Source: Cyclobacterium xiamenense
Lineage (GTDB): Bacteria > Bacteroidota > Bacteroidia > Cytophagales > Cyclobacteriaceae
Length of the DNA stretch: 45,272 nt
Direction: 5' to 3'
NCBI RefSeq assembly: GCF_009467825.1
Contig: NZ_WIOK01000038.1
Location: 1-45,272, forward strand
Position numbers and translations under genes: made by a program. Shown here in pieces: positions 1 to 45,272 of this stretch. Positions within the stretch are counted from its first letter, which is position 1. Each line of letters starts with the position of its first letter. A model generated the notes under the pieces. It was not told the DNA's origin and searched no databases. It saw only the letters and a list, made by a program, of their open reading frames with translations.

Positions 1-26
1 TTTAGCAACGTTAAAATACAAAAAAG

Positions 27-70
27 AAAACCCCGGAAAAAGCCTAAAAGTGACTATTTTCGGGGTTTTT
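27..70. terminator. Bidirectional intrinsic terminator at left edge
   Basis: Arms AAAACCCCG (27-35) and CGGGGTTTT (61-69) are perfectly complementary. A-rich and T-rich stretches inside the loop could extend the pairing. A T run follows on the plus strand and an A run precedes, so it could end transcripts from either side. The gene it serves probably lies left of the window. Confidence 0.6.
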
Positions 71-134
71 AAATTAAATTACCTCTATTTAATTCATTGA
101 ATATCAGTTTTTTAGGGATTCAGAAAGAAGCCCT

Positions 135-169
135 AAAAAAAGGAGACCGGTAATCAGTCTCCTTTTTTT
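135..169. terminator. Intrinsic terminator after the outer-membrane protein gene
   Basis: GGAGAC (142-147) pairs with GTCTCC (157-162), extended by seven A at 135-141 against seven T at 163-169. It lies just beyond the stop codon of the minus-strand gene at 191-952, and the flanking A and T runs make it usable in both directions. Confidence 0.8.
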
Positions 170-190
170 ATGGCTTTTTCTTTTTCGGTA

Positions 191-952
191 TTAGAAGCTA
201 AGACCGGTAGTAACTTTAAAGAACGAATCGTTTCCTTCTACCAGGTCGCCACCAGCAGACAGTCGCGCGAACGCTTTTCCATTAGGATCTGCAAACTGGA
301 TGTAGGGGCCTAACCACTGATAAACGTCTGTGGATTCGGATACGTTAGATCCACCGGAGTTGATCAGGTGTTCGTAATGAAGGCCGAGGGAAAAGAAATC
401 GGAAGCCTTCACACCGAAGTTGGTCCAATAGTGGATGTAAGCCAGGGTTGTTCCGCCAGTAGGCGCCTCGTTTCGAAGCGGAGAGTACAGTCCGAAATAG
501 ATCTCGCCTTCTGTTTTTGCCTTATCCAAACCAATGGTCAGGTTAGGAACAATACCATCCCCGAAAATACTGGGTCCAGCTGTGCCTGAAGACAGCAAGT
601 TACCACCGGTAACACCGATTTGCGGATTGACGCTCAATCCATCGGCTACATCGAAGTTCATACCTACACCGAATTCGGTCCAGTTACCCCAGCCACCGCC
701 GGATCCCTGTACACCTCCTGTACCTCCGGACCAAAGGATGCCATAGAACGTAAACGCAGAGGTTTCACTGACCGCGTAGGATCCGGCAAAGAATGGATAG
801 AAACCGAAAAACTGATCAGAATTGACGGTGATTGTGAAGTCAAACTTGTCAGATGTTTCACTCTGAGCGGTTGCTGTACCTACAGCTACGACAAAAAACA
901 ATGAAAATGCGATAATGCCTTTCATTAAAGTTGGAATGTTGATTTTTCTCAT
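191..952 (-). CDS. Putative outer-membrane beta-barrel protein, secreted
   Basis: This is a 253-residue protein of no family I can name. The first 30 residues form a signal peptide: basic MRK, a hydrophobic core, then an Ala-Gln end. The mature part has no cysteine, is rich in Gly, Ser and aromatic residues in alternating patterns, and ends in Phe (TGLSF), as many outer-membrane barrels do. I infer a small porin-like barrel in the outer membrane. It is monocistronic: its own terminator follows, and about 420 bases of A+T-rich DNA lie upstream. No TAnnTTTG box was found in that upstream DNA. A soluble periplasmic protein cannot be excluded. Confidence 0.6.
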   Translation of the reverse strand: MRKINIPTLMKGIIAFSLFFVVAVGTATAQSETSDKFDFTITVNSDQFFGFYPFFAGSYAVSETSAFTFYGILWSGGTGGVQGSGGGWGNWTEFGVGMNFDVADGLSVNPQIGVTGGNLLSSGTAGPSIFGDGIVPNLTIGLDKAKTEGEIYFGLYSPLRNEAPTGGTTLAYIHYWTNFGVKASDFFSLGLHYEHLINSGGSNVSESTDVYQWLGPYIQFADPNGKAFARLSAGGDLVEGNDSFFKVTTGLSF

Positions 953-1378
953 GATTTTGATAATTAAGGTTAACTTTTAAACTAGAGGTAATTCGAAATT
1001 TAATTTCAAAATAACTAGGGTGTCATTTATGGTTTCAATATTACCCTATATTTATCAAATTTGCAAAAAAAAATTTATTTTTGGTTATTTTTTTTACCAC
1101 ATGTGAACTTTACTGCACATATAAAGAAAATTTCAGGGGTATTGTTAGATATAAATAAAATTAAAAAAATAATCATATACCAAGGATACAGTTGAATTTC
1201 GGGAGTTACAAGCTTATAAATCAGTATTATTTTTTGTTAATATTTAACTACACAAAATTTACTATTTTTACATTATAGTATCAATTTACACATAAACGAG
1301 TGAAAAAAATGAAAAAAAACAAAAAAGCCACCGTAGGAGGACCTACTGTGGCTTAAAATCAGGATAAGAAGAATAAAA
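953..1378. other. A+T-rich intergenic region
   Basis: This 426-base gap is very A+T rich, especially 1040-1320. It should hold the promoter of the outer-membrane protein gene on the minus strand, but I see no clear TAnnTTTG element. Its right end holds the terminator of the GroES-like gene. No coding signal was seen. Confidence 0.5.
1311..1354 (-). terminator. Intrinsic terminator of the GroES-like gene
   Basis: AAGCCAC (1325-1331) pairs with GTGGCTT (1348-1354) and GTAGG (1333-1337) with CCTAC (1342-1346), leaving a four-base loop and one mismatch. Read on the minus strand the stem is followed by a long T-rich tract (complement of 1311-1326), 25 bases past the stop codon. Confidence 0.8.
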
Positions 1379-1753
1379 TTACAAATCTTCCTCTCGTTCC
1401 AGCATCAAAATGGCGTTTTGAGGAACGATGTAATACTTTTCTCCCTCGTAAATGACCTCAAAGGCCCCGTTCATAAGAAAAACAGCCAAATCGCCTTCTT
1501 TCGCTTGCAAAGGGATGTATTTTACATTTTCTGCATGGTCCTTCCAGGGTTCTTCTTCCGCTACAGGCAGGGGAATGGGGTATCCCGGACCTGCTTTCAT
1601 GATGTACCCCTGCTGTACTTTTTCTTTTTCCCGAACTCCGGGCGGCAGGTATAGCCCACTGGATGTTTTTTGATCCGGTTTCTTTAGCTTGATCAACAGG
1701 CGGTCGCCCACGATAAGGAGCTTCTTTAACTTATTTTCAGAGGTCAGTTGCAT
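1379..1753 (-). CDS. GroES-like co-chaperonin (divergent Cpn10 family)
   Basis: This 124-residue protein resembles the GroES fold. It has an opening segment that includes VGDRLLIKL, then a loop like the GroES mobile loop (TSSGLYLPPGV, about residues 30-40), then GYIMKAGPG, EGDLAVFL and a YYIVPQNAILMLE end. Classical GroES is about 95 residues; the extra length sits in an insertion around residues 58-82 containing PLPVAEEEPWKD. It lies downstream of dnaK but is separated from it by a terminator, so it is probably a separate transcript. No groEL is next to it, so it is likely an additional GroES-like protein and not the main co-chaperonin. Confidence 0.75.
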   Translation of the reverse strand: MQLTSENKLKKLLIVGDRLLIKLKKPDQKTSSGLYLPPGVREKEKVQQGYIMKAGPGYPIPLPVAEEEPWKDHAENVKYIPLQAKEGDLAVFLMNGAFEVIYEGEKYYIVPQNAILMLEREEDL

Positions 1754-1796
1754 ATTGGTTTGTGATTAGCAAGAGGATATAGTACCGTGTAGTGTA

Positions 1797-1837
1797 AAAA
1801 TAATGGCATCTCCACCCGGTGAAGACGCCATTATTTT
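1797..1837 (-). terminator. Intrinsic terminator of dnaK
   Basis: AAAATAATGGC (1797-1807) and GCCATTATTTT (1827-1837) are perfectly complementary. The inner part (ATCTCCACC against GGTGAAGAC) pairs with two mismatches. On the minus strand the stem ends in a T run, 28 bases beyond the dnaK stop codon. Confidence 0.85.
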
Positions 1838-1864
1838 ATTGGTTACAAATTGATGGAAGAATGC

Positions 1865-3796
1865 TTATTTTTTATCTTCTTCATTTACTTCTTCGTAGTC
1901 GACATCGGATACGCCATCTCCGGAAGCGGAATCCGATGTGGAGGCGTCTCCGGTGGGGCCACCTTGGGCGGCACCGCCTTCTGCACCCTGAGATGCGTTG
2001 TACATCTCTTGAGAGGCCGCAGTCCAGGCGGTATTCAAGGCTTCCATTCCAGCATCAATGGCCGCAATATCCTGACTTTGGTGAGCCGCTTTCAGTTTTT
2101 CCAAGGCTTCATTTACTGCCGATTTATTACTATCGGACAGCTTGTCTCCAAATTCCTTCAACTGCTTCTCGGTTTGGAAGATAAGGCTGTCTGCCTGGTT
2201 GATCTTGTCGATCTTTTCCTTCTCCGCCTTATCTGTGGCCGCATTGGCCTCAGCCTCTTTCTTCATTCGATCGATTTCCTCCTGAGAGAGTCCGGAAGAA
2301 GCTTCAATTTTGATTTTTTGCTCTTTGCCGGTTCCCTTGTCTTTTGCAGACACATTTAGAATTCCGTTGGCATCAATATCGAAGGTCACCTCAATTTGAG
2401 GTACACCCCGCGGGGCCGGTGGAATATCCGTCAACTGGAACCTACCGATGGCCCGGTTGTCCTTGGCCATGGACCGTTCTCCTTGTAGCACGTGGATATC
2501 TACGGCAGGCTGATTGTCGGCAGCGGTGGAGAAAACTTCGGACTTTTTGGTAGGAATGGTGGTATTGGATTCGATCAATTTCGTAAACACACCCCCCATG
2601 GTCTCTATCCCGAGAGATAGCGGCGTTACGTCCAGAAGCAATACGTCTTTTACTTCTCCTGTCAGCACACCACCTTGTATGGCAGCTCCTATGGCCACAA
2701 CTTCGTCCGGATTTACCCCTTTCGAAGGTTTCTTGCCGAAATACTTTTCAACCTCTTCCTGAATTTTCGGGATTCGGGTAGAGCCACCAACCAGGATCAC
2801 CTCGTCTATATCGGAGGGAGAAAGGCCGGCATCTTTGATGGCTTTCCGTACGGGATCCATGGATCGTCGCACCAGATCATCGGAAAGCTGCTCAAATTTT
2901 GCTCGCGAAAGGTTGCGAACCAAGTGCTTTGGACCAGATTGTGTGGCGGTAATGTACGGCAGGTTGATCTCGGTACTGGATGAACTGGAAAGCTCAATCT
3001 TCGCTTTTTCTGCGGCTTCCTTCAATCGCTGTAGGGCCATGGGATCCTTTCTCAGATCGATCTCCTCTTCTGCTTTAAACTCGTCGGCTAGCCAGTTAAT
3101 GATTACCTGATCAAAATCATCGCCTCCCAGATGCACATCGCCATTGGTTGATTTCACTTCGAATACACCATCGCCCAATTCCAGAACGGATATATCAAAG
3201 GTACCTCCACCCAGGTCATACACGGCAATTTTCATGTCCTGGTTTTTCTTATCCAGTCCATAGGCAAGGGCCGCGGCTGTTGGTTCGTTGATGATTCGTT
3301 TTACGTCAAGACCGGCAATTTGACCCGCTTCTTTGGTAGCCTGCCGTTCCGAATCGTTGAAATAAGCCGGCACGGTAATTACCGCCTCGGTCACTTCCTG
3401 CCCCAGGAAATCTTCTGCCGTGGACTTCATCTTCTGAAGAATCATCGCAGATAGCTCCTGTGGGGTGTAAGACCGATCGCCGATTTTAATGGCCACGGTA
3501 TCATTGGAACCCTGATCCACTTTGTAGGACGCATGTTTACGTTCTTCCGAAATTTCGGAAAACTTTTTTCCCATGAATCGTTTCACAGAAGAAATGGTAT
3601 TTGACGGGTTTGTAATGGCCTGCCTTTTGGCAGGATCCCCCACTTTCCTTTCTCCATTTCCGTTGTCCAAAAATGCCACGATAGAAGGGGTTGTCCTTCT
3701 ACCTTCACTGTTTTGAATGACCACGGGCTCACTACCTTCCATTACGGCGACGCAAGAGTTGGTCGTACCCAAGTCTATACCAATAATTTTTCCCAT
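1865..3796 (-). CDS. dnaK: Molecular chaperone DnaK (Hsp70)
   Basis: This is a full-length 643-residue Hsp70. The ATPase domain opens with [13 protein letters not shown] (phosphate loop 1), continues with [10 protein letters not shown] near residue 194 and the VGGSTRIP adenosine motif near residue 340. The peptide-binding domain carries [11 protein letters not shown], a helical lid follows, and the C-terminal linker is rich in Gly, Ser and acidic residues and ends in EEVNEEDKK. It is a cytosolic ATP-driven folding chaperone that works with DnaJ and GrpE; neither partner is adjacent. It is transcribed alone. Its leader holds a perfect inverted repeat and a possible sigma-54-type promoter. The classical CIRCE operator is absent. 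Confidence 0.97.
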
Positions 3797-3814
3797 AATT
3801 ATATTTATTTTATC

Positions 3815-3837
3815 GTTTTCGTATGTGTTACGAAAAC
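3815..3837 (-). promoter_or_regulatory. Perfect inverted repeat in the dnaK leader
   Basis: GTTTTCGTA (3815-3823) and TACGAAAAC (3829-3837) are perfectly complementary around a five-base loop. The repeat ends 18 bases before the dnaK start codon. It is not the CIRCE sequence. It could be an operator or an RNA hairpin acting on translation. Confidence 0.7.
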
Positions 3838-3843
3838 AAGAAC

Positions 3844-3859
3844 AACAACCAATGTGCCA
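3844..3859 (-). promoter_or_regulatory. Possible sigma-54-type promoter of dnaK
   Basis: On the minus strand TGGCAC (3859-3854), five bases, then TTGTT (3848-3844) matches the -24/-12 sigma-54 pattern TGGCAC-N5-TTGCW with one mismatch at the -12 GC. Start of transcription would fall near 3832, within the inverted repeat. About 30 bases further upstream, TGTCA (3890-3894) and TGACA (3902-3906) form a 7-base-spaced inverted repeat that could bind an activator. No TAnnTTTG box was found here. Confidence 0.35.
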
Positions 3860-3991
3860 AGTGGATGAATGGGCTAATTAATGCCACATTGTCATAATTT
3901 GTGACAGCTTTCGGATTCGATTTGTCAGCATTTATCCGTAATTTAACCGACCCAGTTCACTGCTTCTCGGCGGTTTCAATCTGTCTTACTT

Positions 3992-4792
3992 ATGAAAATT
4001 ACCCTTTCCGGGCTGTACATTTACCCCATTAAATCCCTGGGAGGCATTTCCCTTTCCGGCAGTAAGGTTCACCAATCTGGCCTCCAGCACGACCGTCAAT
4101 GGATGTTAGTGGATGCGCAGGGAACGTTTATGAGCCAGCGAAGCCTCCCCCACATGGCTTTGCTTCAGGTCTCTCTGTCAGAAGATGGTCTATACCTCAC
4201 GCACAAACTGCAGAAAGGTTCTGGCCTACACATTCCCTTCTCTGCCGATACGGGCCGGTTGCTGGAGGTCCGCATCTGGGACGATTCGGTCGATGCCCTG
4301 GAGGTAGACCCCGCTGCCGACGAATGGTTTTCGGACATGCTCCATACGTCCTGCAAACTGGTAAAAATGAGTTCCAGCCATAAACGCTGGCTAAAAAAGA
4401 AATACCAGGTCAACCAAGAGCACGTAGGATTTGCCGATAGCATGCCCTTTCTTATCATCGGCCAGTCTTCTTTGGACGACCTAAATAAACGCCTCGATAC
4501 TCCTGTACCCATGGACCGCTTTCGCCCGAATATGGTATTCACCGGAGGCCCTGCTTATGTTGAAGACGGCTGGGACCAATTTTTCCTAGGGTCGGTACCT
4601 TTTAAAATCACGAAGCCCTGTGCCCGTTGTGTGATGACTACGGTAGACCAACAACGGGGAACAAAAAATCGAGAGCCACTGTATACCCTGTCCAGGTACC
4701 GGAAACTGGGGAAAAAGGTCTTGTTTGGCCAAAATGGAATCGCGCTGGACGAGGGGTACATTACATGTGGAGACGCTATTCTACCCGTTTGA
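3992..4792 (+). CDS. MOSC domain protein (YcbX/mARC-like)
   Basis: The 266-residue protein opens with the MOSC N-terminal beta-barrel signature GLYIYPIKSLGG and continues into a MOSC domain (about residues 120-266). The molybdenum-ligand region reads KPCARCVMTTVDQQRG: Cys210 and Cys213, followed by TTVD as in YcbX and mARC. By family, these bind molybdenum cofactor and reduce N-hydroxylated compounds such as base analogues, taking electrons from a partner. This one has no fused ferredoxin domain, so electrons would come from a separate protein. It is transcribed divergently from dnaK. Confidence 0.85.
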   Translation: MKITLSGLYIYPIKSLGGISLSGSKVHQSGLQHDRQWMLVDAQGTFMSQRSLPHMALLQVSLSEDGLYLTHKLQKGSGLHIPFSADTGRLLEVRIWDDSVDALEVDPAADEWFSDMLHTSCKLVKMSSSHKRWLKKKYQVNQEHVGFADSMPFLIIGQSSLDDLNKRLDTPVPMDRFRPNMVFTGGPAYVEDGWDQFFLGSVPFKITKPCARCVMTTVDQQRGTKNREPLYTLSRYRKLGKKVLFGQNGIALDEGYITCGDAILPV

Positions 4793-5035
4793 TTAACTGT
4801 GTAGAAAGTATACACAGTGGGGGTGAAATTTCCAAAAAACGACTCCTTTTGTACACAGCTATTCCTCCCGGGAATTTCAAAATTTAAATTTTCTCGAAGG
4901 ACTCGTAGTATTTTAAATACATTTTTCTTATTATTAGGCGCTGAAAATTAGGTACAAAACAATTTATCCTTGTTTTCGGTTAACCCAAAGTAGCAGTGCA
5001 CAGGAGGGATGGGATATTCCATAAAAAACAATCCT

Positions 5036-5043
5036 TACCTTTG
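5036..5043 (+). promoter_or_regulatory. TAnnTTTG -7 box, likely promoter of the type IX substrate gene
   Basis: TACCTTTG matches the Bacteroidota -7 consensus TAnnTTTG. I see no TTG at the expected -33 distance, so the match is partial. If used, it gives a leader of about 240 bases that contains the hairpin at 5192-5230. Confidence 0.35.
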
Positions 5044-5191
5044 GCACGAATTTTAAGTGCTTGAGGCTGAAATAAACCAACTTAATTACCCAATTGGCTA
5101 TTCATAATTCAGTATCCAAGCAATAAATAATCACATTATCGTAGGGGAGATTTTTGATGGAGTTTGATGGATTATTTCAAACTAAGTAAAA

Positions 5192-5230
5192 ATCCTATGC
5201 ATTTTTCCGAATGGTAAAAATGCATAGGAT
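5192..5230 (+). promoter_or_regulatory. 15-bp perfect hairpin in the leader of the type IX substrate gene
   Basis: The arms at 5192-5206 and 5216-5230 (starting ATCCTATGC and ending GCATAGGAT) are perfectly complementary over 15 bp. The loop has CC/GG that can close a GAAT tetraloop. The end lies 58 bases before the start codon. There is no T run on the plus strand. On the minus strand TTTTTA follows, so it could also stop antisense transcription. Confidence 0.7.
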
Positions 5231-5288
5231 CATTATGTAAAAAAAATAAAACCTAGTACATACAAACACCAACTAAATTAACATTTAC

Positions 5289-8200
5289 ATGAATACAGTT
5301 TTATACCGATTAATCCTGTGTTGCACGATGTTTTTGGCCGGATTGCCTCTACATGCGGCCAATTATTACTTCTCCAGCGAAATAGGAGATGATTCTCGAA
5401 GCTTTTCCCAAGCTCGGAATGCAGCCACTCCCTGGAAATCAATTAATAAATTGAATGCCATCATGTCGAGCCTCAGTCCTGGTGATAAGGTTTTTTTTCG
5501 TAGAGGAGATACGTTCTATGGCACCATTCGCCTGAATCGGTCAGGGAATTCAGGCGCTCCCATTACATTTGGCGCCTACGGTTCCGGAGCCGACCCGATC
5601 CTAACCACCTTTGTACGGCTCTCCAATTGGCAATCTGTAGGGAATGGTGTTTACGAGGCGTCTGATAACCGTCTTCCCGGAAAACAGGTGAACATGGTTA
5701 CCATCAACGACAATCCTCAGGAAATGGGCCGTTTTCCCAATTCTAACGCCTCTAACAAAGGCTACCTTACCTATGAAGACCACTCAGGCGGCCGCTCGAT
5801 CACCGACTATCAGTTATCCTCCAGTCCCAACTGGACAGGGGCGGAGGTTGTGTTGCGAAAAGTTTTCTGGATTACCGACCGGCACACCATCACTTCCCAT
5901 TCCGGAAGTACCCTAAACTTCGCATCCAATCCGGAAACCCGCTACGAGCCACAGGCTGGTTACGGGTATTTTATCCAGAACCACCCAGGTACGCTGGATC
6001 GCTACGGAGAATGGTATTACAATCCCTCAACCAGGAAAATGCGGGTGTATTTTGGGTCCAATCCGGGCAATACCCGAGTGGAAGCAAGCACCCTGGATTT
6101 TATCGTCGAAAAGACCGGTCAGGCACGTCACCTTGTGTTTGAAAATTTGCATTTCAAAGGTGCAAACCGAAATGCTTTTCAATTCGAAGGAGGGAATGAC
6201 ATAAAACTATCGAATTGCAAAATTGACGTTTCCGGGGAAGACGGCGTCTTTTTTGCGGGCGTATCAAACTTAGTGATTGAAAACTCTGCGGTGAACTATG
6301 CCAATAATGTAGGGATGAATCTTAAGATTTCGGACGACGCCATCATACGCGGAAACTCGATTCAAAATACGTATATGTTTCCTGGACATGGTCGGAGCGG
6401 CGACGGGGTCGGACTAGCGATATTCTCAGATGGAGACAACAACCTGATCGAATACAATGAGATTAAAAGAAGTGGATACATTGGTATTCGTTTTGGCGGG
6501 GACGATACCCATGTCAGGTATAATTTTATCGATGGCTTTTGTTATACAAAAAATGACGGAGGAGGTATTTATTCCTATCAGGGGAGATTCGATAACCACA
6601 AAAATAGAAAAATCACCAACAACATTATCATCAATGGAGTGGGTGTGCGAGAAGGTACACGCATCCGTAACTTCGTAGACAAACCTCAGGCAGAAGGAAT
6701 TTACCTGGATGACAATGTGACCGACGTGGAGGTATCGGGAAATACCGTGGCACATATCACCTCAAAGGGAATTTACCTCCACAACACCAACAACATCCGC
6801 GTCATCAACAATACGGTGTATGACTCCGACAACCTGATCTTCCTACGAAATGACCTCATGGGAAACCCCCTCACCAACACCACCATCGAAAACAACAAAC
6901 TGCTGGCCAAGGATGCCTCCCAAGATTTTGTGCACATCTACACCCTGTTTGATGATGTGGCGCAATTGGCAAATTTCAACAACAACCAGTATTCGGCCCC
7001 TTTTTCTGACAATTACCGGTTTCGGGTCCGATACAATATGAACTCCAGTAACGAAACGAGCAAATTCTTTGATCTAAGAGGATGGCAACGCGCGTATAGT
7101 AAGGACTGGAACTCGAAAACCGGTACGCAACTGGAGGATATGTACACTGTGACAAAACAAGTAGGGTCCACCCGGTATTCCAACGGCTCCTTTAACCAGA
7201 ATGCAAACATGATCACCTGTAGCGACTGTTCTACGTCCTGGGATAATGGGAGATTGGATGGTGGTTCACTTAAGATCAGCACTACCGGTACAAGCCAAAC
7301 AGTGATGAGTACGGGATCCCTTAAAAGGGGAAGCTACTATTTGCTGAAATTTAGCGCAGTTGCCGATAAAAATATTCCCATCGCTTTCTTTTTGCGCCAA
7401 TCGGGTTCTCCCTGGTTCGAACTTTCGTTGAGACATAACGTCGGAGTAACCTGGCAACGAGGCGAAAACGAAGTGCTGATTCAATCGCTCTCTGATGCAG
7501 AAAATTCCCGACTAGTGATGGAAATAGGCACGGGTGAGGCCGGCACAGTTTGGATGGACAATCTCGAGTTTTACGAAGTAGAGGCTTCCGTCATACGTCC
7601 TGAGGAAAAGGTGCTCTTTGAGAAAAATCCTACCAAATCGGAACGGAGTTTTTCTGCATCCGGAGGCTTTGTGGGTTTGCTCAATGAACTTTTATCCACC
7701 ACCCAAACCATCCCTCCCTACTCGTCTTTATTGATGCTAAAGACAGGCAGCGGGGTAATCGAACAAGACCCGTCTGAGCCAACCGTCACGCTGGTCAAAC
7801 CAGAAAGTAATCAAACTGCTCAACAGGGAGCGACGATCCTACTTGAAGCAAGTGCTTCGGTTCAGAATGCAGCGATTTCCCGTGTTGATTTTTTCAACGG
7901 ATCCACCAAATTAGGCACAGCAAACGCATCTCCCTATCAATTGGCCTGGGAAAATGTTCCTCAAGGCTCGTACAATCTATCTGCCGTTGCGGTCGCAGAC
8001 AACGGGCTGCAGTCCACTTCTCCCGTTGTCAGCTTTTCGGTATCTGCTACAAGTAGTAGCCCGGAAAATTCTTCCTCGTCGTACTTCCTCAATGTAGGTA
8101 CCGGAGAAGCTACCATCTGGAACGGATTATCCTTTGCGGGAGAGAATGCAACCAACAACTTCTTCAGCACGTCTGATACTTTTTCCGAAAGTAACGCCAG

Positions 8201-9857
8201 TACCCATCCCCTATTCCAGACAGAGCGACACGGACAAAGCTTTACGTATTCGATACCGGTTCCTAATGGGACCTATTATGTGTACACGCTACACAACGAG
8301 GTCTGGTTCGGAAATCAAGGGCCTACTGCACAAGAGGGACAGCGTGTTTTTGATATTCGTATCGAAAACAATACAGTGAAAGAAGATCTGGATTTGTTTA
8401 AAGAGAACGGAAATCAACCTCTTGTACTTGCCTTCGAGGGAACAACGGTAACGGATGGGATCTTAACAATTAACTTTACTGCCTCCATAAACAACGCAAC
8501 TGTATCGGGGATTGTCGTCAGTGAAACTCCCATAACTATTCCCTCCGATGATACGGCTAATTCAGGTATTTCTAAGCAACCTGGATACGATGATTACCTG
8601 ATGATTAATACCGGAAGCCGAGACGATATCAGTTTTGACGGAAAGGTGTTTGTCTCGGATTACAAGACCACGTATTTTACTGGTTTCTCTCCTAACTTCA
8701 ACTTCACGGTACCTGGAGAGGCATTGTTTCAAACGGAACGGTATGCCAAGAACATGAACGTCCGCATACCGGTGGAAAATGGCACCTACCAGGTCAAAAC
8801 GTACCACAATGAGCTCTGGTTTGGTACGTTTGGGCCTGCGGCTGCGAGTGGAAATCGGGTCTTTGACATCTCCATTGAGGGGGAATTAAAGAAGGATGAT
8901 TTCGACATCTTCTCCGAAAACGGGAACATGCCTACGGTCCTTACTTTCAATAACATTGAAGTTACGGATGGGTTCCTGGAGCTTGCCCTTTCGGCAAGTA
9001 GTGGCGATGTAAGCATCTCCGGATTGTATATCGGAAAGGCCCGCAGCACGGGAACGACTCCAGCGAATAGCCAGCAGCCCGTATTTCTTAATGCCGGAAC
9101 GTTCGACGACAAGACCTATAATGGTCAACTGCACATGGGAGATCGTAAAACCAACTACTTCAGCCCATCAAACATCAACGCAAATTACACAGTCAATGGG
9201 TCTGATCTATTCCTTACGGAAAGATTTTCTCGAAATCTGGAATACAGCATACCCGTGCAAAACGGAACGTATACGGTGATCACCTACCACAATGAATTGT
9301 GGTTCGGATCCTTCGGTCCGACAGCAAAAGCGGGCAATCGGGTTTTTGATATATCCATCGAAGGGAATCGTGTAAAGTCGAATTTTGATATTTTCCGTGA
9401 AAATGGGAATAATCCCACGACCCTGACCTTTACTTCCATCAACGTAGGGGACGGCATGTTGACTATATCCATGAATGCGAGCATTAACAATGCCACGGTA
9501 GCCGGTATTGCGGTAATTCCCGAGGGAAGTTCCTCCTCGTCTAATCTGCGGCTTGCGACCGACGGAACCATGCAGTCAACCCAGGAGGGGGGAATCACGC
9601 AGACCTTAGACACCAAGGTCTATCCGAATCCTGCCACCTACCAAACCACCTTGTCCATTGGTCAGGATGTGAGCGTGCGCGAAATCTACATTCAAAGTAC
9701 TTCCGGAGCTTTGGTGAAAAGCATCGATCCGAAAGCTGCTTCCGATGGCTACGGATCCTATACGCTGCCTTTGGCGGGTATGCAATCCGGCGTGTACGTG
9801 GTGACCGTTTCGGATGGAGGAAACTGGGTCAAAAAGGTCAAACTCATTGTTCAATAA
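5289..9857 (+). CDS. Secreted multidomain protein: beta-helix, Ig-like, three malectin-like repeats, type IX sorting domain
   Basis: This 1522-residue protein starts with a signal peptide (residues 1-24). A right-handed parallel beta-helix follows (about 25-560; PWKSINKLN and GDKVFFRRGDTF near its start, many N-N-x-I turns), typical of polysaccharide lyases and surface carbohydrate enzymes. Then come a carbohydrate-binding-like sandwich (about 630-765, ending WMDNLEFYEV), a bacterial Ig-like domain (about 829-920) and three malectin-like repeats (about 932-1078, 1103-1249 and 1264-1413), each with TERxxxxxxYxIPVxNGTY-type and RVFDI motifs. The C-terminal sorting domain (about 1443-1522, VYPNPA to VKLIVQ) directs export by the type IX system and attachment at the cell surface. 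I infer binding or cleavage of an external glycan; catalytic residues cannot be assigned. Confidence 0.88.
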   Translation: MNTVLYRLILCCTMFLAGLPLHAANYYFSSEIGDDSRSFSQARNAATPWKSINKLNAIMSSLSPGDKVFFRRGDTFYGTIRLNRSGNSGAPITFGAYGSGADPILTTFVRLSNWQSVGNGVYEASDNRLPGKQVNMVTINDNPQEMGRFPNSNASNKGYLTYEDHSGGRSITDYQLSSSPNWTGAEVVLRKVFWITDRHTITSHSGSTLNFASNPETRYEPQAGYGYFIQNHPGTLDRYGEWYYNPSTRKMRVYFGSNPGNTRVEASTLDFIVEKTGQARHLVFENLHFKGANRNAFQFEGGNDIKLSNCKIDVSGEDGVFFAGVSNLVIENSAVNYANNVGMNLKISDDAIIRGNSIQNTYMFPGHGRSGDGVGLAIFSDGDNNLIEYNEIKRSGYIGIRFGGDDTHVRYNFIDGFCYTKNDGGGIYSYQGRFDNHKNRKITNNIIINGVGVREGTRIRNFVDKPQAEGIYLDDNVTDVEVSGNTVAHITSKGIYLHNTNNIRVINNTVYDSDNLIFLRNDLMGNPLTNTTIENNKLLAKDASQDFVHIYTLFDDVAQLANFNNNQYSAPFSDNYRFRVRYNMNSSNETSKFFDLRGWQRAYSKDWNSKTGTQLEDMYTVTKQVGSTRYSNGSFNQNANMITCSDCSTSWDNGRLDGGSLKISTTGTSQTVMSTGSLKRGSYYLLKFSAVADKNIPIAFFLRQSGSPWFELSLRHNVGVTWQRGENEVLIQSLSDAENSRLVMEIGTGEAGTVWMDNLEFYEVEASVIRPEEKVLFEKNPTKSERSFSASGGFVGLLNELLSTTQTIPPYSSLLMLKTGSGVIEQDPSEPTVTLVKPESNQTAQQGATILLEASASVQNAAISRVDFFNGSTKLGTANASPYQLAWENVPQGSYNLSAVAVADNGLQSTSPVVSFSVSATSSSPENSSSSYFLNVGTGEATIWNGLSFAGENATNNFFSTSDTFSESNASTHPLFQTERHGQSFTYSIPVPNGTYYVYTLHNEVWFGNQGPTAQEGQRVFDIRIENNTVKEDLDLFKENGNQPLVLAFEGTTVTDGILTINFTASINNATVSGIVVSETPITIPSDDTANSGISKQPGYDDYLMINTGSRDDISFDGKVFVSDYKTTYFTGFSPNFNFTVPGEALFQTERYAKNMNVRIPVENGTYQVKTYHNELWFGTFGPAAASGNRVFDISIEGELKKDDFDIFSENGNMPTVLTFNNIEVTDGFLELALSASSGDVSISGLYIGKARSTGTTPANSQQPVFLNAGTFDDKTYNGQLHMGDRKTNYFSPSNINANYTVNGSDLFLTERFSRNLEYSIPVQNGTYTVITYHNELWFGSFGPTAKAGNRVFDISIEGNRVKSNFDIFRENGNNPTTLTFTSINVGDGMLTISMNASINNATVAGIAVIPEGSSSSSNLRLATDGTMQSTQEGGITQTLDTKVYPNPATYQTTLSIGQDVSVREIYIQSTSGALVKSIDPKAASDGYGSYTLPLAGMQSGVYVVTVSDGGNWVKKVKLIVQ

Positions 9858-9883
9858 CAATAACAGGCCACCTGATGGCAAAC

Positions 9884-9921
9884 AAAAAAGCCGGACGTCC
9901 ACATCGTCCGGCTTTTTTTTT
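9884..9921. terminator. Bidirectional terminator between convergent genes
   Basis: GCCGGACG (9890-9897) pairs with CGTCCGGC (9905-9912) around a seven-base loop, flanked by A on the left and a nine-base T run on the right. It serves both the type IX substrate gene and the minus-strand cluster that ends with the MazG-like gene. Confidence 0.92.
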
Positions 9922-9956
9922 ATTTCTTACCCCTCCTTCGAATCGTACGTTTCCAA

Positions 9957-10286
9957 TCAGGGTTTTAATTTCTTATTCGATAGGTGTCGGTCTTTATCCC
10001 GAAGTGTTTTTTTCTCAAAATTTTTTTCCAGCGCCTGAGTCAAATCCACCCCGGTCTGGTTTGCCAGACAAATGAGTACCCACAGCACATCGGCCATTTC
10101 GTCCCCAAGATCCTTGTCCCGGTCGCTTTCCTTAAACGACTGTTCTCCGTATTTTCTGGCCATGATACGGGCTACCTCTCCCACTTCTTCTGTCAAAATG
10201 GCCATATTCGTAAGTTCATTGAAATACCGAACACCTGTGGAATTGATCCAGGCATCGACTTTTTTTTGTGCTTCTGCTAAGGTCAT
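9957..10286 (-). CDS. MazG-like nucleotide pyrophosphohydrolase
   Basis: This 109-residue all-alpha NTP pyrophosphatase carries the metal-binding pattern of the MazG superfamily: EExxE at Glu33, Glu34 and Glu37 and ExxD at Glu63 and Asp66 (GDEMADVLWVL). By family it hydrolyses (d)NTPs to monophosphate and pyrophosphate, usually to remove non-canonical nucleotides. Its length fits the single-domain YpjD-like group, not the two-domain MazG of enterobacteria. It is the last gene of a six-gene minus-strand cluster, five bases after the ATPase gene. The substrate is unknown. Confidence 0.85.
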   Translation of the reverse strand: MTLAEAQKKVDAWINSTGVRYFNELTNMAILTEEVGEVARIMARKYGEQSFKESDRDKDLGDEMADVLWVLICLANQTGVDLTQALEKNFEKKTLRDKDRHLSNKKLKP

Positions 10287-10291
10287 TTGCT

Positions 10292-11827
10292 TTAGTTTTG
10301 GTACGTAATTTTTCCTTGGTTTAATTCGAGAACCCGGTCTACGCTTTCCGGAACGTCCGCATCGTAGTGGCTCACAAATAACAGCGACATGCCTGTATTT
10401 TCACAAAAGTAAGAAATGGTTTGCCGAAATCGTACCCGCTGTGCCTCGTCCATGCCTTGGGACGCTTCATCCAAAACCAAGAGCTGGGGACATTTGATCA
10501 TCGCTCGGGCCAACAGGCAAAACCGTTGCTCATCCAAGCTGACGCGATGAAAATTTACCGATGCCAGGTGATCCAACTGAAACGCGGCCAACCATGCGTC
10601 TGCCAGGGCTTCCTGCGATGGATCGGTTTTTTTGAACAGGCCCATGGTGTCAAACAATCCCGACAACACCACCTTTTTACAGGTCTGATTGGATGGGAAA
10701 TAACGACCCAGCTCCGGTGAAACAAACCCAGTGGGCTTCTTGATCTCCCAGATACTTTCCCCTGTACCCCGCTTCCGATCAAATAGTACGATATCGTTGG
10801 CATAGGCTTGCGGATTCTCTCCCAAAACCAAACTGATAAGCGTGGATTTACCCGCCCCGTTGTGACCCCGAATCAACCAGCGCTCTCCCGGACCCACCCG
10901 CCAGTTGATTCGATCCAGTAGCAACTTGTCCTGGTACCTTATACCTACCTCACGCATCGCTATTACTTCGCGAATCCCTGACTTGAAAAAAACTTTTTTC
11001 AACAATCCCTCAAACGCATCAAAGGCGCTTTCACCCTGCATGCGCAAGGTCTCTTCCTTCGCAAGTAAACGTTTGCGGTCGGTGACGACCTCCAGCCTTC
11101 CCTGACCCAACCAGCCAAAACGACTGATGGAAGGAGGAACCTCATCTGCAGTGCTTGTCAGGACCACTTGTATGCCAGATTGAATGATTACCTGTAGTAT
11201 TTCGTCGAACTGTTGGCGGGTTTTTACATCCAGTCCCGTAAGGGGCATGTCCATTAAAAACAACCGGGGGTTTTTACGTAAGGCCATGGCCAGTGCCAGT
11301 CTCCTGGTTTCTCCATTCGATAATTTGATCAGGGATTTCTCCCGGAGCTCCTGAAGCCCAAAAAGCCCAACCACCCGATCCAGGGTCCAGGGACCGGTCG
11401 CTTTTACTTCCACCTGTGCCAGGTACCTGCCCACTGTTTCTGTATCCTCGGATTCCGAACTATTGAAACGCTGCTGGTAGTAAAAGTTTTGCTGACTGGA
11501 TTTATTTCGAAAGGTGTATTCCTGCGACACAAAAGCAATTAGATCCCGGAAACTATTGATTTCACCTCGCTGGCTTTGGGCTTTTTGATAACTTTCCGCA
11601 AAGGGTCTGGCAATCCGTCCTGCCACCAGGGATGTACGGCCCAAAAGCGTTTCCAGAAATGCCGTCCGCTCCTTTCCTGAACCGCCTGCTATCACCCAGG
11701 ACTCTCCCTTTCTTATTCTGAAATCCAATTGCCGAAAGAGCGCTTTGCCCGAATACATGACCGTAGCCTGTTCAATTACTAAAAAATCTTCAGAGGCTTT
11801 TTCGGTAGTAATCCGATTTTCTTCCAT
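10292..11827 (-). CDS. ModF-like protein with two ABC ATPase domains, no membrane domain
   Basis: The 511-residue soluble protein has two ABC domains (about 15-260 and 285-511). The first has a broken Walker A (GGSGKERT, 48-55), a good signature (LSNGE, 169-173), Walker B LFLMDM with Met194 in place of the catalytic Glu, and no switch His (TST at 224-226). The second has a proper Walker A (GHNGAGKST, 321-329), Walker B LDE (Glu454) and His487, but a degenerate signature (SLDEQ, 430-434). If the domains pair head to tail, one site is complete and one is dead. The architecture resembles ModF, whose role is not firmly known. No transporter gene is adjacent. Confidence 0.75.
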   Translation of the reverse strand: MEENRITTEKASEDFLVIEQATVMYSGKALFRQLDFRIRKGESWVIAGGSGKERTAFLETLLGRTSLVAGRIARPFAESYQKAQSQRGEINSFRDLIAFVSQEYTFRNKSSQQNFYYQQRFNSSESEDTETVGRYLAQVEVKATGPWTLDRVVGLFGLQELREKSLIKLSNGETRRLALAMALRKNPRLFLMDMPLTGLDVKTRQQFDEILQVIIQSGIQVVLTSTADEVPPSISRFGWLGQGRLEVVTDRKRLLAKEETLRMQGESAFDAFEGLLKKVFFKSGIREVIAMREVGIRYQDKLLLDRINWRVGPGERWLIRGHNGAGKSTLISLVLGENPQAYANDIVLFDRKRGTGESIWEIKKPTGFVSPELGRYFPSNQTCKKVVLSGLFDTMGLFKKTDPSQEALADAWLAAFQLDHLASVNFHRVSLDEQRFCLLARAMIKCPQLLVLDEASQGMDEAQRVRFRQTISYFCENTGMSLLFVSHYDADVPESVDRVLELNQGKITYQN

Positions 11828-11890
11828 TACTTCTACACGGTTTTAATCGATTTTTCCCGGCGCAGGACTCCCAACGCGTCGGTTTGGATG

Positions 11891-12343
11891 CTAGACCTTA
11901 TTTTTGGAATCAATGATAATGGTTACCGGGCCGTCATTTATCAACGATACCTGCATGTTGGCGCCAAAAACTCCACATTTTACCGGCTTCCCAAGCTGTT
12001 GGGATAATTCGTCAATACAGGCTTCGTAGAGCGGAATCGCCACGTCAGGTTTTGCTGCTTTAATATAGGAGGGTCTATTTCCTTTTTTTGTGCTTGCATG
12101 TAGGGTAAACTGACTGATAAGCAGCAACTCTCCCGCCACGTCCAGCAGGCTTTTGTTCATGACGCCAGCCTCATCAGGAAAAACTCGCATGTGTACGATT
12201 TTCCGACTGATCCAGTCCAGGTCTTCCCTTGTATCGGCATCTTCGATGCCCAGCAGAATTAGCAAACCGGTCCCGATCGAGGCTTTCTCCTGCCCCGAAA
12301 TCGCCACAGCTGCCTCGGAAACGCGCTGAATCACTGCAATCAT
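11891..12343 (-). CDS. dtd: D-aminoacyl-tRNA deacylase
   Basis: This 150-residue protein matches DTD over its full length. It opens MIAVIQRVSEAAV and has the substrate-site motif SQFTL and the cross-subunit NDGPVT motif holding the Gly-Pro pair that rejects L-amino acids. It removes D-amino acids (and glycine from tRNA-Ala) from mischarged tRNA in the cytosol. Its ATG overlaps the stop of the preceding oxidoreductase gene in ATGA form (12340-12343), which suggests coupled translation. Confidence 0.95.
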   Translation of the reverse strand: MIAVIQRVSEAAVAISGQEKASIGTGLLILLGIEDADTREDLDWISRKIVHMRVFPDEAGVMNKSLLDVAGELLLISQFTLHASTKKGNRPSYIKAAKPDVAIPLYEACIDELSQQLGKPVKCGVFGANMQVSLINDGPVTIIIDSKNKV

Positions 12344-13062
12344 GAGCTCATTTCGTGCATTTCGGAAGAGGGAATGGTTTCATTTCCGGAAAGGGTTGGC
12401 TCCCGATCCTTTACAACCATGGCCCTGGCCACCTGGGACCCATAAATGGGCTTGTATTTTTTGAACAGTCCCAAAAATGTAAGCCCCTTCATCAAAACTT
12501 TTCCCACTTCCTCCCCAAGGCGATTTTCACTACGCTCTCCCAGGAGCAGGGAAGGCTGAAAAATGCCCAGATAAGTAAAATCCATTCGTTTTAGGTCGTT
12601 TTCGACGACTCCTTTTACCTTGTTGTAAAAAACTCCAGAGCCAGCATCCGCTCCAAGCGCGCTGACATAGAAAAATCGTTTTGCGCCAAAATGCAGCACC
12701 ATGCGTGCAAAACCAATCACGAAATCATGGTCTACCTGAAAGAATTTTTCCTTTGACCCAGCATTTTTAATGGTGGTACCCAGGGAGCAGAATGCAGATA
12801 GCGTTGCCTCCTCAGTCTCCAGGCTTTTAATAAGGGGCTGAAACTGACCGCTAGTATTTTGTAAGCGGATGGATTCTTGTAGATTCACTTTTTCTAACCG
12901 GTTAAAGTCTACGGTCACCTGAACAAATTTGGCGTGCTTTAGGGCCAAGTCGCGTCTACCAAAGGAAATCACCCAATCGTAGTCCGGGTTTTGGAAGAGC
13001 TGGTGGAGCAGTTGCATGCCTACCAGACCGGATGAGCCGGCTACCAGTGCTACCTTAGTCAT
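12340..13062 (-). CDS. NAD(P)-binding oxidoreductase (HTATIP2/YbjT-like atypical SDR)
   Basis: The 240-residue protein opens with a Rossmann motif, VALVAGSSGLVG, as in atypical short-chain dehydrogenases of the HTATIP2 group. It has a hydrophobic FFYVSALGAD segment and FTYLGIFQPSLLLGER, both characteristic of that group. The substrate is unknown. I place the start at 13062, because that ATG overlaps the upstream stop as ATGA. An in-frame ATG at 13083 would add seven residues (MGKGKAA) and overlap the upstream gene by 25 bases. Confidence 0.8.
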   Translation of the reverse strand: MTKVALVAGSSGLVGMQLLHQLFQNPDYDWVISFGRRDLALKHAKFVQVTVDFNRLEKVNLQESIRLQNTSGQFQPLIKSLETEEATLSAFCSLGTTIKNAGSKEKFFQVDHDFVIGFARMVLHFGAKRFFYVSALGADAGSGVFYNKVKGVVENDLKRMDFTYLGIFQPSLLLGERSENRLGEEVGKVLMKGLTFLGLFKKYKPIYGSQVARAMVVKDREPTLSGNETIPSSEMHEMSS

Positions 13063-13475
13063 AGCTGCCTTTCCCTTTCCCAATCCAGAAACCGCTCAAT
13101 ATCGGATTGAAGACTTTTGAAAATGGCCAATAACACCGTAATGTCATCAACGTAGCCGACGAAAGGTATAAAATCCGGAACCAAATCTGTTGGCAAAGCA
13201 AAATAAAATAAGCCGAGAACCAGCAATCCCAGGGAACGATTAGAGAGCCCGGAATATTGCTTATTTACGTGGGCCCGAATCATCCGGATAAAAACTTCCA
13301 CCTGGTATTTCACCTGGGCAAAGGTGGGATTTTGGGAAAGCTCTTTCCACTTGAGGCTGGCTTTTTCCAGCAAATAACGTAACTTTTCCTCCGTCGCCGC
13401 GATGTGCATGGCCCGGTTCAGGTAAATCGACTTTGCCTTCTCGAAGAAGCCGTGCTCTTGTTTGTCTCTGTTCAT
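13059..13475 (-). CDS. YkvA/DUF1232 family membrane-associated protein
   Basis: The 138-residue protein carries the DUF1232 core near residues 85-125: LGLLVLGLFYFALPTDLV, then PDFIPFVGYVDDITVL, a hydrophobic hairpin with the conserved P-x-D-x-x-P-D-x-x-P pattern. The function of the family is unknown. The N-terminal 70 residues are helical and charged. It lies 32 bases after the preceding gene and overlaps the next by four bases, so it is part of the cluster. Confidence 0.85.
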   Translation of the reverse strand: MNRDKQEHGFFEKAKSIYLNRAMHIAATEEKLRYLLEKASLKWKELSQNPTFAQVKYQVEVFIRMIRAHVNKQYSGLSNRSLGLLVLGLFYFALPTDLVPDFIPFVGYVDDITVLLAIFKSLQSDIERFLDWERERQL

Positions 13476-13507
13476 GCCTAATTGCTACGATTGGTATGGT
13501 ACGGGTT

Positions 13508-14029
13508 TTAGTAATAGATGCGGACTTCGTCCTTAATTCGCTTTAGCGCAAGGACGACAATGTCCTGTTCTTGTTCCAGCGATAGCTGGAAAATTGTCTT
13601 CGCCAGGTCCAGGCTTTTTTCGTTTCCATCCACTTGCTGATAGGACCGATTGATCAGCGAAAGTGTCTGCTCTACAGCCGTCCGCACCGATTCCCAGGTT
13701 TCATCCGAAAAATAGACCTGCTGGGAAAGGTTGTGATTGAATTCATTCCGTATTTCTTCTACCAATCTACTGTGCAGTTCTCCCGCCGTAAACCCCGGTT
13801 CATTGATCCTTCGAATCAAATTATTGGGAGAAATACGCTCCATTAGCAAGCACAACCGTTCCGCCGCCTGTAACCGAAGTGGGAGTAACAATTCGGTGTT
13901 CTTGGTTTTGATGTCTACCCACTTCATTTCTTTCTCCTTCTTCAAAAATGATACCGTAATGATAAACATCCCATAGATAACCAGACCGGCAGGAAGAACG
14001 ATGCTCAAAAGTTGTATCAAGTATTCCAT
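13508..14029 (-). CDS. Small membrane-anchored protein of unknown function
   Basis: I do not recognise this 173-residue protein. Residues 5-28 form one membrane segment (LIQLLSIVLPAGLVIYGMF), followed by a basic KKEKEMKW stretch that suggests the rest is cytosolic. The remainder is predicted helical, with ERLCLLMERISPNNLI and a C-terminal QEQDIVVLALKRIKDEVR. It is the first gene of the cluster running to 9957 and is divergent from the IscA-like gene, with about 110 bases between them. Confidence 0.65.
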   Translation of the reverse strand: MEYLIQLLSIVLPAGLVIYGMFIITVSFLKKEKEMKWVDIKTKNTELLLPLRLQAAERLCLLMERISPNNLIRRINEPGFTAGELHSRLVEEIRNEFNHNLSQQVYFSDETWESVRTAVEQTLSLINRSYQQVDGNEKSLDLAKTIFQLSLEQEQDIVVLALKRIKDEVRIYY

Positions 14030-14099
14030 CGAAAATGTGTTTGCGGTACAATATCTAAAATAATGTCAATTTATGCTATGCCAAAAGGCTTTTCTCTCC

Positions 14100-14107
14100 T
14101 AATTTTG
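14100..14107 (+). promoter_or_regulatory. TAnnTTTG -7 box upstream of the IscA-like gene
   Basis: TAATTTTG matches the Bacteroidota -7 consensus 33 bases before the ATG at 14140. No good TTG was found at -33. Confidence 0.35.
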
Positions 14108-14139
14108 AACCATTCTTCAACACAGGACCTTTTTTGTAC

Positions 14140-14454
14140 ATGCAGATACCGGTCAATATCACTTCCAAAGCATTGGAGGAAATAAGAAATATCATTAACA
14201 CCAAAAATATCCCCGAAAATTATGCACTGCGGGTTGGCGTCAAAGGCGGCGGGTGTGGGGGAGTTTCCTATGCGTTGGGTTTTGACCAGCAAAAGGAGGG
14301 TGACCAGCAATTTGACGTAGAGGGACTAATGGTCTTGATCGAAAAGAAACACGTGATGTTTCTGATGGGCATGCAAGTAGATTTCCACGAAAGTAACGAG
14401 GCCCGTGGCTTCGTCTTCAGCAATCCCAACATCCCGAAGCGGCACGATGCCTGA
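14140..14454 (+). CDS. IscA/HesB-like iron-sulfur protein lacking the C-terminal Cys-Gly-Cys
   Basis: The 104-residue protein has the HesB/IscA fold: ITSKALEEIRNII, then LRVGVKGGGCGGVSYALGFD, then IEKKHVMFLMGMQVDF and GFVFSNPN. IscA proteins normally bind iron or clusters with three cysteines, one in the GGCGG loop and two in a C-terminal CGC. Here the first is present and the C-terminus reads SNPNIPKRHDA without any cysteine. Canonical carrier chemistry is therefore unlikely; it may be structural or regulatory. The start is set at ATG 14140, because the upstream in-frame TTG adds only two residues. Confidence 0.8.
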   Translation: MQIPVNITSKALEEIRNIINTKNIPENYALRVGVKGGGCGGVSYALGFDQQKEGDQQFDVEGLMVLIEKKHVMFLMGMQVDFHESNEARGFVFSNPNIPKRHDA

Positions 14455-14485
14455 GTCCTTTTTGATTGGACGCTTTTCGTGCGGC

Positions 14486-14947
14486 TCAGCACAATCCCTC
14501 AAAACCATACTTTGCCTGAGACCAAAACCCATCCAACGCAATCATCCGTGGCTTTAAAAAAGAAATAATCCGCGGCCAATGCTCCCGGTTCAGGACGTTT
14601 ACTCCCTCCAATTCTTTCCTAACCGAATATTCCGAAATGGACGTCTCATTCGACGGGGCCGACAGCCATACCCAGGATTCTCCAAGTTCGTTTTGGAATA
14701 GCGGTCGAAGGGCCTGTAATTGCTCAAAATACAATTCTCCCAACAGAGGGTCCGGATGCTGGATTTCGATGGAAATAGAAGCCCTCGATCTGTCTGCTTG
14801 CATTCGAAAGTACAAATGACGTACGCCGGTTCGGTAGTTTTGCCAATTTACCCGGCCGCCATCCGCCGAGGGAACGGGCTTCATGTACGCGCCAAATACC
14901 GTCCAAAACTCCTGTGTAAGCTTGCTTGCCTGATTCCTGGAATACAT
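14486..14947 (-). CDS. DUF4268 family protein
   Basis: The 153-residue protein matches DUF4268: SRNQASKLTQEFWTVFG at the N-terminus, then a GVRHLYFRMQADRSRASISI strand region, and RPRIISFLKP-like text near the end (here WPRIISFLKPRMIALDGFW). DUF4268 is often found at the C-terminus of nuclease-like proteins; here it stands alone. Its function is unknown. It is the last gene of the cluster from the WD40 gene, 12 bases after folB, and is convergent with the IscA-like gene. Confidence 0.75.
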   Translation of the reverse strand: MYSRNQASKLTQEFWTVFGAYMKPVPSADGGRVNWQNYRTGVRHLYFRMQADRSRASISIEIQHPDPLLGELYFEQLQALRPLFQNELGESWVWLSAPSNETSISEYSVRKELEGVNVLNREHWPRIISFLKPRMIALDGFWSQAKYGFEGLC

Positions 14948-14959
14948 GAGGTACCCGTT

Positions 14960-15325
14960 TCAGCTGTAATCCTGGGGGTAATTTACCTCCACCACTGAGT
15001 AATTCACCACGCCACCTATGGCGGGATTGTGCTTTTTTATTACGACGCAGATATGGGCGGTGTCCGGGTAAACCTTTAAAATATCCTGAATCATCAGGTG
15101 TGCCAGGTGTTCCAATAATTTGACAGGAACCTGCATGTGCGCCTTTGCTATCTGATACAACTTGTAATAGTCCACGGTTTTTTTCAGATCATCGTGTAGC
15201 ATGGCCTGCCGAAAGTCCGTTTCCACGTGCAAATCTACAGTAAAACGGTTCCCTAATTTTTTTTCTTCTGAAAAAACGCCATGATAGGCATGAAATTCAA
15301 TGCCCTCCAAAGATACCTTGCCCAT
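14960..15325 (-). CDS. folB: Dihydroneopterin aldolase
   Basis: This 121-residue enzyme of folate synthesis cleaves 7,8-dihydroneopterin to 6-hydroxymethyl-dihydropterin and glycolaldehyde in the cytosol. It opens VSLEGIEFHAYHGVFSEEK, with the conserved active-site YHG and following Glu. LLEHLAHLMIQDIL supplies the pterin-binding Glu, and VVIKKHNPAIGG the catalytic Lys segment. The start codon overlaps the stop of the DivIVA gene as TGATG, so translation is probably coupled. Confidence 0.95.
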   Translation of the reverse strand: MGKVSLEGIEFHAYHGVFSEEKKLGNRFTVDLHVETDFRQAMLHDDLKKTVDYYKLYQIAKAHMQVPVKLLEHLAHLMIQDILKVYPDTAHICVVIKKHNPAIGGVVNYSVVEVNYPQDYS

Positions 15326-16161
15326 CAGTCAAATTGATCAAAAAATGATCCGGATTGTTTTTTTCCCGGACTTTCTTCCGGCTTTTTTTCGCTCGGGTGA
15401 TCCGAAGCTTCTGCCTGAATGTCAGGGGAGGGCGCTTGTTTATCATCAAGACCGATCTCCGGCGGTAGGTCAGTGGAGGACTCGGCTGACAGGGGTTGTT
15501 GCCAGGTATAAGTCGTGTCTGAAGCTGCCTCATCCGATTCCTGGCGGAATGCCTTTTTTGGCTCCCTGCTCAGGGAAGCATAAAAGGAATCTTTTCGCTG
15601 CAAATCTTTGACCATTCGGGTATGAGCCCCGGCGTCGATTTCGGAAAACCCCTCCTGTACAGCTTTTACATTCTCCAGGGTTTCGCTCGCGGTCTTTTTT
15701 AGGTTTTTCAATAGATAGTCCCGTTGCGCCTGCAGTTTCTCGTAATTATCGACTAACAATTGCACGTCTTCTTTTAGGTCTTCAATGATCGTTTTGGCCT
15801 GTGATTCTGCCTGATCCACCATGTTTCGCGCTTTGGTTTTCGACTCCGCATGCAATGCATCTGCATTCATCTGGGCTTCTTTGAGGATGAGTTCGGCAGT
15901 TTTATTGGCCTGCTCAATGATGCTCGCTCCGGTATCTTCCGCAGTTTTAAGGGTTTTAAAAAGGGATTGTTCGACTTCCCTAAGTTTGGATGCCTCCTTC
16001 TCGGCTTGTTCGTACCTCGCCTTGAGGGCATTCTTTTCTTCCACCAGTTTTTCCCATTCCTGGGAAAGATAGCTCAAAAATGCCGTTACTTCCTCTTTGT
16101 CATAACCCCTGAAATTTTTTTCAAAGGTCTTTTGGCGAATATCCAAGGGTGTTATTTTCAT
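15325..16161 (-). CDS. DivIVA domain protein
   Basis: The 278-residue protein begins MKITPLDIRQKTFEKNFRG, then YDKEEVTAFL: the DivIVA N-terminal membrane-binding motif with its FxxxxRGYD-type turn. A long coiled coil follows to about residue 190, then an acidic, Ser/Pro-rich, probably disordered tail ending FFDQFD. DivIVA proteins bind curved membrane and position partners in growth or division. I place the start at 16161, since the domain starts there and an earlier in-frame ATG would overlap the WD40 gene. Confidence 0.88.
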   Translation of the reverse strand: MKITPLDIRQKTFEKNFRGYDKEEVTAFLSYLSQEWEKLVEEKNALKARYEQAEKEASKLREVEQSLFKTLKTAEDTGASIIEQANKTAELILKEAQMNADALHAESKTKARNMVDQAESQAKTIIEDLKEDVQLLVDNYEKLQAQRDYLLKNLKKTASETLENVKAVQEGFSEIDAGAHTRMVKDLQRKDSFYASLSREPKKAFRQESDEAASDTTYTWQQPLSAESSTDLPPEIGLDDKQAPSPDIQAEASDHPSEKKPEESPGKKQSGSFFDQFD

Positions 16162-16198
16162 TTCTCTGTGGTTAAATCCGGTGAATAACTGGCGAGCT

Positions 16199-17113
16199 TC
16201 AATGATTAATGTGTATATCCCAGACCGATACGGTACGGTCATCACTGACGGCGACCACCTGATCGTTGTAAGCGGTCCAGATTATTTTATTAATCGACGT
16301 ACCATGCCCCGCATGTCTGGCTTTATCGATTACCTTCAGCAATTTGAATTCCGAGGCATCCCAAAGCTTTATTGATTTGTCCATGCTACAAGTTACAAAA
16401 AACCTTCCGTCTTCCCGAAAAGATAGGTAATTGATGGCATACATGTGCGCGGCGACGCTGGACTGCTGGCTGAAATCGGTAGTGTCCCAAAATTTCAACA
16501 GCGCATCCCGCCCCCCACTGATCAGGGTTTTGCCGTCTGGAGAATAACCAAGCGCGAATACCGAATTGCTGTGTCCTTCGAGTAGCGCCACGGGCTTCCA
16601 ATCCTGCCAGGCAAATACTTTTACCTGATTATCACTGGCTCCTACACTGAATTGTTGACGAAAAGGGTCTACTGACAAGACGCGAAGGGATTTTTCGCTA
16701 ATCTTCAAATGCCTTACCAGAGACTTTTCTTCGATATTCACCACTACCAGCACCCCATCTCCTGTAGCCACAAGGAGTAGATCGCCAATCACCTTCAAAT
16801 CAAAAATGGCATTGGAAGTGATTTTTAGCGACCACACTTCCTTTTTGGTATCCAGGTCAATTGCGTGTATCCCTTCAAAATTCTGCCCAATAAAAAGCAG
16901 GTTTCGCTTTTTATCAACGGCCAACGCATAAACAGAATTAGGTAATTTGGCAAGTAATACCCCGTCTTTGGGTTGGCGAAGGTCCCAGGCTACCACCATC
17001 CCATCCCCTGAGCCGGTATAAAAGTGATGGGCAGAAACCCCGCCGGAAAGTGCATAAATCGAATGGTTGTGACCGCGTAACGTGTTCAGTTTATTTACTT
17101 GAATTTTTACCAT
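16199..17113 (-). CDS. WD40 repeat beta-propeller protein
   Basis: The 304-residue protein is built of about seven WD40 blades. Clear repeats include LRGHNHSIYALSG, LLEGHSNSVFALGYSPDGK with LISGGRDALLKFWD, and FFVTCSMDKSIKLWD. The last blade ends in DDRTVSVWDI. It has no signal peptide with this start, so it is probably a cytosolic scaffold; the partner is unknown. I chose the ATG at 17113 (MVKIQVNKL). The longer frame to 17209 would overlap the divergent phosphopantetheinyl transferase start. It heads the cluster with DivIVA, folB and the DUF4268 gene. Confidence 0.85.
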   Translation of the reverse strand: MVKIQVNKLNTLRGHNHSIYALSGGVSAHHFYTGSGDGMVVAWDLRQPKDGVLLAKLPNSVYALAVDKKRNLLFIGQNFEGIHAIDLDTKKEVWSLKITSNAIFDLKVIGDLLLVATGDGVLVVVNIEEKSLVRHLKISEKSLRVLSVDPFRQQFSVGASDNQVKVFAWQDWKPVALLEGHSNSVFALGYSPDGKTLISGGRDALLKFWDTTDFSQQSSVAAHMYAINYLSFREDGRFFVTCSMDKSIKLWDASEFKLLKVIDKARHAGHGTSINKIIWTAYNDQVVAVSDDRTVSVWDIHINH

Positions 17114-17156
17114 ATATTGCAACTTACTTGAATCACCCAGCTCATTTTGAGTAACC

Positions 17157-17786
17157 ATGCAAACAAAAATAGAAAAAATTAACCCTTTATCTGCTTTTGC
17201 TGTAAACAATATTCATGAATCCGATACCCTCCCCATTGACTTTTTAAGCTTTCGTGAAAAACTTTCTTTGGCGACGATCAGTCATCCAAGGAAACGAATG
17301 GAATGGAAAGGTGCACGATTGGCTATTAAAGCCGCTCTGGAAAGTATCCAACTTCCCTACCCGGGATTTTACAAGGATTCTCATGGAAAGTCCCATGCAA
17401 TGGATGGTTTCGGCTTTGTATCACTCACCCACCATGGGGACCTGGCAGCAGCAATTTACCACAAAGAAATGCCCGTAGGAATCGATTTGGAGCGGGTCAG
17501 GGAGAAAACCGTGCCCCTGGGACCCAAATACCTGGATCGTAAAGAAATGGACTTTTTAGGAAATGATCCTTTTCTCTATTCCCTGGCCTGGTCGGTAAAG
17601 GAAACCATCTTTAAATGCCAGGGAAGAAAGGGAATCAGCCTGCGGCAAAACATCCTGTTGCAACCCTTTACCGCTACGGATACGGTAATCAAGGGAAGAA
17701 TATACGGAACCGATTTTGCGGACCACCACTATGCTGTACAAGTCATTTCGGAAAATGATGTGATTCTTACCTATACCGTGTGGTGA
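17157..17786 (+). CDS. 4'-phosphopantetheinyl transferase superfamily protein (Sfp type)
   Basis: The 209-residue protein transfers the phosphopantetheine arm of CoA onto a carrier-protein serine. Family motifs are FVSLTHHGDLAAAI (substrate site), VGIDLERV (metal-binding Asp and Glu) and WSVKETIFK (the W-x-x-KE-x-x-x-K motif) near residue 150. Its length fits the Sfp/Gsp group, not the 120-residue AcpS. No polyketide or peptide synthetase is nearby, so the target carrier is unknown. Only 43 bases separate it from the divergent WD40 gene. Confidence 0.88.
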   Translation: MQTKIEKINPLSAFAVNNIHESDTLPIDFLSFREKLSLATISHPRKRMEWKGARLAIKAALESIQLPYPGFYKDSHGKSHAMDGFGFVSLTHHGDLAAAIYHKEMPVGIDLERVREKTVPLGPKYLDRKEMDFLGNDPFLYSLAWSVKETIFKCQGRKGISLRQNILLQPFTATDTVIKGRIYGTDFADHHYAVQVISENDVILTYTVW

Positions 17787-17793
17787 TTTTTTC

Positions 17794-17801
17794 TATCTTT
17801 G
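17794..17801 (+). promoter_or_regulatory. TAnnTTTG -7 box upstream of the redoxin gene
   Basis: TATCTTTG fits the Bacteroidota -7 consensus, 24 bases before the ATG at 17826. The -33 element is weak. It supports transcription independent of the preceding gene, and an ATG start instead of the TTG within the box. Confidence 0.45.
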
Positions 17802-17825
17802 TTAGCTAAACAGACAGCTTGTGCC

Positions 17826-18404
17826 ATGCGCTACGGTGGGTGTTTTATTGTGTTCTTTCTTTGGACCTGTGCGGTCTACGGGCAAAAAATAACCAATCTG
17901 GAGTTGGTAGATGCCTTCACCGGGCAACCGTTTTCTACATCCAAACACAGTACGGCAAAAACCATGGTATTTGTATTTACCAGCTTGAACTGCCCCTATG
18001 CCAAATTGTATGAAGACAGAATTTTGGCCCTTCATCAAAAATATGGAAGCAATCACCTGGTGTTTGCGCTGGTGAACCCACACTCCTGGATGGAAGCAGA
18101 ATCCCAGGAACAAATGCAACAACTTCGCTGGGCCAGGGACGCAGGCATCCCCTTTCTTATGGACCCGGACCAGGAATTTACGCGCATGTGCGGTGTCGGA
18201 AAAATCCCGGAAGCTGTCGTGATTTCCTCTGGTCCCACGGGCTATTCCATTGCCTACAAAGGAGCCATTGATAATAACGCCCAATCTGCAGAAAGCGTTT
18301 CGGTTTCTTACCTGGACAATGCCATTCAAGACATCCTCGAACGCAGAAGGCCTGGGCCCGCCGTAACCCGTGCAGTGGGCTGCACCATCCGGATCAGGCA
18401 TTAA
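17826..18404 (+). CDS. Exported redoxin (AhpC/TSA-like thioredoxin fold) protein
   Basis: The 192-residue protein has an N-terminal signal peptide (MRYGGCFIVFFLWTCAVYG, then QK). The thioredoxin-like core holds FTSLNCPYAKLYEDRI, where a single Cys precedes PYAKLYE as in peroxiredoxin-like redoxins, and GKIPEAVVI with the conserved cis-Pro. A second Cys sits near the end in AVGCTIRIR, which could resolve a disulfide. I infer a periplasmic thiol-disulfide or peroxide-handling protein. Its end overlaps the convergent transglutaminase-like gene by four bases. Confidence 0.75.
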   Translation: MRYGGCFIVFFLWTCAVYGQKITNLELVDAFTGQPFSTSKHSTAKTMVFVFTSLNCPYAKLYEDRILALHQKYGSNHLVFALVNPHSWMEAESQEQMQQLRWARDAGIPFLMDPDQEFTRMCGVGKIPEAVVISSGPTGYSIAYKGAIDNNAQSAESVSVSYLDNAIQDILERRRPGPAVTRAVGCTIRIRH

Positions 18405-19249
18405 TCTTCACTCAGGATGGTCAAGAGCTTTTTTATTTCCTTGCTTTTGTCAACCTCACCGATTTTATCAAATGCAAATACCAGGTTCCGCAGCATCCGT
18501 TGAATGATGTCAATCGTTTCGCAGGGTTCGTAAAAGGCGGGCTGAGGGTCCATCTTCAGGTGTTCCAGGTAATTGTTAATGTCCTGCCTCGTAAAAATCA
18601 GCCCTTTATTGAACGCATTGATGTAAAAGTTGAATTTTCCGGATTTATAGGTCAGTACAAACAAATTAGGCAGGTTAACTCCATAAATGGGGAGACCTAG
18701 CTTTCCGGCCACCAACAGGTACACCGAACAAAGGCTAATGGGGTTGCCCTTCCTCGTCTCCAAAACGGTCTTGATCATGCTGTTACCCGGACTATGAAAG
18801 TTTTTTGTGTTGGCCGAAAATTTCAAGTCATTAAACAGAACATTGTTAATCAACTTGATTTTATCGTATACCGAAAGTTCGTTTTTATAGTTGGTCCATA
18901 CCTGAAAGTAAATTTGTTGCATGGTGGCATTCAACTGTTCGTACTCCAGTTCCGGGTACAAATACGTGTTGATGATCCACAGCCCTTCGAGCAGTTCCCG
19001 TTCTTCCGAGTTTTTCCAATGTGCAAGCCGCTGGTGTAGCAAATTAATCTGCAACTCATGTACCAGCTCTTCGATTTCCTTTTGCACTTCTGGATTGAAC
19101 GAACTCTCCCATTTGTTTTCCAAAAAAGGGATGACCTCGTTGCCCAGAGAAATGATTTTTCCCCGCACATGTGCTTTTATCTCCTGGTCGGAATCATCCA
19201 ACAGGGAAACCAGTGCATCTAATTCTCTATCTGTCAACTGACCGTCCAT
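18401..19249 (-). CDS. Transglutaminase-like superfamily protein (SirB1 type)
   Basis: The 282-residue protein fits the SirB1-like transglutaminase-like family: NNVLFNDLKFSANTKNFHSP, then NSMIKTVLETRKGNPISLCSVYLLVAGKLGLP (read here across residues about 155-190) and LPNLFVL. The Cys in ISLCSVY occupies the position of the catalytic Cys of transglutaminase folds. The N-terminal 90 residues look like HEAT-type helices. Bacterial members are without firm function. It is not part of an evident operon. Confidence 0.8.
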   Translation of the reverse strand: MDGQLTDRELDALVSLLDDSDQEIKAHVRGKIISLGNEVIPFLENKWESSFNPEVQKEIEELVHELQINLLHQRLAHWKNSEERELLEGLWIINTYLYPELEYEQLNATMQQIYFQVWTNYKNELSVYDKIKLINNVLFNDLKFSANTKNFHSPGNSMIKTVLETRKGNPISLCSVYLLVAGKLGLPIYGVNLPNLFVLTYKSGKFNFYINAFNKGLIFTRQDINNYLEHLKMDPQPAFYEPCETIDIIQRMLRNLVFAFDKIGEVDKSKEIKKLLTILSED

Positions 19250-19363
19250 TTAGTATCCTTCTAACGTTGTACGCTGAGTTAAATTTACCATTATTATCTA
19301 AAACTCCCGAAAAGGTACGCCACAACTTCCTCTCAACAGCGCTTACACGAACCCCTCCATCTC

Positions 19364-20164
19364 CTAAATCGATTCGATTTCCTCTTTGTACGCCTTGATG
19401 GCCCTGAAAATGCCGGAAGCCACGTAGGTCTGACCCGTTTTACTGGTCAGATACCGCTCCTCGCTACTATTGGACAGAAATCCCGCCTCCACCAACACGC
19501 TCGGCATACTGGTGGTCCACAACACGTAAAAGGGTGCTTGCTTCACCCCTCTGGAGTGTCGGTTGACCCGGGTTGAAAAGTCCGTTTCTATCTTTTCTGC
19601 CAGAGACAGGCTATTGGCAAAATACGCTTTTTGCATGAGGTTAAACATCATGTAGGACTCCGGAGACTGCGGGTCAAAACCCTCGTAATTTTCCTGGTAA
19701 TCGTCCTCCAACAGAATTACTGCATTCTCTCGCTTCACGATTTCAAAATTTGCATTGAAATTTTTGTTTCCCATAACAAAGGTTTCTGTACCATGGACCC
19801 TGGGCGAGGTAGTCGCATTGCAGTGAATAGAGATAAACAGATCGGCCCGGTTGCGGTTCGCAATATTGGCTCGCTCCTTCAACTCAATAAATTTATCGGT
19901 AGTGCGTGTGTAAATGACTTCCACTTCCGGGAGTAATTCCTCCACGTATCCTCCTACTTTCAATGCCAGAGCCAATACCACGTCCTTCTCCCGGGAGGTC
20001 TTCCCAATCGTCCCCGGGTCTTTCCCACCGTGACCCGCGTCAATAACTATCCTGCGTAACTTAAACTCCGTTTTTTTCTCCCCAGCCGCAGTAAACGCCG
20101 ATAAAACAAAGGTGAGGGAGAGCAGGGAAATTAAAAGAATATTTTTCAACTTGGTTCGTTTCAT
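19364..20164 (-). CDS. N-acetylmuramoyl-L-alanine amidase (Amidase_3)
   Basis: The 266-residue enzyme cleaves the bond between MurNAc and L-Ala in peptidoglycan. A signal peptide (MKRTKLKN, then a hydrophobic run) directs it to the periplasm. The zinc-site motifs are IVIDAGHGGKDPG (first His), the Glu in the ERANIANRN helix, LFISIHCNA (second His) and VLVEAGFLSN (catalytic Glu). No SPOR or LysM domain is present. The start is at 20164; the frame is open further upstream, but that extension overlaps lptD and lacks protein character. The gene is divergent from lptD with 63 bases between, an arrangement that fits joint envelope function. Confidence 0.92.
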   Translation of the reverse strand: MKRTKLKNILLISLLSLTFVLSAFTAAGEKKTEFKLRRIVIDAGHGGKDPGTIGKTSREKDVVLALALKVGGYVEELLPEVEVIYTRTTDKFIELKERANIANRNRADLFISIHCNATTSPRVHGTETFVMGNKNFNANFEIVKRENAVILLEDDYQENYEGFDPQSPESYMMFNLMQKAYFANSLSLAEKIETDFSTRVNRHSRGVKQAPFYVLWTTSMPSVLVEAGFLSNSSEERYLTSKTGQTYVASGIFRAIKAYKEEIESI

Positions 20165-20227
20165 AAACGTTAATAACCTTAACTTTACGCAAAATTTAGA
20201 AATTTTTAAAGCAAACAGAAATAATCG

Positions 20228-22993
20228 GTGCATTATCTTACCCGCGCTTTTCTTTCCCTTTGTACATGTACGCTTTTTGGGCCGGCAGTGTTTGGGCAGG
20301 AAACCGGAAAAAGCAGGGCTGCCGAGCGGGAGCTTACCGCCCCGGATACGCTGATTACACCCATCCAGGAAGTGGACGAGCTCCCCAGCCTTCCCGACAG
20401 CATCCTGCAGATTTCCCCGGAAGAACTGGATTCTGCGATACAGCAAGAAATCGGAGACATCACCACCACGATCAATTATTACGCCGAAGACAGTATTGTT
20501 TCCGATTTTCGCCAAAATAAGGTGTTTTTGTACAAAGGCGCCTGGTTTGAATACGGCAATATTCGTTTGGATGCGGACTACATCATTATCGACTGGGAAA
20601 ATTCAGAACTGTATGCTTCCGGACTGGAGGACAGTACAGGGGTGGTGCAGGGCACGCCCGTCTTCAAGGAAGGCAACAGCATTTATGAAATTCGCCGGCA
20701 CATGCGCTATAATTTCGAAAGCCAAAAAGCCCTCATCTCGGACGTGGTCACCCAACAGGACGAAGGCCTGCTTCGCGGAGAAACGGTGAAAAAAACAAAA
20801 GATGGATCGGTATACCTCAACAAAGGCTTTTATACCACCTGCGATTTGGTAGAACCTCACTGGCATATTTCCTCCTCCAAAATCAAGTCCGTTCGCGGCA
20901 AGCACGTGATTTCCGGACCGTTTAATTTGTATTTCAACAACATACCCACCCCACTGGGACTTCCTTTTGGGGTCATTCCCGATACACCGGAAGAAAAAAC
21001 GTCCGGCATCATTTTTCCTTCCTATGGCGAAGAACAACGACGCGGCTTTTTCCTGCGAGACTTCGGGTATTATTTTGCTTTCAGTGATTACATACACACC
21101 CGGGTGACGGGCGAAATTTTCTCCAAAGGAGGGTATGGATTGAAGACGGCATCCGTCTATAACAAACGCTACCGATTCAAGGGAGGGCTGAATATCGACT
21201 ACCAAAAATTTCAAAGCCCGGAAACAGCCGAGCAACCCCTGGAATACGACGCCTTTTGGTTTCGCTGGAACCACAACCCGGAAACCCGCGGCAATTCCCG
21301 CTTTTCTGCATCGGCCAACTTTGGCACAAAATCCTACAACGATAACATCCTGAATCCAGGCAACTTTCAACAAAACCAGCAGTCGGATTTCTCTTCCAAT
21401 ATTTCCTACAGCAAAACCTTCACCGGCACGCCCTTTAGCATGTCGGCGAACCTCCGTCATTCCCAAAATCAGGTAACCGATGAGGTAAACCTGTTGCTTC
21501 CAGACGTTGCCGTAAACATGAACCGGCAAAACCCGTTCCGCAACATCCGGTTCGAACCCCTGAAAACCCTAAACATCGCCTGGAATTTCAATGCACAAAA
21601 CTCGATCAACAACCGAATCACTCCGGAGCTAGGCGTGGATCCCGACCTGCAGCAGCAAGTCGAGGAACTTGGGCAGCCGACAGCGCCCGATGTGCTTCCC
21701 TTTACCTTTGCGAATCTCCCGCAGCTACTACGGGACGCTGACAACGGTTTCCGGCATACGGTACCCATTTCCTCTAACTTCAGCCTCTTCCGCTTTTTTA
21801 CCGGAACCGCCTCCATGAACTTTACCGAAATCTGGTACCTGGACCGGATCAACTATTACTACAACCCGGCAGAAGAGCGCCTGGACCGCATCTTGGAAAG
21901 TGGGTTTAATCGAATCAATTATTACAACTCCTCATTTAACCTTGCCACAAATATTTACGGATTTTACACCTTTAAGAAGGGGTCAAAAATTGAAGCCATC
22001 CGGCACCACATGCAGCCCACGTTTGGTTTTACCAGCACCCCGGATTTCTCGGACCCGCGCTTTGGATACTACCAGGAAGTGCAGACGAATAGCGATGGGC
22101 GGATTCAACGCCTGTCCCGGTACCAGGGGTTTATCTACGGTGGAGCCCCTATGGGTGAAGCCAAGGCGCTGAGCATCAACATCCGAAATGTGGTGGAAGC
22201 CAAGGTGCGTACGGAAAGCGATACGGCAGAAGTCGACACAAAAAAGGTACCCATTCTTCAGACGTTAAACGTGTCCACCAGCTACAACTTTGCTGTAGAT
22301 TCGTTTAACCTCGCGCCCGTGAATTTCAATACCCGTACTTCCTTGTTTGACAAACGGCTATCGGTAAACCTCAGCGCTAATTTTGACCCTTATGCCACAC
22401 AGACCTTTACGAACGGGGAACGACAAGTAACCCGGCGGGTGAATGCATTTGCATGGAAACGCGGACAAGGCCTCGGTACCATCCGTCGTGCTTCCCTGAA
22501 TCTCAATGGCAGCATCAACCCCAGCAAAACAGAACAGTCGCCCGCAGAGGTTCGGGACGAACTCACCAACGAATTTCTGAATCAGGGGGGGCAAATGAAT
22601 GATTTTGTCGAAAATGAAATAAATCGCATCGCCAATGACCCCAGCCAATACATCGACTGGTCCATACCCTGGAACATGAACTTCAGCTACAACCTCAGCT
22701 ATAATAAAGCCGCTTCGGGTACGACAAACATCACCCAGGCGATAAACGTCTCCGGAGACCTTAGCCTTTCCGATAAATGGAAAATCAATTTTAATTCCGG
22801 CTACGATGTGGCCGCTGCCCGAATCACCCAAACCATGATCGGCATCGCCCGTGACCTCCATTGCTGGCAGATGAATGTAAACTGGGTACCTTTTGGCAGG
22901 TTCACTTCCTACAATATCGATATACGGGTAAAATCCAATATTCTACGCGACTTGAAAGTGTCCAGGCGAAGGTCCTTCTTTGATAGCTTCTAA
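20228..22993 (+). CDS. lptD: LptD-like LPS assembly outer-membrane protein
   Basis: The 921-residue protein has a signal peptide (to about residue 23, ending VFG), an OstA-like N-terminal domain (about 75-220; INYYAEDSIVSDFRQNKVFLY and LYASGLEDSTGVVQG are typical in content), the FGVIPDTPEEKTSGIIFPSYG segment found in Bacteroidota LptD, and a large beta-barrel rich in aromatic strands to the end. By family it inserts lipopolysaccharide into the outer leaflet with the lipoprotein LptE. The only plausible start is GTG at 20228: an in-frame stop lies just upstream and the signal peptide begins there. Confidence 0.88.
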   Translation: MHYLTRAFLSLCTCTLFGPAVFGQETGKSRAAERELTAPDTLITPIQEVDELPSLPDSILQISPEELDSAIQQEIGDITTTINYYAEDSIVSDFRQNKVFLYKGAWFEYGNIRLDADYIIIDWENSELYASGLEDSTGVVQGTPVFKEGNSIYEIRRHMRYNFESQKALISDVVTQQDEGLLRGETVKKTKDGSVYLNKGFYTTCDLVEPHWHISSSKIKSVRGKHVISGPFNLYFNNIPTPLGLPFGVIPDTPEEKTSGIIFPSYGEEQRRGFFLRDFGYYFAFSDYIHTRVTGEIFSKGGYGLKTASVYNKRYRFKGGLNIDYQKFQSPETAEQPLEYDAFWFRWNHNPETRGNSRFSASANFGTKSYNDNILNPGNFQQNQQSDFSSNISYSKTFTGTPFSMSANLRHSQNQVTDEVNLLLPDVAVNMNRQNPFRNIRFEPLKTLNIAWNFNAQNSINNRITPELGVDPDLQQQVEELGQPTAPDVLPFTFANLPQLLRDADNGFRHTVPISSNFSLFRFFTGTASMNFTEIWYLDRINYYYNPAEERLDRILESGFNRINYYNSSFNLATNIYGFYTFKKGSKIEAIRHHMQPTFGFTSTPDFSDPRFGYYQEVQTNSDGRIQRLSRYQGFIYGGAPMGEAKALSINIRNVVEAKVRTESDTAEVDTKKVPILQTLNVSTSYNFAVDSFNLAPVNFNTRTSLFDKRLSVNLSANFDPYATQTFTNGERQVTRRVNAFAWKRGQGLGTIRRASLNLNGSINPSKTEQSPAEVRDELTNEFLNQGGQMNDFVENEINRIANDPSQYIDWSIPWNMNFSYNLSYNKAASGTTNITQAINVSGDLSLSDKWKINFNSGYDVAAARITQTMIGIARDLHCWQMNVNWVPFGRFTSYNIDIRVKSNILRDLKVSRRRSFFDSF

Positions 22994-23208
22994 TCGCACC
23001 TGCCGGGCAATCCTTTGGGTAAGAACTGACCAATTCGCTCAAAAAGTACCGGGCCCGGCGCAGGAATGCCGACATACGCATACAGTCACTTCCCTTCTAC
23101 CAAAGGCCCTATACACGGAGTTACTGTGCCAAATCTGATCCAAACGCCGATTCCGGCGGATCGAAAGGGAAAAAAGAAGTGGAATGTTACGTGAAAAGAT
23201 GGCTGGAA

Positions 23209-24426
23209 CTACCCTGCCGAATTTCTGCTGATCGGCATGCTCATGCAGCGGGGCCCTCCCAGCCCCCTGGATAATTCGGAAGAGGGCATTTCCAGTACCT
23301 CTACTCCAAGCTCCCGCAGCGCCCGATTGGTGTGCTTGTTGCGGTTGTAGGAAATCACTTTTCCCGGAGCGATGGTAAACACATTGGCCCCATCAAACCA
23401 CTGCTCGCGCAGCGCATATTCCTGGTTTACTTTATCGGTTCCGATTACCTCCAAATCAGGAATCTCCCGCTTCAAAATCTCACGGAGCTGCTCCTTTACG
23501 TGATGCCGCTTAATATGCACCTCGGTGCCCCCGTCTTCTTTTCGGGTATACAGGGAGATTTTCTGCACGGATTGTATGGCGTCCGGATAGGTGAGCACCT
23601 TGTTTTGGTCCAATATGGTAAAAACAGTATCCAAGTGCATGAAGTTACGCTTCTTGGGCAGGTGTACCTCGTACACCCGATCGATACTACCGGAAGAGAT
23701 TAGCGTTTTTGCTACGTGGTAAATCGCTTTCTCTTCGGTTCGCTCCGAGAATCCGATGGCCACAGCCTTTTCATTCAAAATGATTACATCGCCTCCTTCC
23801 AGTGAGGCGGGATTGTTGTGGCTTACTGGCGGGTAACACTTTTTGACCCTTTCCTTAAAGAGCGGATGATTTTCAAAAATCAGCCGAACCATATTCGCCT
23901 CTCGTTGCCGCTCGGGAAGGCGCATGGCAGAAAAAAGCATCCCTCCAGGTACAATGGCGGCGGTATCTCGCTGAAAGTACAGGTTGGGACAGGGTGGAAT
24001 TAAAAAAGCCACGTCCAGCAGGTCTGCCAGGGAACGGCTACTGAGCTTACCGCGTACTTCGTGTACCTTTATCCCGGAAATCAAAGCCTGTACACATTCC
24101 GAAACCGACAATACGCCGAGCAGATCCTCCGTAAGGTGATCCAATCGGGATGCGGCCAGGGCTTCTTGCATCAATTGCCGCAAAAGCTGGCTATCGGTCA
24201 AAATCTCTGAGAGCAAATGCTCGAAAAAATATACCCTTGCCCCGCAGCAGTCCTGAATCAAGGTGGTAAACACATCGTGCTCCCGTTGCATCTCCTCCAG
24301 GTACGGAACGTCTTCAAATAATAGCAACTTTTTATTGTAGGGTGTCAGCCGGTCGATCTCTTTTCCCGGCCGGTGCACCAAAACCTCCCGAAGGGTTCCG
24401 TATTCTGAATCAATCATCAATTGCAT
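23209..24426 (-). CDS. arcA: Arginine deiminase
   Basis: The 405-residue protein hydrolyses L-arginine to citrulline and ammonia. Features of the guanidine-modifying superfamily are visible: LREVLVHRPGKEIDRLTP at the start, LYFQRDTAAIV, NNPASLEGGDVI, FMHLDTVFTIL with the catalytic His and Asp, and the catalytic Cys394 in GGPRCMSMP. No arcB or arcC lies next to it, so the classical fermentative operon is not formed here; it may serve arginine catabolism or nitrogen supply. It lies 60 bases after tyrA on the same strand, with a palindrome ATACTAGTAT in the gap. Confidence 0.92.
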   Translation of the reverse strand: MQLMIDSEYGTLREVLVHRPGKEIDRLTPYNKKLLLFEDVPYLEEMQREHDVFTTLIQDCCGARVYFFEHLLSEILTDSQLLRQLMQEALAASRLDHLTEDLLGVLSVSECVQALISGIKVHEVRGKLSSRSLADLLDVAFLIPPCPNLYFQRDTAAIVPGGMLFSAMRLPERQREANMVRLIFENHPLFKERVKKCYPPVSHNNPASLEGGDVIILNEKAVAIGFSERTEEKAIYHVAKTLISSGSIDRVYEVHLPKKRNFMHLDTVFTILDQNKVLTYPDAIQSVQKISLYTRKEDGGTEVHIKRHHVKEQLREILKREIPDLEVIGTDKVNQEYALREQWFDGANVFTIAPGKVISYNRNKHTNRALRELGVEVLEMPSSELSRGLGGPRCMSMPISRNSAG

Positions 24427-24486
24427 ACTATTAAATCTACAAAAAAATTACCATACTAGTATCTAATTGAAAAATTATACCTGGAA

Positions 24487-25335
24487 TTAATCCCTTAAAT
24501 CCAAAATATCCCTGATTTTATTGGCTTCGGTCATCTCCTGGTGTAAGCCTTCGGCATCCCCCTGTGCCAGTAGATTCCGAAAGTGGGACAGGTGTTCAAG
24601 GTAGCTGTCCAGGGCCTCCAATACGTTTTTTTTGTTTTCAAAAAATATAGGTGCCCACATATCCGGGGAACTTTTGGCGAGGCGCACGGTGGATGCAAAG
24701 CCGCTACCCGCCATGTCAAAGATGTTTTTTTCATCACGGGTCTTGTCCAAAACCGTTTTTCCCAGCACGAAGGAGGATACATGCGAAAGGTGCGACACAA
24801 AAGCCAGGTGCAAGTCATGATCGACGGGATCCATAAAGCGAAGCTTCATATTGAGCGCCTCAAAGACCTCGTAGGCCAATCCCTTCAGCTGCACGTCAGT
24901 CTTTTCCATCTCGCATAGGATCAAAACCTTACCGTCAAAGAGTTTCTCTTCAGCAGCCTGAGGGCCGGAATTTTCGGTGCCAGCAATGGGATGAACCGCC
25001 AGGTATTGTGATCGCTTGGGATGAGCGGCCATTTGCCGGCAAAGCTGATCTTTGGTGGAACCAAAATCCATAACCAGGGTGTCCGGACCTACCTGGCCCA
25101 GCGTTTGGTCCAGCAAGGCATACAAACTATCCACGGGGGTAGCCAGGACCACCAGTGAGGTATCACTATCTGGCCGTTCACGTTTTTCTCCAATCAAACC
25201 CATCTGAAGCGCTGTCTCCAAATGGAGCGGATTTTTATCGAATCCTGTTAGTTTCCAGTCCGGCCGGGATTTTTTCAATGCAAGCGCAAAGGATCCACCC
25301 AATAGTCCCAGCCCGATGATGTGTACTTTTTTCAT
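24487..25335 (-). CDS. tyrA: Prephenate dehydrogenase
   Basis: This 282-residue enzyme oxidatively decarboxylates prephenate (or arogenate) towards tyrosine. It has the Rossmann motif IIGLGLLGGSFALAL (residues 6-20), DFGSTKDQ, VHPIAGTENSGP with the active-site His, and HLAFVSHLSHVSSF with the second conserved His. The C-terminus is helical, with no ACT or chorismate mutase domain. It is the last gene of the aromatic operon, one base after the aminotransferase stop. Confidence 0.93.
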   Translation of the reverse strand: MKKVHIIGLGLLGGSFALALKKSRPDWKLTGFDKNPLHLETALQMGLIGEKRERPDSDTSLVVLATPVDSLYALLDQTLGQVGPDTLVMDFGSTKDQLCRQMAAHPKRSQYLAVHPIAGTENSGPQAAEEKLFDGKVLILCEMEKTDVQLKGLAYEVFEALNMKLRFMDPVDHDLHLAFVSHLSHVSSFVLGKTVLDKTRDEKNIFDMAGSGFASTVRLAKSSPDMWAPIFFENKKNVLEALDSYLEHLSHFRNLLAQGDAEGLHQEMTEANKIRDILDLRD

Positions 25336-25336
25336 A

Positions 25337-26491
25337 TTAGTCGTATTTTACCAACCTGTTCAATGCTTCTTTTATCTGTTGTTCGTCCACGCAGAGGGAA
25401 AACCGAACGTATGCCGCTCCGCCACTTCCAAAGATCTCTCCCGGCGTGATGAAAATATCCTTTTCGTACAACAGCCGGTCTACCAGATCGATGGCCTTTG
25501 TACCTGAGGGCACCTTTGCCCAAACAAACATTCCTACCCCACCTTCAGCTACCTGCAAACCCAGCATGGAGGCCATCTCCAACACCAGGTATTTACGGGC
25601 TTTGTAAATGGCATTGGTGGATGTAATCCAGGATTTATCCAGGCTCAGGGCGCTGATGGCTCCTTCCTGAATACCCAAAAACATGCCCGAATCCATGTTG
25701 CTCTTTACCCGCAAAACGGCCTGCAGGTAATCCTGTCTGCCTGCCAACATGCCGACCCTCCAGCCAGGAATGTTGAACGTCTTGCTCAGGGAATTCAGTT
25801 CAAGTGCATGGTTTTTTGCTTCCGGCAACTCCAGAATGCTCATGGGCTGTTCGTTCAGGATAAAACTGTAGGGGTTATCGTGAACCAGCAGAATATCGTT
25901 TCTTCGCACAAAATTCAGCAGCTTTGCGAAGAGTTCTTTGCTCCCGGGCGCTCCGGTTGGCATGTGGGGATAGTTCACCCACATCAGCTTCACCCGCGAA
26001 AGGTCCCGGTTTTCCAGCGCTTCCCAATCGGGCTCCCACTGCGTACCTTCCAACAAGTCAAAATAGACGGGATGCGCATGAAGCAGCCGGGTCACCGAGG
26101 TATAGGTGGGATATCCCGGATTGGGAACCAGCACTTCATCTCCTTCGTTCAAAAACGCCATCGAAACGTGCATGATGCCTTCCTTCGACCCCATCAGGGG
26201 AAGAATTTCGGATTGTGGGTCCAGCGGAACCCCGTAATTTCTGGCATAAAAGTCAGCCATGGCCTTCCGCAAGCGCGGAATACCCTGGTAGGATTGGTAC
26301 CCATGCGCGTCCGGGAGATCGGCGGTCCGTTTGAGCGCCTCGGTCACCCGGCGATCGGGAGGCAAATCCGGACTTCCAATCCCCATATTGATGATGGGCT
26401 TTCCAGCTTCCCGAAGTTGCTGCACTTCTTTGAGCTTTTTGGAGAAGTAATATTCCTGAACTTCCCCCAAGCGGTCTGAATATCCTTTCAT
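25337..26491 (-). CDS. Class I/II PLP aminotransferase, probably acting on prephenate or aromatic keto acids
   Basis: The 384-residue enzyme belongs to PLP fold type I. Key residues are visible: GSKEGIMH near residue 101 (phosphate binding), Asn173 in NYPHMPTG, Asp205 and Tyr208 in HDNPYSF, the PLP Lys237 in SLSKTFNIPGWR, with Arg245 in the same motif, and a C-terminal RFSLC for the substrate carboxylate. Its place between pheA and tyrA suggests transamination of prephenate, phenylpyruvate or 4-hydroxyphenylpyruvate; this specificity is inferred from context only. Its start overlaps the pheA stop (ATGA, 26488-26491). Confidence 0.85.
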   Translation of the reverse strand: MKGYSDRLGEVQEYYFSKKLKEVQQLREAGKPIINMGIGSPDLPPDRRVTEALKRTADLPDAHGYQSYQGIPRLRKAMADFYARNYGVPLDPQSEILPLMGSKEGIMHVSMAFLNEGDEVLVPNPGYPTYTSVTRLLHAHPVYFDLLEGTQWEPDWEALENRDLSRVKLMWVNYPHMPTGAPGSKELFAKLLNFVRRNDILLVHDNPYSFILNEQPMSILELPEAKNHALELNSLSKTFNIPGWRVGMLAGRQDYLQAVLRVKSNMDSGMFLGIQEGAISALSLDKSWITSTNAIYKARKYLVLEMASMLGLQVAEGGVGMFVWAKVPSGTKAIDLVDRLLYEKDIFITPGEIFGSGGAAYVRFSLCVDEQQIKEALNRLVKYD

Positions 26492-27318
26492 CCTTTTCTG
26501 TTTTGGTAAGCCCCCAATAGTTTAACCGTTCCGTACTTCTTCTCAATCAGGTCCAACGCCTCCTCAAATTTGGATTCGTCGGCAATCAGGGTATCGATAA
26601 AAAAAGTATACTCCCAGGGTTTACTCATCACGGGAATGGATTGAATCTTGGTCAGATCCAGGTCGTAGGCACTCATCAGTGTGAGTAATTTTGCCAGAGC
26701 GCCTTTTTCGTTGCGAATGGTAATCTTCAGGCTGGCTTTGGACGGAGAGGCCTCCCTTACCGGTTGTTCCTTCTGCAGGATAATGAATCGGGTAAAGTTA
26801 TTGGCGACTGTCTGTATGTCTTTCGCCAGGATTTCCAATCCGTAATACTCGGCGGCTTTGCTGCTGGCTACCGCGGCCAGTCCCGTTAGTTGCTGCTCTG
26901 CGATAATTTTAGCCACATAAGCTGTATCGACATCATCCACTGCTCGAATCGCCGGGTGTTGCGCAAAAAACTGCTTGCATTGCAGCAGGGCCATGGGGTG
27001 TGACCTGGCTTCCCGAATATCCGACAGTTGCTGCCCGGGAAGCGCCATGAGATTATGGGAGATGGGCAGGTAGTGCTCATCCACCACGTACAGGTGATGC
27101 CGGTCAATGATATCGTAATTGGGCAATATGGCGCCGGCAATGGAGTTTTCGATCGCCATTACGGCGTAGTCCACCGTGCCGTTCTCGACACTTTTCGCCA
27201 CTTCCTCGAAGGTATGGTAGCCGACCGGTTCGATCTCCGCACCAAAATATTGCTGTGCCACCTGGTGATGGAACGAACCCAGCACACCCTGTATGGCTAT
27301 TTTTAACTTTTTCTTCAA
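26488..27318 (-). CDS. pheA: Prephenate dehydratase
   Basis: The 276-residue protein converts prephenate (or arogenate) to phenylpyruvate (or Phe). The dehydratase domain covers about residues 4-185: KIAIQGVLGSFHH, DYAVMAIENSIAG, and NNFTRFIIL with the catalytic Thr. An ACT regulatory domain follows (about 195-270), here with SLKITIRNEKGALAKLL and IQSIPVMSKPWEYTFFID; the usual ESRP is changed to MSKP. Feedback inhibition by Phe is typical of the family but cannot be shown here. There is no fused chorismate mutase; that activity is on the DAHP synthase fusion. Confidence 0.94.
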   Translation of the reverse strand: MKKKLKIAIQGVLGSFHHQVAQQYFGAEIEPVGYHTFEEVAKSVENGTVDYAVMAIENSIAGAILPNYDIIDRHHLYVVDEHYLPISHNLMALPGQQLSDIREARSHPMALLQCKQFFAQHPAIRAVDDVDTAYVAKIIAEQQLTGLAAVASSKAAEYYGLEILAKDIQTVANNFTRFIILQKEQPVREASPSKASLKITIRNEKGALAKLLTLMSAYDLDLTKIQSIPVMSKPWEYTFFIDTLIADESKFEEALDLIEKKYGTVKLLGAYQNRKG

Positions 27319-27387
27319 AACCAGTTCGTTTTATTAGCTTATTAAAACCCACCTTTCCCGCACGATGCTTGTTCCTTTCGGATACCG

Positions 27388-28626
27388 TCACCCTCCACGC
27401 TGGTCTGTATACACCACTGTTAGCCCGAGTAATTCACAATGCTTCCAAAAGCTGGGGTACGATTTGTTCACCACCGAAGGATCCACGATACAGAGCTGTG
27501 TCCGCGTGAGCAAGGGCATGAATGCCATGGCCATCCGGTGATCGTCGTACGTATCAATTACTACCTTGTCCGGGATGGCGCTTGCCGGAACCAGGGTAAA
27601 TATACCACTTTTTCGCTCTTCCAGTCTCGCTCCAATTTTTGCCAATTCCTGCTGCAAGGCATAGATGCGGTCCGTTTCCTTGATTCGCAAACTTTCCAAC
27701 CCGCTGAAATCGGAAGTTTGGCCCGTCAGGGCACAGGTTACCGCTACCGTTTGGGCCAAGTCCGGACAATGGGTAAAATCAAATGCAGGTACCCCAAGTA
27801 CTGCAGTTTTTTGCAAGCGGACCCCTCCTGGCTCAAAGGTGCTTTTTACACCCAACTGGGTCATGATTTCGACAATGCGGGCATCTCCCTGCAGGCTATC
27901 CGCCTTCAATCCTTCCAAAAATAACTCACCGGAATCGGCAGCTGCCAACAGGCTAAACCAATAGCTGGCACCGGACCAATCGCTTTCGACGGAAAAGGAG
28001 GTGGGCTGGTAGTGCTGGGGAGCTATCTGAATCCGATTTCCCTCAAAAAGCGCCTGTACGCCAAACGCTTTCATTAACTCCAGGGTCATGGTAATGTAGG
28101 TCACCGAACCGACTTTCCCGCTAAGGTTTAGCGTCAAGCCCTCCGGTAGCAAGGGCGCGTTCATGAGCAATGCCGAAATGTACTGACTGCTCACATCTCC
28201 CCGGATAGTTATTTCGGCCGATTTTTGCCCGTCAAATCCGTTGATCTGTAAGGGAGGGTATCCTTCCTGCTTTAGGTAATCGATATCCGCACCGATTTCA
28301 CGCAACGCATCCACCAAGATACCAATCGGTCGCTCGCACATCCGGGGGGTACCTGTCAGTATTTTCTTCTTATTATTCAACGCAGCATAGGCCGTCAGGA
28401 AACGCATGGTAGTGCCGGCATCCAACACGTCGTACACCTCTGGATCCTCCCGGAGCAATCGGATCATTGTCTGCGTATCTCTGGCCTCAGCCAGGTTGGA
28501 AAGACGGTTTTCGCCGGAGGTCAGCGCATCAATGATGAGTACCCGGTTACTTTCGCTCTTGGAAGAAGGAAGGGGGATACGGATGTTACCAAAGGTATTT
28601 TTTACCGGTAATTCGATGGTATTCAT
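27388..28626 (-). CDS. aroA: 3-phosphoshikimate 1-carboxyvinyltransferase (EPSP synthase)
   Basis: This 412-residue enzyme joins shikimate-3-phosphate and PEP. It has the substrate-binding SKSESNRVLI segment (about residue 22), LDAGTTMRFLTAYAAL, the active-site LRIKETDRI with Glu and Lys, YDDHRMAMAFMPL, and DPSVVNKSYPSFW at the end. The length is slightly below the usual 425-430. The usual LPGSKSxxNR is here LPSSKSESNR. It lies 39 bases after aroB in the aromatic operon. Confidence 0.95.
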   Translation of the reverse strand: MNTIELPVKNTFGNIRIPLPSSKSESNRVLIIDALTSGENRLSNLAEARDTQTMIRLLREDPEVYDVLDAGTTMRFLTAYAALNNKKKILTGTPRMCERPIGILVDALREIGADIDYLKQEGYPPLQINGFDGQKSAEITIRGDVSSQYISALLMNAPLLPEGLTLNLSGKVGSVTYITMTLELMKAFGVQALFEGNRIQIAPQHYQPTSFSVESDWSGASYWFSLLAAADSGELFLEGLKADSLQGDARIVEIMTQLGVKSTFEPGGVRLQKTAVLGVPAFDFTHCPDLAQTVAVTCALTGQTSDFSGLESLRIKETDRIYALQQELAKIGARLEERKSGIFTLVPASAIPDKVVIDTYDDHRMAMAFMPLLTRTQLCIVDPSVVNKSYPSFWKHCELLGLTVVYTDQRGG

Positions 28627-28665
28627 GGTGCAATTGCAGTCTATTAAAGTTTGTTGGCAGGGTGA

Positions 28666-29703
28666 TCAGTCGGCCAAACTGTTGTAGTACGCTAGCGCTT
28701 CGATCACAGCTTCTTTTCCAACGACGATGTTGAAGTCGCAGGACCCGATTCGTTTCAACAAGGAAAAGTTCAGGGCCTCTCCATCATTTTTCTTGTCCTG
28801 AAAACAACGCTTGATGATGGCATTGAAATCGGCATCCGCGATGGAGGTTTTTCCAAACACCGCCAGCAATTTTTGCTGGATGGTGTCCAGGTCCGCGGCG
28901 GGCATGCGTAAAAACTTGTGGGACAAATACGCTTCCGTAATCATACCGATAGCGATGGCTTCGCCATGCAGCAAATGGTACGGGGTATCCAGGTAATGGG
29001 ATTCGATGGCGTGGCCAATGGTATGACCAAAATTAAGAATTTTTCTCAGTCCGTCCTCCTTCGGATCTTTGTCGACTACTTCCCGCTTGATACCCACCGA
29101 AACCGCAATGATATCCTTCCAGTGCTGGCGTTGCCAGTTTTCTGTTTTTAAACTGTAAAAATAATTCTCGTTCCGGATCAGTCCATGCTTGAGCACCTCT
29201 GCATAGCCCGACCGCAATTCGGCTTCGGGTAGGGTCTGCAAAAACTCATCGCTAATCAACACGCCTTCCGGCTGATTGAAAACGCCGATGTGATTTTTAA
29301 ATCCATTGAAATCAATGCCCAATTTGCCCCCCACACTGGCATCCACCTGGGAAAGTAGCGTGGTGGGAATATTGACAAAGCGAATACCTCGCTTGTAGGT
29401 GCTGGCGCAAAAGCCCCCCATATCTCCGGTTACTCCCCCTCCCAGATTGAGGATAAGGGTTTTTCTGTCAAAATTAGCATCCGTCATCCATTGCCAGATG
29501 TCCCGGCAGGTGTCCAGGTTTTTATGCACCTCCCCTGCTTCAAAGGCATGCATGGCATGCTCCGGAAGCGCTGCTGAAACAATGGGGTAGCAATGGTTGA
29601 TGGTTTGACTGTCCATAAGTACCCCCAATTTCGAGTATTTTTTGGTAGTTAGGTAGCGGGGCAAGTCCAGCGAAATATCGGAAGAAAAGAGTAGTGTGTC
29701 CAA
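28666..29703 (-). CDS. aroB: 3-dehydroquinate synthase
   Basis: The 345-residue enzyme cyclises DAHP to 3-dehydroquinate using NAD and zinc. The NAD site reads NLGGGVTGDMGGF, the active-site loop LLSQVDASVGGKLGIDF, and the zinc His residues lie in ILNFGHTIGHAIE and LLHGEAIAIGM. It is in the aromatic operon, but 159 bases separate it from the preceding DAHP synthase gene, filled by a long imperfect hairpin. Confidence 0.95.
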   Translation of the reverse strand: MDTLLFSSDISLDLPRYLTTKKYSKLGVLMDSQTINHCYPIVSAALPEHAMHAFEAGEVHKNLDTCRDIWQWMTDANFDRKTLILNLGGGVTGDMGGFCASTYKRGIRFVNIPTTLLSQVDASVGGKLGIDFNGFKNHIGVFNQPEGVLISDEFLQTLPEAELRSGYAEVLKHGLIRNENYFYSLKTENWQRQHWKDIIAVSVGIKREVVDKDPKEDGLRKILNFGHTIGHAIESHYLDTPYHLLHGEAIAIGMITEAYLSHKFLRMPAADLDTIQQKLLAVFGKTSIADADFNAIIKRCFQDKKNDGEALNFSLLKRIGSCDFNIVVGKEAVIEALAYYNSLAD

Positions 29704-29732
29704 GGTTGGATTTTTTTGGTAAAGGTAAAAAT

Positions 29733-29858
29733 TAAACCCGTCTTATTCATGGAAAAGTTGCCTGCAGATTTTCAGACCGGCAAAGGCATCCCACCGGCAT
29801 TGGCCTGCTTCCAACAGCAGCTACCGGTCTCTCTTTTCGATGGAATAAAACGGGTTTA
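29733..29858 (-). repeat. Long imperfect hairpin between the DAHP synthase and aroB genes
   Basis: The outer arms 29733-29757 and 29833-29858 are complementary over about 25 bases, with two mismatches and one bulge. The sequence TAAACCCGT begins one arm and ACGGGTTTA ends the other. Inside, AGACCGG (about 29776) pairs with CCGGTCT (about 29825). On the minus strand the structure starts four bases after the DAHP synthase stop, and ATTTTTA follows it. It could be a leaky terminator, an RNA-processing site or a REP-like element. Confidence 0.65.
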
Positions 29859-29862
29859 ACCG

Positions 29863-30969
29863 TCAAACAGACTTTCCTGAAGGTAATCCTTCTCTGAGTT
29901 TTTTCTCCTGTCGTTTTACGGATTCTTCGTGAATGCAATAAAGCAATTCCTTCATAAACTTCTCGCTAAGGTTTTTCTCCACGCCCTTCTGCGTTCGTGA
30001 ATCCATGACGTGCTTCCAGCGATCTGCCTGAAAAACGGTCAGGTTGTGTTCCCGCTTATGGGCCCCGATCTGATCGATGATGGAAAAGCGTTCGGCCAAC
30101 AAATCCATCAATTGGTCATCCAGATGGTCTACGGCATTTCTCAAGTCCTGGAGTTTTTCGGAAGGATGCTCGGCTTGGAGCGTGTGCTTGAAATCAATCT
30201 GATCCAGGATTTCCCGCAATTGACGGGGGGTCACCTGCTGCTTGGCATCACTCCAGGCATTGTCCGGGTCGTGGTGCGTTTCGATCATCAGGCCATCCAG
30301 TCCAAAATTGATTGCCCGCTGCGCGGTTTCCAGAATCCCTGTTCTGTTTCCTACGATGTGACTCGGATCGTTGATCACCTGCATGCCTTTCCACAGTCGT
30401 TTCAAATGGATTGGCATGGACCAATTGGGCTTGTTTCGGAATTTTTTATCGTAGGCGTCGCTGAATCCCCGGTGAATTGCAGCCAACTTGTTTACGCCTA
30501 CTGCTTGCAAACGCTCCAGGGCGCCTCTCCAAAGCTCCAGGTCTGGATTCATGGGGTTTTTTACCATCACGGGAATGTCCACTCCTTTCAGGGCATCGGC
30601 GATCTCCTGTACAGCAAAGGGGTTTACCGTGGTACGGGCGCCTATCCATAGAATATCGACTCCGTGCTTCAGTGCAGATTCCACGTGTGCCGTATTCCCT
30701 ACCTCTGTGGTAATGGGGATGTTTAGGTGGTGGCGTACGATTTCCATCCATTTCAGTCCGTCCTCGCCGATCCCTTCGAAACTCCCGGGTCGGGTTCTTG
30801 GTTTCCAGATACCTGCCCGGAATACGTCCGGAACGGCATTGGCTTCTTTCATGTCCAGGCAAACCTTTTCGATTTGCTCCGGGGTCTCCGCACTACAAGG
30901 TCCGGCGATGATGAGGTGCTCCCTGTCCAGGCCCAAGCCCCAGTCTTTCGTTTGTAAGTGATTTTCCAT
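29863..30969 (-). CDS. Bifunctional DAHP synthase / chorismate mutase
   Basis: The 368-residue protein joins two activities. Residues 1 to about 265 form a DAHP synthase of the KDO8P-synthase-like type: IIAGPCSAET, VFRAGIWKPRTRPGSFEG, LWIGARTTVNPFAVQE, PVMVKNPMNPDLELW and IETHHDPDNAWSDAKQQ. Residues from about 275 are an AroQ chorismate mutase helix bundle: LRNAVDHLDDQLMDLLAERF and IGAHKREHNL. It makes the first product of the pathway and converts chorismate to prephenate, so one polypeptide handles entry and branch point. It is the first structural gene of the operon, preceded by the attenuator. Confidence 0.95.
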   Translation of the reverse strand: MENHLQTKDWGLGLDREHLIIAGPCSAETPEQIEKVCLDMKEANAVPDVFRAGIWKPRTRPGSFEGIGEDGLKWMEIVRHHLNIPITTEVGNTAHVESALKHGVDILWIGARTTVNPFAVQEIADALKGVDIPVMVKNPMNPDLELWRGALERLQAVGVNKLAAIHRGFSDAYDKKFRNKPNWSMPIHLKRLWKGMQVINDPSHIVGNRTGILETAQRAINFGLDGLMIETHHDPDNAWSDAKQQVTPRQLREILDQIDFKHTLQAEHPSEKLQDLRNAVDHLDDQLMDLLAERFSIIDQIGAHKREHNLTVFQADRWKHVMDSRTQKGVEKNLSEKFMKELLYCIHEESVKRQEKKLREGLPSGKSV

Positions 30970-30987
30970 TTTGATTTGAGGTTAAAT

Positions 30988-31017
30988 AAAAAAGCCCGAC
31001 TCTCTCGAATCGGGCTT
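30988..31017 (-). terminator. Attenuator terminator in the aromatic operon leader
   Basis: On the minus strand AAGCCCGA (31017-31010), a ten-base loop, TCGGGCTT (30999-30992), then a T run to 30988. It lies between the leader peptide stop and the DAHP synthase start, so it would stop transcription before the operon. Its 5' arm overlaps CCGATTCG (31013-31006), which pairs perfectly with CGAATCGG (31072-31065) inside the leader peptide gene: the antiterminator. Confidence 0.88.
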
Positions 31018-31036
31018 CCTGTTTGTTTATCTTTTG

Positions 31037-31132
31037 TTATTTTTTCTCAAGACAATACGCAGCTCCGATTCGGCCGTAGGGACGAAAGTAAAAGTAAAAG
31101 AAGCTAAAGTAGGTAGCTGCGAATTTTTTCAT
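31037..31132 (-). CDS. Phe/Tyr-rich leader peptide of the aromatic operon (31 codons)
   Basis: Too short for usual gene finders, this frame runs from ATG 31132 to TAA 31037. It encodes MKKFAATYFSFFYFYFRPYG and eleven more residues (RIGAAYCLEKK). Six Phe and five Tyr occur among 31 residues, with YFSFFYFYF at 8-16. Phe and Tyr are the products of the operon that follows. CGCAGCT (31121-31115) can pair with AGCTGCG (31064-31058), which overlaps the segment next to the antiterminator. This gives the 1:2, 2:3, 3:4 logic of trp/phe-type attenuation: ribosome stalling at Phe/Tyr codons frees segment 2 to pair with 3 and prevents the terminator. Confidence 0.85.
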   Translation of the reverse strand: MKKFAATYFSFFYFYFRPYGRIGAAYCLEKK

Positions 31133-31136
31133 GCAT

Positions 31137-31168
31137 CAAATGTAAACTTTCCCCTAGTAAAAATCAAA
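31137..31168 (-). promoter_or_regulatory. Promoter of the aromatic operon (TTTG-N20-TACATTTG)
   Basis: On the minus strand TTTG (31168-31165), 20 bases, then TACATTTG (31144-31137) matches the Bacteroidota consensus TTTG / TAnnTTTG with correct spacing. Transcription should start within a few bases of the leader peptide ATG (31132), so the leader mRNA may have almost no 5' untranslated region. Confidence 0.75.
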
Positions 31169-31321
31169 CAGTTATTCCTTTTTTTACCCAAAAAATTTCA
31201 ATTTCCCGCTGCTCTTCCGCACGAACTCCTGAAATAGCGGTCTCGGTTACCTCCGTAATAACAGGTAATAAAGACTCTTGGTTTGTTTTTTTTGGATGAT
31301 TTGCCATTCCGGTAAGATCGC

Positions 31322-32407
31322 TTACGAAAGTCCTAAATACTTGTTTATGTCCGCATGACCGACCTGCAGTGCCGTCGGCTTCACTGAAATAGAGAACACC
31401 TTCTTTCGGTTGCGTATCGACAATTGATCGCGAATTTCGGGATAGTTCTTCAGGACTTGTGTCATTTTTTTTGCCATCCGGGACTTGAGTGTCATCAGCC
31501 TGCTTCTTAGTTTACCAGTACTTCTCTCATCAAGCAGCCGTTTGCGAAGCTCGTCCAAACTTCCTGTACTTGCAAAGAACTTAAAGTAAATCTCTATAAA
31601 TTCCTGGAGTTTGGCGTCCTCCATTAGTTGCTGATAGCTGAGTCCTTCCCGGTATTTCAATAGCATCAGGTAAAAAACCTTTTCATAGCCATTCGAAATG
31701 GGCAACAGGAGCTTCACCTGCCCAAAGCAAAGCCGAAAGTCCAGTTCTTCGTTGATGCAAAGATCGTAGGCAAGCACCCCAAAGATCTCCCCCCAATCCG
31801 CCGGAAAAAGTTCCTGCTTGATGGCTTCCATACTGGCTTTGGTGGCCATCAGATAAGCCATTGCTCCGGCCTTATCGCCAGCGGTAATGGCGATTTCCTG
31901 TACGCAATTTTGACAGATATCGGCCGATTTAAGTTTAAACAGCACCTCCGATTTGTCAATCGTAAAATCAAACATGCAGCCGATGCTAGGAAAATGATAC
32001 CGCTCCGAGGGGGATTTCGAAGAGAAATAGCGCATGGCTGTCACCATGGCAAGCACATGATAAGCAACGGCATACGTAGGATCGGGTAGGTCAAATTGCT
32101 CCCAGCCCGAGCACTGCACAAAGGCTACCGAAGGATCGTCCGAATCAAAGGAGGCAAACCAATTGTTTTCGTTGCTTCCCCCAACAAGAAACAGGTAGCA
32201 GCGCTCTTCGTTTCCAACTTGAGCGTCCCCTTTACAATCCCTGCCTACGGCAAACAAATCCTTCCAGGTCCAGTATTCCCTGTAGGGAATCACTGCCTCT
32301 ATCCGACGCAACTCCGCCGTTCCTTCAAAAAAGGGAGCTAAAAACTCGACGATTTGACCGGCAAGTGATTCGGTGCTTGCATCGGACAGGAGGTAAACTT
32401 GTATCAT
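31322..32407 (-). CDS. Protein of unknown function, tandem paralogue A (CxxC and GCMFD motifs)
   Basis: I do not recognise a named family for this 361-residue protein. Features shared with its upstream neighbour (32721-33779) are a start reading VYL-SD, a WTWxxLFxVGR segment near residue 47, NWFxxFD, FVQCSGWE (Cys99), a conserved SIGCMFDxT (Cys144) and KLKxAxICxxCVxxIA with Cys165 and Cys168. The last third is helical and basic, with LLKYREGLSYQQL and RSRLMTLKSRMAKKMTQVL followed by strand-like text, which resembles a winged-helix domain. The cysteines could bind zinc. The 313 bases upstream separate it from its paralogue, so it may have its own promoter. Confidence 0.7.
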   Translation of the reverse strand: MIQVYLLSDASTESLAGQIVEFLAPFFEGTAELRRIEAVIPYREYWTWKDLFAVGRDCKGDAQVGNEERCYLFLVGGSNENNWFASFDSDDPSVAFVQCSGWEQFDLPDPTYAVAYHVLAMVTAMRYFSSKSPSERYHFPSIGCMFDFTIDKSEVLFKLKSADICQNCVQEIAITAGDKAGAMAYLMATKASMEAIKQELFPADWGEIFGVLAYDLCINEELDFRLCFGQVKLLLPISNGYEKVFYLMLLKYREGLSYQQLMEDAKLQEFIEIYFKFFASTGSLDELRKRLLDERSTGKLRSRLMTLKSRMAKKMTQVLKNYPEIRDQLSIRNRKKVFSISVKPTALQVGHADINKYLGLS

Positions 32408-32720
32408 TTCAACCCGGGTTTAAAACGCAAAAAGGCAGCCACGGAAAAAAGCTTCCTGACTTAAGTTCATCTTCGGAAACACAACCGTTCCCCGTTAGAA
32501 AGTAGCAACTATTTTCGTTATTCTCAATCGAATGTATCGTGTCGGGTGCCAAGGGAATTCAACTGCCACTTTTTGTAAACCATTTGTACGCGACTTATAA
32601 AACCGGCCTTTTGCTGGTCAAAGACAGTCCCAATCACCGGCTTTCGGCGAGTTACCAAGCCGGAACCTGAAAAAAACACGTCCCGACCTGCCAATATTCG
32701 GTCCGGTTAGTCGCGCTTCA
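32408..32720. other. Intergenic region between the paralogues
   Basis: No gene or RNA was recognised in 313 bases. A perfect 10-base palindrome, AACCCGGGTT, lies at 32411-32420, immediately upstream of the start codon of paralogue A. No TAnnTTTG box was seen. Confidence 0.4.
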
Positions 32721-33779
32721 TCAAGCAGTATCCTGCACGTCCATCCTGTCTAGCTGTATCAACAGCCTTGCCCCCCTGCGTTGAATGCGCAACGCATCGC
32801 TTACTTCGGGAAAATGCGCCAACGCTATCCGCACTTTATCGTTTATTCTGGAAACCAGCGAGTAGAGGTTTCTTCTGTAAACGCCCCGGCTGATTTCTTC
32901 CTCCAGTTGGTTTCGCAGGTACTGCTTGCTCGCATTGCTCACAAAATAACGGTGGTAGGTATCCACGTATTCACTCAGGTAACGGGGCAATGCAAGGTCT
33001 GCGTAGCTCAAGCCATTCTTGTACTTGAGCAGCATGCGGTACAGGACAGCCCCTTTTCCTCTGCCAACCGAAAACGGAATCGACTCGCCGTTGACCTCAA
33101 GGAGCATGGACAGGTCGTAAAGAACCGTCAGCCTGAGCCGGGGTTGCTCAAAGTAGGCTCCTAACTCCAGGCCAAACAGGGCTTGTCGCACCGAGTCCAG
33201 CACCGATTTCACCCCATTCAGGTAAACCAAGGCTTCCGGCTGCCGGAAAGACCGCGCTGCAATTTGCTCAACGCAGGCCTTACAGATGTAGGCCGCTTTC
33301 AATTTATGGATGACTTCGTCCTTTTTTTCCGTTAGGTCAAACATGCACCCAATGCTCTTTTCGTGAAAAAACCCGTAGGGATCGGATGTATCATCCCCAA
33401 AAAACTTCATGGCTGTCAGAATGGTAAACAGGTGGTACAGAATGGCCTGTTTGGGCAAAGCGACGCCCAGTCGTTCCCAACCGGAACATTGGACAAACCC
33501 TACCCGGGGCTGCTGTACATCAAATGCGCAAAACCAATTGTACAGATTCAATCCCTCAAAGAGAAAAACAAAATACGCGTCTTCCTCCTGATCCATCAGC
33601 TGATGCCTGGCCTGCCTGCCCACCTCAAACAAGCTGTCCCAGGTCCAGATATCCTGGGGATCTTCCAATGTGCCCCACAGGCGAAACTGAATGGAATCCG
33701 GGAAAAAATCCGGCATGGTATGCACAATCACTTCGCATAAATGCAGGGAAGGGACATCGGAAATCAGGTAGACCGTCAT
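32721..33779 (-). CDS. Protein of unknown function, tandem paralogue B (CxxC and GCMFD motifs)
   Basis: This 352-residue protein is a clear paralogue of the next gene downstream. Shared motifs are WTWDSLFEVGRQ (about 45-56), NWFCAFD, FVQCSGWERL (Cys98), KSIGCMFDLT (Cys145) and KLKAAYICKACVEQIA (Cys166 and Cys169). The C-terminal part has VLYRMLLKYKNGLSYADL, YSLVSRINDKVRIAL, and a final strand pair ending LLIQLDRMDV, which looks like a winged helix-turn-helix. I infer a two-part protein: a possibly zinc-binding sensor or enzyme domain and a nucleic-acid-binding tail. It has no signal peptide and no membrane segment. Confidence 0.7.
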   Translation of the reverse strand: MTVYLISDVPSLHLCEVIVHTMPDFFPDSIQFRLWGTLEDPQDIWTWDSLFEVGRQARHQLMDQEEDAYFVFLFEGLNLYNWFCAFDVQQPRVGFVQCSGWERLGVALPKQAILYHLFTILTAMKFFGDDTSDPYGFFHEKSIGCMFDLTEKKDEVIHKLKAAYICKACVEQIAARSFRQPEALVYLNGVKSVLDSVRQALFGLELGAYFEQPRLRLTVLYDLSMLLEVNGESIPFSVGRGKGAVLYRMLLKYKNGLSYADLALPRYLSEYVDTYHRYFVSNASKQYLRNQLEEEISRGVYRRNLYSLVSRINDKVRIALAHFPEVSDALRIQRRGARLLIQLDRMDVQDTA

Positions 33780-34359
33780 GGTTTTTATCGTAGGCTTTTT
33801 GCTAAAAAAAACTGCCCACTCGCTACCCGCCAGTGCATGTCAGCCACTGCCGCAACCAAAAGCCGGAGCCCGGGACAGCGGAATACTAGTAAAAAACGAA
33901 CGGAATACCGATGGCGAAAAGCACCTGGTAAATAAACGGTTATTTTTTGATACAGACCGCGCTCACCTGCCATGGTATTTTCCAAGTACGTATCGTCAAT
34001 AAGCAACGTACGATGTTTCCATTAGACCCTGTAACCGCCTACAAACACCCCACCCCGTTTCAGCTTTCAGGCCCGGTAGTACACCAGGACAAATTAGTTG
34101 GTACCAAATTGCCGGTAGACACAAAAATAGCTCTGGTACCTTCTAGAGCAAGGACATCCCTGTGCCCCGGAAGTCCGCAACAGGCTATCGGCCCATTGAC
34201 CCTTCCAACGATCTTGCGGTGCTGGTACCGCTTTTATCAATTTGCACCATTCGATTTAAGACCGTTTACCCGGATACGTTGCCATTTGCTTGTAAGGGGC
34301 AATTGCAACCATTAAAACATGATCAACTCCCTCAAATTGGTGGGGCACCTCACAATCAC
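33780..34359. other. Long gene-poor region upstream of paralogue B
   Basis: These 580 bases hold no intact gene. The left third should contain the promoter of paralogue B. A perfect palindrome TTGGTACCAA lies at 34098-34107. The plus strand from about 34016 to 34260 shows what may be a decayed cytochrome P450 fragment, listed separately. Confidence 0.45.
34016..34262 (+). pseudogene. Possible cytochrome P450 remnant (frameshifted)
   Basis: From 34016 the plus-strand frame reads HPTPFQLSGPVVHQDKLVG, then TKLPVDTKIALV, which is like the P450 stretch before the heme loop (P-x-Q-x-x-x-R-V-V-x-x-D-x-x-x-x-G-x-x-x-P-x-x-T-x-x-x-L). After a frameshift near 34150 it reads KDIPVPRKSATGYRPIDPSN, then DLA, like ANRDP...YRPxRPxND in P450s. 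After a second shift it reads GAGTAF, like FGAGTHF, but the heme Cys is missing. No start, no heme site and at least two frameshifts: at best a dead fragment. Confidence 0.35.
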
Positions 34360-37047
34360 CTATTGAAGTACAAGCTCAGTGGCCCCCAGGCTTCGGTAGT
34401 CTTTGGAATTACAACTCAATAAAATTACCTGTAGTCCATTCTCCGAGGCACGAAATAGCATATTATGTAGCGAATTGAGACGTTCTGGATCAGAGAAACC
34501 AAACGCATCATCAAAGACTATGGGCAAGTTTCCTCCGTAAGCAGGAGCCAGAATTTCCGCCATAGCAAGTCGTACGGCTGCCGCTACCTGTTCTTTGGTT
34601 CCTCCACTTAATTTATCGAACGCCAATCGGCCTAAATCCCTGTAGTTTGCTCGATAGATGTCCAAGCCAGTGAATTGACCCCGATCATCCGAATTGACGG
34701 CGATTTCCAGCTCCGTGCCGAAGATAAAGGAAAGATACGTTTTTACTTTTTCAGCAAAGGGCTGTGCATAATTTTTGGTCAATTCGTCTTTTTCCTGTCT
34801 AAAGAGCTCATCCAACAGCTTGATGGCGTTTGCCTCATTTTGATAGCCCTCGAAAACCGCCTGATGGTATTCATGCCTCGCAAAATCAGATTGGAGTTTT
34901 TGGTAGCTATCGCTATCCCCGTTATTGCTTAGCTTAAGCTTTTCTTCTAATCTTACCACGGAAAACTCCAACTCTCGTAACGTAGCTGACTTGGCGCCTA
35001 TCGCATGCTCAGTTCGTTCAAAATCTGTTCTTAGTTTTTCCGGTTCAAGTTTTTCAATGGAAGCCTTCACTTGCTCGCAGGCCTTTTCTACGGCTTCTTT
35101 TTCAGCTCGTATTTTTTGGATTTGTTCGTCAGTATTTCCGGCTTGCGACCGTAGCAGGTTCAGTTTGGCTTTTTCTTCAGTAAGCGTACCTAGACTGGTA
35201 GTATATCTCCCAAAAACTACCGCTCGACCTTCTTCTAACCGGTTATAGGATTCTTCCTTCTGATCAATCTGGTTTTTTAACGCGTCTATTTTCTGAACCA
35301 GGTCTGATACTATTTCCTCCACTTCTTGAAGTTCCCTGGACGAATTTTGCTCATTCAATACGTCCAAGCTTTGATCGTTTGTGACAAGGTTCGCTTTTCT
35401 GATCGTGAGTTGCGACAGGGTAGAGCGAATCTCCTGAAGCTGATGCTCTTCCTCTTCAGCCTTTTTCAAAGTTGATAGTTTGTCTTTTGCTGTCTGGATA
35501 CGTTTTTGCAGATATTCCCGTTCGACTATTACTTTGTCAATTTGCCCCTTATCCTGCTTTCCAAGTTTTCGTTTAAGATCTTCGAACTTTTGCCCGGCAT
35601 TTTTTTCCTCTTCTGTTGCTAGTTGAAGGCTTTTGCCTCCACCAGGGAGGATTTTTAGCATGGGGCTTCCTTCGATTTCAAGGATCGTTTCTTCCGTTAG
35701 CAGCCGTTTATCGCTCAGTTTTTCACCTTGAATCGAGAGAGTATGATTCGAAGTCAATAGTTCTATTTCTGTCGCTATGGACTTTAAAATCTCCCGTTTA
35801 GACCTAAGGTTAGCCTCCAGCTCATTCCAGGTATCCAAATCTTTTCTTTCTATTTGCGGCAGATTTCCCAGCTTTTTCAGAAATTCTGATTTTTCATTTT
35901 CCAGACTTCTGATCTTATCCAATGACTTTTTGACGATCTGCTCCTCACTGGACTTCTGATGAATGGTGTTCACAAGATGTAGAAACTCTTTTTTGATGGC
36001 TTCTTTTTGCTTTTGGTCTTCCAGACCCTTTCGATTGTTTTTTGCTTCTTGAATGTGTGCTTTCAGTGCTTTCAATTCGTTTTCCTTCTTCTCGTACTCA
36101 TTTTTTAAAGGAGCCAACTGATCTTCCAGCGCCACAATCGCCTCACGCAATTCTTTGATAGTATTGATGCGATCCCGGAGCTCACTTTCATGTTCCGCGT
36201 GCTTTTCCAGTTTTTGTTTTTCTTCGGCAAGGGCCACTTCCAATTGATTGAGCATGTCCATTTGAGAGCGATAGGTATCTCGCGCTATCCCCATATCCGC
36301 TAGGTCTTGTTTGAGCTGCGTGAGTTGTTCAGATTTAGCGCTAAAGCTTTTGATATCCTCCTCCATCTCCGCGATTTTGTCCTTTGTCTTTTGAAGATCT
36401 TCTTCACTCTTTGAAAGTTGCTCGTAAATGGTTTTTATGGTCGAACCTGCTTTGTACTTCCCGTTGCTTGTAAAGAGCGCATGGTATTTAGTGGAAAAAT
36501 GAGTGGCGACTCGCTGATCTTTTTCAGATGCTAGCGCTACCATGACTCCGGCGTCCTGAAGTTGGTTGAGCATTTTTTCTTGCTGTGTCGCCATGATCCC
36601 ACTTGGGTTGTCTCCGGATGTACCTTGCCATACCCAAAGATGGGCCCATTCGCCCTTCGCCTGGCTGTGTGTCGATGTATTTGCGCTCGAGGCAAGTAAT
36701 TCATCCAGTTTTTCTTCAGCTTTGGCCCCTGTCAGTGTTTGCATACTGGCTGAGGAAATCGTACAACCGGCACCCTTCAAAAATGCCTTTTTTACTACAT
36801 AAGCGGTATTGCCAAAATCCAGTTCTAATTCAACCGATGGCCCGTCTTGGGTGTAGAGCGACTGCAGGTCTCGTAATTGTTGAGAATTGCCGGAATGCTT
36901 GTAAAACAAAGCCGCGTGAATGGCCTCGGCAATGGTGCTCTTTCCTGCTTCATTGGGACCGCCTATTAAGTTGAGCTTTTCATTAAATGCTAAGGATAGC
37001 TCGCGATGCTTCTTGAAATTAGTCACTTTAATGGTGCGGATAATCAT
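34360..37047 (-). CDS. SMC-like ATPase of the SbcC/Rad50/YhaN type, without zinc hook
   Basis: The 895-residue protein has an N-terminal half ATPase with Walker A GGPNEAGKST (29-38) and a C-terminal half with signature KLSGGTKEQVAAA and Walker B LPIVFDDAFGFSD near residue 850. Between them is about 600 residues of coiled coil. No CxxC zinc hook is visible in the middle, unlike SbcC and Rad50, and the overall pattern is like YhaN. It should pair with the metallophosphoesterase encoded three bases upstream to form a DNA end-processing or double-strand-break complex in the cytosol. It could serve repair or defence. Confidence 0.82.
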   Translation of the reverse strand: MIIRTIKVTNFKKHRELSLAFNEKLNLIGGPNEAGKSTIAEAIHAALFYKHSGNSQQLRDLQSLYTQDGPSVELELDFGNTAYVVKKAFLKGAGCTISSASMQTLTGAKAEEKLDELLASSANTSTHSQAKGEWAHLWVWQGTSGDNPSGIMATQQEKMLNQLQDAGVMVALASEKDQRVATHFSTKYHALFTSNGKYKAGSTIKTIYEQLSKSEEDLQKTKDKIAEMEEDIKSFSAKSEQLTQLKQDLADMGIARDTYRSQMDMLNQLEVALAEEKQKLEKHAEHESELRDRINTIKELREAIVALEDQLAPLKNEYEKKENELKALKAHIQEAKNNRKGLEDQKQKEAIKKEFLHLVNTIHQKSSEEQIVKKSLDKIRSLENEKSEFLKKLGNLPQIERKDLDTWNELEANLRSKREILKSIATEIELLTSNHTLSIQGEKLSDKRLLTEETILEIEGSPMLKILPGGGKSLQLATEEEKNAGQKFEDLKRKLGKQDKGQIDKVIVEREYLQKRIQTAKDKLSTLKKAEEEEHQLQEIRSTLSQLTIRKANLVTNDQSLDVLNEQNSSRELQEVEEIVSDLVQKIDALKNQIDQKEESYNRLEEGRAVVFGRYTTSLGTLTEEKAKLNLLRSQAGNTDEQIQKIRAEKEAVEKACEQVKASIEKLEPEKLRTDFERTEHAIGAKSATLRELEFSVVRLEEKLKLSNNGDSDSYQKLQSDFARHEYHQAVFEGYQNEANAIKLLDELFRQEKDELTKNYAQPFAEKVKTYLSFIFGTELEIAVNSDDRGQFTGLDIYRANYRDLGRLAFDKLSGGTKEQVAAAVRLAMAEILAPAYGGNLPIVFDDAFGFSDPERLNSLHNMLFRASENGLQVILLSCNSKDYRSLGATELVLQ

Positions 37048-37050
37048 GGC

Positions 37051-38229
37051 TTAGAGGGCTTTGCTGGTGAAATACAATTGCTTTAAGGCTTCTCGGGCAA
37101 CGGTTTCTTCTACTCCGCCTTTTTGAATGATGAAGTTTAGCTTATCGGCGACTCTTGCGATCAACGGATCTTGACTGGCGATTCGGAGTTGATCCAACTC
37201 CTCCTCTCGGGGTTCGAGCAGCACCCTGTTGGCAAGTTTGATACGAATCAGCCGTGACTGATAGGTTTCCAGACTTTTTTGAAGCCTATCCATCGCTTCT
37301 AATCCAAGACTGCCCGTCAATTCCAACTTTAGTAAGTCCTGATTTACGCGATTACCCACCCATACATTCATGGCCGATTCAAATTCCGGGAAGGCCGTGT
37401 CGCTGGTAAAATGAAAGGATTGAACCTGCCAGGAAGCAGAGGAAGTATTCAGTCGCTGAACTGTTGGAATTATTCCCCGTTCTGCCGTTACCAGGAGAAT
37501 ATTGCCCTGGTCATGCCGCTCTCCTTTTGGAAAGCGATCCGGCTCGGGCGTCCCGGAATACCAGCTTTTATCGTTGATTTTTTTCGTGCCGTGCCAGTCT
37601 CCCAAGGCAAGGTAATCCAAATTATCGTCCAGGGGGAGTCTGGATAAATCCAATAGGTTGGCAGCGGAAGAACCAAACTCCTCCTCATCCTCAAATTTCT
37701 CTGCTCCAAAATCGGCTACCGAACCATGGGCAAGGACAATCCGTGGTTTGTCTCCCAGTCCCGTATAAATGGAAGCATCCCGAAGCCACTGACTGAGGTC
37801 CGTGTTTTCTTTATTTCTCAAGAGGGGGCAGGGCAAAAGGATCGCCTGATCTAATTCGATGGGTTTGGCTTCCAGTAGGAGCTGTAGATTGGGAGCCAGT
37901 GCTTGTTGCTCTTGTCGATAATATGCCTGATGCCAAACGGTTCCCGGTGCTGCGTGGTCGTGATTTCCCGGGATAACGTAGACCGGCACCGGGATTTTTC
38001 CGATCGCTTGCAGGGTTTCCGAAACCAGCGCCTTGGTAGGAGTGACCGAATCCCAGAGATCTCCCGCAACTACGACAAAATCCACTCCTTCTTCGGAGGC
38101 AATTTCCCCTATTTTCAGGATGGCCTGTAGTCGGAGGTTGGAAAGATTTACTTGCTTCGTTGGGTCAGAGAGGGAAGCAAACGGCTTTCCGATTTGCCAG
38201 TCTGCGCTGTGAATAAAGGTAGTCTTCAT
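37051..38229 (-). CDS. Metallophosphoesterase of the SbcD/YhaO type
   Basis: The 392-residue protein carries the calcineurin-like metal motifs: HSADWQIG (motif I, with Gln where SbcD has His), VVAGDLWD (II), VIPGNHDHAAPG (III), IVLAHGSV (IV) and LALGDWHG (V). A C-terminal capping part of about 130 residues follows. It is the nuclease subunit expected to work with the SMC-like ATPase encoded directly downstream. The whole pair is one operon. A TAGTTTTG box lies about 85 bases upstream of its start. Confidence 0.85.
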   Translation of the reverse strand: MKTTFIHSADWQIGKPFASLSDPTKQVNLSNLRLQAILKIGEIASEEGVDFVVVAGDLWDSVTPTKALVSETLQAIGKIPVPVYVIPGNHDHAAPGTVWHQAYYRQEQQALAPNLQLLLEAKPIELDQAILLPCPLLRNKENTDLSQWLRDASIYTGLGDKPRIVLAHGSVADFGAEKFEDEEEFGSSAANLLDLSRLPLDDNLDYLALGDWHGTKKINDKSWYSGTPEPDRFPKGERHDQGNILLVTAERGIIPTVQRLNTSSASWQVQSFHFTSDTAFPEFESAMNVWVGNRVNQDLLKLELTGSLGLEAMDRLQKSLETYQSRLIRIKLANRVLLEPREEELDQLRIASQDPLIARVADKLNFIIQKGGVEETVAREALKQLYFTSKAL

Positions 38230-38311
38230 CGGTTTTTCGTTGATAGTGAGGGATCAAGCCGGGTGTCGTGATAGCGCTTCCGTACGAAGCGAAATTTTGG
38301 GTATCCGGCTG

Positions 38312-38319
38312 CAAAACTA
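38312..38319 (-). promoter_or_regulatory. TAnnTTTG -7 box of the SbcCD-like operon
   Basis: On the minus strand TAGTTTTG matches the -7 consensus, about 83 bases before the metallophosphoesterase ATG. No TTG was found at the normal -33 spacing. The palindrome TGCAAGCTTGCA lies just upstream (38347-38358) and could be an operator. Confidence 0.4.
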
Positions 38320-38343
38320 CTAAAAAGAGATTTTCCTATCGAT

Positions 38344-38358
38344 TTTTGCAAGCTTGCA
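38344..38358. repeat. 15-base repeat with palindromic core, copy 1
   Basis: TTTTGCAAGCTTGCA, with the perfect palindrome TGCAAGCTTGCA. An identical copy is at 39150-39164, so the two flank the truncated transposase and the RhuM fragment. Confidence 0.6.
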
Positions 38359-38400
38359 CTTTCATGATTTCGGTGCTTTACTCCTTCATCAGCCAAATAC

Positions 38401-38508
38401 TGCATCTTTTTATCAGCTACTTGGTATAAGAGTAAGTTTCGTACCTGCATTAGTTCTTATTTTCAACTCTTCAATATCTCCGGACTCCTTTCCTTATACA
38501 TCCCCATG
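38401..38508 (-). repeat. Duplicated segment, copy 1: RhuM start fragment
   Basis: On the minus strand this segment is nearly the same as 41065-41185. It holds the end of an unidentified gene (GMYKERSPEILKS) and the first codons of a RhuM gene from ATG 38450 (MQVRNLLLYQVADKKMQ). Beyond about 17 codons the similarity stops and the frame has no RhuM character. Copy 2 carries about a dozen extra bases between the two parts. I read copy 1 as a remnant of a second RhuM gene or of a rearrangement. Confidence 0.8.
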
Positions 38509-38544
38509 TCTGAAATGTAGCGGTACTTCAAGTTTCTGATCTTT

Positions 38545-39012
38545 TTATATACCTCTTCCCCGCTTGCTCTGGCTGCGGATTTTGGCTTTGGTAGACTTTC
38601 CCATGAAAGCTTCGTCGTATTCCACCAAATCCTCCAGGCTGTACCGTTCATCCCGTTGCCCCATCACTTTACGGAGTTTGTGGTACATCCTGAAAACTGG
38701 TTCATAGCGTTTCATTCCCAGCTGTCGCTGGAGTTCGGATGCACTGAACCCTTTCTTGGTTGCGGTGATGAAAGTAATGGTCGTCATCCAGGTCCTGATT
38801 GATAGATTACTGCTCTGCATAACTGTACCACTCTTGATACTGGTCCTGAATCCGCAGGAAGCACATTGAAATGAAAGCTTGTTTTCAAGCCAATAATGCT
38901 TGATTCCAGTACATTTCTTACAGATGATTCCTTGCTGCATCCTTTGTACTTTGATGTATTCAATACAGGAAGCCTCGTCCGGAAACCGATTAATGAAATT
39001 GATGATGTTCAT
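38545..39012 (-). pseudogene. Truncated IS1595-type transposase
   Basis: The remaining 155 codons match the N-terminal part of IS1595-family transposases: a zinc ribbon (CKKCTGIKHYWLENK, then FQCASCGFRTSIKSGTVM, four Cys), a helix-turn-helix region (GFSASELQRQLGMKRYEPVF) and the first acidic residue of the DDE/DDN core in LVEYDEAFMGK. The frame then stops at GRGI, and the rest of the catalytic domain is missing. The break falls next to the duplicated RhuM segment. I place the start at 39012; an upstream in-frame ATG at 39024 lies inside a hairpin. Confidence 0.8.
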
Positions 39013-39035
39013 GGTCAAAACCATTTATTTTGACC
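39013..39035. repeat. Inverted repeat at the start of the transposase gene
   Basis: GGTCAAAA (39013-39020) and TTTTGACC (39028-39035) are perfect 8-base arms around a seven-base loop. A GGGTTTAACTCATTATA sequence on the minus strand (39057-39041), just outside, could be the terminal repeat of the element. No matching far end was found. Confidence 0.45.
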
Positions 39036-39149
39036 TAATTTATAATGAGTTAAACCCGTACTAAAGCAATTGACACCAACTGTCAAAAAGTACTTATTGG
39101 GTTACTGGTGACTTTGCGGATATTCCTACTTTTTAAATACCTTTTAGAC

Positions 39150-39164
39150 TTTTGCAAGCTTGCA
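39150..39164. repeat. 15-base repeat with palindromic core, copy 2
   Basis: TTTTGCAAGCTTGCA, identical to 38344-38358 and in the same orientation. It lies in the gap between the Fic gene and the transposase remnant. Confidence 0.6.
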
Positions 39165-39279
39165 TTTTAGTTTTAAAATTAGCTCAAATCATTCTTGCTT
39201 TTCTCTTTCTCTCATCGAATTTATCCAAAGCCAAGCGTTCCCTTGATCATTCTTCATAGTAATAGGAATAGTCGATTCC

Positions 39280-40134
39280 TTACATAAACATCTCCCGGTC
39301 ATTGATTTCGGAGGTTAGTGCCGATTCTATCAGGTGCATCAAGACACCGCTGTCCACTGTGCTGATGACCATGGCATTCATGTAGTTTCCTTTCTTGATT
39401 TTGCTCCAATCCATACATTTTTTCAGCTGTTTTTTCAGGATTAGATCCAGCCAAATTCGTGTACTTCTACCATTACCTTCCATAGAGGGATGGGCCTTAT
39501 TCATTTCCGAATACTTGGAGATGATCTCTTCCAGTGTGGTTTGTGGCATGGCATCGATTTGCTGCAAGGTGCTCTTTAAGTGCTGGGCATACACAAAACG
39601 ATAGCCGCCTTTGGAGATGCTTTTTTCCCGGATCTGACCTGCAAACGCATACAAGCCACCAAACAGATAGGCATGGATTTTTTGAAGACCCCTGGTGGTA
39701 CGCACTTCAAATTCATTAATAAGATTACTTTCAAAAAGGGGATAGGCCTTTTTTTTGCTTTGTCCATCCAAGCTGGTGTCGCTGTAGAGAAACCAGTCTA
39801 AAAACTTGCTGGCTCTATTATTAGGGAAATGTTTGGCCAGCTCACTAATCCCATGGCTATCCAAAGTGTCTGTCAGGTATTTTTTACCATCCGCAGCGGT
39901 TAATTTCAGTCTGTGAGTGCCACTCACGAACTGAACATCTGCTTTGAGCAATTTCCTTTTGAGCCAGCGCCAATAGTTCCCTGCTTTGGTATAATCCGGC
40001 TCATCGTTTAAGATACCAACCACATCCACCACACTAAACCACCACTTAGCCTGAGCCTCACCCCAAGCGGCCCGTACCTCACGCCTCCCTGTCCGGTAGG
40101 CAGGGTCATCAAAAAAACGGATGGATAGTTTCAT
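39280..40134 (-). CDS. BRO-N/Fic fusion protein, C-terminally truncated by a stop codon
   Basis: The 284-residue protein has a BRO-N domain (about 1-115; KWWFSVVDVVGIL, YWRWLKRKLLK) and a Fic domain (about 130-284). Fic proteins transfer AMP from ATP to target proteins. The catalytic motif reads HPSMEGNGRSTR (215-226): His215 and Glu219 are kept, but the usual Phe of HPF is Ser217. The frame ends DREMFM-stop. Reading past TAA (39280-39282) in frame gives GIDYSYYYEE-stop (to 39247), the autoinhibitory SxxxE helix of class III Fic proteins. The start overlaps the RhuM stop (ATGA), so the two are co-translated. Confidence 0.85.
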   Translation of the reverse strand: MKLSIRFFDDPAYRTGRREVRAAWGEAQAKWWFSVVDVVGILNDEPDYTKAGNYWRWLKRKLLKADVQFVSGTHRLKLTAADGKKYLTDTLDSHGISELAKHFPNNRASKFLDWFLYSDTSLDGQSKKKAYPLFESNLINEFEVRTTRGLQKIHAYLFGGLYAFAGQIREKSISKGGYRFVYAQHLKSTLQQIDAMPQTTLEEIISKYSEMNKAHPSMEGNGRSTRIWLDLILKKQLKKCMDWSKIKKGNYMNAMVISTVDSGVLMHLIESALTSEINDREMFM

Positions 40135-41114
40135 TTCTTAAGCTTTTTGATGATCCTATCAAAATCACTTTCATAATTTTTATCCTGAATCACCCGAAAC
40201 TTATCATACTCCGCAGCTGCCTTGAGTTTGGCTTCCAGCATACTCACTTTGCCTTTATCTTTTAAGATTGGATAGTCTGAGAGCTCCAAGAAGCGATCGA
40301 GAAAAGAAGCCCATTGTTGCATATTGAATGCCATACCGCGTTGTGCATTGTTTTCGGCCAAGTCTAAATAAGCCGACACTAGTCTGTTCAATTCTGCGAT
40401 GTGTTGATGATCCAAATAATTTTTGGCTAGTACCACATCGCTTTTCAGTATTTTACCATCTGGTGCCGCTTTCCAGGTTTTCAAGCCCATGTACAGCTTG
40501 GTGGCATCTGCTTCGGTATAGATGATTTCAGCTGCAGTTTTACCCGTAATGGCCCAATGGAGCTTGTTTTGTACGGCTGCAAAAAAATCCATGGTCTGTT
40601 GGCTCTCTTTATCGTAATCGGTGCTGAGGGCATAGAGGTCGGTGATTTTCTGATAAAAACGTCTTTCGCTGGCTCTGATCTCCCGGATGCGCTCGAGCAA
40701 TTCATCAAAGTAATCCCGACCAAAGCTTTTGCCTTGCTTCAAGCGTTCATCATCCAATACAAAACCTTTGATGATAAATTCATTGAGGGTGGTGGTAGCC
40801 CATTTGCGAAAGTCCGTGGCTTGGATAGAATTGACCCGATACCCTACGGCCAATACGGCTTCTAAGCGGTAGAACTTAGTCTCATAGTTTTTACCGTCTT
40901 CGGCAGTTGTTTCCAAAATGGAAATAACTGAAGGCTCTTCCAACTCTCCACTATCAAAAATATTTTTAAGATGCTTGCTGACTGCAGGCACTTTGACACC
41001 AAACAACATGGACATCGCTTTTTGAGTCAACCAAAACGTACCTTTTTCAAAATATACAGAGACCTGCACCTTTTTTTCGGCTACTTGGTATAAGAGTAAG
41101 TTTCGTACTTGCAT
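40131..41114 (-). CDS. RhuM family protein
   Basis: The 327-residue protein matches the RhuM family: FWLTQKAMSMLFGVKVPAVSKHLKNIF (read as residues about 27-53, a DNA-binding-like helix pair), VLAVGYRVNS, FRKWATTTLNEF, YFDELLERIREIRASERRFYQK and FNMQQWASFLDRFL. RhuM was first noted on a Salmonella pathogenicity island, and the family is common next to restriction and defence genes; the molecular function is not established. The gene is translationally coupled to the downstream BRO-N/Fic gene. Its first codons are duplicated at 38401-38508. Confidence 0.9.
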   Translation of the reverse strand: MQVRNLLLYQVAEKKVQVSVYFEKGTFWLTQKAMSMLFGVKVPAVSKHLKNIFDSGELEEPSVISILETTAEDGKNYETKFYRLEAVLAVGYRVNSIQATDFRKWATTTLNEFIIKGFVLDDERLKQGKSFGRDYFDELLERIREIRASERRFYQKITDLYALSTDYDKESQQTMDFFAAVQNKLHWAITGKTAAEIIYTEADATKLYMGLKTWKAAPDGKILKSDVVLAKNYLDHQHIAELNRLVSAYLDLAENNAQRGMAFNMQQWASFLDRFLELSDYPILKDKGKVSMLEAKLKAAAEYDKFRVIQDKNYESDFDRIIKKLKK

Positions 41115-41185
41115 CAGTTTTTAATTTTCAACTCTCCAATATCACCTTCAATATCTCCGGACTCCTTTCCTTAAACATTCCTATG
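41065..41185 (-). repeat. Duplicated segment, copy 2: end of an unknown gene plus RhuM start
   Basis: Just upstream of RhuM the minus strand reads SDPENEVVKRIGMFKERSPE, then ILKVILES-stop: the C-terminal end of a gene whose body is gone, since a stop lies a few codons before. The block, with the first RhuM codons, is repeated at 38401-38508. I cannot name the lost gene. Confidence 0.75.
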
Positions 41186-41265
41186 CGCTTCACCACCTCA
41201 TTTTCAGGATCAGACTGTTTGATTTACTCTCTTTGATTACTTTTCAATGAAAGGTCCCCTCATTT

Positions 41266-41925
41266 TCACAAGGAACTGCCTCCTATAAACAGTTTTCCGC
41301 GACTTGTAATTACATACTGTTGATTGGGATCGTTTGCTTGTTCCAGAGTGTAGCCTAGCAATCTATTGTCCTTTAATGGTTTTATGTAATCGTCCCGAAA
41401 GCGTTCCTTGCTCCTATAACCTAACTTACCTGCTAATTCTTCCAAAGACATTGGAATAAGTGTCAGCAATAAGACGCTCAATAAAATCCTTGCACGTTTT
41501 TTTAAGAGCTCCCCACTTTTTTCCGGCCAACTTCCCACTTTTTGGAGTTCATCGATCGTTAAGTCATTGTTTATCAATAATCTAATATTTGTCAACTCCC
41601 CACTTTTTTCTGCCTAAGTCCTCACTAAATGAATTGCGAGTTCATTCAAATCATCTATCGATTTAAATTTCAAATCCAGGGATAATTCTTGAAGTATCTT
41701 AACTCTATCTTCACCAAGTTGCTTTTCTGTCAGCTGAGCTAGGCCTAAGAGTACTTCAGATTTTGAACCCATCTTATGAAGAAGCATCGGAACAGTACTC
41801 TTAAAGGGTTCATCTTCGATAAATACAGGATGAGCGCCACCGGTATAGATCCCTACAAACTTGTTCATGTTGCGTACACCCGATCCTATTTCATCTGCCC
41901 AAGTAGCTTCTACATAATCTCCCAA
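41266..41925 (-). pseudogene. Remnant of an AlbA_2/Schlafen-type ATP-binding DNA-binding protein, split by a stop codon
   Basis: Two open pieces in the same frame are split only by TAG at 41614-41616. The first reads WADEIGSGVRNMNKFVGIYTG, then GAHPVFIED and FKSTVPM: the region after the ATPase domain of AlbA_2-type proteins. After HLVRT-stop the frame goes on as AEKSGELTNIR, a repeat-like linker (EKSGEL recurs), then a winged-helix end (SLEELAGKLGYRSKERFRD, YVITSRGKLFI). The N-terminal AlbA_2 and most of the ATPase domain are missing. The piece starts right after the stop of the upstream chimeric gene. Confidence 0.8.
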
Positions 41926-41954
41926 TCTTTAAGAACCTCTATTTTTTTTTAATT

Positions 41955-44111
41955 CTACACACCCCTTTTTGTTATAAACCTCTCTGATACTTTGTAGCCT
42001 CCGGCTCTCTTTGAACCTATATACTCAATAACTCCAAGTTGTTTCAGAAGAGAGATATGACGCTCTAAGGTTTTATAAGGCTTGTCCAGCTTTTCAGCGA
42101 TTTCAGAAGCTCTAATGCTTTTTTCAGTCAAAATCAATGAAACTATTTGAATCATTGATTCCTTTACTCCATCGGTTATTCCCTCGATTAATCCCTCACT
42201 TATTCCCTCATCGATAACCTTTGTTATTCCCTCAGTTATTCCCTCAGTTATTCCCTCATATTGATGTTTAACATCTGGGAAAGACAATTCTAAAATGTTG
42301 TTTGTATTCTTCCACCTAGGAATCTTGAAACCTTCTTCTTTGCAATTTCTAATCATACGGAGTGTTCCAGTTCCCAGCATTTCAATTAAGCGGTTATAAT
42401 AACACATTTGTGCAATGTCAGGATTTCGAAGTATAGAGTTGTGCTCTGATTTTAAATCACTGACAGTCATATTGTTTAGAAGCCCACCATAGTTGCTTAT
42501 TACCAGTCTGTTTGAAAACAATTCTATGACTAAAAAAGATTGGATAGCACCATACTCTCTGTGTACAATCGCATTTAACAAACCTTCTCTTAATGCCTTT
42601 TCTGGATACAGCTTTTTTTCTTTTCTAAGAGCACCTTCAATCACATTTTCTTTGCCAATGTGGATATCAAAATCAGAAAAAATCTCCTTTACATTTTTAA
42701 ATAGGTTGCCTTTATAAATTTTATTCTCCTTAAAGCTATCACCAGATTTCGAACCAGGATGAACCACTAATTTGATAATTGACTGCGGAATGAATTGGGT
42801 AGGATTTTTGCCAAACAATACCATACAAGCGTTGGTAATATTGCCATTGACAATTAAGCCACGGCTTATCAAAAATTGTTCTGGAGAAGTGAAATTATCA
42901 TTGAAACTATAATTTTTATATGCCCTGATTGAATTTTCAATTTCCCTTAAATCTAAATCATCAAGGTACGCTCCCAATACCGACCGCCGCTCCCATCTCT
43001 GCTCTGATTCGACCTGTTGGTCCAAGAGTGCAGAAATTGATTTCCCTGAGCTTGTTCGTGTTTGAGAACCCTGCCTTACATAAATTGTATTTTTAAAGTA
43101 ATATGGCTTGTTAGAACCCTCCCAAACGGAGGTTTTTACCGGATTTTCAAGAGCCGTTTTGTACAGTTCTCTAATCATACTGGTAAGCATGTCCTCTGAA
43201 TAGTAGCCAAACTCATGATCACTACCGTACCAAGCCATGAGGTTGGAAGTTTTAATATCAGCAGCCAGTTGATTAAATACCGGCTCTATCTGATCTTTAA
43301 GGTTTGGGTGGTTTTCCCAGTCCTGAAAAAAGGATTGCAAGCGGTTAATATCCGCAGAGCGTTGTAGCTTTAATTTATTGTAACTATCTGTCTTTAATGG
43401 TTTATCAATTAATGCAGTGAGTACATTATATTTCACCTTACGAGCCAGTTCTACTATATTCTCACGGTTAAGGTCTTGGCAATTGGTGTCCAATAAAAAG
43501 TTAAACCATCCCATTACCTCCTGATCCAATTCCAACTCAACTAGAGATTTCACCGCTTTATTAAAAGCCTTTTCATCGGTTGCCAGAGTCAAGCATTTTC
43601 CCATGCAACTATTTTTATCGGCAACGGAGTGGACGTCGAGCGTAATAGAGATTAAGCCCAGTTTTAGGTTTCCTTTATTGAAATGACTACTATCTAAAAT
43701 ACGAGCCAGTTTCTTTTGATTGGTTTTGGTTTTTAAAACTTTTTCATAGCGTTTTACAAGTCGATTATTCTCTGAAGTATCCAGAAGCCCATGTTCTGAA
43801 ATGAATTCTGAAACAAAATCCAAACGCAATTCATGATTCGCTTTTAATAAATCTAATAAAGGGTATTTTTTGATCTCCTTCTCATTGGGCTTAGGAAATG
43901 GATGATATAAAAATATTTCTTTGCCCTTTAGCTCCATTTCGAGCTGATACTTTAGCTCAAAGTAATTTTGAGCTACCGGAATAACCTGAATACCTGATGC
44001 TTCAATTTCTTGTAATTCATCCTTAAAGGAACCATCTGCATCAAAATAGAATACCAAGTTCTTACGCTTATCCTGACCTAATATATTTTTAATTTTTTCT
44101 ACTATCCCCAT
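41955..44111 (-). CDS. Chimeric ORF: BREX PglZ N-terminal region joined to the C-terminal half of an AlbA_2-type ATPase
   Basis: The 718-residue ORF is open throughout. Residues 1 to about 320 look like the N-terminal region of BREX PglZ: NLVFYFDADGSFKDEL, NYFELKYQLE, FLYHPFPKP, KKYPLLDLLKAN, LKLGLISITLDV, KLKLQRSADINRLQSFFQDW and WYGSDHEFGYYSEDML. The alkaline-phosphatase-like domain that should follow is absent. From about 330 the text is AlbA_2/Schlafen-like: KPYYFKNTIYVRQGSQTR, DDLDLREI, an ATPase part with ALREGLLNAIVHREYG (506-521), a GIT-E repeat linker (619-650) and a winged helix (about 655-710). The first part of the AlbA_2 domain is missing. The junction is near 43115-43150. Confidence 0.75.
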   Translation of the reverse strand: MGIVEKIKNILGQDKRKNLVFYFDADGSFKDELQEIEASGIQVIPVAQNYFELKYQLEMELKGKEIFLYHPFPKPNEKEIKKYPLLDLLKANHELRLDFVSEFISEHGLLDTSENNRLVKRYEKVLKTKTNQKKLARILDSSHFNKGNLKLGLISITLDVHSVADKNSCMGKCLTLATDEKAFNKAVKSLVELELDQEVMGWFNFLLDTNCQDLNRENIVELARKVKYNVLTALIDKPLKTDSYNKLKLQRSADINRLQSFFQDWENHPNLKDQIEPVFNQLAADIKTSNLMAWYGSDHEFGYYSEDMLTSMIRELYKTALENPVKTSVWEGSNKPYYFKNTIYVRQGSQTRTSSGKSISALLDQQVESEQRWERRSVLGAYLDDLDLREIENSIRAYKNYSFNDNFTSPEQFLISRGLIVNGNITNACMVLFGKNPTQFIPQSIIKLVVHPGSKSGDSFKENKIYKGNLFKNVKEIFSDFDIHIGKENVIEGALRKEKKLYPEKALREGLLNAIVHREYGAIQSFLVIELFSNRLVISNYGGLLNNMTVSDLKSEHNSILRNPDIAQMCYYNRLIEMLGTGTLRMIRNCKEEGFKIPRWKNTNNILELSFPDVKHQYEGITEGITEGITKVIDEGISEGLIEGITDGVKESMIQIVSLILTEKSIRASEIAEKLDKPYKTLERHISLLKQLGVIEYIGSKRAGGYKVSERFITKRGV
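42162..42257 (-). repeat. 12-base coding tandem repeat (Glu-Gly-Ile-Thr)
   Basis: Within the chimeric ORF the codons for EGIT recur with small changes: EGITEGITEGITKVIDEGIS and further copies to EGITDGV (residues 619-649). The unit GGAATAACTGAG is 12 bases, so gain or loss keeps the frame and changes only linker length. Confidence 0.85.
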
Positions 44112-44114
44112 TTC

Positions 44115-45173
44115 TTACAAAATATTCAGGTTTTGATGTATTCTTTCCTTTAAATCAGTTCTAACGCCTGCTTGTTTTGCGTAGTCATTCCACGATTTAA
44201 TGATCAAATTAATTTCATCTATTATTCTTTCTCCCTTCTTAATATTGTTGTCTTTAGCTATGGTCATGAGATCAGCTTTGGTTATTGCCAACCTTTTTCC
44301 ATTTACGCTTAAGGTTTGCTTGTTTACCCAATGATTGGTTGCATCAAATGAGAAACACAAATCATAAGCAGGAGCCAATCGCCAAGCTTCACCTTTTTTT
44401 AAGATGAATGAAAAGTTTTTGGTATGATCATCGTAGTTGGTAGCCAATACATTAAACACCATTCTACGAAACATTTCTTCTGCTTCGGGATAGGTTAAAC
44501 GCAACAAACGCATGGTTTGAAATACTTGTTCGTAGCTGTAACCATCCATATCGTTGAAGTTGTAATGCTGTAAGCCACACAATGATTGGATATGATGCTT
44601 GGTATTACCTTCCCTGTCAAAGCGTTTGGTCATAAAATGTGCACGACCATTTTCCTCTAGCAGCTCACATTCGCTAATGGTAATTCCGCATTCCTTTGCC
44701 ATTAAATAATAGGCATACTCCACACGGCCCCAGCCTGAACTTTCTCCAAATTGTTCACCACTAACACCATCTAATTTTAGTAACCAATGTTCAAACCCCT
44801 TGGGCACGTTCCCTTGGCCCGATCGCACTTCTTTGGTTTTTTGGTTGTAAGCAATTACCGCCTTAGGGCGGGCACCGCCTGCTGAGGTTCCTATCTTCAA
44901 AATCTCCATCATGGCCTTTTCTTCGTGTTTACCGATATTGGTTAAGAAGGCCTCTCGCTCATTGAGCATCCTTTTTGCTACATCAACCAAACTGTCAAGC
45001 TCTAGAGAAAAACTGCTTTTGTTTGTTTTAATTTGGGCCGGTTCAAACTCTAAGGCCCCCATTCCCCTTGAGCCTATAAAGCATAATTTCTCAACCGGAT
45101 TCATACTGTTATCGGGACGTCCTTGTTGGGCCAGCCAAATATTAATTAGCCTGTTACCATATTTATCTGGTAG
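44115..45173 (-). pseudogene. HipA-type kinase lacking its N-terminal part
   Basis: From ATG 44115-45104 the frame gives 329 residues. HipA homology continues in frame upstream to 45173 (LPDKYGNRLINIWLAQQGRP), where a TGA (45174-45176) ends it. The HipA core is present: FIGSRGMGALEFEP, GTSAGGARPKAVI (phosphate loop), RFDREG, NYDDHTKNFSF (223-233, catalytic Asp) and LAPAYDL (Asp248, metal). The N-terminal HipA domain of about 70-90 residues is missing. Intact HipA kinases phosphorylate aminoacyl-tRNA synthetases and are held by a HipB repressor. No hipB is seen. It lies three bases before the chimeric gene and may still be made from the internal ATG. Confidence 0.8.
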
Positions 45174-45220
45174 TCAATGCTATTAAGTTAAGAAAAAAAT
45201 GGCCTCTTGAGACAAAATAA

Positions 45221-45245
45221 GCCGATTTTCCTTATGAAAACCGGC
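45221..45245 (-). terminator. Hairpin, probably the terminator of a gene right of the window
   Basis: GCCGATTTTC (45221-45230) pairs with GAAAACCGGC (45236-45245) with one mismatch and a five-base loop. On the minus strand TTATTTTG follows. It could end a minus-strand gene beyond 45272. Imperfect inverted sequences GAGACAAAATAA (near 45210) and TTATGTTGTCTT (near 45260) flank it and could be the edge of an inserted element. Confidence 0.5.
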
Positions 45246-45272
45246 CTACTTTAGGTAAATTATGTTGTCTTA

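Follow-up and report, generated by a model that had tools for sequence, protein, structure and literature searches.

The window, by which we mean the whole 45,272-nucleotide stretch of Cyclobacterium xiamenense DNA analysed here, carries on its minus strand six aromatic amino acid genes in a row: a DAHP synthase-chorismate mutase gene (DAHPS; 29863-30969), 3-dehydroquinate synthase (aroB; 28666-29703), EPSP synthase (aroA; 27388-28626), prephenate dehydratase (26488-27318; PF00800), a class I/II aminotransferase (25337-26491) and prephenate dehydrogenase (tyrA; 24487-25335). These comprise genes of the shared aromatic pathway together with the terminal Phe and Tyr steps. Ahead of the first gene, on the same strand, lies a compact leader. 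Its promoter, of the Bacteroidota type, consists of a -33 element TTTG (31165-31168) and a -7 element TACATTTG (31137-31144) spaced 20 nucleotides apart, and 4 nucleotides beyond the latter is the ATG of a 31-codon ORF, MKKFAATYFSFFYFYFRPYGRIGAAYCLEKK (31037-31132), whose translation contains six Phe and five Tyr residues. At codons 8-16 (31085-31111) these residues form the run YFSFFYFYF, in which Phe outnumbers Tyr by 5 to 3. Between the ORF and the DAHPS gene stands an intrinsic terminator, AAGCCCGATTC-GAGA-GAGTCGGGCTT with a T run (30988-31017; stem 31017-30992, six T at 30993-30988). Both the small ORF, with its many codons for the amino acids that the operon makes, and the intrinsic terminator between it and the first gene are features of trp/phe-type attenuators. 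As a whole, the 199-nucleotide stretch folds better than its own shuffles (z -2.31).

Three pairings compete within this leader. Segment 1, CGCAGCT (31115-31121, codons 4-6), and segment 2, AGCTGCG (31058-31064), are the 5' and 3' arms of a 1:2 helix. The 5' arm of a putative antiterminator, CGAATCGG (31072-31065), begins after a 12-nucleotide spacer (31073-31084, codons 17-20) and pairs with CCGATTCG (31013-31006), and the third pairing is the terminator itself. All of these elements, from the promoter to the DAHPS gene, had been located by an earlier sequence-only reading, and we recover each of them in the window sequence at the position it gave. As first described, the 1:2 helix and the antiterminator do not overlap. 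We find that the antiterminator is longer: after a bulged A, a further GCU (31063-31061) pairs with AGC (31016-31014), giving arms of 31061-31072 and 31006-31016. This extension runs into segment 2, which makes the 1:2 helix and the extended antiterminator mutually exclusive in the window. The antiterminator 3' arm is in turn part of the terminator 5' arm, and the antiterminator excludes the terminator, as in trp/phe-type attenuators. A small hairpin, TTCG (31086-31083) with CGAA (31072-31069), also occupies the antiterminator arm (31069-31086), and the stop codon of the leader lies about 27 nucleotides beyond that arm.

Close relatives were collected by a scan of genome contigs, from which we took the best 80 of 107 related loci, all named and nearly all labelled Cyclobacteriaceae; among these, the closest named relatives of the DAHPS protein are from Cyclobacterium species (95-97% identity). 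The sequence-only reading had hinged on the peptide being conserved in such relatives, and a leader is kept before the same DAHP synthase-chorismate mutase gene in all 80 of these best loci. The search, which demanded an ATG start, recovered the standard form directly in 78, and these together with the window make up a set of 79 leaders. In L107 (labelled Spirosoma), one of the two loci left out, the leader is present farther along, the match having begun in another, adjacent DAHPS gene. In the other (L086, also L135, from Nitritalea), part of the run is replaced by four Leu codons and the antiterminator and terminator are intact. Across the 79 loci, codons 8, 9 and 11-16 specify Phe or Tyr in 630 of 632 cases; the codons that differ from the commonest one comprise 41 synonymous changes, six Phe/Tyr swaps, one Trp and one Ser. 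Codons 10 and 18-20 vary more than the run positions, so the conservation of the run is not simply a matter of relatedness, and the codon comparisons show coding constraint on the Phe/Tyr run.

The helices were examined in an alignment (A1) of 74 of the 79 leaders, made after removal of L108 and of four exact duplicates. In A1, 99.1% of 814 terminator cells are paired. Shuffles give 1.5 +/- 1.1 double-change cells and the alignment itself 9, which at the sequence level marks a structure conserved with compensatory changes. Pairing is nearly complete in the antiterminator (99.7% of 592 cells) and in its extended form (99.3% of 814), each pair of the GCU/AGC extension being formed in 70-74 of the 74 leaders; the antiterminator is so nearly constant in the close set that covariation there is uninformative. 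The four pairs of the TTCG/CGAA hairpin form in 72-74 of 74 leaders, with one double change (L083). The search for covarying stems suggested by the sequence-only reading thus succeeded for the terminator and had little variation to work on in the antiterminator, and pairing is well conserved in both of these stems. The 1:2 helix fared less well. It is imperfect in the close set, with 75.2% of cells paired in A1; this is better than every slide, and its 21 double-change cells exceed the 14.7 +/- 2.5 of shuffles (reached by 1 in 500). It is ahead of the shuffles on three of five measures in A1 and not above them on the other two, double-change pairs (455 of 500) and pair types (63 of 500).

More distant members of the family help with both the antiterminator and the 1:2 helix. 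A first covariance model, built from 30 leaders, reached E<=0.001 in 88 of the 196 genomes of the family and E<1e-20 in 50 of those 88. Among 20 weaker family hits, 19 have aromatic leaders, one locus having two, and one (L154) has no ATG-led aromatic leader. Most of the divergent members keep the helices but make them with other letters, such as GTGAACCG / CGGTTCAC in L142 and L151 and ACAAGGAC / GTCCTTGT in L136. We compared 35 representatives, 20 of them divergent and 15 taken from the close set, with letter shuffles. At p<0.05 the antiterminator is above shuffles in 32 of the 35 (combined p ~3e-34); for the 1:2 helix the number is 14 (combined p ~1e-9), the other 21 not being significant singly. 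Because relatives are counted as independent, both combined values exaggerate the significance, and the counts retain the few representatives in which our rule for finding the run mis-set it (L140 and L151 in the 1:2 test). The 1:2 helix is weaker in the close set but returns, spelled quite differently, in some of the divergent leaders. Taken together, these comparisons demonstrate the helices at the level of sequence. At L148 (G215:C1), two Phe/Tyr leaders lie about 1.5 kb apart: one precedes a DAHP-synthase-like gene of another type, and the other lies on the far side of that gene.

The same representatives mostly keep a similar distance between the run and the antiterminator. The last Phe/Tyr codon lies 10-14 nucleotides from the antiterminator arm in 30 of 35, the others, kept in the counts, being L135, L138, L139, L140 and L148b; across A1 the 12-nucleotide spacer has neither gained nor lost a base. 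A ribosome covers up to 12 nucleotides downstream, according to passages of PMC4833913, and the spacer is thus what a stalled ribosome would need to leave the arm free. We therefore propose that it serves as a ribosome-footprint ruler, conserved as such across the aligned sequences. As judged by distances, the run is placed so that a ribosome held on it would free the antiterminator arm and block segment 1.

A second model, built from 30 family leaders, was run against genomes of the order and the phylum and matched 45 of 241 and 62 of 395, respectively, at E<=0.001, own family included. Of the new loci from the order search we inspected 12. Nine of these, including two in the window's own family, have aromatic leaders; L175, L179 and L180 have no ATG-led aromatic leader. 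From the phylum search, 20 of 23 new loci inspected have aromatic leaders, L194 and L197 have Thr/Ile leaders before aspartokinase-like genes, and L203 has no leader. In the own genome, the next model hit reaches only E 0.15, and L206, scanned among the lower hits, is without a leader. The genes that follow the leaders (ten proteins identified by Pfam, others by eye) encode DAHPS, prephenate dehydratase, chorismate mutase, prephenate dehydrogenase, phenylalanine hydroxylase and a class I tRNA synthetase, which we read as the Tyr type rather than the Trp type, the Pfam family covering both.

In these sequences the composition of the run follows the downstream gene. Ahead of phenylalanine hydroxylase (5 leaders) and the Tyr/Trp-type tRNA synthetase (2), Tyr makes up 96-100% of the run, with 36 Tyr versus 1 Phe in all; its share is about 43-44% before DAHPS (17 leaders) or prephenate dehydratase (19), and 67-71% in four leaders before other aromatic genes (p = 6e-10, with codons treated as independent and relatives uncorrected). 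This count excludes the close set, L135, L148b and L184, whose peptide is identical to that of L183. L171 and L172, from another family of the order, have Tyr-only leaders (SYYTYAYY...) before class I Trp/Tyr-type tRNA synthetase genes. When phenylalanine hydroxylase was taken irrespective of leaders, 52 of 148 phylum genomes matched, and a Tyr-rich leader precedes the gene in just one (L229) of the best 24 loci examined (L211-L234); the copy in the own genome has none. Judged by these loci, predicted Tyr attenuation of phenylalanine hydroxylase is a minority arrangement.

For the window leader, the codons suggest that Phe and Tyr are both sensed. The same attenuator could be effectively Phe-only, with the Tyr codons there for other reasons, and this is the alternative that survives best. 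Its main precedent is aroR-aroF of Corynebacterium glutamicum, in which ribosome stalling controls a DAHP synthase operon (Neshat et al. 2014, in PMC11802643). Like the window, that operon has a leader with Phe and Tyr codons; it belongs to another phylum, has only Phe-Tyr-Phe and, according to passages of PMC11802643, reportedly reacts to Phe but not to Tyr. By analogy, and as those passages describe it, aroR is the nearest functional precedent for the window leader. The excess of Phe in the window run and the replacement of Tyr by Phe at codon 13 in 5 of 79 loci point the same way. Against this, Tyr is retained at codon 8 in 78 and at codon 15 in all 79 loci, the operon makes both amino acids, and the Tyr-rich, nearly Phe-less sister leaders suggest that the mechanism is able to read Tyr. 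We consider a Phe-only response unlikely, if still worth keeping in mind, and prefer sensing of both.

The promoter bears on how the leader peptide would be translated. Its -7 box (TAnnTTTG, with TTTA in place of TTTG in 16 of 79 loci) stands 4 nucleotides before the ATG in 75 of the 79 loci and 5 nucleotides before it in the other four, and in the close set the letters in between vary while the spacing is fixed; among upstream positions, about 1% carry this same relaxed box. Sequence comparison thus demonstrates a constant promoter-to-ATG spacing. In Flavobacterium psychrophilum, the promoter box is placed at -12 to -5 in passages of PMC9723704, which with a 4-nucleotide spacing makes the A of the leader ATG (31132) the predicted +1. 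The leader mRNA is therefore probably leaderless, with its start codon at +1, and the near-leaderless translation that had been suggested from the window alone gains support from the relatives.

A true start site farther upstream than 31132, with the peptide initiated from an ordinary 5'UTR, would agree with several relatives outside the order in which, by eye, about 15-30 nucleotides separate box and ATG; L182 and L200, also outside the order, have 5 and 4. Among divergent family loci the distance is exactly 4 nucleotides in 10 of 19 by eye and longer or unclear in the others. We regard an upstream start as improbable for the window, given the 4-5 nucleotides in 79 of 79 close-set leaders with varying letters and the presence of a single match to TTTG-N17..22-TAnnTTTG, the promoter described above, on the minus strand between 24300 and 31300. 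As a genome-wide signature of leaderless genes, promoter-to-ATG spacing gave no clear enrichment in the own genome (14 matches versus 10 for a reversed control). Leaderless or near-leaderless mRNAs are rare in the phylum: they make up 3.7% (<10 nucleotides) in Bacteroides thetaiotaomicron, whose phylum has mRNAs without Shine-Dalgarno sites, according to passages of PMC7366714, and 5.5% of the F. psychrophilum transcriptome in those of PMC9723704. Leader peptides without a 5'UTR, including leuL, trpL, ilvL, thrL and others, are described for Streptomyces lividans in passages of PMC8079986, and absence of a 5'UTR is frequent among Streptomyces leader peptides; these actinobacterial attenuator peptides share the lack of a 5'UTR predicted for the window leader, and leaderless mRNAs are common in Actinobacteria, at 17% versus the two Bacteroidota figures.

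We conclude, with a probability of roughly 0.93, that the locus is a ribosome-mediated transcription attenuator that would read the charging of tRNA-Phe and tRNA-Tyr. The attenuator proposed by the sequence-only reading is supported by the conserved peptide, promoter spacing, terminator and antiterminator, and more weakly by the 1:2 helix. For the transcription start, leader translation, folding order and regulation in the cell we infer the following sequence of events. RNA polymerase would start at or beside the A of the leader ATG, and a ribosome would load on the 5' AUG and trail the polymerase. If either charged tRNA, for Phe or for Tyr, is scarce, the ribosome would stall in the run at codons 8-16, keeping segment 1 unpaired, with its front edge about 12 nucleotides ahead and just short of the antiterminator arm. 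The free arm CGAATCGG-A-GCU could then capture the emerging AGC-CCGATTCG, no terminator would form, and the aromatic operon would be transcribed. If both tRNAs are plentiful, the ribosome would pass through the antiterminator arm to the stop codon, keeping the arms apart; the 1:2 helix and the TTCG/CGAA hairpin would then hold the antiterminator arm while the terminator folds.

Minimum-energy folding is consistent with the individual structures of this model. With segment 1 free, the complete leader RNA folds into the 1:2 helix, the small hairpin and the terminator. As long as the terminator 3' arm is absent, the antiterminator has the lowest energy in each of four situations: without a ribosome, with one paused at codon 8 or codon 16, and with one that has reached the stop codon. 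Once the RNA is complete the terminator wins instead, whether or not a stalled ribosome is masked. Both folds are thus available, and energies do not separate the two states of the attenuator. The switch must therefore be kinetic, set by ribosome position; as in known attenuators, a stalled ribosome would leave the arm free, and a running one would cover it or stand between the arms.

We also weighed a sensor of the TnaC type, in which nascent-peptide arrest would sense a free amino acid through the peptide, with no codon-by-codon stalling. A partly conserved peptide, RIGAxYC, does follow the run in the close set. At the RNA level, however, this stretch is the antiterminator arm plus segment 2, and third codon positions are kept there as well (CGA in 77, ATC in 79 and GGA in 75 of 79 loci). 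Divergent members mostly retain the RNA pairing but end in unrelated C-terminal peptides, and the run tolerates Phe/Tyr swaps. We rejected peptide arrest as very improbable. The small ORF might also be incidental to a terminator controlled by a riboswitch or a protein, for which a structured leader with a terminator and an only sub-threshold Rfam resemblance to leaders and sRNAs could be cited. This is less probable still and was likewise rejected, because it gives no role to the Phe/Tyr run, its frame, the ruler or the gene-matched composition, and because we see no conserved aptamer-like core in A1 beyond the competing helices.

Enterobacterial attenuators such as pheL-pheA and trpL combine a run of regulatory codons, a 1:2 helix, an antiterminator and an intrinsic terminator with a biosynthetic operon downstream. 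The window leader has the same layout of elements as these systems (RF01859 Phe_leader, RF00513 Trp_leader). It differs from them in its letters, its phylum and its place before DAHP synthase, in its mixed run (8 of 9 residues Phe or Tyr), and in a start codon at the predicted +1 and a stop codon well past the antiterminator arm. RF01859 aligns to the window leader over its full length at 22.9 bits, below the gathering threshold of 55. No Rfam 15 family reaches its gathering threshold in the window, so the element could be annotated from the covariance model built here. At a relaxed threshold, BTnc231 also matched (25.2 bits, E 0.002, gathering 80.4); the alignment consists largely of A/U stretches and the candidate was rejected.

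Within the phylum, passages of PMC9723704 report 'strong clues' from transcript mapping for leader attenuation before amino-acid operons of F. psychrophilum, and name no operon, peptide or structure. Among open-licence literature, as judged by titles and the starts of abstracts, we found no paper on this Phe/Tyr element. The mechanism itself is already known; the window leader is apparently uncatalogued. What appears to be new is this particular Phe/Tyr family found across the phylum, together with its Tyr-only versions matched to the downstream gene and a start codon placed at the predicted +1. The family is concrete, conserved over a wide range and open to experiment, in a phylum whose mRNAs are without Shine-Dalgarno sites. 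Should translation begin at a 5' AUG, the leader would be a clean natural reporter for leaderless initiation and for transcription-translation coupling in Bacteroidota, and the Tyr-only leaders of phenylalanine hydroxylase and tRNA synthetase would be natural controls for amino-acid specificity.

Candidate leaders for other amino acids are found in the own genome (G000) as well: MKQTNQIWWWLSYFF before trpE (C29, L273), one ending HHAGHHSA before hisG (C9, L255), MFLLVSVVVLIVIII before ilvD (C18, L286) and one ending TTTTITG before the aspartokinase-homoserine dehydrogenase gene thrA (C26, L289). Across the genus, candidate leaders rich in Trp (WWW), His and Ile/Leu/Val (VSxVVLIVIII) precede trpE, hisG and ilvD, respectively, each of them in 12 of 12 genomes; before thrA a Thr-rich candidate is present in 6 of 6 genus genomes fetched. 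In the own genome, box and ATG are 9 nucleotides apart in the trp leader and 7 in the his leader; no promoter box that close was seen for the ilv and thr leaders. On balance, these sequences incline us to a broader picture, in which Bacteroidota would have an enterobacterial-like set of attenuators (Phe/Tyr, Tyr, Trp, His, Ile/Leu/Val and Thr), the aromatic, his and trp leaders of Cyclobacterium would start at or within about 5 bases of +1 (as would the aromatic leaders of its relatives), the DAHPS leaders would integrate Phe and Tyr, and their Tyr-only sisters would confer tyrosine-specific attenuation on phenylalanine hydroxylase and tyrosyl-tRNA synthetase in some lineages. If this is true, such near-+1 starts would mean that loading of the sensing ribosome is set by a 5' AUG and not by a binding site.

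How far the control extends depends on the operon, which the sequence-only reading had given six genes. The six aromatic genes do lie in a row on the minus strand, and we infer their co-transcription. The DAHPS-aroB gap of 159 nucleotides (with the listed TTG start of aroB) argues for some caution, as it contains a long inverted repeat and a promoter-like TACCTTTA and hence a possible second promoter; the genes downstream of the gap may have a promoter of their own. The inverted repeat (29859-29731, minus strand; folding z -4.5) is followed by a T stretch and by the promoter-like TACCTTTA. It occurs as one copy in the own genome, and is perhaps an internal terminator or a processing site. Its outer arms, TTAAACCCGTTTTATT and a AATAAAACGGGTTTAA-like sequence, are retained together with the T stretch in 8 of 15 sequences (the window and seven Cyclobacterium), and its interior diverges strongly between species groups. 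Directly 3' of tyrA on the minus strand lies an arginine deiminase-like gene (23209-24426), which scores above the Pfam ADI cut-off but falls short of those curated by NCBI for its arginine deiminase models.
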